The notes beneath the pieces were generated by a model, which was not told where the DNA came from, made no database searches, and was given only the letters and a program-made list of their open reading frames with translations. Of a stretch of DNA of 64,000 nt, positions 1 through 64,000 are shown piece after piece (within the stretch, counting starts at the first letter, position 1; each line of letters begins with the position of its first letter). Source of the stretch: Dysidea avara. Taxonomy: Eukaryota; Porifera; Demospongiae; Dictyoceratida; Dysideidae. The DNA is taken from the NCBI RefSeq assembly GCF_963678975.1, contig NC_089274.1:7594143-7658142 (forward strand), in the 5' to 3' direction. Both the position numbers and the translations under genes were made by a program.

Positions 1-165
1 TATTTCATAAGAGGTTCATCATTACAGCTAGGCTTTAGTCTTCCTGTGGGTCCCTATAGTGGAAGTGTGATGGTATTAAATTCCAGTTGGGACCTACAAG
101 AAGACTATGTAAGTTCTACAAATGCAGGATCTCTGCACACAAAAATTGTGTACAGAATGTGCCAA

Positions 166-212
166 TATCCAAAACTGCTAACATACATTTGCATTATTAG
201 CAGTTTTGGATA
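166..212. repeat. Perfect 16-bp hairpin
   Basis: Bases 166-181 (tatccaaaactgctaa) are the exact reverse complement of 197-212, with a 15-base loop. No gene is seen around it. It may be a remnant of a small inverted-repeat element. Confidence 0.7.
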
Positions 213-499
213 ATTTGCTTGTTTTAATATTGGAAAGTATATTTGCATGTTAACTGTATATTCCTCACTACTAATGCATTAACACGTAATTATTTTATAA
301 ATCAAATCATAAAAGTTATTATATAACTACAGCATATTTTGTTGTCAAAATTTCTGTGTACATAAACAGCAACCATGCTTATAGAAAAACATTCAAGGTT
401 GGAAGTGTTTTGAGCGAGGGGTCACCAACTGGTTCGAAATCTCGTACACCTTCAGTGCCTGAAATACGAAATCTAATGTTGTTATCGTGATTCTGAAGC

Positions 500-1345
500 T
501 TACACTCAACTGCTCCTTCACCTCGTCCTGCACAGTAAGAATGAAATCCGATGTTCCGCTCCGCTTCGGATTTGTATTAATCAAGTTGTGGAAGTCGCAC
601 AAAACCAGGAGCTGTGGGAAAGAAGCCGTACAAAACCAGGATCCATGCAAACTGTTCAAAAGTAAGAATGAAATCCAATGCTCCGCTCCGTCTCGGATTT
701 GTATTAGCGAGTTGTGGAAGCCAAACAAAACCAGGAGTTGTGGGAAGAAGCCACACAAAACCAGGAGAGAATCCATGCTAACTGTTCAAAAGTAAGAATA
801 AAATCCGATGTTCCGCTCCGTTTCGGATTTGTATTAAGCGAGTTGTGGAAGCCAAACAAAACCAGGAGCTGTGGGAAAGAAGCCGTACAAAACCAGGAGA
901 TCTATAGAATCCATGCAAACTGTTCAAAAGTAATCCGATGTTCCGCTCCGTTTCGGATTTGTATTAAGCGAGTTGTGGAAGCCAAACAAAACCAGGAGCT
1001 GTGGGAAAGAAGTCGTACAAAACCAGGAGATCTATAGAATCCATGCAAACTGTTCAAAAGTAAGAATAAAATCCGATGTTCCGCTCCGTTTCAGATTTGT
1101 ATTAAGCGAGTTGTGGAAGCCAAACAAAACCAGGAGCTGTAGGAAAGAAGCCGCACAGGATAGAATCCATGCAAACTGCTCAAAAGTAAGAATTAAATCT
1201 ACTGTTTCGCTTCGCTTCGGATTTGTATTAAGCGAGTTGTGGAAGCCAAATAAAACCAGGAGCTGTATGAAAGAAGCCATGCAAACCGCTCCTGCACAAA
1301 AGTAAGAATGAAATCCGATGATCCACTCCGCTTCGGATTTACTTA
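500..1345. repeat. Tandem repeat, about six units of 126-138 bp
   Basis: The landmark gttgtggaag starts at 585, 711, 842, 972, 1110 and 1236, giving spacings of 126, 131, 130, 138 and 126. Each unit holds an aaaaccaggag element (often twice), then a gttcaaaagtaagaat stretch, then a ccgctccg-cttcggattt stretch. Units differ by point changes and small indels. Several reading frames stay open on both strands across units, which is what a multi-copy repeat without stops produces, so I do not call these frames genes. The recurring agtaagaat resembles a splice donor. Confidence 0.85.
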
Positions 1346-1424
1346 GTAAACTACAAACTTACTTAGCAACACAAACTTCATAAACTTAGCAACACACCAA
1401 CTACAAAAAGCAACTTAAGCATAC

Positions 1425-1660
1425 AGATGCTCCTGGTTTTGTGGAGTTTCACACCAGATAGAACTTTGACAGTTGCTCCTGGTTTTGAGGGGTTTTGCAC
1501 GGGATTTACCCTGAATGATTGGCCTTGTTTCCTGGTTTATAGGGCTTCAGCTGCAAGTTGCTCCTGGTTTTGTAGGGTTTCATTTAATAGTTATGCCTTG
1601 GCTTTACTCCTGGTTTTATATGGTTTTGCAATTCCTCTCAATTTTGTGAGGCTTTGCTCC
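1425..1660. repeat. Degenerate inverted relatives of the preceding satellite
   Basis: The block gctcctggttttg recurs near 1428, 1472, 1556 and 1603, with weaker copies near 1526 and 1646. It is the reverse complement of the aaaaccaggagc element in the 500-1345 array. The two blocks therefore form a loose, opposite-orientation pair. Confidence 0.6.
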
Positions 1661-1946
1661 TGCATGCCTGCTGAACTTCTGTTTCTCTCTCCCACTATAT
1701 TTTGGTGATTTCAGAACTTATCACTCTACACCAACCTGTAATTTGAAATCAAATTTTGCAGCTCTCGTTCGATTTTGTGAAATCTTGAAATTAGTGAAAT
1801 CTTGAGAAATTTGTTCAAGATTTTGAAATCCGTACCCCTTTTTCGTGAGTTAGTGACCCCTCGGTTTTGAGCCATAGCATAATTTGCTTTCTTTTGTCGG
1901 TTGTAAAATAATTTTTGTATGCAAATATTATATGAAATTTTTTGCA

Positions 1947-1967
1947 ATACTCTAATAGAGCAGGCAT
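1947..1967 (+). repeat. Stand-alone CTCTAATAGAG motif
   Basis: Reads atactctaatagagcaggca, one base off the window-wide consensus. No element boundaries are visible around it. Confidence 0.6.
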
Positions 1968-2343
1968 TCACATAAATCATACAAAAATTACTTTACACAA
2001 AAAAGTTTTACCATGAAATTTTTAGCACGAAATAAAGTGAATTACAGTAAGTACACTAAACTTTTAAATGTCTTTTACTTGTACCTATAATTCCCAAGTC
2101 CCAAGCTTGCTGGAAAATTAATGACATTTAAAAGGCAGCTAGCTAATGACCTGTCAGTATACTCTTGGCAAGATTAATATTGTCATTCGTTTATATTCAC
2201 AAATTGTTAAGGGAATGGACACATTCTGAGAATAGCATATAATATTACAGACTATACAGAATCTGCTATGAGCCAATAAGTGATAAACTAGTTACTTGTG
2301 TTGATGCATGTACAACCACCCTTTCCCACACTGATACACGCAA

Positions 2344-2507
2344 TTATAAAGTATATCGCTAAAAATTTGAAACTTGCTTTTGTGCAATTAACAAACAATG
2401 ACTGTGTTAGAAATGTGCATGCATGGGTTACTGTATAAATTTAAATTTATCATTGAGAAAGTTTAAAGTTAGCTGATTTATTGAGTTGGTCTTTTCATTA
2501 CAAGTGT
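2344..2507 (+). repeat. Duplicate of the block upstream of the 18.3-kb gene
   Basis: Matches 17701-17866 closely in the same orientation, starting exactly at ttataaagtatatcgct in both places and running through ctgatttattgagttggtc. At 17.7 kb the block abuts a truncated retrotransposon; here it abuts unrelated sequence. The join to the pseudogene that follows skips about 600 bp present in the intact locus. Confidence 0.85.
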
Positions 2508-3290
2508 ATCAAATGTTGAATATCACTTCTTACCTGGAGAATATCAGGTCCCTGCATGCAAACTTGTAGTTTAGAGCTATTAAATATAAACAATTTTACA
2601 TTTGTTGGAATCATGAGTGATAATTCACCACTAGTGGTATTGGTTAGTCCTTCACGTCATGCATTACTCTATGTTTAAAATTTATTTGATGTAATAATTT
2701 CAAATTTTAAAAGTCATAATCAGCAACAACCATAACATTGGCTAATATTTTGTTCTTTGAATGTATTTTTTGCAAGATAGAAAATGTCACCTTCATATAT
2801 AAAATGTGAAATTGCATTATAAAATTTACTGGGAGAATCTTATCTAAACAATATATGCATTACCAATGTGGCCAAAGGCCCAAAGCAGTATCAAAACATC
2901 AGTAGCGTACATAAATATGGAATTGTATTGAAGTACAAGACATTACTGTTATTCGTGCATTAGCTGCTTTGCCAGTAATGACCAGGTTGTTTGTTACTAT
3001 TTTGTTGTAAACATGAATGGTGCCTGGCTGAATGGTAATCATAGATCAAGCCAAATATGGCATTAACATTTCAATCATTTACTCTTTGTTTATGAAATGG
3101 ATCAACCAATCATGCACATTTCAGCTGTATCTGTAGCACAAGATACAAGTCAAAAACTGTACGTTCATGGCCAGTTGACATATGCACACATTGTACATCC
3201 AATGATTAAATTGTTATGTCACTTGCCATAGGTGGATCTTCATACAGGACTATATTGACACCAGTGACTGGAATCATGCATTTGCATGTA
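2508..3290 (+). pseudogene. Decayed copy of the beta-helix membrane-protein gene
   Basis: This stretch aligns base by base with about 18466-19210 of the intact gene. Shared blocks include gttgaatatcacttctta, ggaatcatgagtgataat, ccttcacgtcatgcatta and gaaatggatcaaccaat. It lacks the start codon and signal peptide. It carries stops and frameshifts, for example atgtttaaaattta where the intact copy has atattaaaaattca, and it ends well before the membrane region. Only part of the beta-helix coding region survives. It is a dead, 5'- and 3'-truncated paralogue produced by segmental duplication together with the upstream block. Confidence 0.85.
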
Positions 3291-3406
3291 TTCAGAAGTA
3301 CAGAAATCCAATGAGCAAATAGAAGACAACAGTCATAAATGCAATTTGCAGTTATGAACTGTACACTGTGAAGAAAGTGAAGTAAATAAATTTGTGCTAA
3401 AAGCGA

Positions 3407-3447
3407 GATACTCTAATAGAGCAGTCATTACTCGCATAGAACAGTCA
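3407..3447 (+). repeat. CTCTAATAGAG motif plus a partial second copy
   Basis: gatactctaatagagcagtc at 3407-3426 is a full consensus match. A partial copy (gcatagaacagtcac) follows. The rest of 3300-3966 is AT-rich with no other recognisable feature. Confidence 0.65.
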
Positions 3448-3974
3448 CAATTCTACTGTCATAAATTTTGCAAATTATAATAATACTACTTTATTTTGAT
3501 TTAGTACACTTTACAGGTTTTATCTTAGACACTCTTATAAATTTTTATATGCTTTGCATGTATATACTTTGTTAGCTAATTGCTATCAAAATTCAAAAAG
3601 TGCTCCCAAATTCAAACCTATAGGAGGTTTAATTCTAATTTTTTTTTCAGAAGATATCCAACTAGAGTCTTATAATTAGAAAGCGAATGTCCTTCATTTA
3701 TTCAGCTATATCAAACAAAGTTATGCAAATGAATATAGGTACACTAGAGTTTGTAAAATAGCACACATTGACATAAAATTCAGTACTCTGTGTATTCACT
3801 ATAGATTTGCAAGCCCCTTGGTTTGTAAATAGCAATAAGTGCACAGGGTTCAGTTAGCCAGAGGAACACTTCACAATACTAACAGGAAGTAAAGCTACAT
3901 CTTTGTGAAAAACTACATGTAGTGTGCACAAAAATAATTTAAACTATTGATTATGAAGTTATCATACCATTTAA

Positions 3975-4271
3975 CAGCGGCATAGCTATCCCTGAAGGAT
4001 TGGTTGGGTACCCTTGGCAAGCCCACCAGGAAAATTTTTGAAGTTAGACTCTCTAAAGTTAAAGATGAGAGCAATTTAAGCAGTTTATCATTCTAGTATT
4101 ATACTAATACGTGTTTGACTGTTGTATTAAGATGATTGCTCTATTAGGGTGACTGCTCTATTAGGGTATTTTGATCTAGTGTGGCCAGTTTCTGGAAACT
4201 GTGTTGGTAGGGCACTGAAACTGATTGGTTGGACCTGTGCCCTACCAGTACCTACCTTGGCTACGCCACTG
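3975..4271. mobile_element. hAT-type MITE, 297 bp
   Basis: Ends are CAGCGGCATAGC and GCTACGCCACTG, imperfect terminal inverted repeats of the CAGTGGCGTAGC type. Flanks are ccatttaa (3967-3974) and ccattaaa (4272-4279), an 8-bp target duplication with one mismatch, as expected for hAT. There is no coding capacity. It carries three tandem, partly decayed copies of the reverse-oriented CTCTAATAGAG motif at about 4116-4178. Confidence 0.75.
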
Positions 4272-4427
4272 CCATTAAATAGATTGCTTAAAACTTAGAC
4301 TACAACTGTACAGCTGTATGTGCCTCTAGACAAGACACTGAGAACCTTGAGTGTGTGGAATTATAGTTAATCACTTTTAGTAGTTGGAAAACTTCTTGTG
4401 AGTCCAGTAGTCCAGTTCAGTGAATGG

Positions 4428-4645
4428 ATACACCCATTTTATGTAGTGATGATCATTACATACCTGGTATCATTTTGTGATGACTGTCACTACCTATAGT
4501 AATGAAATTCACATTCACTGCTATGTAGTGAGGGTCACTGCAAGAAAGTATGGGGAAAATCACTATACAAATGTAGTGAATGTCACTACTGAGTAGTTAT
4601 TGTTGCAGAAATTAGTAACTGCTAAGTAATTTTTTTACAATGCAG
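4428..4645. mobile_element. Decayed MITE built of tagtga-n-tcacta palindromes
   Basis: Contains tagtgaatgtcactac, gtagtgagggtcactgc and related palindromic units, and ends in ttagtaactgctaagtaatttttttaca. The same units and end occur in the nested element at 14094-14300. No target duplication was found. Confidence 0.5.
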
Positions 4646-5162
4646 GGGCATAGCCCAAAGGGAATTTCCAGCAGTATAATTCTGTTACCGGGTCTGGGGG
4701 ATGCAGCCTGTGCCCAGCCACTGAGAGACTTTGAATATTTTAATGGTCCAGATTGCGACTGTAGTTCGCTTTATTTTCATGTAAAAATTTTTTTGATACC
4801 CACTTTTATTGCACAATGCTTGCTGTATAGCTAGTGGCAAAAAATTCATTCTTCCTCTCTTAATTCCAAAAGCACTTGAAACTGCTTCCTTGAGCAAGAA
4901 TTTCACTCCCATTGCTCCAGCCACCCAGCCATTAAACTGGAAATAGCTACATATGTTGCATGTAAAACAGCCATCCATTGGCTGATTGCTGCCATCCCTG
5001 AATAAAATCTACTGCTACCCCAGCATTTTTAAAATAAGTATTGTTTTGCCATTTAAAAGGCTACAGCTATATTACACTTTAATACTTCTATAATATTTCT
5101 ACAATGAATTGCATGCACTGATATAGGTACATAGTCATTCTGATATTTGGATGAAATGGCTG

Positions 5163-6257
5163 CTACTCCGGTATTTTATTCCATTTCACATTATTCCACT
5201 TCAGTAACTGAAATAACTTCTTATTGAATGGCTCATAAATAGGTATTAATTTCTTCCTGTCAGATACAGTCAACTTTCTGAATGACGGCTCATCCTCCAG
5301 TCTCCCTCCATAGTTGTGTAGAACTGATGTCACTTGTTGCATCTTGTGATCATCAAGAGGTCGCAGACCAACAAATTCCATCACTTCAGCCAAACTCTTC
5401 ACTGAGTTTTCACGGAACTGTTCTGTGTTTAAGATGATTATGTTTTCAGCTGGAAAGTTACACAACCAATGGTGAAGGTGTACATAATATAAACCAGCAT
5501 AGACCATATTTCTATCTGAAGGGTTATGACGTAAACAAGCTATCTCATTAGGATGGTTGCTAAGGTAATCCATGCCTCTTGAAGCAGCTACTTTCAAGTA
5601 AAACCTTTCAATTTGTTTATCTACTTCATCTGAAATATGTGATTGATTATTATAGTTTTTATGACTTGGTGACCGCACACTCAACCTGAAGCTAGACTGG
5701 AACCTCTCTAGAGGATCCCTAAGTAACACAACCACCTTAGTTGTCCTGCCACAATTACTGTATAATCTTAATGGTACAGGACAGTACAGTAAGTAGCCTA
5801 CTGTTGATTCACCACTCAATTTATCAGTAGGAAATTCTGACACATAATCTTTCCAAGATATCCTATAGTAGTGGTTGTTGAAGTAAAATGTTTCTCCAGA
5901 TGCAGCTCCATTATTCAACCGTATTCCACCAAAATCAGGGTGTTGGGATAAGTACTGATACATTGCTGTGGTCCCTCCTTTACGAGCTCCTATGATAAAC
6001 ACGTGAGGACAATTGTCATGTAATGGAGGAGCGTTCAACTGTGTAGAGTTCAACATCACTGATGATGGAGGACAACTGCTGTAATTGAAATCTAACTCAC
6101 TGCCAATACGAGTAAGCCTTGGGACTGGCTGCATTGATGAAACTACTGTGTAGACATAGATATGCTGTTTATTGGAGGCGAGTATCATTGTGATGATGAA
6201 AACAGCAATGATCAGCAGTTGGACATTTCTTTGTTGTAGTGTTTTAGGTATCCTCAT
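5163..6257 (-). CDS. Golgi carbohydrate sulfotransferase, 364 aa, intronless
   Basis: A complete single-exon gene for a type II membrane protein. Residues 1-12 are a short cytoplasmic tail and about 13-28 a hydrophobic signal anchor, followed by a stem and a lumenal catalytic domain. The 5'-phosphosulfate loop is GARKGGTTAMYQYL at about 90-103. The 3'-phosphate-binding segment is VVVLLRDPLERFQSSF at about 175-190. Both are diagnostic of PAPS-dependent Sulfotransfer_1 enzymes. Expected role is transfer of sulfate from PAPS to a glycan, most like the heparan/chondroitin sulfotransferase group; the acceptor cannot be told from sequence. Several N-glycosylation sequons (NYS, NST, NQS) fit a lumenal enzyme. 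The start follows in-frame stops and leads directly into the anchor. No introns were seen, so an ancestral retrocopy is possible. Confidence 0.9.
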   Translation of the reverse strand: MRIPKTLQQRNVQLLIIAVFIITMILASNKQHIYVYTVVSSMQPVPRLTRIGSELDFNYSSCPPSSVMLNSTQLNAPPLHDNCPHVFIIGARKGGTTAMYQYLSQHPDFGGIRLNNGAASGETFYFNNHYYRISWKDYVSEFPTDKLSGESTVGYLLYCPVPLRLYSNCGRTTKVVVLLRDPLERFQSSFRLSVRSPSHKNYNNQSHISDEVDKQIERFYLKVAASRGMDYLSNHPNEIACLRHNPSDRNMVYAGLYYVHLHHWLCNFPAENIIILNTEQFRENSVKSLAEVMEFVGLRPLDDHKMQQVTSVLHNYGGRLEDEPSFRKLTVSDRKKLIPIYEPFNKKLFQLLKWNNVKWNKIPE

Positions 6258-6475
6258 CTATATAGTAGAAGCAAAAACCATAATAGATATCTTGTAAACA
6301 ATGTATTGTCTCTGTACATACAGTAAACTGCTTCAATGTAACCTTCACATGTTCGACCAACTCATTCTGTTAGATCAGAATAAATTTTTTCACTTGATAT
6401 AAATCACATCCACTACTGATTTTGATGGATTAGCATAATGTTTATTGAATACCAAACAAAAGCTGCTTAAGTTAG

Positions 6476-6754
6476 CTACAAGCTTAGTTTTAAATATTGA
6501 TATTTAATGACATCGTAAAGTTGTGAAATAGGGGCATTGCTAAAAAAAACAATAAGGGATTGCTGGGGTGGTAATGTAAGCCACAAATCCCACTCTACCT
6601 TTTGTTTAAATATTCTTTCAAAAAGTTCTCTTAATTCAAAATAAGAATTGCTGTTTACATTGGCTAGCACCTCAGCAATGTCTTCTTGCTTTGCTACTTT
6701 TATCTGTGATTGATATTTCCCCTCCAAAACCTCAATTGATATTGAATTAGCCAT
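6476..6754 (-). CDS. Small orphan ORF, 92 aa
   Basis: An open frame from ATG at 6754 to TAG, lying behind the sulfotransferase on the same strand. The predicted protein is soluble, with no signal peptide or membrane segment. It has an amphipathic run (EDIAEVLANVN, ELRELFERIF) followed by a hydrophobic WDLWLTLPPQQSLIVFF segment. Its composition is more protein-like than that of neighbouring random frames, but I recognise no family. It could be a small host gene, one exon of a larger gene, or a piece of a mobile element, since repeats start about 40 bp upstream of its start codon. Confidence 0.35.
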   Translation of the reverse strand: MANSISIEVLEGKYQSQIKVAKQEDIAEVLANVNSNSYFELRELFERIFKQKVEWDLWLTLPPQQSLIVFFSNAPISQLYDVIKYQYLKLSL

Positions 6755-6794
6755 TGCATGGTTACCAAAAATGGCAAAGTAGGGGTTTGTAAGT

Positions 6795-7005
6795 TGTCAA
6801 ATTTGGAACTTGCAAGGGTTGTAGCTAAATTCAGCAATAACTTTACAGTTAATAATTAGTTTTTTTTCCATTATTGGCAATAGCTAGATCCAAATTTCCA
6901 ACCTATATAATAGCAGGAATCATACAAATTTCCAATATTAACAATTTGGAGAAAAGTTTCTATAATCTGATTTTCAAGTCTATAAGTTAATAAGCCCAAT
7001 TTTTC
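6795..7005. repeat. About 200-bp dispersed repeat, copy 1
   Basis: Aligns in the same orientation with 8041-8245. Shared blocks are aacttgcaag, ccattattggcaatagct and a run ending aagtctataa-ttaataag. The two copies bracket a LINE fragment and a long palindrome. Confidence 0.7.
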
Positions 7006-7317
7006 CACATTTGGCAACATATTTGATCCCAACTTGGGAAAAGGAGTGAAATATTATTAATAATAGGTTTAAGAAAACTTGGAAAGATCTCATCTCGGCA
7101 AACAAAATTAAATAAAAAACACTTTTTGCCACTATTGGCAAAAATTAGGTTTATTAAAACCTGGTACTGAACATACCTGGACAATATGACCTTAACACTC
7201 TGGAACAGTGGGCCGCTGATTAGAAAATGTCGATCAACTTACAAAATATGAATTTCTAAGAATTACTAACAAAAAAATCCCAATTATAATATCCCTGCAA
7301 AGTAAAGCAATAAAGGA

Positions 7318-7745
7318 TGCCACTTGCACATATTTTAAGTGTGACTATCGATAAAAGCTTATCCTGGTCAGAGCACATCAAACAAATTGCTTAAAAGGCC
7401 AATAATGCAACATAACTTGAGTGAGTGTCCCCTCCAAATCAAAAGCGACTGTTACAAAGCTCTTGTTAAACCTATTTTTAGAATATGCAGCCACAGCATT
7501 ACCAAGTTTAGATGGACATAAGGTTATGATAAAAAAAAGAATAAAGAATGTATTATATACAGACATATGGGAATGCAAAAATTTAAGGCAACATAGTGCA
7601 GCAGTGAAAAGACTGCTGCTGTTAGGTAACGTCAAAAGTAATCAGCCATCTATTACTATAAGATTTAGCATCAGAAAACCAGAAAAATATTGGTGTTTTC
7701 ACCTGGCAATTTCAGTATTTTATAATATTGCATTTTCTAAAACAT
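7318..7745 (+). pseudogene. LINE reverse-transcriptase C-terminal fragment (broken)
   Basis: Conceptual translation across frames gives LGVTIDKSLSWSEHIKQIA, then a segment like NQKRLLQSSC/KALVKP and LEYAATALPS, then IKNVLYTDIWECKNLRQ. This matches the region downstream of the polymerase palm in CR1/L2/Jockey-like LINEs (YLGV...W..HI...K..R). Frameshifts and stops make it non-functional. It is 5' truncated and runs into the long palindrome. Confidence 0.65.
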
Positions 7746-7965
7746 TTGTATTTTAAATGCAATATTATAAAATACTGAAATTGCCAGAACACCAATATTT
7801 CCTGGTTTTCTGATGCTAAATCTTGTAGTAATAGATGGCTGATAACGTTTGACATTACCTAACGGCAGCAGTCTTTTCACTACTTCACTATATTGCCTTA
7901 AATTTGCATTCCCATTATGTCTGTAATATGTTCTTTTTTCATCATAACTTTATGTCTATCCAAAG
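7507..7965. repeat. Long palindrome with arms over 200 bp
   Basis: About 7507-7738 is inverted at about 7754-7965. For example, ggcaatttcagtatttta near 7706 faces taaaatactgaaattgcc near 7770, and tagatggacataaggtta faces taactttatgtctatcca at the outer end. The loop is about 15 bases. The arms differ at scattered positions, so the structure is not brand new. It was formed by inverted duplication of a LINE fragment. Confidence 0.85.
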
Positions 7966-8040
7966 TACAGACAAAGGTCTGGTCACCCCACAAGGGCATA
8001 TTTATGGGGGGCTTCCTGGCCGGGGTTCTGGAAACTCCTG

Positions 8041-8245
8041 AAATTTGGTAATTTTTTAACTTGCAAGAGTTGTAGTAACTTTTGAAATAACTTCACAGTT
8101 ATTAGTTTTTTTCCCATTATTGGCAATAGCTATAGGTCCAAATTGGCAACCCAAATTTAGAATCATATAAATTTCAATTTTTCTATAAATCGATTTTTAA
8201 GTCTATAAATTAATAAGTTTCTATAAAAAACTGATTTTTAAGTCT
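8041..8245. repeat. About 200-bp dispersed repeat, copy 2
   Basis: Direct-orientation partner of 6795-7005. Its final block (tttctata-aa-tgatttttaagtctataa) is partly duplicated in tandem at 8220-8260. Confidence 0.65.
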
Positions 8246-8513
8246 ATAAGCCTATAAGCCATTTCCTATAAGCCACTTCAATTGGAGAATTTGGATATAT
8301 GCGTATTTGTACTTTTGGGCTTGCAGCAAGAACACAAGGTTATATAATTTCAACTTTGGCAGCACAAAGTGAAACAACACAGAGTAAATGGAAACAGGGC
8401 AGGGCAGTAGAGTGAATAGACTATATTAATATAGCTACAACAATGTAATAGGTAACTTACATTGATCCTTCAAAGTGGAACAAGTTTATGCAATGAATAA
8501 TGACCTCTGTAAA

Positions 8514-8580
8514 GATTGAGGTACTCTAATAGAGCAGTCAGAGGTATTCTAATAGAACAGTGAAAACTACTCTAATAGAA
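8514..8580 (+). repeat. Three tandem CTCTAATAGAG motifs
   Basis: gtactctaatagagcagtca, gtattctaatagaacagtg and ctactctaatagaataatt follow one another with a spacing of 25-30 bp. Confidence 0.7.
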
Positions 8581-8884
8581 TAATTTATAACGGAAAATGG
8601 GTAGTAAATTAATCCCTCAAAATTTAAAGAATAATAATTTAGCTAATTCTTGACTTTTTCATTTCAATTGGATGTGTGCGTATTTGGAAACTAGCCATAA
8701 ACTAAGGACTTAAGGGAACAAAATTGAAATAATTTTAAAGCATTTTTTGATGATCAAAATTTGCCAGCAGCTGCGAGTTCCAGACCCCAGCCCTCATAAC
8801 TCACTGCCACATCTGGGAACTAAGGCCTGGATACGACTCTGCCGCACACAAAGATACATTGATGCCATTGGAAATGTTCAATAA

Positions 8885-9330
8885 CAAGCAGTGAAGTTTG
8901 TAAATAATGATGTGGCAGTGTCACTGAAATGCTATCTAACCTTAATTGGTCCACCCTAAGAAAGCTACAATGTTATTTAAAATTATATCTCACCTGGATG
9001 ATATTTATGCTGATATATAAGTTTCTTATTCCTAACCCTATCATCCATCATACCAGAGGCCACACCAAAAGATTTCTAACCCCGACGATCAGAATTGACT
9101 CATATAAATTTTCTTTCCTCTGCAATCAAGATTTGGAATTACTTACCCCAACACATGATTGATCTAACAGAGATTGACCAATTCAAGCACAGCCTAGCTA
9201 GACTAGCAACTGTTTAATAATTTATCGGTGTAAAGTATTAATATAATTATATAAGTAAGATTCTTTCTTCTGTTTTGTAATTGAATTGTAGTAATTGTAC
9301 TTCCTGTGCATTATACTCTTTTTGAGATCT
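8885..9330 (+). pseudogene. LINE C-terminal fragment (broken)
   Basis: Translating across frames gives LNWSTLRKLQCYLKLYL, TRGHTKRFLTPTIRID, SYKFSFL and, after a frameshift, IKIWNYLPQHMIDLTEIDQF. This is the carboxyl-terminal signature of non-LTR retrotransposon ORF2 (W.TL..RR, RGH, YK.SF.....WN.LP). AT-rich 3' untranslated sequence follows. It may belong to the same insertion as 7318-7745. Confidence 0.75.
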
Positions 9331-9975
9331 GCACCGCAACAATACTATGGTTTTTAGACACAGCTTTTTAGCAGCGCGTCTCCCCTTTAGAGGGGAACCC
9401 TACTAAACAGTACAACCATACTGTTTGATATAACATTATTATCATGGAAATATACATGGAGAAAATCTCCTTTGCAGTAGTCTTCTTACTCTGTTCAGCA
9501 TCAACTACAGCATTAAAAACAAGAAAACACTTACACAATGGATATTGAATTTTAAAAATCATCATAACTCAAAATTTTTCTGCCAGCCTGCCTGACTACA
9601 GTTGCAAAGCTGGAGGTCAAACGAAGCAGCGTGTGGCCACCATTTTACACCACAGCTACGAACTCACCGGTGGGATGCTCCTTTTGTAGTTTTGATGAAT
9701 GTCTGCCTTTTGTGCTTTGTCATTCCTTTTATCTTCAATTATACGTTTGTCTTTTTTTTCATGCCCGGAAACCATACCAAGGGGTTGATTTTCCATATCA
9801 ACACTTTCCTTGAATGAATGTATTTAGACACCACAAAACTATTTGAGGCACTTAATGGACTGTAATATCAGGGAAAGCTCCACTTTAATATCTCTTAATA
9901 TAATATCCCATATCTCTTAATGGACTGTAATATCACGCTAAGCTCCACTTTTAAACAACTGCCACATTACATAAT
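9330..9975. other. Intergenic stretch with a short direct repeat
   Basis: No gene recognised. The block taatggactgtaatatcacg...aagctccactttt occurs imperfectly twice within 9850-9955. Confidence 0.4.
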
Positions 9976-10102
9976 TATATATGTACCACTTTCACACCTC
10001 AAATCAAAGGAAAGCCAGTGCATATATATCACATATTGCACTGACTAAAAATGTTAACGAGATATACGCACTGCTACCAGTGCATACCAGTCCAGTGTTA
10101 TA

Positions 10103-10205
10103 GTTATAACACGGTTACGAGGGATATGACAAAAATATATGCACGAGCGCCCGCAGGGCGCGAGTGCATATATTTTTGTCATATCCCGAGTATCCGGGTT
10201 ATAAC
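10103..10205. repeat. Hairpin with GC-rich core (gttataac ends)
   Basis: Starts and ends with gttataac. The inner arms gggatatgacaaaaatatat and the matching atatatttttgtcatatccc are perfect complements. The core gcgcccgcagggcgc is a tight palindrome that stands out sharply from the AT-rich surroundings. A second element with the same design lies at 11803-11904. Confidence 0.8.
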
Positions 10206-10228
10206 TGTTATGTACTACTTTCATTGTC

Positions 10229-10930
10229 ATGTCTACTGCTCCCGGTAGTAATACAGTCGTAAATAAAACATTGATTGTTAAAGACAACGTTGGATTGTTA
10301 CCTGAAGATGAACTAGCAAGCCATTATTGTTTACAAGTGCCTGGCTGGTGTCCCTGTGTTAACTGCCGCGACTTTTCACCACCAAGCGTTTCTCTGCTGG
10401 CTAAAGACAATGCTAAAGACGATTTGTGCGACATGAATCGTGAGTCATACCGCCTGATTACTGCGCCTGATGTTGAAGCGAAAGGCAAGTGCTACAACTA
10501 GTGCTGTGAACACTGTTGGAGAATGTACAAAGGCTGCTAAGCAGCAAGCCCAGGAAGTCCAAGCGCGTGATACACCCCGATACGCACTCGCTGCCTTGGA
10601 TCACCCCAAGGACCAACCAGGCAAGAGGTTTCAATTTGACTGCCACAGCGATGATTTACAGATGACCAGTCATTTAGTGAAAATGGTAGTGGCACAGAAT
10701 TGGTGGCATATGGTTCTTCTACCACAGCTGTAAGTCATAGAAGTTCATTGATTAGCCAAGATCAGTTTGTTACAAAGCAACACTTGCCACCCCCTGCTCC
10801 AACATTTATCTTTAACAGTTGCAACTTTTCAAGCTGTCCAATATCTTTTTCTGGTTCATATCAAGACAGTACAGATGACATTGATGAGCTTTTAAAAGAC
10901 ATATCAGTTGATCAGCTGTTTGACCCATAA
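10229..10930 (+). pseudogene. Unrecognised frameshifted protein-coding remnant
   Basis: Three overlapping open pieces look like one protein. The first is a frame from ATG at 10229 with a CLQVPGWCPCVNC segment. The second is a basic, Ala/Gln-rich frame (KRKASATTSAVNTVGECTKA) around 10475-10680. The third returns to the first phase and ends DDIDELLKDISVDQLFDP with a TAA at about 10930. Going from one piece to the next needs two phase changes, which could be frameshifts or small introns. I recognise no family. Its position inside inverted repeats suggests mobile-element cargo. Confidence 0.4.
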
Positions 10931-11297
10931 AGGACGTTATAGAGACAGTGAGAGACTCTCTATATGATTATATCTATGTGATTATATACAAAGTTTAAAT
11001 GTACAATTATTGCTTAATAATCAATCAAAATATTTCAAAGTCTAATACAACTATAATTGCCATAGAAACAGGCCTCTTATAAGTATCACCTCCTGGGTTG
11101 AACAAGTTGCATAATGTTGTTTACTGGACTTTATGGAATGTAAATGTTGAGAGTTTGTTGACTGTTGAGACCTGCACATGGAATGCTGTGGGACACCACA
11201 AAGTGTGGTATATCAGTTATATACTACAGTTTGCTGTGGTATATCATTTATATACAACAGTCTGAGCCTTTGATCTGAGGTGTGAAAGTGGTACATA

Positions 11298-11347
11298 TCT
11301 TGTTAAGGCAGTGCATATATCTCATTACACACTGCCTTAACAAGATA
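11298..11347. repeat. Hairpin, 17-bp arms
   Basis: atcttgttaaggcagtg is exactly inverted as cactgccttaacaagat, with a loop of about 16 bases. Confidence 0.75.
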
Positions 11348-11474
11348 TACGCACTGCCACCAGTGTATATATCTCGTTAACTTGAGACATTGCACACCTA
11401 ATAGGAGTGCACATTATATCCAGAAATAATCAGATTTCTTTTGATGTTACACTATTATCCTCTTCTCTTATATA

Positions 11475-11735
11475 GGGAATCACGCAAGCTGTGATTGTGG
11501 GATTGAATTTTGCCAAAAATCTGTGATTGTGGGATTCAATTTAATACATCAACAGTAGTTTGTATTTTACTTTTGTAAATGCAGTAATTAAAGAAACATA
11601 ATAAACACTAGTCTCTTAAAATTACTATTTTAGCAAAGTAAAATCAAACTACTGTTTGATGCATTAAAATTGAATCCCACAATCATAGCTTGTTTAACAA
11701 AATTCAATCCCACAATCACAGCTTACTTGGTTCCC
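11475..11735. mobile_element. Palindromic MITE, about 260 bp
   Basis: The arms are about 100 bp each and begin gggaatcacgcaagctgtga versus gggaaccaagtaagctgtga read from the right end. Both contain two copies of tgtgattgtgggattcaat-like blocks, then catcaa-cagtagtttg. The centre is unrelated AT-rich sequence. There is no coding capacity. Confidence 0.8.
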
Positions 11736-11802
11736 TCGAAGGGCATAACAACTAAAGATTTTGCCAATTAGGTAAGTCTGCATGCTAAAGTAGACCATAT
11801 TA

Positions 11803-11904
11803 GTTATACCACGGGCAATCATTCTTTGCCTGTATGCTCTCGGGCCTGCGGCCCTCGGGCATGTGTGTATATATCAGGTAAAGCACTCGTGCCCGTGGTA
11901 TAAC
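11803..11904. repeat. Second GC-core hairpin (gttatacc ends)
   Basis: Begins gttataccacgggca and ends tgcccgtggtataac. The core ctcgggcctgcggccctcgg is a GC palindrome. Size and architecture match 10103-10205, although only the ends and general design are conserved. Confidence 0.75.
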
Positions 11905-12593
11905 TATTACATATATATATATAGAAACAGCTTCACAAAATTTATTATGATCTGTGGAGAAAGAGCTCCTATCATGTATGTCAGTTTTGTTTGCTCATGG
12001 AGTCTCTTACCTGTGATCAAATCCCTAGTGACTGGCTCACTGCCAATGTAACACTTGTCTAAGAAAACAGTGCTTGAGCTGACTACCACTCCAACTATCA
12101 CCGTCTAACATCCTCCATGTCCATTTAGGTAACATATGCACCAAGGCATTTAAAATACTAAATTTTTAAGCACAACCTTCACAAGTGCTGGGACATCCAA
12201 TTTTTGGAATACTCATCCCTGATATGGGATGGGTACATCTGTGAAGCACCAATCAGAACTATGCATACAATCAATGGCACTAGCAATCACTAATTCAATG
12301 AAAAAAAAATATTAATCTAAAATTGAAGTAGATTCCATCAACAAAAAGTGTGGGAAATCCCTATACTTTGTCATTACTTCTACAATGCCAAGAAGGGATT
12401 TCCCAAATTGCTACAATGCCAAGCTGAATTTCCCTCTATAGTTACCAGCATATCTTGTTTCACTACTGCTACAATGCCAAGTAACTAGCCAGGGGATTTT
12501 CCTTCACATGCAGCTACCATCAAGAATTCATAATATTCACCTCTACCCAGCTGCTTCTGTACTGATGATAGAGAACTGTTGATTAGTGATGAT

Positions 12594-12905
12594 CAGGGGT
12601 GGATACAGGGGTGGGGGAGGGAGGTCAAAGGAAGGCTCCTCCAAAAATTTTTAGTATGCTTAAATGAAGATACTCTAATAGAGCTGTCACTCTGATAAGT
12701 AGTCACAGTATTAGAGCAGTGTGTAGTGAGCTATGTAAGGGTTTTATGTACTTTATCAGCGATAAATGCATAGTTGATGAGGTGGGGAACTATAGCTGGC
12801 TGTGACCCTTTTTTTTTTAGTCTCACCGTTACCAAACTGCTGACCAGCTATACAATGTAGTGCTTCAGTTCATTTTGACCCCCCCCTTTCCATGATCTAC
12901 CCCTG
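12594..12905. mobile_element. MITE family A, copy 1 (312 bp)
   Basis: Ends are CAGGGGTGGATACAGG and GATCTACCCCTG. Internal landmarks shared with 14826-15553 (inverted) and 35440-35749 are a CTCTAATAGAG motif near one end, then gagcagtgtgtag-gagctatg, then a run of T followed by ggtc/agtctcac. No clear target duplication was seen. Confidence 0.75.
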
Positions 12906-13660
12906 GCGGCTAGGTGTATAAGGTGCATTTGTTCTAAGAGAAGTCTGAGGTGTTACCACTTATAGCAATGCTTTTGCTGAATGTACTTTAGTGCTACCAT
13001 CATCTCTTGTTTCAGTACTTTTTATCCCTGGAAGCCTTTTGAGTTTATATATACGTATATTAGTAGTATTAATTTCAGGAAAAAGGCACAGCCTGTGAAT
13101 CCTGCTTAATTACATACATGCAAATCAATCATTATAAAAATAATGATAATCAGTCCAATGTTTATCTAAGAGATTCTTGAATGAAGTTAATGAATCAGCA
13201 TTAACAATGTAATCAGGTAAACTATTCCACTCATTAATTACCCTGTTCGAAAATGTGTAAGCCCTTGCAAACTTGTTAAAACTCTCCTTATATAATTTGA
13301 AATTGTGACCTCTTGTAGGTGTGTAAGTAGTTGGGGAGAAGAAAAATGAAGCATCAACATTAAGTAGACTATGTAATATCTGATACACTAAAATCATGTC
13401 TCCTTGCTTCCTTCTATAGTGCAAGGATGGTAATCTGAGGTGTGATAAGCGCTCAGCATAGGGCAATTCCCTCAAAGAAGGTACAAGTCTGGTGGCTCTC
13501 TTCTGTACTTTTTCTAACATTTTCTGATCTGTGATATAATGCGGCCCCCAAACAGAATTTGCATATTTTTAAAGAGGACAAACAAGAGTCTTATATAAAA
13601 TTGGTAAGGAGTCAACATCAAGGTGTTCAAAGCACTTACTAAACAATTGGCTTTAGTAGC

Positions 13661-14666
13661 TAGTCTCGTCCTCGCAGATCCATTCTCCGGGGTGGCGCTT
13701 ATCGATTAGAGATTATAAGCGCCCCCTCCGAAAGGGTCTGGTGAAATTCCCATGCCATTTTTGTCCAAGAAATCGCCAACTCTGGTGAGTGATAATTGGT
13801 GTTTAATAATGCACCTATCAATGCAATCCCCGACTACCACTAATACGGGCTGAGGTGGGGATTTGCAAAACTGAAAATTACAATTCCCCACCTACTGGGG
13901 ACGACTGGGAAATACTGGCAATGCAAACCCCGACCAAGTCTCGACCTGCAAACCCCGGGAATACTGGGGCTAGGAGGGGATTTGTATGGTCGTTGGCGTT
14001 GGTCTAGTGATGAGTTAGTTCGAGTGGATTCTAGTATGAACGTAATAGCTAGCTGGCACCTCTGAGTGAATTTCTTTAGTGAATAGCTACACAGTAAAAA
14101 CAAACTAGTGAACGTCACTACTAAATGTAGTGAACGTCACTACTAATGTCTGCCACAATACTCACTATTTTTGTGTAGTGACGTTCACTACTAATTTTGT
14201 AGTGAACGTCACTACATTGACCACCAAGTAGTGAGGTTCACTGCAAAAAGTAGTGAGTATTGTGGCAGAGCAATTCACTACTAAATTTTTACAGTGTACA
14301 AATAGTCACTATGTCGGGGAAATTTAGCCATCAATTCCCACACCATCCCCGACCTTGCCCCACCTTCAGCCCGTATTAGTGGTAGTCGGGCATTGGTGCA
14401 TAACTACACAAGAGGTGACGATTTGAGGTAGCTAAGCTTTGCTTTTATAAAGTCTGTACTGCGCAGCCATAAAATGATAAATACTGTTTAATCATCACCT
14501 TTTGTAAAAATCATGTGTAAATATTAAACACCAATTATCACTCGCCAGAGTTGGCGATTTCTCGGACAAAAATGGTATGGAAATTTCACCAGACCCTTTC
14601 GGAGGAGGCGCTTATAATCTCTAATCGATAAGTGCCACGGAGAATGGGTCTGCGAGGACGAGACTA
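13661..14666. mobile_element. Mutator-like non-autonomous element, 1006 bp, long TIRs
   Basis: Starts TAGTCTCGTCCTCGCAGA and ends with its reverse complement. The inverted repeats run about 150 bp, through gattagagattataagcgcc, agggtctggtgaaatt and gtgataattggtgttta. Exact 9-bp target duplications tttagtagc lie at 13652-13660 and 14667-14675. Long TIRs plus a 9-bp duplication fit the Mutator superfamily. There is no transposase. A second inverted block (cccgactaccactaatacgg) and another nested element lie inside. Confidence 0.85.
14094..14300. mobile_element. Nested MITE of repeated agtgaacgtcact palindromes
   Basis: Bounded by cacagtaaaaa on the left and tttttacagtgta on the right. The interior is five or six palindromic units of the form tagtgaacgtcacta, plus tgccacaatactcacta and its inverse. 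It sits inside the Mutator-like element and is related to 4428-4645. Confidence 0.65.
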
Positions 14667-14825
14667 TTTAGTAGCTACAGCTGCAGCATGTTGGTGAAAT
14701 TTGAGGTTTTGGTCAACCATAACTCCCAAATCTTTCTCAGCAGTAGTGCTACAGAGGGGTTTGCCATTAATAAAGTAACTGTGAGATGTACCACTCAATT
14801 TTACTAGTTGCATCTCACTCAGAGT

Positions 14826-15553
14826 CAGTGGCGGAGGAAGTAGTTGATATGAGGGGGGGGGGGGGGGGGGGCTGACCAGAGGCGGAAATGGACTGAGGCA
14901 CTACATTGTCTCTGACTTCGTAAGGTGAGACCAAAAAAAAAAAAAGGTCACAGCCAGCTAGCTACCCACTTCACCAGCTACGCATTTATAGCTAATAAAC
15001 CATATAAAAATCCTTATAGCTCACTATAGCTACACACTGCTCTAAGGCCACTCCAAATAAATTCTCTGTTTCCCGTCCACCGCCCGCATCTGGTTACTGT
15101 CAGTTCTAAATATTCCATTATTCCGTATTCTTCTATTATTTTCCGGTTATTCTTGCATACTGACAGGCTTAGTAAAGCTCACGTGTCAGCAGTGCTATCA
15201 AGTCAGCACAAACTTCACGTTTGTGTTATTTTGCAATTAAAAAGGAAGAAACAAGCTTAAGCATGCTTTTATGCAGCTTTTTATATGGTTGTGCCAGGCA
15301 AATATTGGGAAAAGCTGCCATTCTTATAATGAAGTAATGGAAATGGACCGCCCGCCCGCATGCAAATATGCTTGAGTCCAGGACGGGAAACAGAGAATTT
15401 GTTTGGAATGGCCTAATACTGAAACTGCTTTATTAGAGTGACTGCTCTATTAGAGTATCTCGATCTTTATCACGGTTTTTAGCCCCACTCCAAGAAGGAT
15501 AATTTCGGCGTGATATCATTTTGAGGGGGGGGCTGAACTTTTCCGCCGCCTAT
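14826..15553. mobile_element. MITE family A, copy 2, with a nested insertion
   Basis: Begins cagtggcggaggaagtag, passes a run of 18 G, and ends ttttccgccgcctatg. Relative to copy 1 it is reversed: the aaaaaaggtcacagccagct block comes first and the CTCTAATAGAG motifs (15425-15466) last. Removing the inserted 368 bp leaves an element of about 360 bp. Confidence 0.7.
15046..15413. mobile_element. PIF/Harbinger-like MITE, 368 bp
   Basis: The left end GGCCACTCCAAATAAATTCT and the right end (read inward) GGCCATTCCAAACAAATTCT continue as ctgtttcccgtcc, giving 33-bp inverted repeats with few mismatches. It is flanked by TAA on both sides (15043-15045 and 15414-15416). The GGCC terminus and 3-bp TWA duplication are typical of Harbinger-derived MITEs. 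Confidence 0.8.
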
Positions 15554-15636
15554 GCTCAGATTTTCGAAACAATTAAGCCGTTTGTAGGCATTTTCCCGCT
15601 TTCTTTTTTTTTTTGTTAGAGCAGCTACGTGTGGCT

Positions 15637-15665
15637 GTGACTGCTATATTAGAGTACCCCGATCT
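15637..15665 (-). repeat. CTCTAATAGAG motif, reverse orientation
   Basis: tgactgctatattagagtac followed by cccgatct. A partial gttagagcagct lies just upstream. Confidence 0.55.
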
Positions 15666-16059
15666 CGCCACTCGCAAGCCACTCGTTATGGCAGCTACAC
15701 AGTAGATCAAGCAAGCTAGCGTGGCACAGCTTTCCTACGGAGCTTTTGTTGTCGTGGCGTGTTCTGATCACTTAAAGGGGCGTAATATGATGTAAATGTA
15801 ACTATAGTGCTACAATCTCTATAGCTAGTCTATGTCAATATAGTCCTAATTCACAATCGTAGTAGTTACCTTGTATACAATTCCTTTTAGTAGTTTACTC
15901 CCTCTTAGCTATACGTAGATTTTTACCATCCACTTTCATAGTACAGGTGTCACTATCATTTTCGTTGGCAACTGAAACTACACACCAGAATTTCCGTCAA
16001 GAAGTGGCTTCAGTGAAAACATACATGAACACTTTTGCGACTTCCTATAGATCTGTGCA

Positions 16060-16165
16060 ATCAACTAGATCTTATCATCATTTACACTTCTCAATACCAT
16101 TTATAAACACTAATCCGTATAAATTTAGTTGAATGGAATCACTTACCCCTGTCGAGAATTGACTA
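16060..16165 (+). pseudogene. Relic of a LINE C-terminus
   Basis: Translation across a frameshift gives INTNPYKFS then VEWNHLPL and a stop. This is the terminal YK.SF....WN.LP signature of LINE ORF2 in shortened form. The upstream frame from 15947 shows little else. Confidence 0.5.
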
Positions 16166-16167
16166 AC

Positions 16168-16322
16168 TGTTATTGTTTGTAATGTATTATGTAATGCTGT
16201 ATCAGGTGTACTGTTGCATGCGTTTGAAGGCTTTAATTAGGATGTTAGTAGTGGGATCCGTGCGTGCATGGTCGATCAATCACGAGCAGTTGCTACCAGG
16301 AGCGAACCGTATCACCCCCAAC
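16168..16322 (+). mobile_element. Possible 5' LTR of the BEL/Pao element
   Basis: Starts tgtta and ends caaca just upstream of the primer-binding site, so the ends are of the usual TG...CA type. There is no 3' partner in the window because the element is truncated, so the boundaries cannot be confirmed and the length is short for an LTR. Confidence 0.35.
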
Positions 16323-16331
16323 ACGATATTT

Positions 16332-16350
16332 TGGTGCTGTGACCAGGATT
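16332..16350 (+). other. Primer-binding site, tRNA-His-like
   Basis: TGGTGCTGTGACCAGGATT matches 16 of 19 positions of the complement of the 3' end of animal tRNA-His as I remember it (TGGTGCCGTGACTCGGATT). It lies directly after the possible LTR and before gag, where a reverse-transcription primer site is expected. Confidence 0.6.
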
Positions 16351-16508
16351 TTCACCTTGTAGCCGCTGAAACTTCGCAACTCCAGGCGTAAACGCTGTGG
16401 TACCGTGGCAAGCTGTAGATTCTACTCTGAACGGTACCGGGAGAGGCAAGCACCAACGGAACATAAACAGTTGTTTGCCGTTGCATTTTTTTCAGTGCAC
16501 CACCAGCG

Positions 16509-17700
16509 ATGGAGCAGCTGACTCGCCTACAGACTTCTCGTAGAGCGTATCGTTCGCACGTCACGCGAATCCTCAACAAGGTAGATGAAACCCTCGACAA
16601 GGAGATCGATGAACTAGCCCTTACCTACCTTACCACTGCCGTCTCGCAACTAGAAAAGAAGCATGAACAGATTACCAAGCTGGATGAACAGATCGCAGAA
16701 CTGATTCAGGATCCAGGCGAGCTAGAAGAGGCAATCATGGACTCTGAGGAGGGGCAAGATCTTATTATTGAGAACATCAATAAGCTGAAGAAGCAAGTGG
16801 AGCTTTTGTCAAAGCAGCCTCGTCCTGCTACACCAAGAGACAATTGAAGATGACAATGATGCAACCCAGGAATCACACCAGGACATTGTGAGTAGCCCAA
16901 TTTACAAGTATGCATGACAGCAATGTTGTTAATGAATCTTCAGTCACAAGTGTTGATAACCAATCAGTTTCAAATGTTGATATTGAATTACCAAAAGTGT
17001 GTGGTAGCCCTCCAACCAGTAACATCTCTTCAACACTTACATTTTCAATGCTCAATTCAACCCCAGTTTCTGTTTCATCAATTTCTTACCCATCAGTGAG
17101 CTATGTCCACAGTTTGGGGCCTCCTCCATTAATTCCAAGAAGTACTGAAGCAGTTAGCCCCCATCCACTAGCTCCCTTATATTCTATACCGTCAGTTTTA
17201 CCGACATTGTCTCATCTCAACCTGGACACTAGTCAACCCTCCAGCAGACTCCCCATAGTGAGTACTAGAAGTATTGAACCCCTGATGATAACACCTATTA
17301 CTACCGCACCAGAAGTTCCCAATCATACTCCACAGTTTGCTGCAAGCAGGTTACCTAAGTTAACTCTACCGATGTTTTCTGGACACCCCTTAGAATGGCT
17401 AACTTTTTGGGATTCCTTCCGAGCTGCCATCCACTCCAATCCCAATCTAAGTGGTGTGCAGAAATTCAATTATTTGAAGGCCCAACTGCAAGGGGATGCA
17501 GCTAAGGTTATTGCAGGGTTTCCTCTCAGTGATCACAATTACCTACATGCAGTGGCTATTCTACAAGAACGTTTTGGCCAAACTGAACAGTTAATTGATA
17601 TACACATGCAAGCTCTGTTGGAACTGCCGAGGCCCACAAACTCACTGCACAGTTTACGCAACTTTCACGACACTGTGGAAAGTCATACTCGTGGCTTATC
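16509..17700 (+). pseudogene. gag: BEL/Pao retrotransposon gag, frameshifted and truncated
   Basis: Two open pieces. The first, 16509-16847 (112 codons), is a charged coiled-coil N-terminus. The second, 16910-17719 in another phase, is a Ser/Thr/Pro-rich linker followed by the conserved gag block LPKLTLPMFSGHPLEWLTFW...YLKAQLQGDA...L...FG. That block is the DUF1759-type region found in BEL/Pao gag. The phase change near 16850 breaks the frame. The element stops abruptly at 17700, before any zinc knuckle, protease or reverse transcriptase. The last six codons of the open frame belong to the unrelated block beginning at 17701. It is an old, dead retroelement copy. Confidence 0.85.
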
Positions 17701-18296
17701 TTATAAAGTATATCGCTAAAAATTTGAAACTTGCTTTGTGGAATTAACAAACAATGGCTGTGTTAGAAATGTGGATTACTGTATAAATTTAAATTTGCCA
17801 TTGGAAAATTTTAAAGTTAGCTGATTTATTGAGTTGGTCTTTTTCATTACAAGCGTATGCCTGCTAAGGTAGCTTGACATAAATTACACTTCTAGTTGTA
17901 ACCAGTGTATGGTATTAAAAATTCATCAGCAAATTCTTGCAAACTTCATGCAACAATTTGGCTGTAGCAAAATGGTGTAACTTTGTCAGTGCATGTGTGA
18001 ACCATGGTATAAGAAACTGTCTGAAAGTTTATCTACCATGAGCTATGTGTACACAGTATATGTGTCTGTATTATATACACTGTTAACAACATATTAAGGG
18101 GCAATGTGCCAGTTGTATCAAGGTTTCAGTTCTATTAGTAATACATGTTTCACAAATAACAAGCCTAAATGCAAATGATGGTGTTTTTTTTATTATTAAT
18201 TACCAATCAACAAGATACATAAGTGCAAGTGAAAGTTATGACTTATGTATATATCAGTTAACAAGTTAGTTGGTATCACAGAACCCTTAATTTGCT
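17701..18296 (+). promoter_or_regulatory. Upstream region of the beta-helix gene
   Basis: 17701-17866 is duplicated at 2344-2507. The remaining ~430 bp to the start codon is AT-rich with no TATA box or initiator I would defend. Promoter elements probably lie here, but this is inferred from position only. Confidence 0.35.
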
Positions 18297-21200
18297 ATGG
18301 AGTGGTTTAAATTATTTGTGTTGATGACAATTCTGAACACATCTAAATCAAATGATCAATTCTTTGTTCTACCTGATGATTCAGCTGATATCAGTTGTCC
18401 ATCTCAACCTTGTGCTACACTCAGTCAATACTTACTGGATAATAATGGTACATTACCTGTTGTGTCTAATGTTGAATATCACTTCTTACCTGGAGAACAT
18501 GTGATCCCTGCAAACTTAGAGCTATTAAATATAAAAAATTTTACATTTGTTGGAATCATGAGTGATAATTTACCACTAGTGGTATTGGTTAGTCCTTCAC
18601 GTCATGCATTACTCTATATTAAAAATTCATCTGATGTAACAATTTCAAATTTGAAGTTTAAAAATCATAATCAACTACAACAATACCATGGAAGTTTGGC
18701 TAATATTTTGCTCTTCAAGTGTTCTTTTTGCAAGATAGAAAATGTCAGTTTTATAGAGTGTGGAATTGCATTACAAAATTTACTGGGAGAGTCTTATCTA
18801 CACAATATACGCATAACCAATCCAGCCAATGCAGCATCAAAACACACCGTACATGAATATGGAATTGTATTGAAGTACATTGATCAGCCAGGCATCATTC
18901 ATGATTACAACAACAGCAGCATAGAAATTAACAATCTTGTCATTACTGGCAAAGGTAATGCAGGAATAATAGTATTCATAGATCAATCCAAATATGGCAT
19001 AAATATTTCAATCTTTTACTCTTTGTTTTATGAAATGGATCAACCAATTATGCACATTTCAGCTGTATCGGTAGCACAGATACAAGTCAAAAACTGTACA
19101 TTTGTGGCCAGTCGACATATGGACACACATATTATACATCCAATGATTAAGATTGTTATGTCACCTGTGAAAGAAACTATAAAGTTTTTGAATTGTAATT
19201 TTCATCACAACTATGACTGGAAATCTCTATTATCAATATTTATTGTAAATTTATTTCCAATTCAAATTTGTGCAAATATAAGTAACATAAGCCTTCAAGG
19301 TTGTAACTTTACGGAAATTGGAAATCCAATTCTGTATCTTGACAAGACTAGGGAATCACCATGCACAGTGAATTTGGCAATTACTGGACCCTTTGTCATA
19401 TCAGAAGCTACTGCCTTTGACACTGAAGATAATTCCTTATTAAATATTTCTGATGCAACTGTCAGCATAAGTGGACCAATCACTTTTTCACACAACTATG
19501 CATATAGTATTATTTCATTTCAATCTTCAGATGTGTTGCTCAGTGAAGAAATAGTATTCATATCAAATGAGGGAAATGCAATATTTGTTGTAAAATCTGA
19601 ACCTGCTTATGTAAAGGTACTGGAATATTCCAATATAATATTCACTACAAATGTATATTATAACAATCTTATACTTCTAGAACCTGATGAGAGAAACAAT
19701 TTTCCTTTTCCATTTTGTATTCTTCAATATGTAACATTGAGAAACAAGTCATTTGTTACACCAACACATTACACCATTACTGCCATGAACAATCACCTTG
19801 AAGAGTCTCTTATTCCACTGTCAGACCAAAAATGTGAATTTAATTTGCATTACTTCACTACTCACTGTCAATGGATACCCTCATCAGTGTTCTACGGTTA
19901 TAACCCTGGAGTAATAAACCAGCAAATAATACAAACTGATCAACATCAACTAAGTGACCACACTACCATATGTCACTGTTCACATAACATAACCAACTGT
20001 AGTGTTGATGTACTAGGACCTGTGTATCCTGGACAAGTGTTACAAGTAGAATTGTGTGTAACAACTAACAATGAACACTCTATTTTGTATGTAGAAACAC
20101 ACAATACACATTTACCAAATTCATCTTGTAAAGTTGCTCACCAAACTGAATTGGTTAGCACTATCACTAACTATTCAAAAATGTTCAACTTTACTATAAT
20201 TGTTACAGAAGCTCAACAAACATGTGAAATATTTTTAACAGCATCACCTTGTCTGTACAGTATTTATGAAGCATTTTATGTAGAAATACTACCTTGCCCA
20301 GTTGGGTTTACATTACAAAATGGAGTTTGTGATTGTGATCCTTATCTTAGTAACAGTAACATTCACATTGACACATGTTACATTGATCAATCAACTATCA
20401 CACGTCCTGCTAACACTTGGATAACTGCTCATTATTACTCTAATAACACTAAATATTTAATATCACATAATTGTCCAATGGATTACTGTCTACCACACTC
20501 ATCACATCTTAATTTACTTAATCCTGATTTACAGTGTCAGTTTAACAGGACTGGTATCTTGTGTTCACAGTGTCAACATTCACTTAGTATGGTATTTGGA
20601 TCATCAAGGTGTATACACTGTACTAATATACATATTCTCATCACTATCATAGTTATACTTGCTGGAATTGTTTTGGTAGTCTTACTTTATCTTCTCAACC
20701 TCACAGTCACTAATGGAACTATCAATGGAATAATATTTTATGCTAACATCATTAGCATTAATGACTCTGTATTCCTAGTAAATGATAATGTGTTTAAACC
20801 ACTCAGAGTGTTTATTTCTTTTGCCAACTTGGATTTGGGTATAGAGACATGTTTCTACAATGGAATGGATGGATATGCTAAGGCGTTCCTACAGTTGTTC
20901 TTCCCTTTCTATCTCATAGTCATTGCTGTTTCAATTATTGTAACAAGTCGTTATTCTTCTAGAATACTACGATGGACATATACTAGATCTCTTCCTGTAC
21001 TAGCTACATTGTTTCTGCTATCCTACACTAGTGTTCTCAGAGCTGTATTAACAGTCTTGTTCTCTTATTCTACCATAACTCAACTACCAAGTGGGGATCA
21101 ACAGTTAGTGTGGTCTATTGATGCCAGTGTTCCATTGTTTGGCTTAAAGTTTACCATACTGTTCATCACATGTCTTGTCTTATTCTTACTACTAATTCCT

Positions 21201-21800
21201 TTCAACATCATTTTTTTGTTTACAAGATACTTATCACAGTTCAGGATAATAAATCAGTTTAAACCTTTACTGGATGCATTTCAAGGACCATATAAAGATA
21301 AATACTATTATTGGGTTGGTGTTCATCTTATTTTAAGGAGTATGTGTTTTGCTTTATGTGGATTTCAAGTAAAACCAAGATTGGTTTTATCGGCCATACT
21401 GCTTATAATATTTAGCATTTTAAATGGCTGTATTTACCCAAACAGGAAGAAACCTGTAAACATTCAAGAACTCTTACTACTACTAAACGTCACTATAATG
21501 TATGCAGTATCCTATCAGGGTAGTGGTAGTGTTTTCTCTACTGTCACAAATGTCATGATCAGTTTGGCTTTTATTCAGTTTTGTACAATTGTGTTCTATC
21601 ATTTCCTCACCTACACATGTCACTGTAATGTTGTGACTACGTTACAAACTGTGAAAGAGAAGTTGATGGAATACAGGAGGAATGATGACCATATTGATCT
21701 TGGATTGCTTAATATTCCTGAGCGTACACACAATTACAATGAATACCGTGATGGACTTGTTAGTGATGATTTTGAAAGGAACAACTTGCCTAACACATAG
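18297..21800 (+). CDS. Large beta-helix / multi-pass membrane protein, 1167 aa
   Basis: An intact single-exon frame from ATG to TAG. Residues 1-19 form a signal peptide. Residues about 25-500 show repeated short hydrophobic strands with regularly placed Asn (NITI, VTISNL, KIENVSF), as in right-handed parallel beta-helix ectodomains, and carry many N-glycosylation sequons. Residues about 520-775 are cysteine-rich, with a CPVGFTLQNGVCDCD segment and a final GILCSQCQ...VFGSSRCIHC module. From about 780 to 1105 there are eight or nine hydrophobic segments, followed by a short cytoplasmic tail. The protein should be a plasma-membrane receptor- or channel-like molecule. The membrane part loosely recalls TRP/Flc-type domains, but I cannot name the family. 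A decayed paralogue lies at 2508-3290, so the family duplicates locally. Confidence 0.85.
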   Translation: MEWFKLFVLMTILNTSKSNDQFFVLPDDSADISCPSQPCATLSQYLLDNNGTLPVVSNVEYHFLPGEHVIPANLELLNIKNFTFVGIMSDNLPLVVLVSPSRHALLYIKNSSDVTISNLKFKNHNQLQQYHGSLANILLFKCSFCKIENVSFIECGIALQNLLGESYLHNIRITNPANAASKHTVHEYGIVLKYIDQPGIIHDYNNSSIEINNLVITGKGNAGIIVFIDQSKYGINISIFYSLFYEMDQPIMHISAVSVAQIQVKNCTFVASRHMDTHIIHPMIKIVMSPVKETIKFLNCNFHHNYDWKSLLSIFIVNLFPIQICANISNISLQGCNFTEIGNPILYLDKTRESPCTVNLAITGPFVISEATAFDTEDNSLLNISDATVSISGPITFSHNYAYSIISFQSSDVLLSEEIVFISNEGNAIFVVKSEPAYVKVLEYSNIIFTTNVYYNNLILLEPDERNNFPFPFCILQYVTLRNKSFVTPTHYTITAMNNHLEESLIPLSDQKCEFNLHYFTTHCQWIPSSVFYGYNPGVINQQIIQTDQHQLSDHTTICHCSHNITNCSVDVLGPVYPGQVLQVELCVTTNNEHSILYVETHNTHLPNSSCKVAHQTELVSTITNYSKMFNFTIIVTEAQQTCEIFLTASPCLYSIYEAFYVEILPCPVGFTLQNGVCDCDPYLSNSNIHIDTCYIDQSTITRPANTWITAHYYSNNTKYLISHNCPMDYCLPHSSHLNLLNPDLQCQFNRTGILCSQCQHSLSMVFGSSRCIHCTNIHILITIIVILAGIVLVVLLYLLNLTVTNGTINGIIFYANIISINDSVFLVNDNVFKPLRVFISFANLDLGIETCFYNGMDGYAKAFLQLFFPFYLIVIAVSIIVTSRYSSRILRWTYTRSLPVLATLFLLSYTSVLRAVLTVLFSYSTITQLPSGDQQLVWSIDASVPLFGLKFTILFITCLVLFLLLIPFNIIFLFTRYLSQFRIINQFKPLLDAFQGPYKDKYYYWVGVHLILRSMCFALCGFQVKPRLVLSAILLIIFSILNGCIYPNRKKPVNIQELLLLLNVTIMYAVSYQGSGSVFSTVTNVMISLAFIQFCTIVFYHFLTYTCHCNVVTTLQTVKEKLMEYRRNDDHIDLGLLNIPERTHNYNEYRDGLVSDDFERNNLPNT

Positions 21801-23050
21801 TTTTCATATACAGCACTACCGTACTTATTAAAATATATACACTACTAATATTTGAATCTTGGTATTTATACTGAACCGTATAAGTATATGTAGCTACTTG
21901 CTAAGATCACATACCAAAATCCACTTTATCTGCATATGTCATGATTATCAATTACTGGAGTATGTACATTGTGAGGTTCACTCATTAGAAATCTAGGATG
22001 TTTGTAACAGGTGCATCATTGCTGTTACTTACGACAGGGCTAAAATGAACTACTCAAATAGTTTATTACTTGTTAGCTGTATATAGGAACAGATTCAATG
22101 AACACTTTACAATGATAAAGCAACAGATTTTAAAACTTGATGAAATGTATTGTCGTTTTCATGCTAAACAATGTGGCTTATAAGAGTTGTACCAACACAT
22201 CAGCACAAATGAATTAGTTTTTTTCCACACACATTTTTAAGTGTTTGTGATATGTATATATACATTTGAATATTTGTTCCTTTTTAAATTATTCATTTCG
22301 TTAGCATTTAGAATAATCATTTTAGCTCTAACTTGCAAAACTTATATACCTGCCTCATGCAGCTCATGCCAGACAGAAAGCATGTCACATGTGCATATTA
22401 ATATCTAGTATATTCATTTTTGATTATTGACACCGTAGAACACATTGAATACTAAATTCAATCCTGAATCCTTATGATATACAACAGCATTGTAAATGGT
22501 ATTGCTTTTTAACACCATGAACAAGAGTTGTGTGTTGTATATAATATATACATGCACTTACTGATGTTGAAGTCCACTAGTACGTATGCATTCAAAAAAT
22601 AGGGTTGGGTTGCTTTGCCACCTTTATCACCCCAATGACAAGCTACAAAAATGGGAATACTATATAATAGCTTAGTGCCACAGACATAGCAGAATAGAAG
22701 TCTGGATCCCTCTTAATGTGAGGGTACTCCTCATGTAATAGCAATAATATACTCCAATAAATCAATCAGATGCATCTGAGAGTAGGAATTCCATGCAGTT
22801 ATTGACTGAAGCATATAGTTCATTAATAATTTGAGGTAGGAGCTAAATTTTGAAATTTCAATGCTTTCAGAGCCTCTAACAAGAGCATGCTTTGTATGCT
22901 GAGTATATATTACATATGAATCCCATTAGTTGGCTGGTTAACACCTTGTTAGCCACTTCCCCCTTTCCCAACTAAATTTACATACACACAACATTGTAAA
23001 AATTACAGATATGTGACCAACAAATAGTTTGTCACACTATACAATGTCTT
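21801..23050. other. Intergenic region between convergent genes
   Basis: Lies between the 3' end of the beta-helix gene and the 3' end of the carboxypeptidase gene. It is AT-rich. I see no open frame, repeat structure or RNA gene that I can support. Confidence 0.5.
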
Positions 23051-34675
<11,625 letters not shown>

Positions 34676-34984
34676 CTTCTCGCCTGCTGTCGTTGCAGTC
34701 TTGTTGCGCAATTTTACAAAAGGTCATGCACTCAGGTGATATTACATCACGTGCAAGTGGGACTTCGATGCCACCCCTTCGCATCCTTCCTCTTTATGCA
34801 AGAGGCGCGGCCGCCAGACTTATCTATCCAGATTTATCCCCTCCCAAAATCAGAGTGCATGCTCGGTGAGAGGATATGTAACCATTATTTATAAAAATTA
34901 AGTGCCAGGACATTTACTGTGTAGACACAGATGTACTGCACTCTAGTGCCTGTTGTGCTGCCAAGTAGCCTGAGCGTTGTTTGT
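34676..34984. promoter_or_regulatory. Upstream flank of the carboxypeptidase gene
   Basis: Locally richer in GC than its surroundings (ggcgcggccgcc near 34804) and immediately 5' of exon 1 on the minus strand. The proximal promoter should lie here by position. No specific factor site is claimed. Confidence 0.35.
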
Positions 34985-35436
34985 CACATACTTATAGTGC
35001 AGTTAATATAAACATCTTAGGCCTTTATAAGGCCTTCCGTGTAGTAGTGGTATATACAGGCTCTGCCTTTACCAAGTACTTTAATCATAATAAAACAAAG
35101 TCCATTTGGTTCCACTTGGGGTACTTAGAGATAATAAGTCACTCTCTAGGGTTCCTATGGATACAAATACATGAAAATATAAGTAAGAAAATGTCCTGAC
35201 CACCTGGCAGACTCCTGTAAGCGTTCGAGCGTTAATCGGATGGCTGCAGGTTCGAGGCTGCCCAGGTCCAGTCATGGATTTTTTCTTCTTTCTCCTACTT
35301 TTCAAACATACTTATACAGTAGTTCAGTTAATATAAACATCTTAGGCCTTTATAATGCCTTCTGGTATACAGGCTCTGCCTTTACCAGGTACTTTAATCA
35401 TAATAAAACAATGTCCATTTGGTTCCACTTGGGGTA
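34985..35436 (+). mobile_element. tRNA-like SINE and adjacent partial copy
   Basis: Two copies in tandem (34985-35308, then 35309-35436) share aatataaacatcttaggcct, ggctctgcctttacca and gtccatttggttccacttgg. The first continues into cctgaccacctggcagactc, a B-box-like ggttcgaggctgcc and a T-rich end. The element at 46529-46845 is another member. The second copy is split by the MITE at 35440 and resumes at 35755. Confidence 0.75.
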
Positions 35437-35439
35437 CTT

Positions 35440-35749
35440 CAGGGACGGATCCAGGGGCGGTTCCATGGAACCCCCTCTTTTGAAAGAGCCTCTCTTACTC
35501 GAGATACTCTAATAGAGCAGTCAAATCGAGATACTCTAATAGAGCAGTCACAGTAGTCTTTTGAGCAGCAGTGTAGCAAGCTATGTATCTAGTTATAAAT
35601 AAGGAAATATAGTTGGTGAGGGCATCTATGGTGAGGGGCAGCTATTGTCAGCAGGTGATGACCTTTTTTTTTGGTCTTCAACTTACAGCTAGGCTGAAGT
35701 TGCAATTCCAAAGTGGAACCCCCTTTTTAAAAGTCTGGATCCGCCCCTG
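35440..35749. mobile_element. MITE family A, copy 3 (310 bp)
   Basis: Ends are CAGGGACGGATCCAGGGGCG and GGATCCGCCCCTG. It is flanked by tactt on both sides (35435-35439 and 35750-35754), and the SINE sequence it interrupts reads straight across the gap. It carries two full tandem CTCTAATAGAG motifs at 35503-35549. Confidence 0.85.
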
Positions 35750-35789
35750 TACTTAGAGATAATAAGTCACTCTCTATAGGGTTCCTATG

Positions 35790-36790
35790 GATATACAAAG
35801 TTATTCACAGTTCAACAGTTCAACAGACCATCAAACACTCCAACAAGACTTGACAATACTGTCAAAGTGGGCAGATAAATGGCAAATGGCTTTTAACATC
35901 AAGATAATGCAAATTTCTAATCACAGTTTATTTTCGTATGTAATGAATGGCACCTCACTGGCAGTTACAGAACAACATTTGTATCTTGGAGTAAAGTTAC
36001 ATCACAGACTTTCATGGAAACCACATATAGATTACATGCATCTGCAATAAGGCAGACAGAGCTGTTGGTTTTTTGCGACGAAATCTTCAGCATTGTCCTA
36101 GCCATCTACGTGAGCTAGCATATAAACAATTTGTCTTGCCTATTTCAGAGTATTATTCATCAATATGGGATCCATACCACCAAACCAACATAAATCAAGT
36201 AGAGATGGTCCAACATAGAGCTGCTCGTTTTGTCACAGGTCAACCATGGAGACAAAATAATAGAGACAGCATCGCTAACATCCTTGAAAACTTGCAATGG
36301 CCTACACTACAAGAATGTCGCAAATCAGCTAGACTAGTTTTACTATATAAAGTACTAGATGATTTATTAATTATACCAAACTGTTACCTCCCATTTAAAT
36401 CTACTGTATTATGGACCCGACACTCACACAACTTTAAACTAGTACCTTACCAACCAAGAATTGATGTATATAAATATTCCTTCCTCCCAAGAACTGTACC
36501 AGAATGGAATAGATTAGATGATGAGATTATTGAGACTGACTGTGGTGAAGAGTTTAAGCAAAAATTAGCCCCTTCTATGTATATAGTTAAGTAACTTATC
36601 ATAATTGTATATATTTTTATAGTTTATTATTGTAATTGTACATATGTATATAATTAAGTAACTTGTCGTAATTGTACATACTTATATAGTTAAGTAACTA
36701 ATTGAAGTTGTACACATGTAATTGCACATCAACATTATACTCCTGGAGGGTCCTGCTGATTAACAATAAATAATAAAATAAATTAAAATA
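35790..36790 (+). pseudogene. LINE ORF2 C-terminal half and 3' end
   Basis: The first piece (35795-36050) encodes DHQTLQQDLTILSKWADKWQ and HLYLGVKLHHRLSWKPHID. After a frameshift, 36073-36594 encodes an open 173 codons with AYKQFVLPISEYYSSIWDP, VEMVQHRAARFV, TRHSHNFKLVP and YKYSFLPRTVPEWNRL. These are the post-palm motifs of CR1/L2-like non-LTR reverse transcriptases. An AT-rich 3' end with aataaataataaaataaa follows. The 5' truncation falls right at the end of the SINE. Confidence 0.85.
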
Positions 36791-38014
36791 ATTGTTGTGT
36801 TAGCTATGTTAATTGACACATTCAGAGCCTTTAAACAGCTTTTAAGACTTCACAACCACCTGAAAAGATCAAAATGGCAAAATCAACAGTGAGACACTAC
36901 TATATATAAGAGGTGATTATTTGCTGCTTCAAAAATGCGGCAACTAACAAGAGAATCTGGCTCTCCCCAACCATCTAGCTACAACTTGGCCTGTTTGTGC
37001 CCCTCCCCTTGCCAGCTCCTGGATCCTCCCCTGTTATATATGGAAAATTAAGCTTGTTTACAAGTTTGAAAACTGCCATGATGCCGCATCCATGCCGGCC
37101 TATAATGTGCGGTTGCTTGTCCAGTGATTGTTGTAGTAGAGATTTCCAACTAAATTAAATAATTAACATTCCATGCATTCATTGGTATGACAAATATTGT
37201 GCTATTTTTCAGGGTCATTTTAGTACAAACCCCACCCCAATTGGTGGTTCCTGTCAAAAGATATGAGCAAAAGAAGTTGACAGTGTGATGATTTTTGTGT
37301 ACAGAATTTTCAATGCTTTTTATGTATATTGCATGGCACCAAACACAATATTCAAAGTGTCATAAATCTAGATAGGAAACTAATTACGACATGAAATTTT
37401 CACCACATATCTATTTTATGAAAAACAGCATATGAACTAGGTAAAACCTCTCAAAAGTGACCACTTCTTTGTAGACTGACCACTCAGAATATTACATGAA
37501 TAAAGCAAGTGATTCACAAATAAAACTGTGTGTAATGTGTAATACTAAGTATACACAGGTACCTAATGCATTTTCAGGGATAACTAACTAGAAAAATCAG
37601 TATTATTATATAACATGATAAGTAATGGCATCACAAGTCACAATTAACAAACACTTCGGTAACATGACAATCAGATAACAAAATATTAGACCAATATTAT
37701 TATTAGAATAGATTTGTTTAGACACTGTTCGACTTTATTTGTCACACTGTAAGCACTAAGGATAATAATTATTATATAACACAATGACATCGCTATACAA
37801 CAAAGAGAAATTATAAATAGTTTCTGACCAAAATTACAATCACTGAAGCTGCTATAAAATGGATCAAAACAGCAGTAAATACACCAGGATATAACATCAG
37901 GTAAGTGTGAAACCATGTAAGGTTGGTATCACATGCCAGTCTCCACTTTTGAAAAGATTATGCTCAACTTTGAACCTTATATTGCAATTCCGCGCAAGAC
38001 AACAAACTGCTCAC
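36791..38014. other. Intergenic, nothing firm
   Basis: AT-rich. A ggatcctcccctgtt end near 37020 resembles a fragment of MITE family A. No gene is supported. Confidence 0.4.
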
Positions 38015-38281
38015 CTTCAAACTATACTTGCATCGATGCAGAGGGATGCCTTGAAGTCCAGGGTGATTGTAATGCTGAATTCTGAGCAGTGTTAGATGGC
38101 GATTTACCTTTAAAAGGGCCATATTTTCGTCGTAATCCAACATCAATCGTCCTCCAATCAAAAAACACACGGAAAAATCGAAATCAGCATATACAGTTAC
38201 ACTTTTTTCGTCCTCATCTGCCACAGATTCACGCGGAAACACTCGGAAACTTTCTCTATCACCGGTGCCGTATTCCTCCAA
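38015..38281 (-). CDS. Possible first exon of an unknown gene
   Basis: From ATG at 38281 an acidic, ordered-looking N-terminus is encoded (MEEYGTGDRESFRVFPRESV, then DEDEKSVTVYADFDFSVCFL). Donor-like sites follow at AAG|GTAAAT (end 38108) and AAG|GTGAGC (end 38015). Base composition is less AT-rich than in the surroundings. I found no convincing second exon or known domain. Confidence 0.4.
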
Positions 38282-38565
38282 TTAGAATTACGTACGCAAT
38301 TATTTGTATGGGATTCCTACGGGGATTTTTATTTCTCAAACTTTGATTTGACATATTTCAATAAATACCGCATGGATTTTAATCCAGTAAGGTGCATTAC
38401 GAAGTACGAAGCACTGACTACCATTAACTGGAACGGCAGCTTGTGAAACATTTATTGAAGGTGTGTAATTTAAGTAGCAACAATATGTGTGAAAAATTGG
38501 TTGGTTGGAAATCGCTAGTTGTAGACTATCAAAACCGTACTGTTTAATACTAGTACTCTGTTGAA
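38282..38565. promoter_or_regulatory. Possible bidirectional promoter
   Basis: Separates the putative divergent first exons at 38281 (minus) and 38566 (plus) by only 284 bp. No TATA box is evident. The call rests on the head-to-head layout. Confidence 0.35.
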
Positions 38566-38680
38566 ATGACCAGAAGACGCTCCGGGAAAGCCGCTACTGT
38601 GACGCCTGATGACTCGAAGTTGCGCCCGGGCATTGCCGAAACTGACCAGAGGACAGATTCAAATGTGATGGAAAATAGTG
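38566..38680 (+). CDS. Possible first exon of an unknown gene
   Basis: ATG at 38566 opens 38 codons with a basic N-terminus (MTRRRSGKAATVTPDDSKLR) followed by an acidic, polar stretch, ending at a strong donor, AGTG|GTAAGAA. The tail-like composition would suit a nuclear protein. No downstream exon could be identified with confidence. Confidence 0.4.
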
Positions 38681-39310
38681 GTAAGAATTTAGTGTAAATT
38701 TATAATGGGGATTACAACCAAAAATTGCAACGTGGAAATGCTGCTTCTGTAATGGCAACAATTTCTTCATCAGAAGATTGGGCAGAGTTTTCTGCCCACT
38801 GTTTGAGCATTTAGCTATTATTGATTTATAATTTTTATCTTTTTTATTTCCCATCAAAAAATAAATAAAAATTTTTACACACCTTACACACCAATTCCCT
38901 TAGTTCTTAGGAATTATGCACAAATACATGACTTCGAATCAACTCCATGTCAATTTTGTAGCCTTTGCAAACCAGTTGATTGAAAAACCTTGTTCACAGG
39001 TGGAATCATTTCTTGCCGTAAATTAGAGTTACTAGTCAACATCTTCAAAACGGTAACTGCATTCTGTTAGCTATATGTTGGACTACCTCTCACTTGAATA
39101 CAGCTGCAGTGGTGATAAATTTCATTGTCTTTTTGGGGTTGAAATTAATCCATATATCTGCAGAATCTGAGATTATGAGCTGTAACTCTCTGTATAGCCT
39201 AAGGAATTCAACTTTCCTCTGTAAATAAACCTTCACCTAAAAGCATTGGTAGTTATAGTTTGATTGGTGAGGTAGGTTTCTTGTCGCTGCACGATCTGTG
39301 CTTGATTTTA

Positions 39311-40187
39311 CAGTGGCGTAGCCAGACTTTTTGCCATGCCTGGGCAATGGGTGGACAAGCCATTTCCCATGTAACACACATACACATGCCCATCTTCATA
39401 TGGACATCAATATAGCACTTTAAAAATGCGTTATGCATCATGATCCTACACTACTGTATGCAAGATGACTAATATAACCCTAATAGAAGCGAATGCCTAG
39501 CTAGCTATTGGCCTTCTAATATATTACATACATCTACATGTGTCTTAATACCAGACTATGAAGACTCTTGAATTAAAGCACGAGGCGCTCTTTCACTTGA
39601 TGACTATGCTCTGCCACTACAGTCGTTAGCCTAGAAAAGTGGAAACAAAAAGAAAAGAATTGCTGACTGAACAAGTACTCCATACCATTTAAATTAAGCA
39701 GTATCCACACGGCTAGATGGGTGCTAATTTCACAAATACCTCTAGACTGCTTCGCCTCCCGAGTTTTGACCACACACCGATATGATCACTTAATCCAAAT
39801 GTAAACTGTCCAGCCCACTATACTGAAACCAATCCTTTGTCCTTCACTCCTTACCACGATGCTGCGCGGTTTTTCGCAATCACGTGAACTTGCTTCTATT
39901 TATTGCCTCCTCTATTTGTACACAATCAAGTTACTCGTAGGGAAAACCCCTTGAATAACCCCATCTCTGTTTAGCCAGAAAGAAAGGAAACCATTGGCAA
40001 AAATGGCACGGTGAATGTTGTATAAGTTGTGCTATACTTTCATTCTTGTACAGTGACTAGTTAGCTAAGTAACTTTAGCAAAATCTTGAGCTATCCGGCC
40101 CACATCTTCATAATTACTCTAGGAACTGATGGTGAAGTCTGATGCCCGGGCAATGCCCCGGCTTACCCAGGTTTGGCTACGACACTG
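39311..40187. mobile_element. hAT-type non-autonomous element, 877 bp
   Basis: Ends CAGTGGCGTAGCCAGAC and, from the right, CAGTGTCGTAGCCAAAC. The flanks tgatttta (39303-39310) and tgattttg (40188-40195) are an 8-bp duplication with one mismatch. Inner parts tgcctgggcaat/attgcccgggca are also inverted. There is no transposase. Confidence 0.8.
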
Positions 40188-40868
40188 TGATTTTGGGCTC
40201 CAAAAACAGGTTTTCGTCTACAGACAACAAATGAATGCAAAACGTTCTCGTATGTGACAGCGTAGCTACATCAACAAAGAAGTCATATACAAAGTATGGT
40301 TAAATTTGAAGATTGCTAACCATCTGGGTGAACCCAAAATTAAATGGTGCTAAGGCAGATAACATCAAGCTCATGCGTGATTTCCACCATTATCGTGTTA
40401 AACACTTGAAATCTTGTGCAGTGCTATTAACAGTGTCTACACACTGTATAATATTTAACCTGGCTTATGTGGCATAGATTAATTCTACTGTAGCACACTA
40501 CAAAATTAATATGGAGTCTGTTGAATAAGCAATTTGTGTGAGATATTGTATTGGATGTAATTGTGTGATCTCACAAGGCACTAGTAATGTAAAAACTGTA
40601 GGTGGATGTCTTCTAAGAAAACTGTTACAATTAGGCTATCTGAGATTGAAATACTAAAAGGGTACCAATAGGGCTGTTCTTAAAAACAAGGAAATTTTTT
40701 AAGTTAAGTCTGAGATTAAATCTAAGGATATTTCTGCTGGTTGTGCATGTTATTTTGAAAGCATAGCAAACAATTTTTAAAATTACACTCAATTGAATTA
40801 AGAACCATTTTGAGAAATTGGGTTAAATTTGGCTCTGGGATATTGAATAGCCATCACTCATCACTATA

Positions 40869-41504
40869 TGTGACCGGATCTGCAAAAACCCAACATAATG
40901 GTGCAAGCCTAAATTTTCAGAATAAGTTATTCATTGCAATGGGTAAAATATTTGCATAAATGAAAAAATAATTTTGTAAATATTTTAACCGCTTTGTTCT
41001 TTGTGAAGAAAGGGTGTTATAATTAAAACCTGAATATAATCTTATTCACCTACTCAAGGGGAGTTCGAAAGTCTTGTTTTGTAGCAGTAGACTAAACGAT
41101 ACGTGAGTTATGAGCGTTATATCGAAGCGATCGTACGCAATCGATCTTTCTTCACTGATTTTGTCTCTGTATGTAGTAAAGAAAGGTGATAAAAGGAAAA
41201 CGTACCCAGTAATGGACTCCCATATTCATGGCGAACATGATGGTGTAAGTTGCAACTCTGTACTGCATTACGTTTATAAGTTACAGCCATTTTTGTAATC
41301 GCCTGTAATATATTTTCCCAATACTTGCTGTACAAATCGATCTTTCTGTTGTTGCTACTTTGTAGGGTTGTAACTCCAAAAGTTGTTGGCATACAAGGTT
41401 GAAACTTGGCCAGAGCATAGACTTGGCCAAGTAGATTATAAACATTCAATAATAAAGAATTTGAAAAATGTATCATTATGTCGGGTTTTACATATCCGGT
41501 CACA
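40869..41504. mobile_element. TIR element, 636 bp, TA duplication
   Basis: TGTGACCGGATCTGCAAAAA at the left and TGTGACCGGATATGTAAAAC read from the right continue as cccaacataatg/cccgacataatg, giving inverted repeats of about 40 bp. TA lies on both sides. Open frames inside are not recognisable proteins. Tc1/mariner-like affinity is possible. Confidence 0.75.
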
Positions 41505-41506
41505 TA

Positions 41507-42470
41507 TTATCCTAAGAATATTTTTAATTATACCATCTGAGACTCAATTTGAGGGCATTACCATTTAATGTTATGTATGCAATTTTTAAAATACGTATTA
41601 AACTGTCTGATATTGAATGCATTTTTTGATAGTTTTGTGTGCCATTTTAATAACAAACCTAAGTATATACAGTGCAGTTGACATTCACAATTTTAGTAGC
41701 TAGGAGTTTGAAATCTTAGAGGGGGGGGAGTTTCCTCCTAACAACCCTAGATTATAAACACCATGTAGGGGTTCCAGTGCACAATAGGACCGAAGATGAG
41801 GGGTCCAAAAATTAATTAAGAATCTCACCAATTTTTTACAAAGAGTTCAGATGATTCCAGATTCCAAATTAGCCATTCTGCTTAAAGATTTGCAATGCTA
41901 GCTAGCTACAAGATTTTTCAGATTCCATTTTTGATTCCAGCGTCAGGTCCCTTGAGCGGAGGTATCTCATTTTGTATGCTTCTGGCGATTTACAGAGTGA
42001 CCTTTAAGATAAAACAAGTGCTAATTTATTACAGGGTTTCCTCTGGTCCTTCTTCTATAAGGCACCTCAGAGATTCATGTTCATTTTCTTCTAAGTCTCT
42101 CCCCCCCCACACACACACTATTAGTCTTGCTGTTTAGCATTTGCTTCAGTTTACTTCTTTGAAAGTGGAAGGGAGTACCATTAGGGCATTTTTAGCTTTG
42201 ACAAGTGGAAATATACAAAAAGTGACCACATGCTTAAAACTCCCATAATAGTTTTATTGGATGCACTTAATTAGTTGATTGATCCATTGATGAACTGCCC
42301 TCAACTTCCATTCTTATTTATTTTATTTCCTTGCCAGACAACTACAAATACATCAGACAACTACAAATACATCAGAACAATTAAATGCAAAGCGTAAATA
42401 CAAATTTACAATAGTTACACATGCATATATAAAACTTTAAGGTATATTACAACAAATACACAAAATATAT
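41507..42470. other. Intergenic, no gene seen
   Basis: AT-rich, with a short direct repeat gacaactacaaatacatcag near 42338-42374 and a C/CA run near 42100. Nothing else can be supported. Confidence 0.45.
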
Positions 42471-42690
42471 TGGAATTTTCAACTAGAGTAGGGATCACAG
42501 CACATCAACAAAAAAGAAGCTGGAGTAGTGGACGATATTAGAGCACAGTAGGGATATAACACTTTTTATTGTTTTACTGTGATTTAATATCGTGCACTAC
42601 TCCAACTTGTTTCAGTACTTTTTATCGATGTGCTGTGGTCCCTACTCTAGTTGAAAATTTCAATTTTTTGTGTACTTGTTTGTTAATTTT
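42471..42690. repeat. Second foldback element (partly deleted left arm)
   Basis: Same family as 32490-32794. The right arm (42552-42690) is nearly complete. The left arm (42471-42560) lacks internal blocks such as the aagtactgaaaca segment. Confidence 0.8.
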
Positions 42691-43345
42691 TTTTTGTAAA
42701 ATAAAAATTATTGTGACTGGTGAACCCACACATACCGTATCAAAAGAAAAAAATGGCGTTGCACATCCCAACTACCAATTATTGTCTGAAAAGTGATGTA
42801 TCCATTACGTTTTGTTGTCAGCTATGTTCAACCCGTTACACAGCATTACAAATTAAGAACTGTTCAAAAAGCATCTCGGCGATCAATGTAGCCACTATGA
42901 AAAATACGGACAATTTCTGTTACGGAGGGAAGCCATTATGTGGTACCGCCAGATCGACACCTTTTGCTGTCAGCCAAGTTGAATGGGACACAAAGGAGGA
43001 CACATGAAGAATGCATTGTACATACTGTGGTATACCAAAAGGCATCTCTTGGGCCGAAGCGATGTCGAATGATGAAAAAATCAAGCCCGTAGCCTTAGCT
43101 GTTATCAAGTTATGGTTGTCTGAAGGCATCAGTCAGTCAGTCAGTTGAAAATTCCATTAATACTATTTTAAAAATTCCGTAGCAACTTGTTGAAAACATT
43201 TCAGGTTGATCTGAAAGCTTGTTTGGCCTCATCGTCATGCATCAGCGAAAAAATGAGGCTGATTTTTGGATGTTTTTTCATGGGCCATGCCTACACCTTT
43301 GTGGTCCCTACTATACAGTACTATCCTACCGTATGATATGCATAT
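42691..43345. mobile_element. Dispersed element, copy 2, inverted
   Basis: Opposite-orientation partner of 31640-32489, joined to its foldback in the same relative arrangement. It ends cctttgtggtccctactata. The two form an inverted pair about 10 kb apart. Confidence 0.75.
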
Positions 43346-43667
43346 TAGCTATGGCACTAAACGTAGAAGTCATTACAAGCAATGGCAGATAGAGGGGATT
43401 TGCAATGGTATTGACTGAAATCCCCTCTGAAAAATGTGCATACCTAATAAGGGTAGGTAATACTACAGCTAGGACTAGTAGTAGCTAAGCACTGAGTTGT
43501 AATAAAGGTATACTCGTGTACATAGCAACATAGCCAACCTTAATTTTACTGCCTAGCCCCACCCCTATAAAGATGGCAACACTGCAGCATGAGATTAATT
43601 TTTTTTTGTTTTTGCTATGTGACTTAGTAGTGGTGGGCTAGCTCTCTACAGAAGGATCCACTTTCAA

Positions 43668-43694
43668 GATCGAAGTACTCTAATAGAGCAGTCA
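43668..43694 (+). repeat. CTCTAATAGAG motif beside a MITE A fragment
   Basis: gatcgaagtactctaatagagcagtca. The preceding gaaggatccactttcaa (43651) resembles the end of MITE family A, so this is probably a remnant of that family. Confidence 0.6.
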
Positions 43695-43759
43695 AGTAGT
43701 GAGAAAGAATAGTAGCTAGAGTGCTGAATTTCAGCTTTGAGGAAAAGAAGCAGTGGTAT

Positions 43760-44110
43760 AAGGTGCGAGCTTCACAATAATAGTTTCAGTTAAATTGGTA
43801 TAGTGCTTGTTGTTCAGGTGGAATTCTTCAGGTGGAATAGAATTCCACAATTTGATTGATCTTGAAAATGGTTGTATATTGATTGATTTGTTGTGTAGAT
43901 ATGACGAATCTTTGGTCGTGACCTCTGGTGTTAGGGATTAAGTATAAATTAACAGGAGATGATGAGATTATATATAATTTTGTAGAGTAGAGTGATGCTG
44001 GAAACTTGTGTTCAGTGTTCTAGACTGGATCAGTGAGCATGTTGGTTATACTGCTGAAATATGAGAGAAATCAGCCATGGTAAACCTATATAGCAGATAC
44101 TCGTTCAAGC
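43760..44110 (-). pseudogene. Decayed LINE C-terminal relic
   Basis: The minus strand reads TRGHDQRFVISTQQIN then, after phase changes, KLWNSIPPE. This recalls the RGH and WN.(L/I)P signature of LINE ORF2. It is heavily decayed. Confidence 0.45.
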
Positions 44111-44493
44111 TTTTCATATGGGTAAGGTATCTAATCTACCTGTACAATAATTTTTAAATTTAGGCTGCACAATATATTATGGGATTTCAGGGGTGTAGCT
44201 ACAATGTAGGCAGGTGAGGCAGTTGCCTCACCAAAATATTGTTGATTGAACTGACACAGGCACATTATTAAAATAATTTCAAATGTGATATATAAAGAGT
44301 AAATTTAAAAATGATCATCATTGCAACTTTTGTGGCTGAATGTTGGATAAGGTACAGTACAGGTGAATTGCAAGTACCAATTTTTCCTAATTTACAATGA
44401 AGCGATGCAAGTACTTCTGAATTAAATGTGCATGTGTGTATTAAAGTGATGCTGTACATGCATTAGTACAATATTTATGGTTCATTCATTTAG

Positions 44494-45578
44494 TGTCTTC
44501 CACTCGTTTGTGGTCAGCAAAAGGAGTTACAATTTTAGCAGCTTTTATTTTATTAGCACTGGTGGTTGGATTTATGCTGGGCAAGCATGAATGCAAAAGC
44601 GAGCTAGATGAGCAGAGTAAAACTCTTAAAAATGAGCAGAGTAAAATATGTAAAAGTGAGCTCAATGAACAGAGTAGAAGATGCAAAAGTGAGCTAGATA
44701 AACAGAATAAAACTCTTAAAGATGAACAGAGTAGATGGTGTAAAAGCAAGATAGATGAACAGAGTGAAACACTTAAAGATGAACAAAGTAGAATATGTAA
44801 AAGTGAGTTAGATGAGCAGAGTAAAACTCTTAAAGATGAGCAGAGTAAAATGTGTAAAAGTGAACTAGATGAACAGAGTAGAGGATGTAAAAGCAAGCTA
44901 GATGAGCAGAGTAAAACTCTTAAAGATGAGCAGAGTAAAATGTGTAAAAGTGAACTAGATGAACAGAGTAGAGGATGTAAAAGCAAGCTAGATGAGCAGA
45001 GTAAAACTCTTAAAGATGAGCAGAGTAAAATGTGTAAAAGTGAACTAGATGAACAGAGTAGAGGATGTAAAAGCAAGCTAGATGAGCAGAGTAAAACTCT
45101 TAAAGATGAGCAGAGTAGAATATGTAAAAGCGAGCTGGATGAGCAGAGTAGAAGGTGTAAAAGTGAGTTAGACGAGCAGAGTAGAAGATGTAAAAGTGAA
45201 CTAGATGATCAGAGTAGAAGATGCAAAGGCGAGCTAAAGGAAATCAATAGAGCTCAGGAAGTTATAACTGCCCAAGTGAAATTAATTATGAACTGGAAGA
45301 AATCAACAAAAGAGTTTATAAGAGCAACAAATGAATATATTGAAGATGTGGTACAATATTGTGAATTAAAAGAAAAGGGAGGATGGTTTGATTCATTAAG
45401 TGATGCAGAAATGTATACTATGAATAGGATAAAAGAAAAATTTGGAGATGTTAACATTCCTGCAAAAGACGTTAGGGTTATCTTGGTTGACATAACAGAT
45501 CGGTTAAAACAAACTTTCGACAGAACTCTATCAGAACTTGAAGATGCTTTGCATGACTTGCCATGGAAAATACAGTGA
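44494..45578 (+). CDS. Single-pass membrane protein with Cys-bearing hendecad coiled coil
   Basis: An open frame of about 360 codons preceded by ttcattcatttag, a good 3' splice site, and lacking an in-frame ATG nearby. It is therefore probably the main exon of a gene whose start lies in an upstream exon. Residues about 12-30 form a membrane anchor (GVTILAAFILLALVVGFMLG). About residues 33-250 are repeats of the types CKSELDEQSRG and KTLKDEQSKM. Spacing is 11+11+8, a 30-residue period, and 90-bp DNA units near 44821, 44911, 45001 and 45091 are almost identical. Fifteen cysteines sit at equivalent repeat positions. A non-repetitive C-terminal domain (residues about 255-361) is helical and contains WFDSLSDAEMYTMNRIKEKF. 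A long rod oligomerised by disulfides is a reasonable inference. I do not recognise the family. Confidence 0.75.
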
Positions 45579-45785
45579 ATGAAGCAGCAGCAAGAAAATT
45601 TAAGTGATCAAGAAATACAAAAAATTTTGATGAACATTAATAAAGATTGGAAAGAAGAATTCGGCCAAGCACAAAAAGCAACCACTAGAAACCCATGGAA
45701 GGAAATTTTACGTCATGTGTCTGACTTTCTACAAAGCACATTTGTATATACATTTAATACAGTGTGGTCTATCTTAAAAACCTAG
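45579..45785 (+). CDS. In-frame continuation after a TGA, 68 codons
   Basis: Directly after the TGA ending the coiled-coil frame, the same phase resumes with ATG and runs 68 codons to TAG. It encodes a polar helical segment (MKQQQENLSDQEIQKILMNI) and an amphipathic end (FLQSTFVYTFNTVWSILKT). It looks like the original C-terminus cut off by a nonsense change, or reached by readthrough. Confidence 0.45.
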   Translation: MKQQQENLSDQEIQKILMNINKDWKEEFGQAQKATTRNPWKEILRHVSDFLQSTFVYTFNTVWSILKT

Positions 45786-45899
45786 TGCATAGTCTAATGA
45801 TAGTAGTATTGCTACAATGTCGCTCAAAGTTTTGCATCACCATTGTACATGTCCTTGTTCTATATCATAAACCAATTGAATTACAATTATATATTTTAC

Positions 45900-45927
45900 A
45901 CCACACACACACACACACACACACACA
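45900..45927. repeat. (CA)n run
   Basis: Preceded by acaattatatattttacacc, the same block that precedes the longer CA run at 47736. Both may mark the same repeat end. Confidence 0.8.
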
Positions 45928-46069
45928 TGCGCGACTTGGACTTGAAAGGAAGCCATCCAATGGATTATGCTTGTCCTGAAGAATCTCACAGCCAATCATT
46001 GACAGCGGGATGAGCAGGTAGTTATACACTTATGTCTAGACATTCTTAAAAACCATTGGCAAGTATCAC

Positions 46070-46247
46070 AATGGAAGGGTTTAGATTGAGAGTGTGGTCC
46101 ACCCAGTAAATTCTCCAGCCCTTCAGTAATTAATCATTTGCATAGACATCTGTCTTGAGTTTGATGGTACCATGAGTCACTAATGGAGAAGTTCTCAAAA
46201 TCCTGTTTAACTTTATTACTCCATCTTAACTTCACACCATAGGCAGG
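46070..46247 (-). pseudogene. Endonuclease/RT LINE C-terminal piece (distal half)
   Basis: The minus strand encodes YGVKLRWSNKVKQDFENF and ISDSWYHQTQDRCLCK. This resembles the RW.D.V..DL......WY..AQDR tail of animal endonuclease-reverse-transcriptase LINEs. It joins in sense to 47464-47690 once the intervening hAT element is removed. Confidence 0.7.
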
Positions 46248-47455
46248 CAGACTTGGGGTCAAATACATGAGTGTTTGTATTTAATTGCAATTAAATATAT
46301 ACAAATTTTGAGTAATTGTATTTGTAGTTTAGAAACTGTAATTAAATACTTTCCTAATGTATTTAAATACGTACAACTACTTCAAATACTTTTACCAAAA
46401 TAGGATCGTAAATTTAGCTGAATCTTTGATCATAAGTGATGTCATTTGATATCAGGAGTCAGAGCCCCCAACCAAGAAAATGCCATTTTCAATGATTTGA
46501 TAGCTATTAGATGAGACAGTATATACTAGTGTCCATTTGATTCTACTTGGGGTACTTAGAGATAATGAGTTACTCTCTAGAATTCCTATGGATATAATTG
46601 CACGAAAATAACAAGGAGAAAACATCCTGACCACCTGGCAGACTCCTGTAAGCGTTCGAGTGTAAATCGGATGGTTGCAGGTTCGAGGCTACCTAGGTCC
46701 AGTCATGGATTTTTTCTCCTTTCTCCAATTTTCAAACACACTTTAAGTAGCTAAAGTCTTTGAGCAGGCTGTAGGACCAGGTGTCCTGCAGACCTTCAGC
46801 ACTTGTGCTGTAAAGCATTATTAAATAAATAAAAATTCTAATACTATTGCTTCCAATGACATCACTTCAGTTCAATGGTCGAAGAAGATTTACAGTCACC
46901 ATGCTTACCACAAGAGAAGGATCCACTTATGTTTTAGAAACTAAATGTTCCCTGTTGGCTAAATGAGCAACCCAAATTTTGTATGTGCCAACTTTGTATG
47001 CACCCACTTTTCAGTATTTTGCACAAAATAATATTTTAATCCGAGAGATGCAGGCTAACAGATAAAAGATTGATGTTGATTTATATAGTAGACGCAATCA
47101 ATAGCACACAATACACATACACTCCCTGTACATACATAGAGCTAACATGTTGCCTTACTGCTTAATAGCAGTAGTTATATATAGTAACAACGATATTATG
47201 TTTATAGATTAGAAGACAACATGTGTAAAGTGTAGATAGACAATTAAGTGGTTGAGTCACTAAGTATTTGAAATTATATTTAAATACTTTAGAAAGTATT
47301 TGTATTTAAATACTTTAGAAAGTATTTGTATTTAAATACTTTAGAAAGTATTTGTATTTAAATACTGTCCTGACAAAATATTTGCAATCATATTTGTATT
47401 TGGAAAATGTCTATTTGTAATTAAATACTATACACTGTATATTACCCCAAGTCTG
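46248..47455. mobile_element. hAT-type element, 1208 bp including a nested SINE
   Basis: Ends CAGACTTGGGGT and ACCCCAAGTCTG. The flanks taggcagg (46240-46247) and tgggcagg (47456-47463) are an 8-bp duplication with one mismatch. Subterminal regions are full of gtatttaaatac/gtatttgtatttaaatac blocks, a composition I associate with a widespread animal hAT MITE type. 47278-47365 contains a 28-bp block (tatttaaatactttagaaag...) repeated in tandem. Confidence 0.85.
46529..46845 (+). mobile_element. tRNA-like SINE nested in the hAT element
   Basis: gtccatttgattctacttgg, then tcctgaccacctggcagact, a B-box-like ggttcgaggctacc, a T-rich stretch, and a tail ending attaaataaataaaaatt. It matches the copies at 34985-35436. 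Confidence 0.8.
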
Positions 47456-47463
47456 TGGGCAGG

Positions 47464-47690
47464 GCATGTCTGAGGCAGCTATCCAAATAAAATCCTTTTT
47501 GGTATGTGATTCTCAGACATGCATGCAACATGACCCAACCACCTGTGCTTAACCAAGCTTAATAGAATATTAATGCCAACAGACTCTCGCATACCAAAAC
47601 GTTCAGCCAACTGACTAGTAGTGATGTGCTGCACCCATTGCACAGTCCTTCCAATGCCCATAATACATATAATACACCGACGATGAAAAA
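47464..47690 (-). pseudogene. Endonuclease/RT LINE C-terminal piece (proximal half)
   Basis: The minus strand encodes VQWVQHITTSQLAERFGM, VKHRWLGHVACMSENHIPKR and ILFGWLPQTCP. This is the typical ....WLGHV.RM....IPK..L.G block of animal endonuclease-reverse-transcriptase ORFs. It is the upstream partner of 46070-46247. Confidence 0.8.
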
Positions 47691-47735
47691 GTCTCTAACT
47701 TTCTGTCCGATTAAATTGCAATTATATATTTTACA

Positions 47736-47803
<68 letters not shown>
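47736..47803. repeat. (CA)n microsatellite
   Basis: An uninterrupted CA run following ttaaattgcaattatatatt. Confidence 0.95.
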
Positions 47804-47808
<5 letters not shown>

Positions 47809-48289
47809 AGCTGCTGTATACATGCACCCCTACCTATTAGTAGGGCAGATTTTAGAAAATTTGGGGACAGGCTGGACAAAAGTACCAAACTTTTTTGCTA
47901 GTTTATGAGTATCCATTAAACATTTTTTGTTAGGATCTAAATTCAATTAATGTCCTGAGTCAATTAATTGCTGGTGACTGTACTATTAGAATTGTTTTAA
48001 TGCATTTTCACCACCATTGTATTTAAATAATGTTAAAACAACTGTGTCATCATGTTGTAAACGAATAAATGTGTACAAATACTATATTCTGTGTATACAA
48101 GAGAATAACAGTCAACTTTTTCATTATTTTACAAAAAATTAAAGTGATGAACTGAATGTTAATCATGGTTCTCAAGTAAACCCATTACATTTGCAAAGAT
48201 CAGTACATGACCAAGTGGTTTCTTACAACTACATATAGTGCCACACCCCTTTTCACTTTTACAACTGTACTTCACCAGCTCCATGCATG
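47804..48289. other. Intergenic, no feature seen
   Basis: AT-rich sequence without open frames or repeats that I can support. Confidence 0.45.
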
Positions 48290-50650
48290 CAATGTAAGCT
48301 ATTGGCTGGGTATACAGTCCAAACAGGGTTCCACTCTTTTTGCATTTATCACCATTTCCATCCCCTTGACTCTGGAGTAGGCTACTAGTAGTGCAAACAC
48401 TAGCTTAATGAGTGGCTCTTTTTGCATGCTGCAATACGACATCTGATGTTGGTAGAATATTTTCCATTGCTTTGTTTTCACAGCAAAACTACTCCATCCT
48501 GGCAATAGAACTGTATATCTTTCCAGCATCTCAAAGTGTATAGATTCCATATCAAAGTTTGTAAATGGCTTCAATGCTACCTGGGAAATGAAAATGCTGT
48601 TGTAACTTCTGGAAAACTATTCCAAGCTTTCCAGGCCCTCCTAGACCATGTGCACCAGGCAGGTCCTCAGCCCTTTCTTCATGATCAATGCATCAGCCAT
48701 GTGAACAACAACTCTTGTATCTGCTTCCTCATGGTAGCATAGCTTGTGTAGTACTATTTGTCAACACAACTGAGCCATCAGTAATGAAAGCTTCTTTGCT
48801 ATCACGCCTATCAGGATACTTGAATGACATGTGACAGATAGAATCTTAAACAGTTCTTATTTGTTTCATCACACAAGAACTCCTTTCAATTAGTTAGTAC
48901 TTTTTTCTTTCCTGCCACTTTCTGTCTAATAGCCTGATCTCAAAGACTATTGTGTGTGTCCCACACTAGATCAAGTCATGAACAGTTTTCCAGTTGTCTG
49001 ACAAGATGAGGTATAAAGACTAAATCTGCATATTCATCAAATGTAGCTATATTTGCTGCACCATCAACAACAGTTACATCAAGAACACAATGAGGCTCTG
49101 GTTGGTCATATTCTGGTAATAAGTTTAGTAGATCAATCAGCCTCAGTTTACCATTATCAGATGAGGCTGGATTTTAATTCATGCTTGAAGAATGTTGGCA
49201 TATCACACCTTCCTTGTTTTTCACTGCAATGTTAAGTCATAAAAACAATGACACATCATTTTTCAGGTTTTCAACATTCGTGCATTGTTTTGATTTTGTC
49301 TTCTGTTTTGAGCTTTGAATAAGCGAGATATTCTTTGGATCATACTAGTACAATCAACCAATACAGATTTGTAGTAACCATCGAATTACTCTTTCCCCAA
49401 ACTACAAACTGTGTCCAACTGACCTGCCTATCACAATTCCCATGTCCATGTTGAACAGTTTTCAAATTGATCCTTAAGAATGAAGTTTCCATGTCTTCAT
49501 ATGCTTCCACTAAAGAAATAACTTGTGATTTAAAAGTAGTTTGAGTTGAATATCCTTCATCATGACAAAAATTGTTTTTCAAAAGCTGCTATTCAAATTT
49601 TCAAATTCTTCTATTAGTTGTGCTTGTTCTGGTTCAGCAATAGCCAGCCATTACCTGATAGCAACAGGGCTCTGCATGAGTCCAGTAGCACCACAAGACC
49701 CTTTTGTTTTTGATAAGTGGATATTGGTGAGAAACTTTTTTTTTTGTTTTCTGAATAACCCAATGACTATTTTCATAAAATTCATTGTTCATTGATGTAG
49801 ACAAATTTTCCATGTCACGAATGTGCACAAACACCCAGTGATAGTGAGACAAAAACCCATGGCACGGTTTGTTTTAGAGAATCATGGTAAATGGAAAATT
49901 CCCAGTGTGCTCTGACAAAAATTACATCTATTAGTTCCAAGTTGAATACACTGTCCCAATATACAGACATTGGACTGGTTTTCCTAATTTCCACTCTTGT
50001 TTGAAATCAATTAAATGAATCATTTGTTTGTGAGAAAGCCTTATCTTGTAGTATCGCTAATGCTAATACACTAATTTGACAAGCATTTCTCATCTTTTTT
50101 CGATACGCTACATTGAGAAAACTCTTTACAGTAGGAATGGCTTTGTGGAGTACTATTGGAGAGTACCTTAATGGGTCTGGATGGGTATCTGCACTGACAC
50201 AAGCTGGTGCGGCATCAACAAATACTATGTGAAGGCCACCCATCATATCCACATATTTGTCTTCATCATGTATATCTGGCCATTTCCATTGCACTAACTT
50301 GGCTAAAGCAAGTAGTTAAGCGTCAAAAGCTATAGCGGAAATCTGACCAGGGTTTGGAATTGTATAGCTTGAGTTTGTACTGTGATTCCATGTTTTACCA
50401 TTGCTCCAGGTGCTGTATACTCATAGAACAAAGCCATTAACTGAATAATGCTTGTGCAGGTACATGGCTTCAACTTTATATATGCATGATATGCAGCCCG
50501 TGATATCTGTTCTTCTTTATCAAATTCATCTTTGTTTATAGCTTCCCTGGCATCATGTTCCAGCCAATTGTGTTCAGTCTGCACTGCCTCATTGAAATGT
50601 TTATGAGGCAATAAATGTGGATTAGCTAGTTGGATTATGGGAAACTACAA
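48290..50650 (-). pseudogene. Dead, near full-length copy of an uncharacterised repetitive gene
   Basis: Reading the minus strand across many frameshifts gives, in order: AVQTEHNWLEHDAREAINKD, HGITVQTQAIQF, LVQWKWPDIHDEDKYV, MMGGLHI, FWYLILELEILV, VHIRDMENLS, ENSHWVIQKTKKK, AEPEQAQLIEEFENL, HDEGYSTQTTFKSQV, PEPHCVLDVTVVDGAAN, IATFDEYADLVFIPHLVRQL, HEEADTRVVVHMADAL, LERYTVLLP and ENKAMENILPTSDVVLQHAK. I recall the same string of motifs (QWKWPD, GGLH, FDEYA..VF.PH, HEEADTR) from many hypothetical proteins of sponges, cnidarians and other invertebrates, where it behaves as a repetitive, probably transposon-related family without known function. This copy carries numerous stops and phase changes. 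Confidence 0.75.
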
Positions 50651-51670
50651 CACCTTCCTTTTCAAAACAATAGAGCTTTTTTGCACCAGAACACAATGAA
50701 AGTACAATGCACACAGGTAATGTAAACTACTCTAATAGGACAGTCACAAGCTGTTAATTAAGTTAGAGCATTAATTGAATTTGGATCCTAGCAAAAAAAA
50801 AATTTAATATATCATCACACAAAGTTTGGTGCTTTTATCCAGCGTGTCCCCATTTCATCAAAAATGGCCATTTATCTGCCCTACTATATAGGCCACCTAC
50901 ACACAACTCACTAGCAATCAATGTTATAGTTTTAGTATCAAGTTTCTGACTCATGTCCCTAGTGGCCGGGGGATAGTGATGAAAAACAGTGATGGCTGTA
51001 ATGTAACTTATGTATACTACTCTAGCTATATAATGTATACAGTCAAACCTCTCTAATCTGATGCTCAATGGGAGCCATAAATTTTGCTGGATTAAGGAGG
51101 ATGTTGGATTATCTAGTCACCTTTATACAATGGCGTCTTTACAAGAGATAAATGATGCCTGGATTATTGTTTCCAGCTCAGTCCGTGAGTCCAGTCTGTG
51201 AAATATAATTGTCCAATCCATGAATAATGGTGAATTTTACATTAACAGCAAGTGTAAACGTCTATAGTAATTTTAACATTACTTCTGCAAGTTTCAAAAG
51301 GATACCATGTATATATATAGGTCATGAGATCATATATATATATATATACAAAAACAGCCAAGCTGTGAAAAAAGGGTGTGGCCCCCAAAAGCCAGGATGA
51401 AAAAAGATGTGAAATCCAAGGTGGCAGCCAAGAAATGGCTGTGACAGTAGGTTAATGGCAAAAATTTTAATAACAACAATTCAGGTAAATTTGTGTTGCT
51501 TCTCCAAGTTTCACTAGAATTCAGCACCAAATTCACCTGAATTGTCATTATTAAAATTTTTGTCATTAACTTACCATCACAGTCATCTCATTTCCATTAC
51601 CAATACAAATAGCTATATAGAAGGAAAAAAGTGACTGCATGGATCTGGTAAAACTGGTCTTATCACCCAT
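50651..51670. other. Intergenic with minor repeats
   Basis: One CTCTAATAGAG-like motif (ctactctaataggacagtca, 50728-50747), a pogo-like end at 51041 (tacagtcaaacctctctaat), a (TA)n run at 51331-51348, and an inverted pair near 51456-51487 and 51528-51570 (ttaatggcaaaaattttaat). No gene. Confidence 0.45.
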
Positions 51671-52109
51671 GTACCGTATATGACCGTATTAAAGCCGGGC
51701 TCAAATACACGCAGGAGCTCAAATATACTCCGGGTACAGCTAGTGGACTGTCATAATAAACGCCCGGGCTCATTTAAACGCCGGGGTGCTAATGATATGC
51801 ACTGAAAGAGGTTCTAAACTCGTGTCAGCTGCTAACTATACAGTGATGTCTCGTCACCAGTCTTATGATGTCTTGTCTTGTTCGACTATGCCTTCTCTTC
51901 TGGTGATGGTCATAGCGTATTTATCGTGGTTATTGTCATCTTTCCGCCCGACTTCCAATGTTTCACCCAGCAGAGGAGTCCAAATGGGTTTATGTACGTG
52001 ATGGGCTATGGATTTCGTATTTCGTAGGTACTTGTACTGGCACTTATCATTCTCAACGAGTGGCTAGTAAGAAATAGGCAGGTTATATAGAGCCGGTACC
52101 GGTTACACT

Positions 52110-52600
52110 GCAAGGGGGTGTCACTCAGGCTCTTGCTGTAGGTCGATCTGCGACCGCGGTCAAACTCTAAGTCAACGGTCAAGGCCACTAAATAGCTTTT
52201 ACAGTGGGTCTAGGGTCAAGACGATACGGAAGGTTCGAAACCCACAATCGAAAACTATACGTAGCTATTATCAAGTTTACGGGATTATACGTAACTCACA
52301 AGAAGTAAGGATCTCTAAGAAGATGTTTTAAAGCTCCAACAGGCATTTCGCCGTAGATCTTTCTCTCCCAGCCGCTGGTAGCACGCACTAAGAAAATATT
52401 ATACTAGGTTACAAGCGCAGGTGCGTATAGGAAAATCGAGAAATAAGTGCAGGTCAAAAGTTTGACAAGAAACGCTCAAGTCACAGGACAAAGACGATAA
52501 ACGCTGCAAGTCAAGGGTCAAGGTGAAATTTTCCCCGGTCAAGACTTTGACCGCGGTCGCAGATCTACCTACAGCGTGAGCCGACGTGACACCCCCTTGC
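52110..52600. mobile_element. Nested MITE, 491 bp
   Basis: Ends GCAAGGGGGTGTCACTCAGG and, from the right, GCAAGGGGGTGTCACGTCGG. Inverted similarity continues through gctgtaggt-gatctgcgacc and gcggtcaaa, about 55 bp in all. A 3-bp act lies on both sides. gaccgcggtca is itself palindromic. Confidence 0.8.
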
Positions 52601-52684
52601 ACTATTTTGCCGGCAGTGGAGGGTATAATACTTAGAATGTTACGTGCATTTAAAAAAAACTTGTACAAAAAACATAAGAAAGCG

Positions 52685-52790
52685 AAAAAAAAAGTTGTCT
52701 AAGCGAGGGTTCGAACCCGCGCATCCGTACTCATAAGCAATGTTTGTAGCTAACGATTATACACCCCCTGTTATACCACCGGTGCTGCAG
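52685..52790 (-). other. tRNA-like / pol III promoter-like stretch
   Basis: The minus strand has a perfect B-box core (gcgggttcgaaccctcg) and, about 45 bases 5', a weak A-box-like tataatcgttagctac. Stems do not pair well enough for a functional tRNA, and no acceptor stem forms. Probably a tRNA-derived fragment. Confidence 0.35.
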
Positions 52791-53415
52791 TTAGTCACAT
52801 TATTTAGTTTCTACGTTATAAACATCCGACTGAAGTGACTTCTATATATAACAAGAGTGAAGAAGAAACCAAAGCTGAACCCTAGCCTACCCCTAACGCT
52901 AAGGAACTACTTTTCGCATCCCCTAAAGTTCAATGCTCGGGGCAACCTACTAGTGCCGGCACAATAGCCGTTAGTGTTTGCAAACCGGTACCGGCTAAAT
53001 ATACACTTCGTAAGAGGCAAACGCCCGGGTCCAAATTAATGCCGGTCTTGTTTAAACGCCGGGTCAAAAATGGTTTATAGGAAATAAACGCCCGGGCTTC
53101 TATACGGTCATATACGGTAAGCAGATTTGATTTTTCCATAGCTACATGAACAACTATCAAATTTCACAATCAAAATCAAACTAGACTTGAGTTGCCTATT
53201 TTTCCCAAGCCCAGTGGCAATCTGTATGTGTGGTGCGGGGCCTTAATGAAGTTCTGGTCAGCCTGGCATGGCTGTACAGCTCCGTGGTGTTGAATAAAGA
53301 CCTGTGTTGTAAATTTCCTCAAGCCAGTTTTGAGACCTGATTGGTCCATATTAACTTGGCCCAATTCATCGTTACGCTTTAATTAATTCTTCTTCAATTT
53401 TTTTATTAATACTGA

Positions 53416-53655
53416 AAGTGAAGTGCTATTACGCTTCGTTTTTAGCTATGTTCAGCCTATTACATAATAGTCACTACATGAAGAACCTCTGCAATCAATC
53501 CATTCGCAACAAAATACTCAGATGATTCCCATTGTGCATTGAGTGAGGAAGCCATCACGCTACTGCAAATCAACACCTTTTACTGACAGCAAAGATAAAT
53601 GGGTCACAAAGGAGGACACAGAAAGCAGCAAAGAAGCATGTAAAGTGTACTTCAA
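53416..53655. repeat. Diverged third copy of the 31.6/42.7-kb element
   Basis: Recognisable blocks: tagctatgttcagcctatta, gcaatcaatccattcgcaac, ggaagccatcacg, gggtcacaaaggaggacaca and aaagtgtac. Confidence 0.55.
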
Positions 53656-55250
53656 ACAGCCTTGATGTGTTCATCGCACCAGATGATTGTATACAATAAC
53701 TGGACTGGACTGGTGGACTCTGGTACTTTCCCAGTTTTAATCAAATATTTTGGCAACTGGTTAGTCTCACATAGTTAGACCACTCCCCTACACATAAAGA
53801 AACCCACACACAAACAAAAGAAAGATCATGCCAACATTTCCCAGCTTCAGCTATGTACAGAGGTCCTAATAGTTCTTGCATGTTCAACAAATCTAAAATG
53901 GAAGTCACATGCGGTAAATAATCAATTTGATTGGTTGAAATCTTGTGCACGTGATTTTGCTTGTTATTGCTGTCATGCAAAAACTACTAGAACTCTGTAT
54001 CAGCTATGCAATAGCAAGACAGTTAACTGTCACCTCTTAATTTAACTGGCTCCATGACTATAACTTGTAGGATACTTGACTACTACAAATATACATGTAC
54101 CCTGTATAGTTTGTACTTCGAGTTCATGATAAGCCTTATTAGCTGTAAGTCATTGAAGTCTAAGTCCTTGTAATTAGGTTAGGTATGCCCAAATATGTGC
54201 TAAAATGAAAAACAAAAAAAACTGAGTTCCAGTAGTCCAGTCCAGTGTTTGTATACAACCACCCCAGATAGTTTCAAACATTATTTGCATGCAATATATT
54301 ACATTGCTGGGAATCTTTAAATAACCATATCATAAGCAACTTTTGTAGCAGCTTTAAAATTATTACTAAGACCTCATAACCTTAATTATTAGTTTCTCAT
54401 CCTCCTGTACTCAAAACAGCAGTGCGGGAGGGCAGATTTTTATTTTATTTTTTACTAACTAGATAGCTGAATTAGCTAGTTAAAATGACTCAAAATGCAA
54501 TTTTCTTAGACTGTACCAACTATAAAAGGTGCTAATTGGCCTCCCTTAGCTACCAGTGGTGCAAAAATTCCTTGATGAGGTAAGAAAAGTGGTGATGTGG
54601 GCAGGGATGAGAAACTAAATTTATGTACATGTGGCCTAACAATAAATAACTTGTATAATTTTAATCCACCACAGGTCCATATTGTGGATCAAGTTATTGT
54701 TTGTCATTGTTAGTAATTATTCCACAACTAGATTTGAAAACCCTTTTGCAAATGAAAATCACTGTGCTGGCAATGCGTCCATAAGCTCAGAATTCCTAAA
54801 TTGAACTACATACAAGCCTGTTAAAAGACTTATAGCAGGTCATTTAAAAGTTCAACACTAAGAATATTTAAGTTTCCAAATTTCCAAAAAGTTCACCCTA
54901 AAATTATCAAGTCCTACCTAGTGTCAAACAAGTTCACAAGATGATAGTAGGTCAACAAAACGTGCCATGCTTTGATTAGTCATATTCCAAGACAAGCAAA
55001 ACTGACCAACTTTTTTTTTAATACCTTGGGTTTTAAGATCCTTAAATTATATGCTGTGTACCTCTCTATCTCTCATCTCCTAGCTACACTAATATGCATG
55101 TATATGGCAGCTCCAAAACTGAAAGTATAGCTGAAACATCTGCACCAGAGCAGAGCTCAGTAATGAAACAGCAAACCCTGAAGTATGAAGCTGTTACTGT
55201 AATAACATGAACAATGATAGTAAGAATAATTAGACGTATGTGGCATCTAA
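53656..55250. other. Intergenic; last part shared with the 62.4-kb region
   Basis: No gene seen. 55085-55250 (atggcagctccaaaactgaa, atctgcaccagagcag, atgaaacagcaaaccctgaa) matches 62430-62530 and 63040-63070. This shows that the carboxypeptidase 3' flank was duplicated with the genes. Confidence 0.6.
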
Positions 55251-57386
55251 TAATTAAAATTCCCAGCTGGATTTGTATCCAATAAATCTGTCAAACATGT
55301 CTAGTCCACGCTCTGGTTGATCATATGGTAGAATATGACCAGCTCTACGTACTACACCTGAAAAACACAAGCATAACATACAAAACATGATACAAGACAG
55401 CATTAGTTTAATGTAGCTCCTTGCTGTTAGAACCATAAGCTGCCAGTCTGATCCTGTTGTGAGTCAGTTGCCACCGTCAACAGATGGTGGTTGTTTTGGT
55501 AAGGTGTGCAGGGTTTCACAGATTCTCCTATAAGCCTTATAATAGGTCCATGTTCAGAACACTCTTTTCTAAACCCTACTTAATACTGTAAGATGGCATG
55601 TAGGAATTCTTGGGGTTCTAGTATTCTGTGGAAGCCACAAGAATTTCAACAGGCCCCTAGGTGAAACACCTGCACTTTCACACCCTGAGCTAATCTCAGG
55701 ATGGATAATGAGGGAAGTGGAATTGCCTAAGTCTCCCAACTGAGACTTCCTGTGGTGCACTTATTCCATTAGAAGTCTGAATTGAGAAATTCCAGGCTAC
55801 ACTTTAAATAATCTATTTTGTTGGGTTCTAAGCTAGTCCCACGTCCAGACCCCTTTGTTATTGTTTTAAGGTAAATGTTTTTAATTGCCAGTACCAAAGG
55901 GAGGGAGTTAGGGAGGGACAAACAGCCTTGCCATGCTTTTAAACACTTTTCTACACACCTTTTGTCCAACGCATGCACAACAATCATTCTCCAGTTAATG
56001 ATCATCCCATTTCTAATTATTGCCATCCCTTTTCGTCCTTGATCATGAATGTTGGTGATACCAGCTGTGCCCGCTAGATTGGAAGTGTCTCACACCTAGC
56101 CCACTACCATCAGGTCAGTATCACACCATCAAAGAAAACCCCATTGTATACAGTCGTTAAATTAACTTAGTTTAACTGGTTAAACTTCATTTAATTGACT
56201 AATTTATATCTTGCTAACTGGACAAAACAATTAATGGCATAAATTGGCAGCAATATCAGAGACAGTTTTAAGATTTTTTATAAAGAAAAGATAACGACCA
56301 ACATATGCTAGTACTCTAATCAATTTTATTAGTCTACATTACAGTTCCAACAGATTTCTCACTTAATACATAGACAATTAATAGCTGTCTATAGAGGTAT
56401 CTTAGCTTATTGGTAACTGCAGGAAATTCCTAACTGCTATAGTGCTATGTAGCAGTTAGGAATTCAGGCCATACTTTAAATTACATAGCACACCAATTAC
56501 TATTATTATATAAATCAAATATTTAATAGTTATATTACTTTCCTTTTACTCTATCAATACTCAGACTGAATTGACACTGATTCACACAAAGTGCAGCATA
56601 GCATTTAATTAACTCTTCCAGTGATCTTTTTTGTTGAATGTATTTCCTTTATTTGATGACTATAGCACTGGTACCTGCCCTATGGTGCACCTACTAAGTA
56701 TGTTATGCACTCTTTTCTAGTGTATGAATATTAGTCCATAAAATGTATATAGGTGTCAGTAAATAATGTGAAGTGGTAAGGTTCAGTCCTACTAGTTTAG
56801 AGAGGTCTGGGTACAGGAAATTTTGAAAAATTCCATGCTATTTGGAAGTAATTTTGGGCCATAATAGTGTGCTTGCTAGCTACCTGACAAGCGTTCAACG
56901 TTAGGGATAAAACTGGACACTTACCAAGCTACAGGCCAAAGCTAAATAACAGTAATTATTTTAGAGGCTCTTGAAGTGGGAATGAAACTGGTCTGGGTGA
57001 AAGACAGGTTGTTTCTATGCTGTTATTTATGCCATAAATAAATGTTAAATATTGTATGTTCAGTGCTTTTAGTTTTGGCTTCATTAAGTCTCAGCCAAAA
57101 ACTACACTGGTCATTCTGACGCCCTTGAATAAAATATACAGCTCTGTCACATCGATTCACTGCATGAAGTGTAGCTAAATAATGCCTTACTGGATTATCA
57201 ATGTACATGCATGGTGGAATAGTCTTCATTCCACAGGTCTGGGTTGTACTACTACAAAATAATTAGTTAGAACCATACCTATAAGCTCCTGCTATAATGT
57301 ACTGTGATATAATACACACACACAGAGAGATCAGAAATTATCTTTATGTTAATTAGTCACTCATTTGTATACAATGGCACATGTAT

Positions 57387-58013
57387 CAGCGTTGAAACCG
57401 GGTAAGGTCATCCGGGTCATCCGCCGGGGTCCGACTCGGTTTACAAATTATCCGGGTCTGACCCGGATTGGATCACGTGAGAAACGAAATTGTTCGTTTG
57501 ACGACGTGGAAACTTATAAACGCTATCGCGTAGCTCTTTCGTGAGCCACGCCCACTTATCGCGTTACAAACATACGCTCAGTCACGCCCATTTAGTAGTA
57601 AGTGCAGTCTAGCACGAAACTGTGTCCGTTGGCTGTCTGTAAGCTTACGTGGAGCCACGCCCACTAATCGATTATTGTAAGAGTTTTATATAGTCAAGTC
57701 TTGCAGTAGAATAAGTACTTTTGTGAGCCACACCCACTTCAATATAATATTATCGGGAAATTGTAACACTGGGTATGCACGAAGCCACACCCAATTGCTG
57801 TCTGTAAACTCGCAGTAGCTACGTGGAACCAAAACCCACTGACTGATTTTAAATAAACTTACCGGCTTAGTTATCACATAACTACTCGTTTACTCAACAC
57901 GAATCGAACGGTAGTCTCGCTCGCTCGAGACTACCCGAAACATAGCTCTTAACGCACGCCTCGGCTTTAATTATTAAATCCGGGTCAGCAGTAGTGACCC
58001 GGTTTCAACGCTG
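57387..58013. mobile_element. hAT-type element, 627 bp, with CACGCCCAC cluster
   Basis: Ends CAGCGTTGAAACCGGGT and ACCCGGTTTCAACGCTG. Perfect 8-bp duplications acatgtat (57379-57386 and 58014-58021). A gagccacgcccac-like box recurs at about 57541, 57581, 57651, 57723, 57781 and 57833, spaced about 40-70 bp. It lies next to the damaged exon 5 of the carboxypeptidase pseudogene. Confidence 0.9.
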
Positions 58014-58506
58014 ACATGTATGTGTACGTGTTTGTGGTCAATCCTCTTGCAGATTACAAGTCCTGCCCCAAGAGAATTTACCTGTACAAGACTCAAGTGG
58101 TGCACATGTATGCTGGTTTGCTGGGTAGAAATGTTGTGCTTCACATGCCGGCTATTAGAGGCTTTGCCTTTTTGTGTGTGTTTATTCATTTGACCATTCT
58201 ATTAAAATACATAACTGTTGCTTAAGAATGCTAGTATATATCTGGTGCACATCTAAATGGTCTGATTTGGTAGAATGTAGGGTTACTGCCTAGTATAATA
58301 TCATACCAAATGCAGACCAATCTAGTAGGTTCTGGCCTTCTGGGACATCTCCCCGTAGACTTTTATAGGAAATTCAACATAATATAAATGTATACCACTG
58401 ATAAGCTTATGATCCAGGGCCTGACACAGTGAGGAAACATGTTACAAGCAAATCAGTTAGTGATTTAAACACCAGACATTGTCATACACACAACTCCTAT
58501 ATGTAA

Positions 58507-58552
58507 TGACTGTTCTATTAGAGTATTTGACTGTTAATTCTATTAGAGCATC
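58507..58552 (-). repeat. Two tandem CTCTAATAGAG motifs, reverse orientation
   Basis: tgactgttctattagagtat followed by tgactgttaattctattagagcatct. Confidence 0.7.
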
Positions 58553-59089
58553 TTGTTTTTGCATACAAACTCTTTAGCAGGCCTACCCCTAGCCACTTAG
58601 TAGTAAATCAATATAGAACCAGACATCATATTCTGTGTGCCCTATACTGGAGGGTAGAAATTTGCTATACCAGAGGTAGAGACTGCATAACATGGTTTTA
58701 GACCATCATCAGTACAATTGTACTATTATATTACACTGGCTACATTTATTTCTCATCCACAAAATCCATGTGGGCAGAATGTCATTATTAATTATTGAAG
58801 GAAATACTTTAAATAAGTACAACAGCATTCCATCTGTTACTAAAAAACAAAGCTATTAAGGTTAACTAAAGCCTTCTAAAAGTTATTGGTTATACATTTT
58901 ACTGGCTATGTTAAGAGATGTTTTGCGTGGAAGCCATTATTCTCAGCATATATGGAAGGAAATAGAGTGAAAATGAAGCAGGCAGTGACAGTAAGCAACT
59001 AATCAAGCAATTGCTAGCTATATACCTTACTATACACTATAAGGCATAAGTATGCACTGTCAGCATTAGGAAACATTTCCACTCACATT

Positions 59090-59632
59090 GGCACGATAGC
59101 ACGGTTCAGTTCGACTCGGTTCGGTATGGCCCATTATTGCCTCTGTTCGCACTACGCAGTCTCGCTCGCTAAGTCATCCGGTTTTCCATAAGCGCATAAT
59201 TAAATATTTATTAATTTGCTTACTAAAATTGGATGCTGTATTGCAGCTCTTGCCCTTCAAGTCTCTTGTGCTGGAATTCTTTCATTTCAACAAGACAGCA
59301 ATAGATAGGCGGCTGTGTAGAGCTGCAGAAATTGCGTCGCGAATCGAAGTGAGTGAAACAGTAAGGGCTGGCACGACGACAAGTAGTTCATAACTGTCAC
59401 TAGACTTTCTTTCGTGCTAAACCTCGCGTCGAACAGTGTTTCTGAGCCCTTCTTCATTGGATGATTTTATTATTTAGTACGCCTGGTGACGTAATTATCG
59501 TACCGTACCGTGCTGGCCTGGTTCAATCGGGTGGGCTGGCTCGGTTCGGTTGGGCCCGGTACAGACGGTGTTCACATTGCACTTTTTATCGAACCGTACC
59601 GTTCCGAACCATGCTACTGGGCTAGTGTGAAC
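59090..59632. mobile_element. MITE with cggttcgg-rich ends, about 540 bp
   Basis: The left tcacattggcacgatagcac and the right (read inward) tcacactagcccagtagcat continue into ggttc-g blocks. Subterminal gtaccgtaccg and cggttcggt repeats occur on both sides. It lies in the carboxypeptidase pseudogene. No target duplication resolved. Confidence 0.6.
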
Positions 59633-61402
59633 GGGGTGTAGCTAGTACACAGAGTAGTGTGCCATTCATGACATTTTTCCCATACGTAACTTTCCCTTCC
59701 TACAGTATCTAATTCATGTAGCTACCTCATTTCAGTCATTAAATTTCTATATTACAGATTATTTTGAAGACTGTACAATTTTGGAATATGGATTATCTAT
59801 TTAAACATATGTTCTATATATGGACATGCCTTAACAGTAGCATGTGTGTATAACTATACAACTATAATATTATACATTATGCATTCCGAAGTCACTATAG
59901 AACTACTAAAACAAAATAGACACTTCACTAACCATTTTCATTCTTATCAATCATGATGGGACCATTCTCATTGAACAGAGCAAACAGGGAAGAATCTCCT
60001 GGACCACATTGTAACCATAACAACAATGGTACATTTTAATCTCCATTCTGTATACATCAAAATGCTCAGACTACAATACACATTTCATAACACACATGTG
60101 TATGTATAGGTACACATCAATCTACCAGCAAAATTATTGACATATTAGGTGGGTAAAAACAGTGAGCAAACTGCTGGCATAATAGGTCATTATTGTAAAG
60201 TGGACTCTAGAGAAGATGGATATTGCACAAAAGATCAAGATACTCCAATATATCCAGCTATTCTTATTTCACTACAGTTTACTCAAAAATTGTCTATTTT
60301 GCTTAATCTTTGTTAATTAACCATTCTTATAGCTACAATTTCACTGACTGTTCTACTTAAGTATCTCAACTTGCTCTTACCATTTCAGTACTAAAGTATC
60401 TTGATTGCCACTTGCTTTTCCTTTAACAATTATTAGTGAATGATATTGTATCACGTGTGAATGTTAGGTTGTAAAATGGCAAATAGACTCATCCCTAAAC
60501 CTTAAATGTTCAACTCACTCAATTAGACTCATATTATGGTGAATATATTTGTGCTATGATCTTGCTGTAAAGGTTCAACAGAACTTAAAAAGAAACACTG
60601 GCAGTGTCAATAGCTGTATACTTTACAATAACTACACAATCTTTCTAAACAGCCTTTGTATTAGTATACAAATACTGCCTACACATCAATTCATTCATGC
60701 ATATAACAAGATATACTGGAACCTTATACACTTACTTTGGCTGGAAAGAACCAGAAGTACATGTTACTGTTGGTAGTTTCATTCACTGTGAAAAATCCTA
60801 CACCAAATACAATAAATATATAGCTAGAAACTTTTAGATAAATAGCTCTGTATCATGCAAGCTATAAGCTCCGTCCTAACATTGGTCTTAACTCACCAGC
60901 ATGACTACTGTAGTGTAGAGAAGAATGAATCCCTTTAACTTCACTGAGATCACGGGCTATTAAATAAAGAAAACATGTACTGCTGTTACACATCACTAGT
61001 TCTTTAAACAACACCAAGATTTTAATAATAAGTTTGCTTTTTAGAGATATTTGTTCCAATCCAAATGCTTCAGTGACCTTTGCATGATGACACATATACC
61101 AGGGATCTGGGTCTTGATCATGCCATGCACTTACAATGGGCAGCACAAATGATACAACCAGATCTGTTGCATGCATGCAGGTGTATATAAGCCACCACAA
61201 TTTTGTATTTTCATACAGGAGTACATACACAATAGAGTAACTACACTACAGAGGAATTAAGGTAGTATATTATTATGATAATCAAATATATACATATTTT
61301 TATGCTGTCTGGAGGTCAAGTAGTTAATAGTTGGTAGAGCAATATGTAGAATATAACCATATGCAGTGGTCCCCCGACCATTCTATTATGTGAACAGTAG
61401 AA

Positions 61403-61424
61403 ATGACTGTTCTATTAGAGTATT
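61403..61424 (-). repeat. CTCTAATAGAG motif, reverse orientation
   Basis: atgactgttctattagagta. A partial ttctattatgtgaacagt precedes it at 61381. Confidence 0.6.
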
Positions 61425-61544
61425 TTATCTAAGTTGTACATTTTATTGGAGTAATTGAACATCAATGAATGGACTTTGATTATATCCAAATTTCTTGAAT
61501 ATCTGAATCCACTCAAAGCCCAATGATTTTGGATAATAGAAGGA

Positions 61545-61690
61545 CCTGTCACAGAAAATTGGTCTGGCCAGGACCAATTTTGGATACCAAAACTGGTCCA
61601 GCTGGACCGATTCTGGTTGACCAAGTTTAGTCCAGCCAGACCATTTTTGGCATCCAAAATTGGTCCAGGCAAGTGTGAATTCTGTGAGAT
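61545..61690. repeat. Cluster of ggtcc-agctggacc-like palindromes
   Basis: Variants of tggtctggccaggacca and actggtccagctggacc recur four or five times among ccaaaattggtcc units. The outer cacagaaaattgg and gtgaattctgtg are loosely inverted. Probably a small inverted-repeat element. Confidence 0.5.
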
Positions 61691-63071
61691 AATTCTGTGG
61701 TCATTAGCATGTATAGTTAGCTATATATAATAGCTAATGCGGCAGTGAATTATTATTCCATGCCACTGGGTAGTTGTCAGCACTCTTATCAACTAGGGGG
61801 GTAGCAAATGCTTCAACCGTTTTAGGTAGACAATCACTGACAGTGAGAATATAGCAGTTTCCTAACAATCAATGTGCCAATGCAGGGGCAGATTTAGGAT
61901 TTACAAAAGGGGAGGCTAACTAAAGGTACTAATCTCTCATGTGAAGTGTGTGAAGCATATAGCTACCTCCCAGTTTGCATGCTGGAACTAGGAGGTCTAA
62001 GGACATGGCCCCGGAAAAATAGATTCCACAATTGCTTATAAACATTTTATATACTGTCCTTTAGATTCTGCAGCATTTAGGACACCAGTATAGGCAGTGG
62101 CAATCTGCAGGCCATGGCCAACCAAGCTTGGTGGTCGAACCAGGGAGGCCACCTAACTAAGAATGGAACTGATGGAAGTTAGTACACACCTTGTCGATAG
62201 TACACACCTTGTCAAACTTGTAATGGAGCCAAACCACACATATCTACTCTTGGAACTTTTAGCTACTGTCACCTTTGATCAGCATGGCTGAAATGTTTGA
62301 GAAAAAATCCACCTTCAATTTTAGTTGTTCAGCTCAACTTGTATATATACATATACTATAGTGTCAATCAAATGTAGCAATTGTAGGTCAACAAAATGTA
62401 TCATACTTTCATATTACCTGACATAATATGGCAGCTCTAAAACTGAAAGTATGCAACTACATGCAGCTAAAATATCTGCACCAGAGCAGCTGAGTTCAGT
62501 TATGAAACAGCAACCCTGAAGTAAACAGCTATATCCAGTAATAAACAGCTATAGGGGATTCCAGGAATTTACAAGAAGCTGTACACTAACATGCATACTC
62601 TTCATATTCGTAAAACACCTTGGTTATGTTGGGTGTATATATGAAATATGGGGAGTTGTTATCATCTGGAAAGTGAGCAATGCATAATGTGCCAAAGCAC
62701 ACACATATATGTATACATTGTTAACAGGTTCATAGAGGTACTATGTAAGGACTCTCCAGACTGTATACTACAACTTGTAGAACAAATAATGGAATTTGAC
62801 CCAAATTTCTTACAATTTTAAACATACTTTCTTATCCACTTTCGTATCATTTACACTAGTAAAAAAAGCCCAACTTTCAATTTTTCTTAAAACCTTCTGT
62901 AACAACTGCTTCTAAAATGTCCACAGAAATTTTAGATGGCCATTCTCTTCATGTGGGAAAATGCCTTTTGTATATGTAGGTTAGTGTGCAGCTTCTCATA
63001 AATTCCTGAAATCCCCTATAGTTGATTACAATGATATTAAGAATAATTAGAGACATGTGGCATCTAATAAT

Positions 63072-64000
63072 TTAAAATTCCCAGTTGGATTTGTATCCAA
63101 TAAATCTGTCAAGCATGTCTAGTCCACGTTCTGGTTGATCATATGGTAGAAAATGACCAGCTCCACGTACTATCACCTGAAAACACAAGCATAACATACA
63201 AAACATGATACAATTATGTGCATGCAAAATTTTGAAACAGCATTAGTTTAATCAATTAATTTATAATGGCATACATTGGCAATGATATTATAGGCAGATT
63301 TAGGAAGGTTTTCAAAGACCTTTCCAGAAGTTAATTTATAAATAATGACCAGCACATGCAAATACTCTAACCAATAATTGTAATGGTGGCCACATTTATC
63401 ACCTCATAGTGGTATTGCTCTTAGTCAATTGGCAACTATACACTATACAGGAAATTCCTAACTGCTATATTCTATGTCCACACTGTCAATTATGTAACAC
63501 AACAATTATAAATCAGTCACATCTGTATCACTGAAGAATGATTCACACAAATCACAGCATATCATTTTATTAAGCTCTTCCACTGATCTTTTTGCATTGA
63601 ATTCTTTTATTTGATGACCAGAGTTGGGATCGTTGCTGTCACCCTTCACATTAGCATTCTAAGAGTCAGGAACTAGTCACCTAAACTTCTAAAATTTACC
63701 ATATATAGATATTTAACAACTGCAGGAGCATTGTAAGACTAGACACATGGTAATTGGTGAAGTAAAATATAAGTAAGCAACAGCAAAGTTGATGATGCGC
63801 AAAACTTTACCCCTCATGCACACATAACTCATGCCATGAATGTACCTGAGTAAAATTGTTTGATTTTCGCACAAATCCAGCAACTTCTACATCATCTGGT
63901 TTTATCTTCCACACATTACGATCAGCTTGTGCAAATGCGTCAGCACCACTCCACTGAAGGACTAGCAAAAACCGTTCGGTTAGTGGTCCCCCAACAGCAA
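63072..64000 (-). CDS. CPVL: Third carboxypeptidase copy, partial at the window edge
   Basis: Only the two last exons are visible: 64000-63846 (partial; encodes GGPLTERFLLVLQWSGADAF through VAGFVRKSNNFTQ) and 63176-63072 (VIVRGAGHFLPYDQPERGLD through the stop). Both are in frame with good GT-AG junctions. The catalytic His in GAGH is kept; the residue that follows is Phe rather than Ile. Exon sizes and phases equal those of the first gene. The rest, including the Ser and Asp exons, lies beyond the window, so it is intact only as far as can be seen. Confidence 0.85.

Follow-up and report, generated by a model that had tools for sequence, protein, structure and literature searches.

What does the exon-like frame at positions 44494-45785 of this stretch of sponge DNA encode, and what does the TGA that interrupts it in phase mean for its product? 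The stretch, here called the window, comprises 64,000 nt of Dysidea avara (assembly GCF_963678975.1, contig NC_089274.1, designated C3 in our analysis, positions 7,594,143-7,658,142 of the forward strand). Direct translation of the frame gives, in order, a transmembrane segment, a rod, a helical domain, the TGA, 68 further codons and a TAG (Table 1). We think it likely that the frame forms the final coding exon of a coiled-coil protein anchored in the membrane, that the protein belongs to a large and recently expanding family, and that the copy in the window has been cut by a recent nonsense variant; a role as a tether or spacer would fit its layout.

Table 1. Features of the exon-like frame, in positions of the window.
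Feature	Positions	Strand	Basis
Putative splice acceptor AG; exon starts at codon position 2 (phase 1)	44492..44493	+	Sequence
Short N-terminal linker VSSTRLWSAK, with two basic residues	44494..44522	+	Translation
Transmembrane anchor GVTILAAFILLALVVGFML	44523..44579	+	Mean Kyte-Doolittle 2.74
Cys-studded coiled-coil rod, 211 aa, 15 Cys	44592..45224	+	Translation, repeat and periodicity analysis
Conserved helical domain, first part (W ... YCxLK ... M ... L)	45252..45575	+	Shared with in-genome relatives
In-frame TGA	45576..45578	+	Translation; one codon before a conserved Met; sense codon in 11 aligned relatives
Domain second part (M..QQ ... W+.EF..AQ) and hydrophobic C-terminal segment; 68 sense codons and TAG (45783-45785)	45579..45785	+	Translation, alignment

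Translation bears out two statements of the sequence-only reading, namely that the protein begins with a membrane anchor and that the frame continues in the same phase for 68 codons directly behind the TGA. The open frame as a whole spans 44445-45578. Its first in-frame ATG, at 44574, lies within the membrane segment, and an upstream exon is therefore required. Comparison of the upstream frames of the window and its relatives identified no such exon, and the matches found there resemble dispersed repeats. The relative on contig C1 (L004) likewise has an acceptor-like AG, in this phase, before its exon, while the relatives on contig C11 have a CAG in another phase. A 240-aa antisense frame at 44486-45208 was taken as a by-product of the repeats.

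The window at large has a CpG observed/expected ratio of 0.40 and a TG+CA ratio of 1.30, an indication of a methylated genome in which transitions are frequent. Elsewhere in it we note an 18-bp motif, TGACTGCTCTATTAGAGT, with 24 sites on both strands at up to three mismatches against 0.11 expected; six pairs of sites lie 17-35 bp apart, examples are found at 3410-3427, 15439-15456, 35506-35550 and 43677-43694, and the motif is probably part of an interspersed repeat. A tandem array of 5.8 copies of a ~130-bp unit occupies 534-1285. Three other open frames were recorded: a single-exon sulfotransferase-like frame on the reverse strand at 5163-6257 (Sulfotransfer_1, E 1.5e-13), a DUF1759 frame on the forward strand at 16892-17716 (E 1.6e-30), which is presumably a remnant of the gag type from a retroelement, and a single forward-strand frame of 1169 aa at 18291-21800, which matches no Pfam family at E values up to 0.2 and has hydrophobic stretches nearer its C-terminal end.

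Is the C-terminal domain novel, as had been claimed? Searches of Pfam and of PDB sequences returned no credible family and no credible match for it. Chance or helix composition would seem to account both for the best PDB matches (a phage head protein, E 0.0078, and ApoA-IV, E 0.00099) and for the Pfam matches that stayed under the cut-off (TelK_muzzle, CLP1_P and others). In L037, HALZ is above its cut-off and bZIP_1 and KASH_CCD are below theirs; all three were attributed to that protein's heptad rod. Viral contigs gave 27 pattern matches, none of them a relative. A single-sequence structure model of the domain plus tail is all helical (mean pLDDT 62.3, pTM 0.48) and is too weak for claims about fold. 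No Pfam family describes the domain; it is not unique, however, for the same genome holds at least 22 relatives.

These relatives were found by searching the whole assembly (550.8 Mb in 108 contigs, the longest of at least 65 Mb). The domain of the window as query returned four further places, three on contig C8 at 19.76-19.80 Mb and one on C1 at 15.92 Mb, at 35-47% identity and E values of 2.5e-19 to 7.6e-11. With the C1 relative as query, seven weak matches were added, all on C11 (E 0.026-0.92). We regard these as real relatives because a profile of five C11 frames aligns with a profile of the four C1/C8 frames at an hhalign probability of 97% (E 9e-11), in an alignment that spans the TGA position, and because the layout is common to both groups. 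A C11 relative as query then gave 29 matches, which group by position into at least 18 gene places between 24.05 and 24.68 Mb. Together with the window, the family has at least 23 places.

The C11 cluster thus packs at least 18 relatives into ~630 kb; near-identical segmental copies occur among them on both strands, and many frames are broken. One recent pair of segmental duplicates is 99.6% identical over 3.3 kb and another 97.6% over 3.2 kb. A single open frame from the membrane segment to the C-terminus is present at 8 of the 18 places. The other 10 lack one; six have in-frame stops inside the match and four are split between frames, and introns could explain the frame splits in some copies. 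Substitution ratios could be computed for two pairs: between L002 and L003, dN/dS is saturated in the domain and 0.33 in the tail, and between L025 and L029 it is 1.54, on very few differences. In a tree of 11 rows built from the domain plus tail, the window groups with the C1/C8 relatives (support 100/100), and its end branch is the longest of this five-row clade (1.12 versus 0.27-0.82).

What do the members share? The domain landmarks W, YCxLK, M and L recur among the relatives, as does the motif MxxxQ that in the window follows the TGA. Membrane segment, coiled coil and domain can be read in one frame in the window and in six relatives (L004, L025, L035, L037, L038 and L040), and these six have a hydrophobic C-terminus as in the window. 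By sequence, then, the layout of the readable relatives is one membrane segment, a rod of alpha-helical type, the conserved domain and, at the C-terminus, a hydrophobic segment. No rod was found within 6 kb upstream of the C8 relatives L002, L003 and L005. The window copy departs from the layout of the readable relatives where the TGA interrupts its C-terminal tail. On this evidence the gene in the window seems to belong to a large family of membrane rod proteins that is changing fast.

What is odd in the window copy, set beside the readable relatives, is its rod. Measured from membrane segment to domain, the window rod has 225 residues, 15 cysteines and 3.76 residues per turn, whereas the rods of the six relatives have 44-153 residues and no cysteine or one. 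In L004, L035, L037 and L038 the hydrophobic periodicity of the rod has its peak at 3.48-3.53 residues per turn, in L025 at 3.57 and in L040 at 4.16, values to be read with the fact that the peaks of L004, L025 and L040 stay within the 95th percentile of their shuffles, which that of L035 barely passes. Among the seven rods seen, only that of the window is studded with cysteines and pentadecad-like. The C1 relative, L004, contains within L004:1258-2073 three 63-bp units of three heptads each that are identical letter for letter, a further instance of a rod that has expanded recently; duplication within the gene can thus lengthen the rods of this family.

How is the window rod built? It is assembled from fourteen 11-residue and seven 8-residue modules, plus a last cysteine that opens the next segment. 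One cysteine heads each complete 11-residue unit (14/14) and the fifteenth stands at the end. The 30-residue repeat of 11+11+8 described by the sequence-only reading is therefore correct as to the cysteines, which are in register throughout, and too regular as to the order, which is strict only in the middle of the rod. The near identity that the same reading had reported for the 90-bp units stands, the three regular units matching pairwise at 90/90, 88/90 and 88/90 positions. Its hendecad assignment does not. The hydrophobic periodicity of the rod peaks at 95.5-96 degrees, equal to 3.75-3.77 residues per turn and above the 99th percentile of 300 shuffles, although an exact 30-residue repeat permits only 12-degree harmonics, so that the sharpness of the peak is partly built in. 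Power at the hendecad angle of 98.18 degrees is 0.50-0.57, compared with 4.7-5.0 at 95.5-96 degrees, and there is also little at the heptad angle. Single 11-residue modules are present, but the rod as a whole lies nearer the pentadecad value (15/4 = 3.75) than the hendecad value (11/3 = 3.67). One published account describes pentadecads as 15/4 = 3.75 and right-handed to the degree that heptads are left-handed (PMC4786415). The 30-residue unit of the window, over 8 turns, gives the same 3.75 residues per turn. It differs from known pentadecads in that its core would consist of Cys, Leu, Met, Ile and Gln within a very polar sequence.

Differences between the rod units are mostly synonymous. The pN/pS ratio is 0.20 for the 11-mers and 0.39 for the 8-mers, against 0.58 and 1.05 when the same units are read in the +1 frame; these are pairwise, non-independent counts and carry no significance test. 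Because the differences are mostly synonymous, we suggest that the rod was constrained as a protein while its units diverged. The same pattern, with cysteine kept in all complete 11-residue units, would be consistent with the disulfide-linked rod that had been envisaged.

Does the stretch behind the TGA belong to the protein? An open frame of 68 codons has a chance probability of 0.0062-0.0072. The description of this tail as conserved-looking is upheld by an alignment of 12 rows, the window and 11 relatives, from which most of the broken copies and the near-identical ones were left out. At the TGA column the 11 relatives have Glu in six cases, Lys in three, Ile in one and Leu in one; none has a stop, and none has Cys or Trp. 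Met follows directly in 12/12 rows, and Gln occupies the fourth position behind the stop in 12/12. When the opening 32 residues of the tail are set ungapped and in register beside the four C1/C8 relatives, they score 142, compared with -68 (SD 37) for shuffles, of which 0/50,000 scored as high, and in a scan of 37 register offsets only offset 0 is positive. The whole tail aligns with the C1/C8 profile from residue 1 (hhalign E 7.1e-5, probability 63%). A local HMM test gave a moderate result, with 50 shuffles reaching 4.2 bits (2000 made, 1869 scored), and the last third of the tail has no confident alignment. In the domain, mean identity is 39.8% between the window and the four relatives and 38.7% from relative to relative; in the tail core the corresponding means are 25.8% and 24.4% (relative to relative over five pairs, leaving out the close pair L002/L003). 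By this measure the tail shows no decay, which would be expected if the stop is recent, is not real or is read through. Since the tail is in register and as conserved as the tails of the relatives, the stop is probably recent.

Four readings of the TGA had been offered from the letters: readthrough, recoding, a null allele and an assembly error. A null or truncating nonsense variant is favoured, because 10/18 C11 relatives lack one open frame and because there is no sign of recoding or readthrough; the window copy is then probably an ordinary broken or shortened copy. Some observations weigh against this explanation. The long end branch of the window would also fit relaxed constraint, the local HMM test separates the tail from its shuffles only moderately, and the Met after the TGA column, invariant in the alignment, is replaced in three broken copies outside it, by Thr in L036 and L041 and by Lys in L047. 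The main rival is a base error in the assembly consensus, the real gene being intact. An open and conserved tail is what this would predict, the exon shows no interruption other than the TGA, and repeats lie nearby. The change, however, is of a single base in unique sequence ~350 bp downstream of those repeats, an improbable error in an assembly of this size and contiguity (550.8 Mb in 108 contigs), and stops occur in other copies too. A base error is possible, and we hold it to be unlikely. Programmed readthrough or recoding, yielding a short form and a long form with the C-terminal segment, would account for a conserved in-phase tail directly behind the stop. Yet among the paralogues it is the extension that is conserved and not the stop, which occurs at this column in 0/11 aligned relatives. 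The placed stops of broken copies lie elsewhere and are of other kinds, TAG in the coil of L026 and TAA in the domain of L024, upstream of the TGA site of the window. TGA itself is the terminator of L004 and of the C11 copies L025-L029. Decoding as selenocysteine or Trp is disfavoured by the aligned Glu, Lys, Ile and Leu. Rfam includes models for SECIS elements; no Rfam model matched the window at its gathering threshold, and no SECIS is among six weak matches (E up to 10) in 45400-49400. The RNA after the TGA folds worse than its shuffles (z +1.22; 184/200 at least as stable). TGA-CTA is a known leaky stop context, and the context here is TGA-ATG. We consider readthrough very unlikely. Nor does splicing offer a way around the stop: the donor pattern scored, GT[AG]AG, has no site in 45251-45785, and splicing out the TGA would remove conserved residues as well.

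If the stop is real, is the gene long dead, or is its short form at work? Confidence in these two ideas overlaps with that in the preferred explanation, since a recently dead copy and a working short form are both nonsense variants. That the whole gene is a long-dead copy whose rod repeats are junk expansion seems quite unlikely to us. The broken state of 10/18 C11 relatives, the missing upstream exon in the upstream-frame comparison and the longest end branch in the clade would all agree with it, and if death was recent the idea merges with our own. Against a long-dead copy stand the low pN/pS of the rod relative to its +1 frame, as far as non-independent pairwise counts show it, the cysteines kept in 14/14 units, and a domain and tail conserved as in the relatives. 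The selection of tail loss, leaving a functional rod protein that makes no C-terminal contact, is about equally doubtful, and it too overlaps with the preferred explanation. It draws on a frame that is intact up to the TGA and on the protein-level constraint of the rod. The stop, on the other hand, does not coincide with the edge of a domain: it falls one codon before a conserved motif and, in the low-confidence single-sequence model, at residue 119 within a helix predicted at 81-123. Nor does the tail show longer-term decay. A recent nonsense variant, segregating or fixed, remains the reading we prefer, and it would leave the window copy null or encoding a truncated protein.

What might the intact protein do? 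We propose that it is a tether or spacer, in which the membrane segment would hold one end and the hydrophobic C-terminus would make a second contact with a membrane or a protein. The mean H of the C-terminal segment is 0.85-0.95 in the six relatives and 0.85 in the tail of the window; the amphipathic moment of this segment is clearly above shuffles in L025 and L004 only. The length of the rod would be altered by tandem duplication within the gene, and a protein truncated at the TGA would lack both the second contact and part of the domain. By the positive-inside rule, basic residues mark the cytosolic side of a membrane segment. In the relatives such residues lie before the membrane segment; in the window they lie before it and also behind it (GKHECK), so that the topology signal is weak and the rod would only tentatively be placed outside the cytosol. 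There, the cysteines at core positions could link one chain to its neighbours.

Tethers of the BST2/tetherin type offer a possible analogy of layout, with an N-terminal membrane anchor, a coiled coil bearing cysteines and a proposed second membrane contact at the C-terminus. The C-terminus in the window differs in being a hydrophobic protein segment preceded by a helical domain, and the likeness drawn here is one of layout. A far bolder picture, to which we give very little credence, is of a lineage-specific and highly variable family of outward-facing rods in which individuals would differ in copy number, rod length and C-terminal contact, the rod of the window would have gone over from left-handed heptads to a right-handed pentadecad with a ladder of cysteines, and the TGA, read through now and then, would set the ratio of tethering to non-tethering forms.

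In our preferred explanation of a recent nonsense variant the TGA is probably ordinary, and what is unusual is the change of periodicity and the ladder of cysteines in one member of the family. The comparison of rods suggests that the periodicity of a coiled coil, and possibly its handedness, may change by tandem duplication while the other parts of the protein are conserved. The wider setting, a clustered family that has no Pfam model, occupies at least 23 places, contains copies up to 99.6% identical and includes many that are broken, is the pattern of a fast-changing family.
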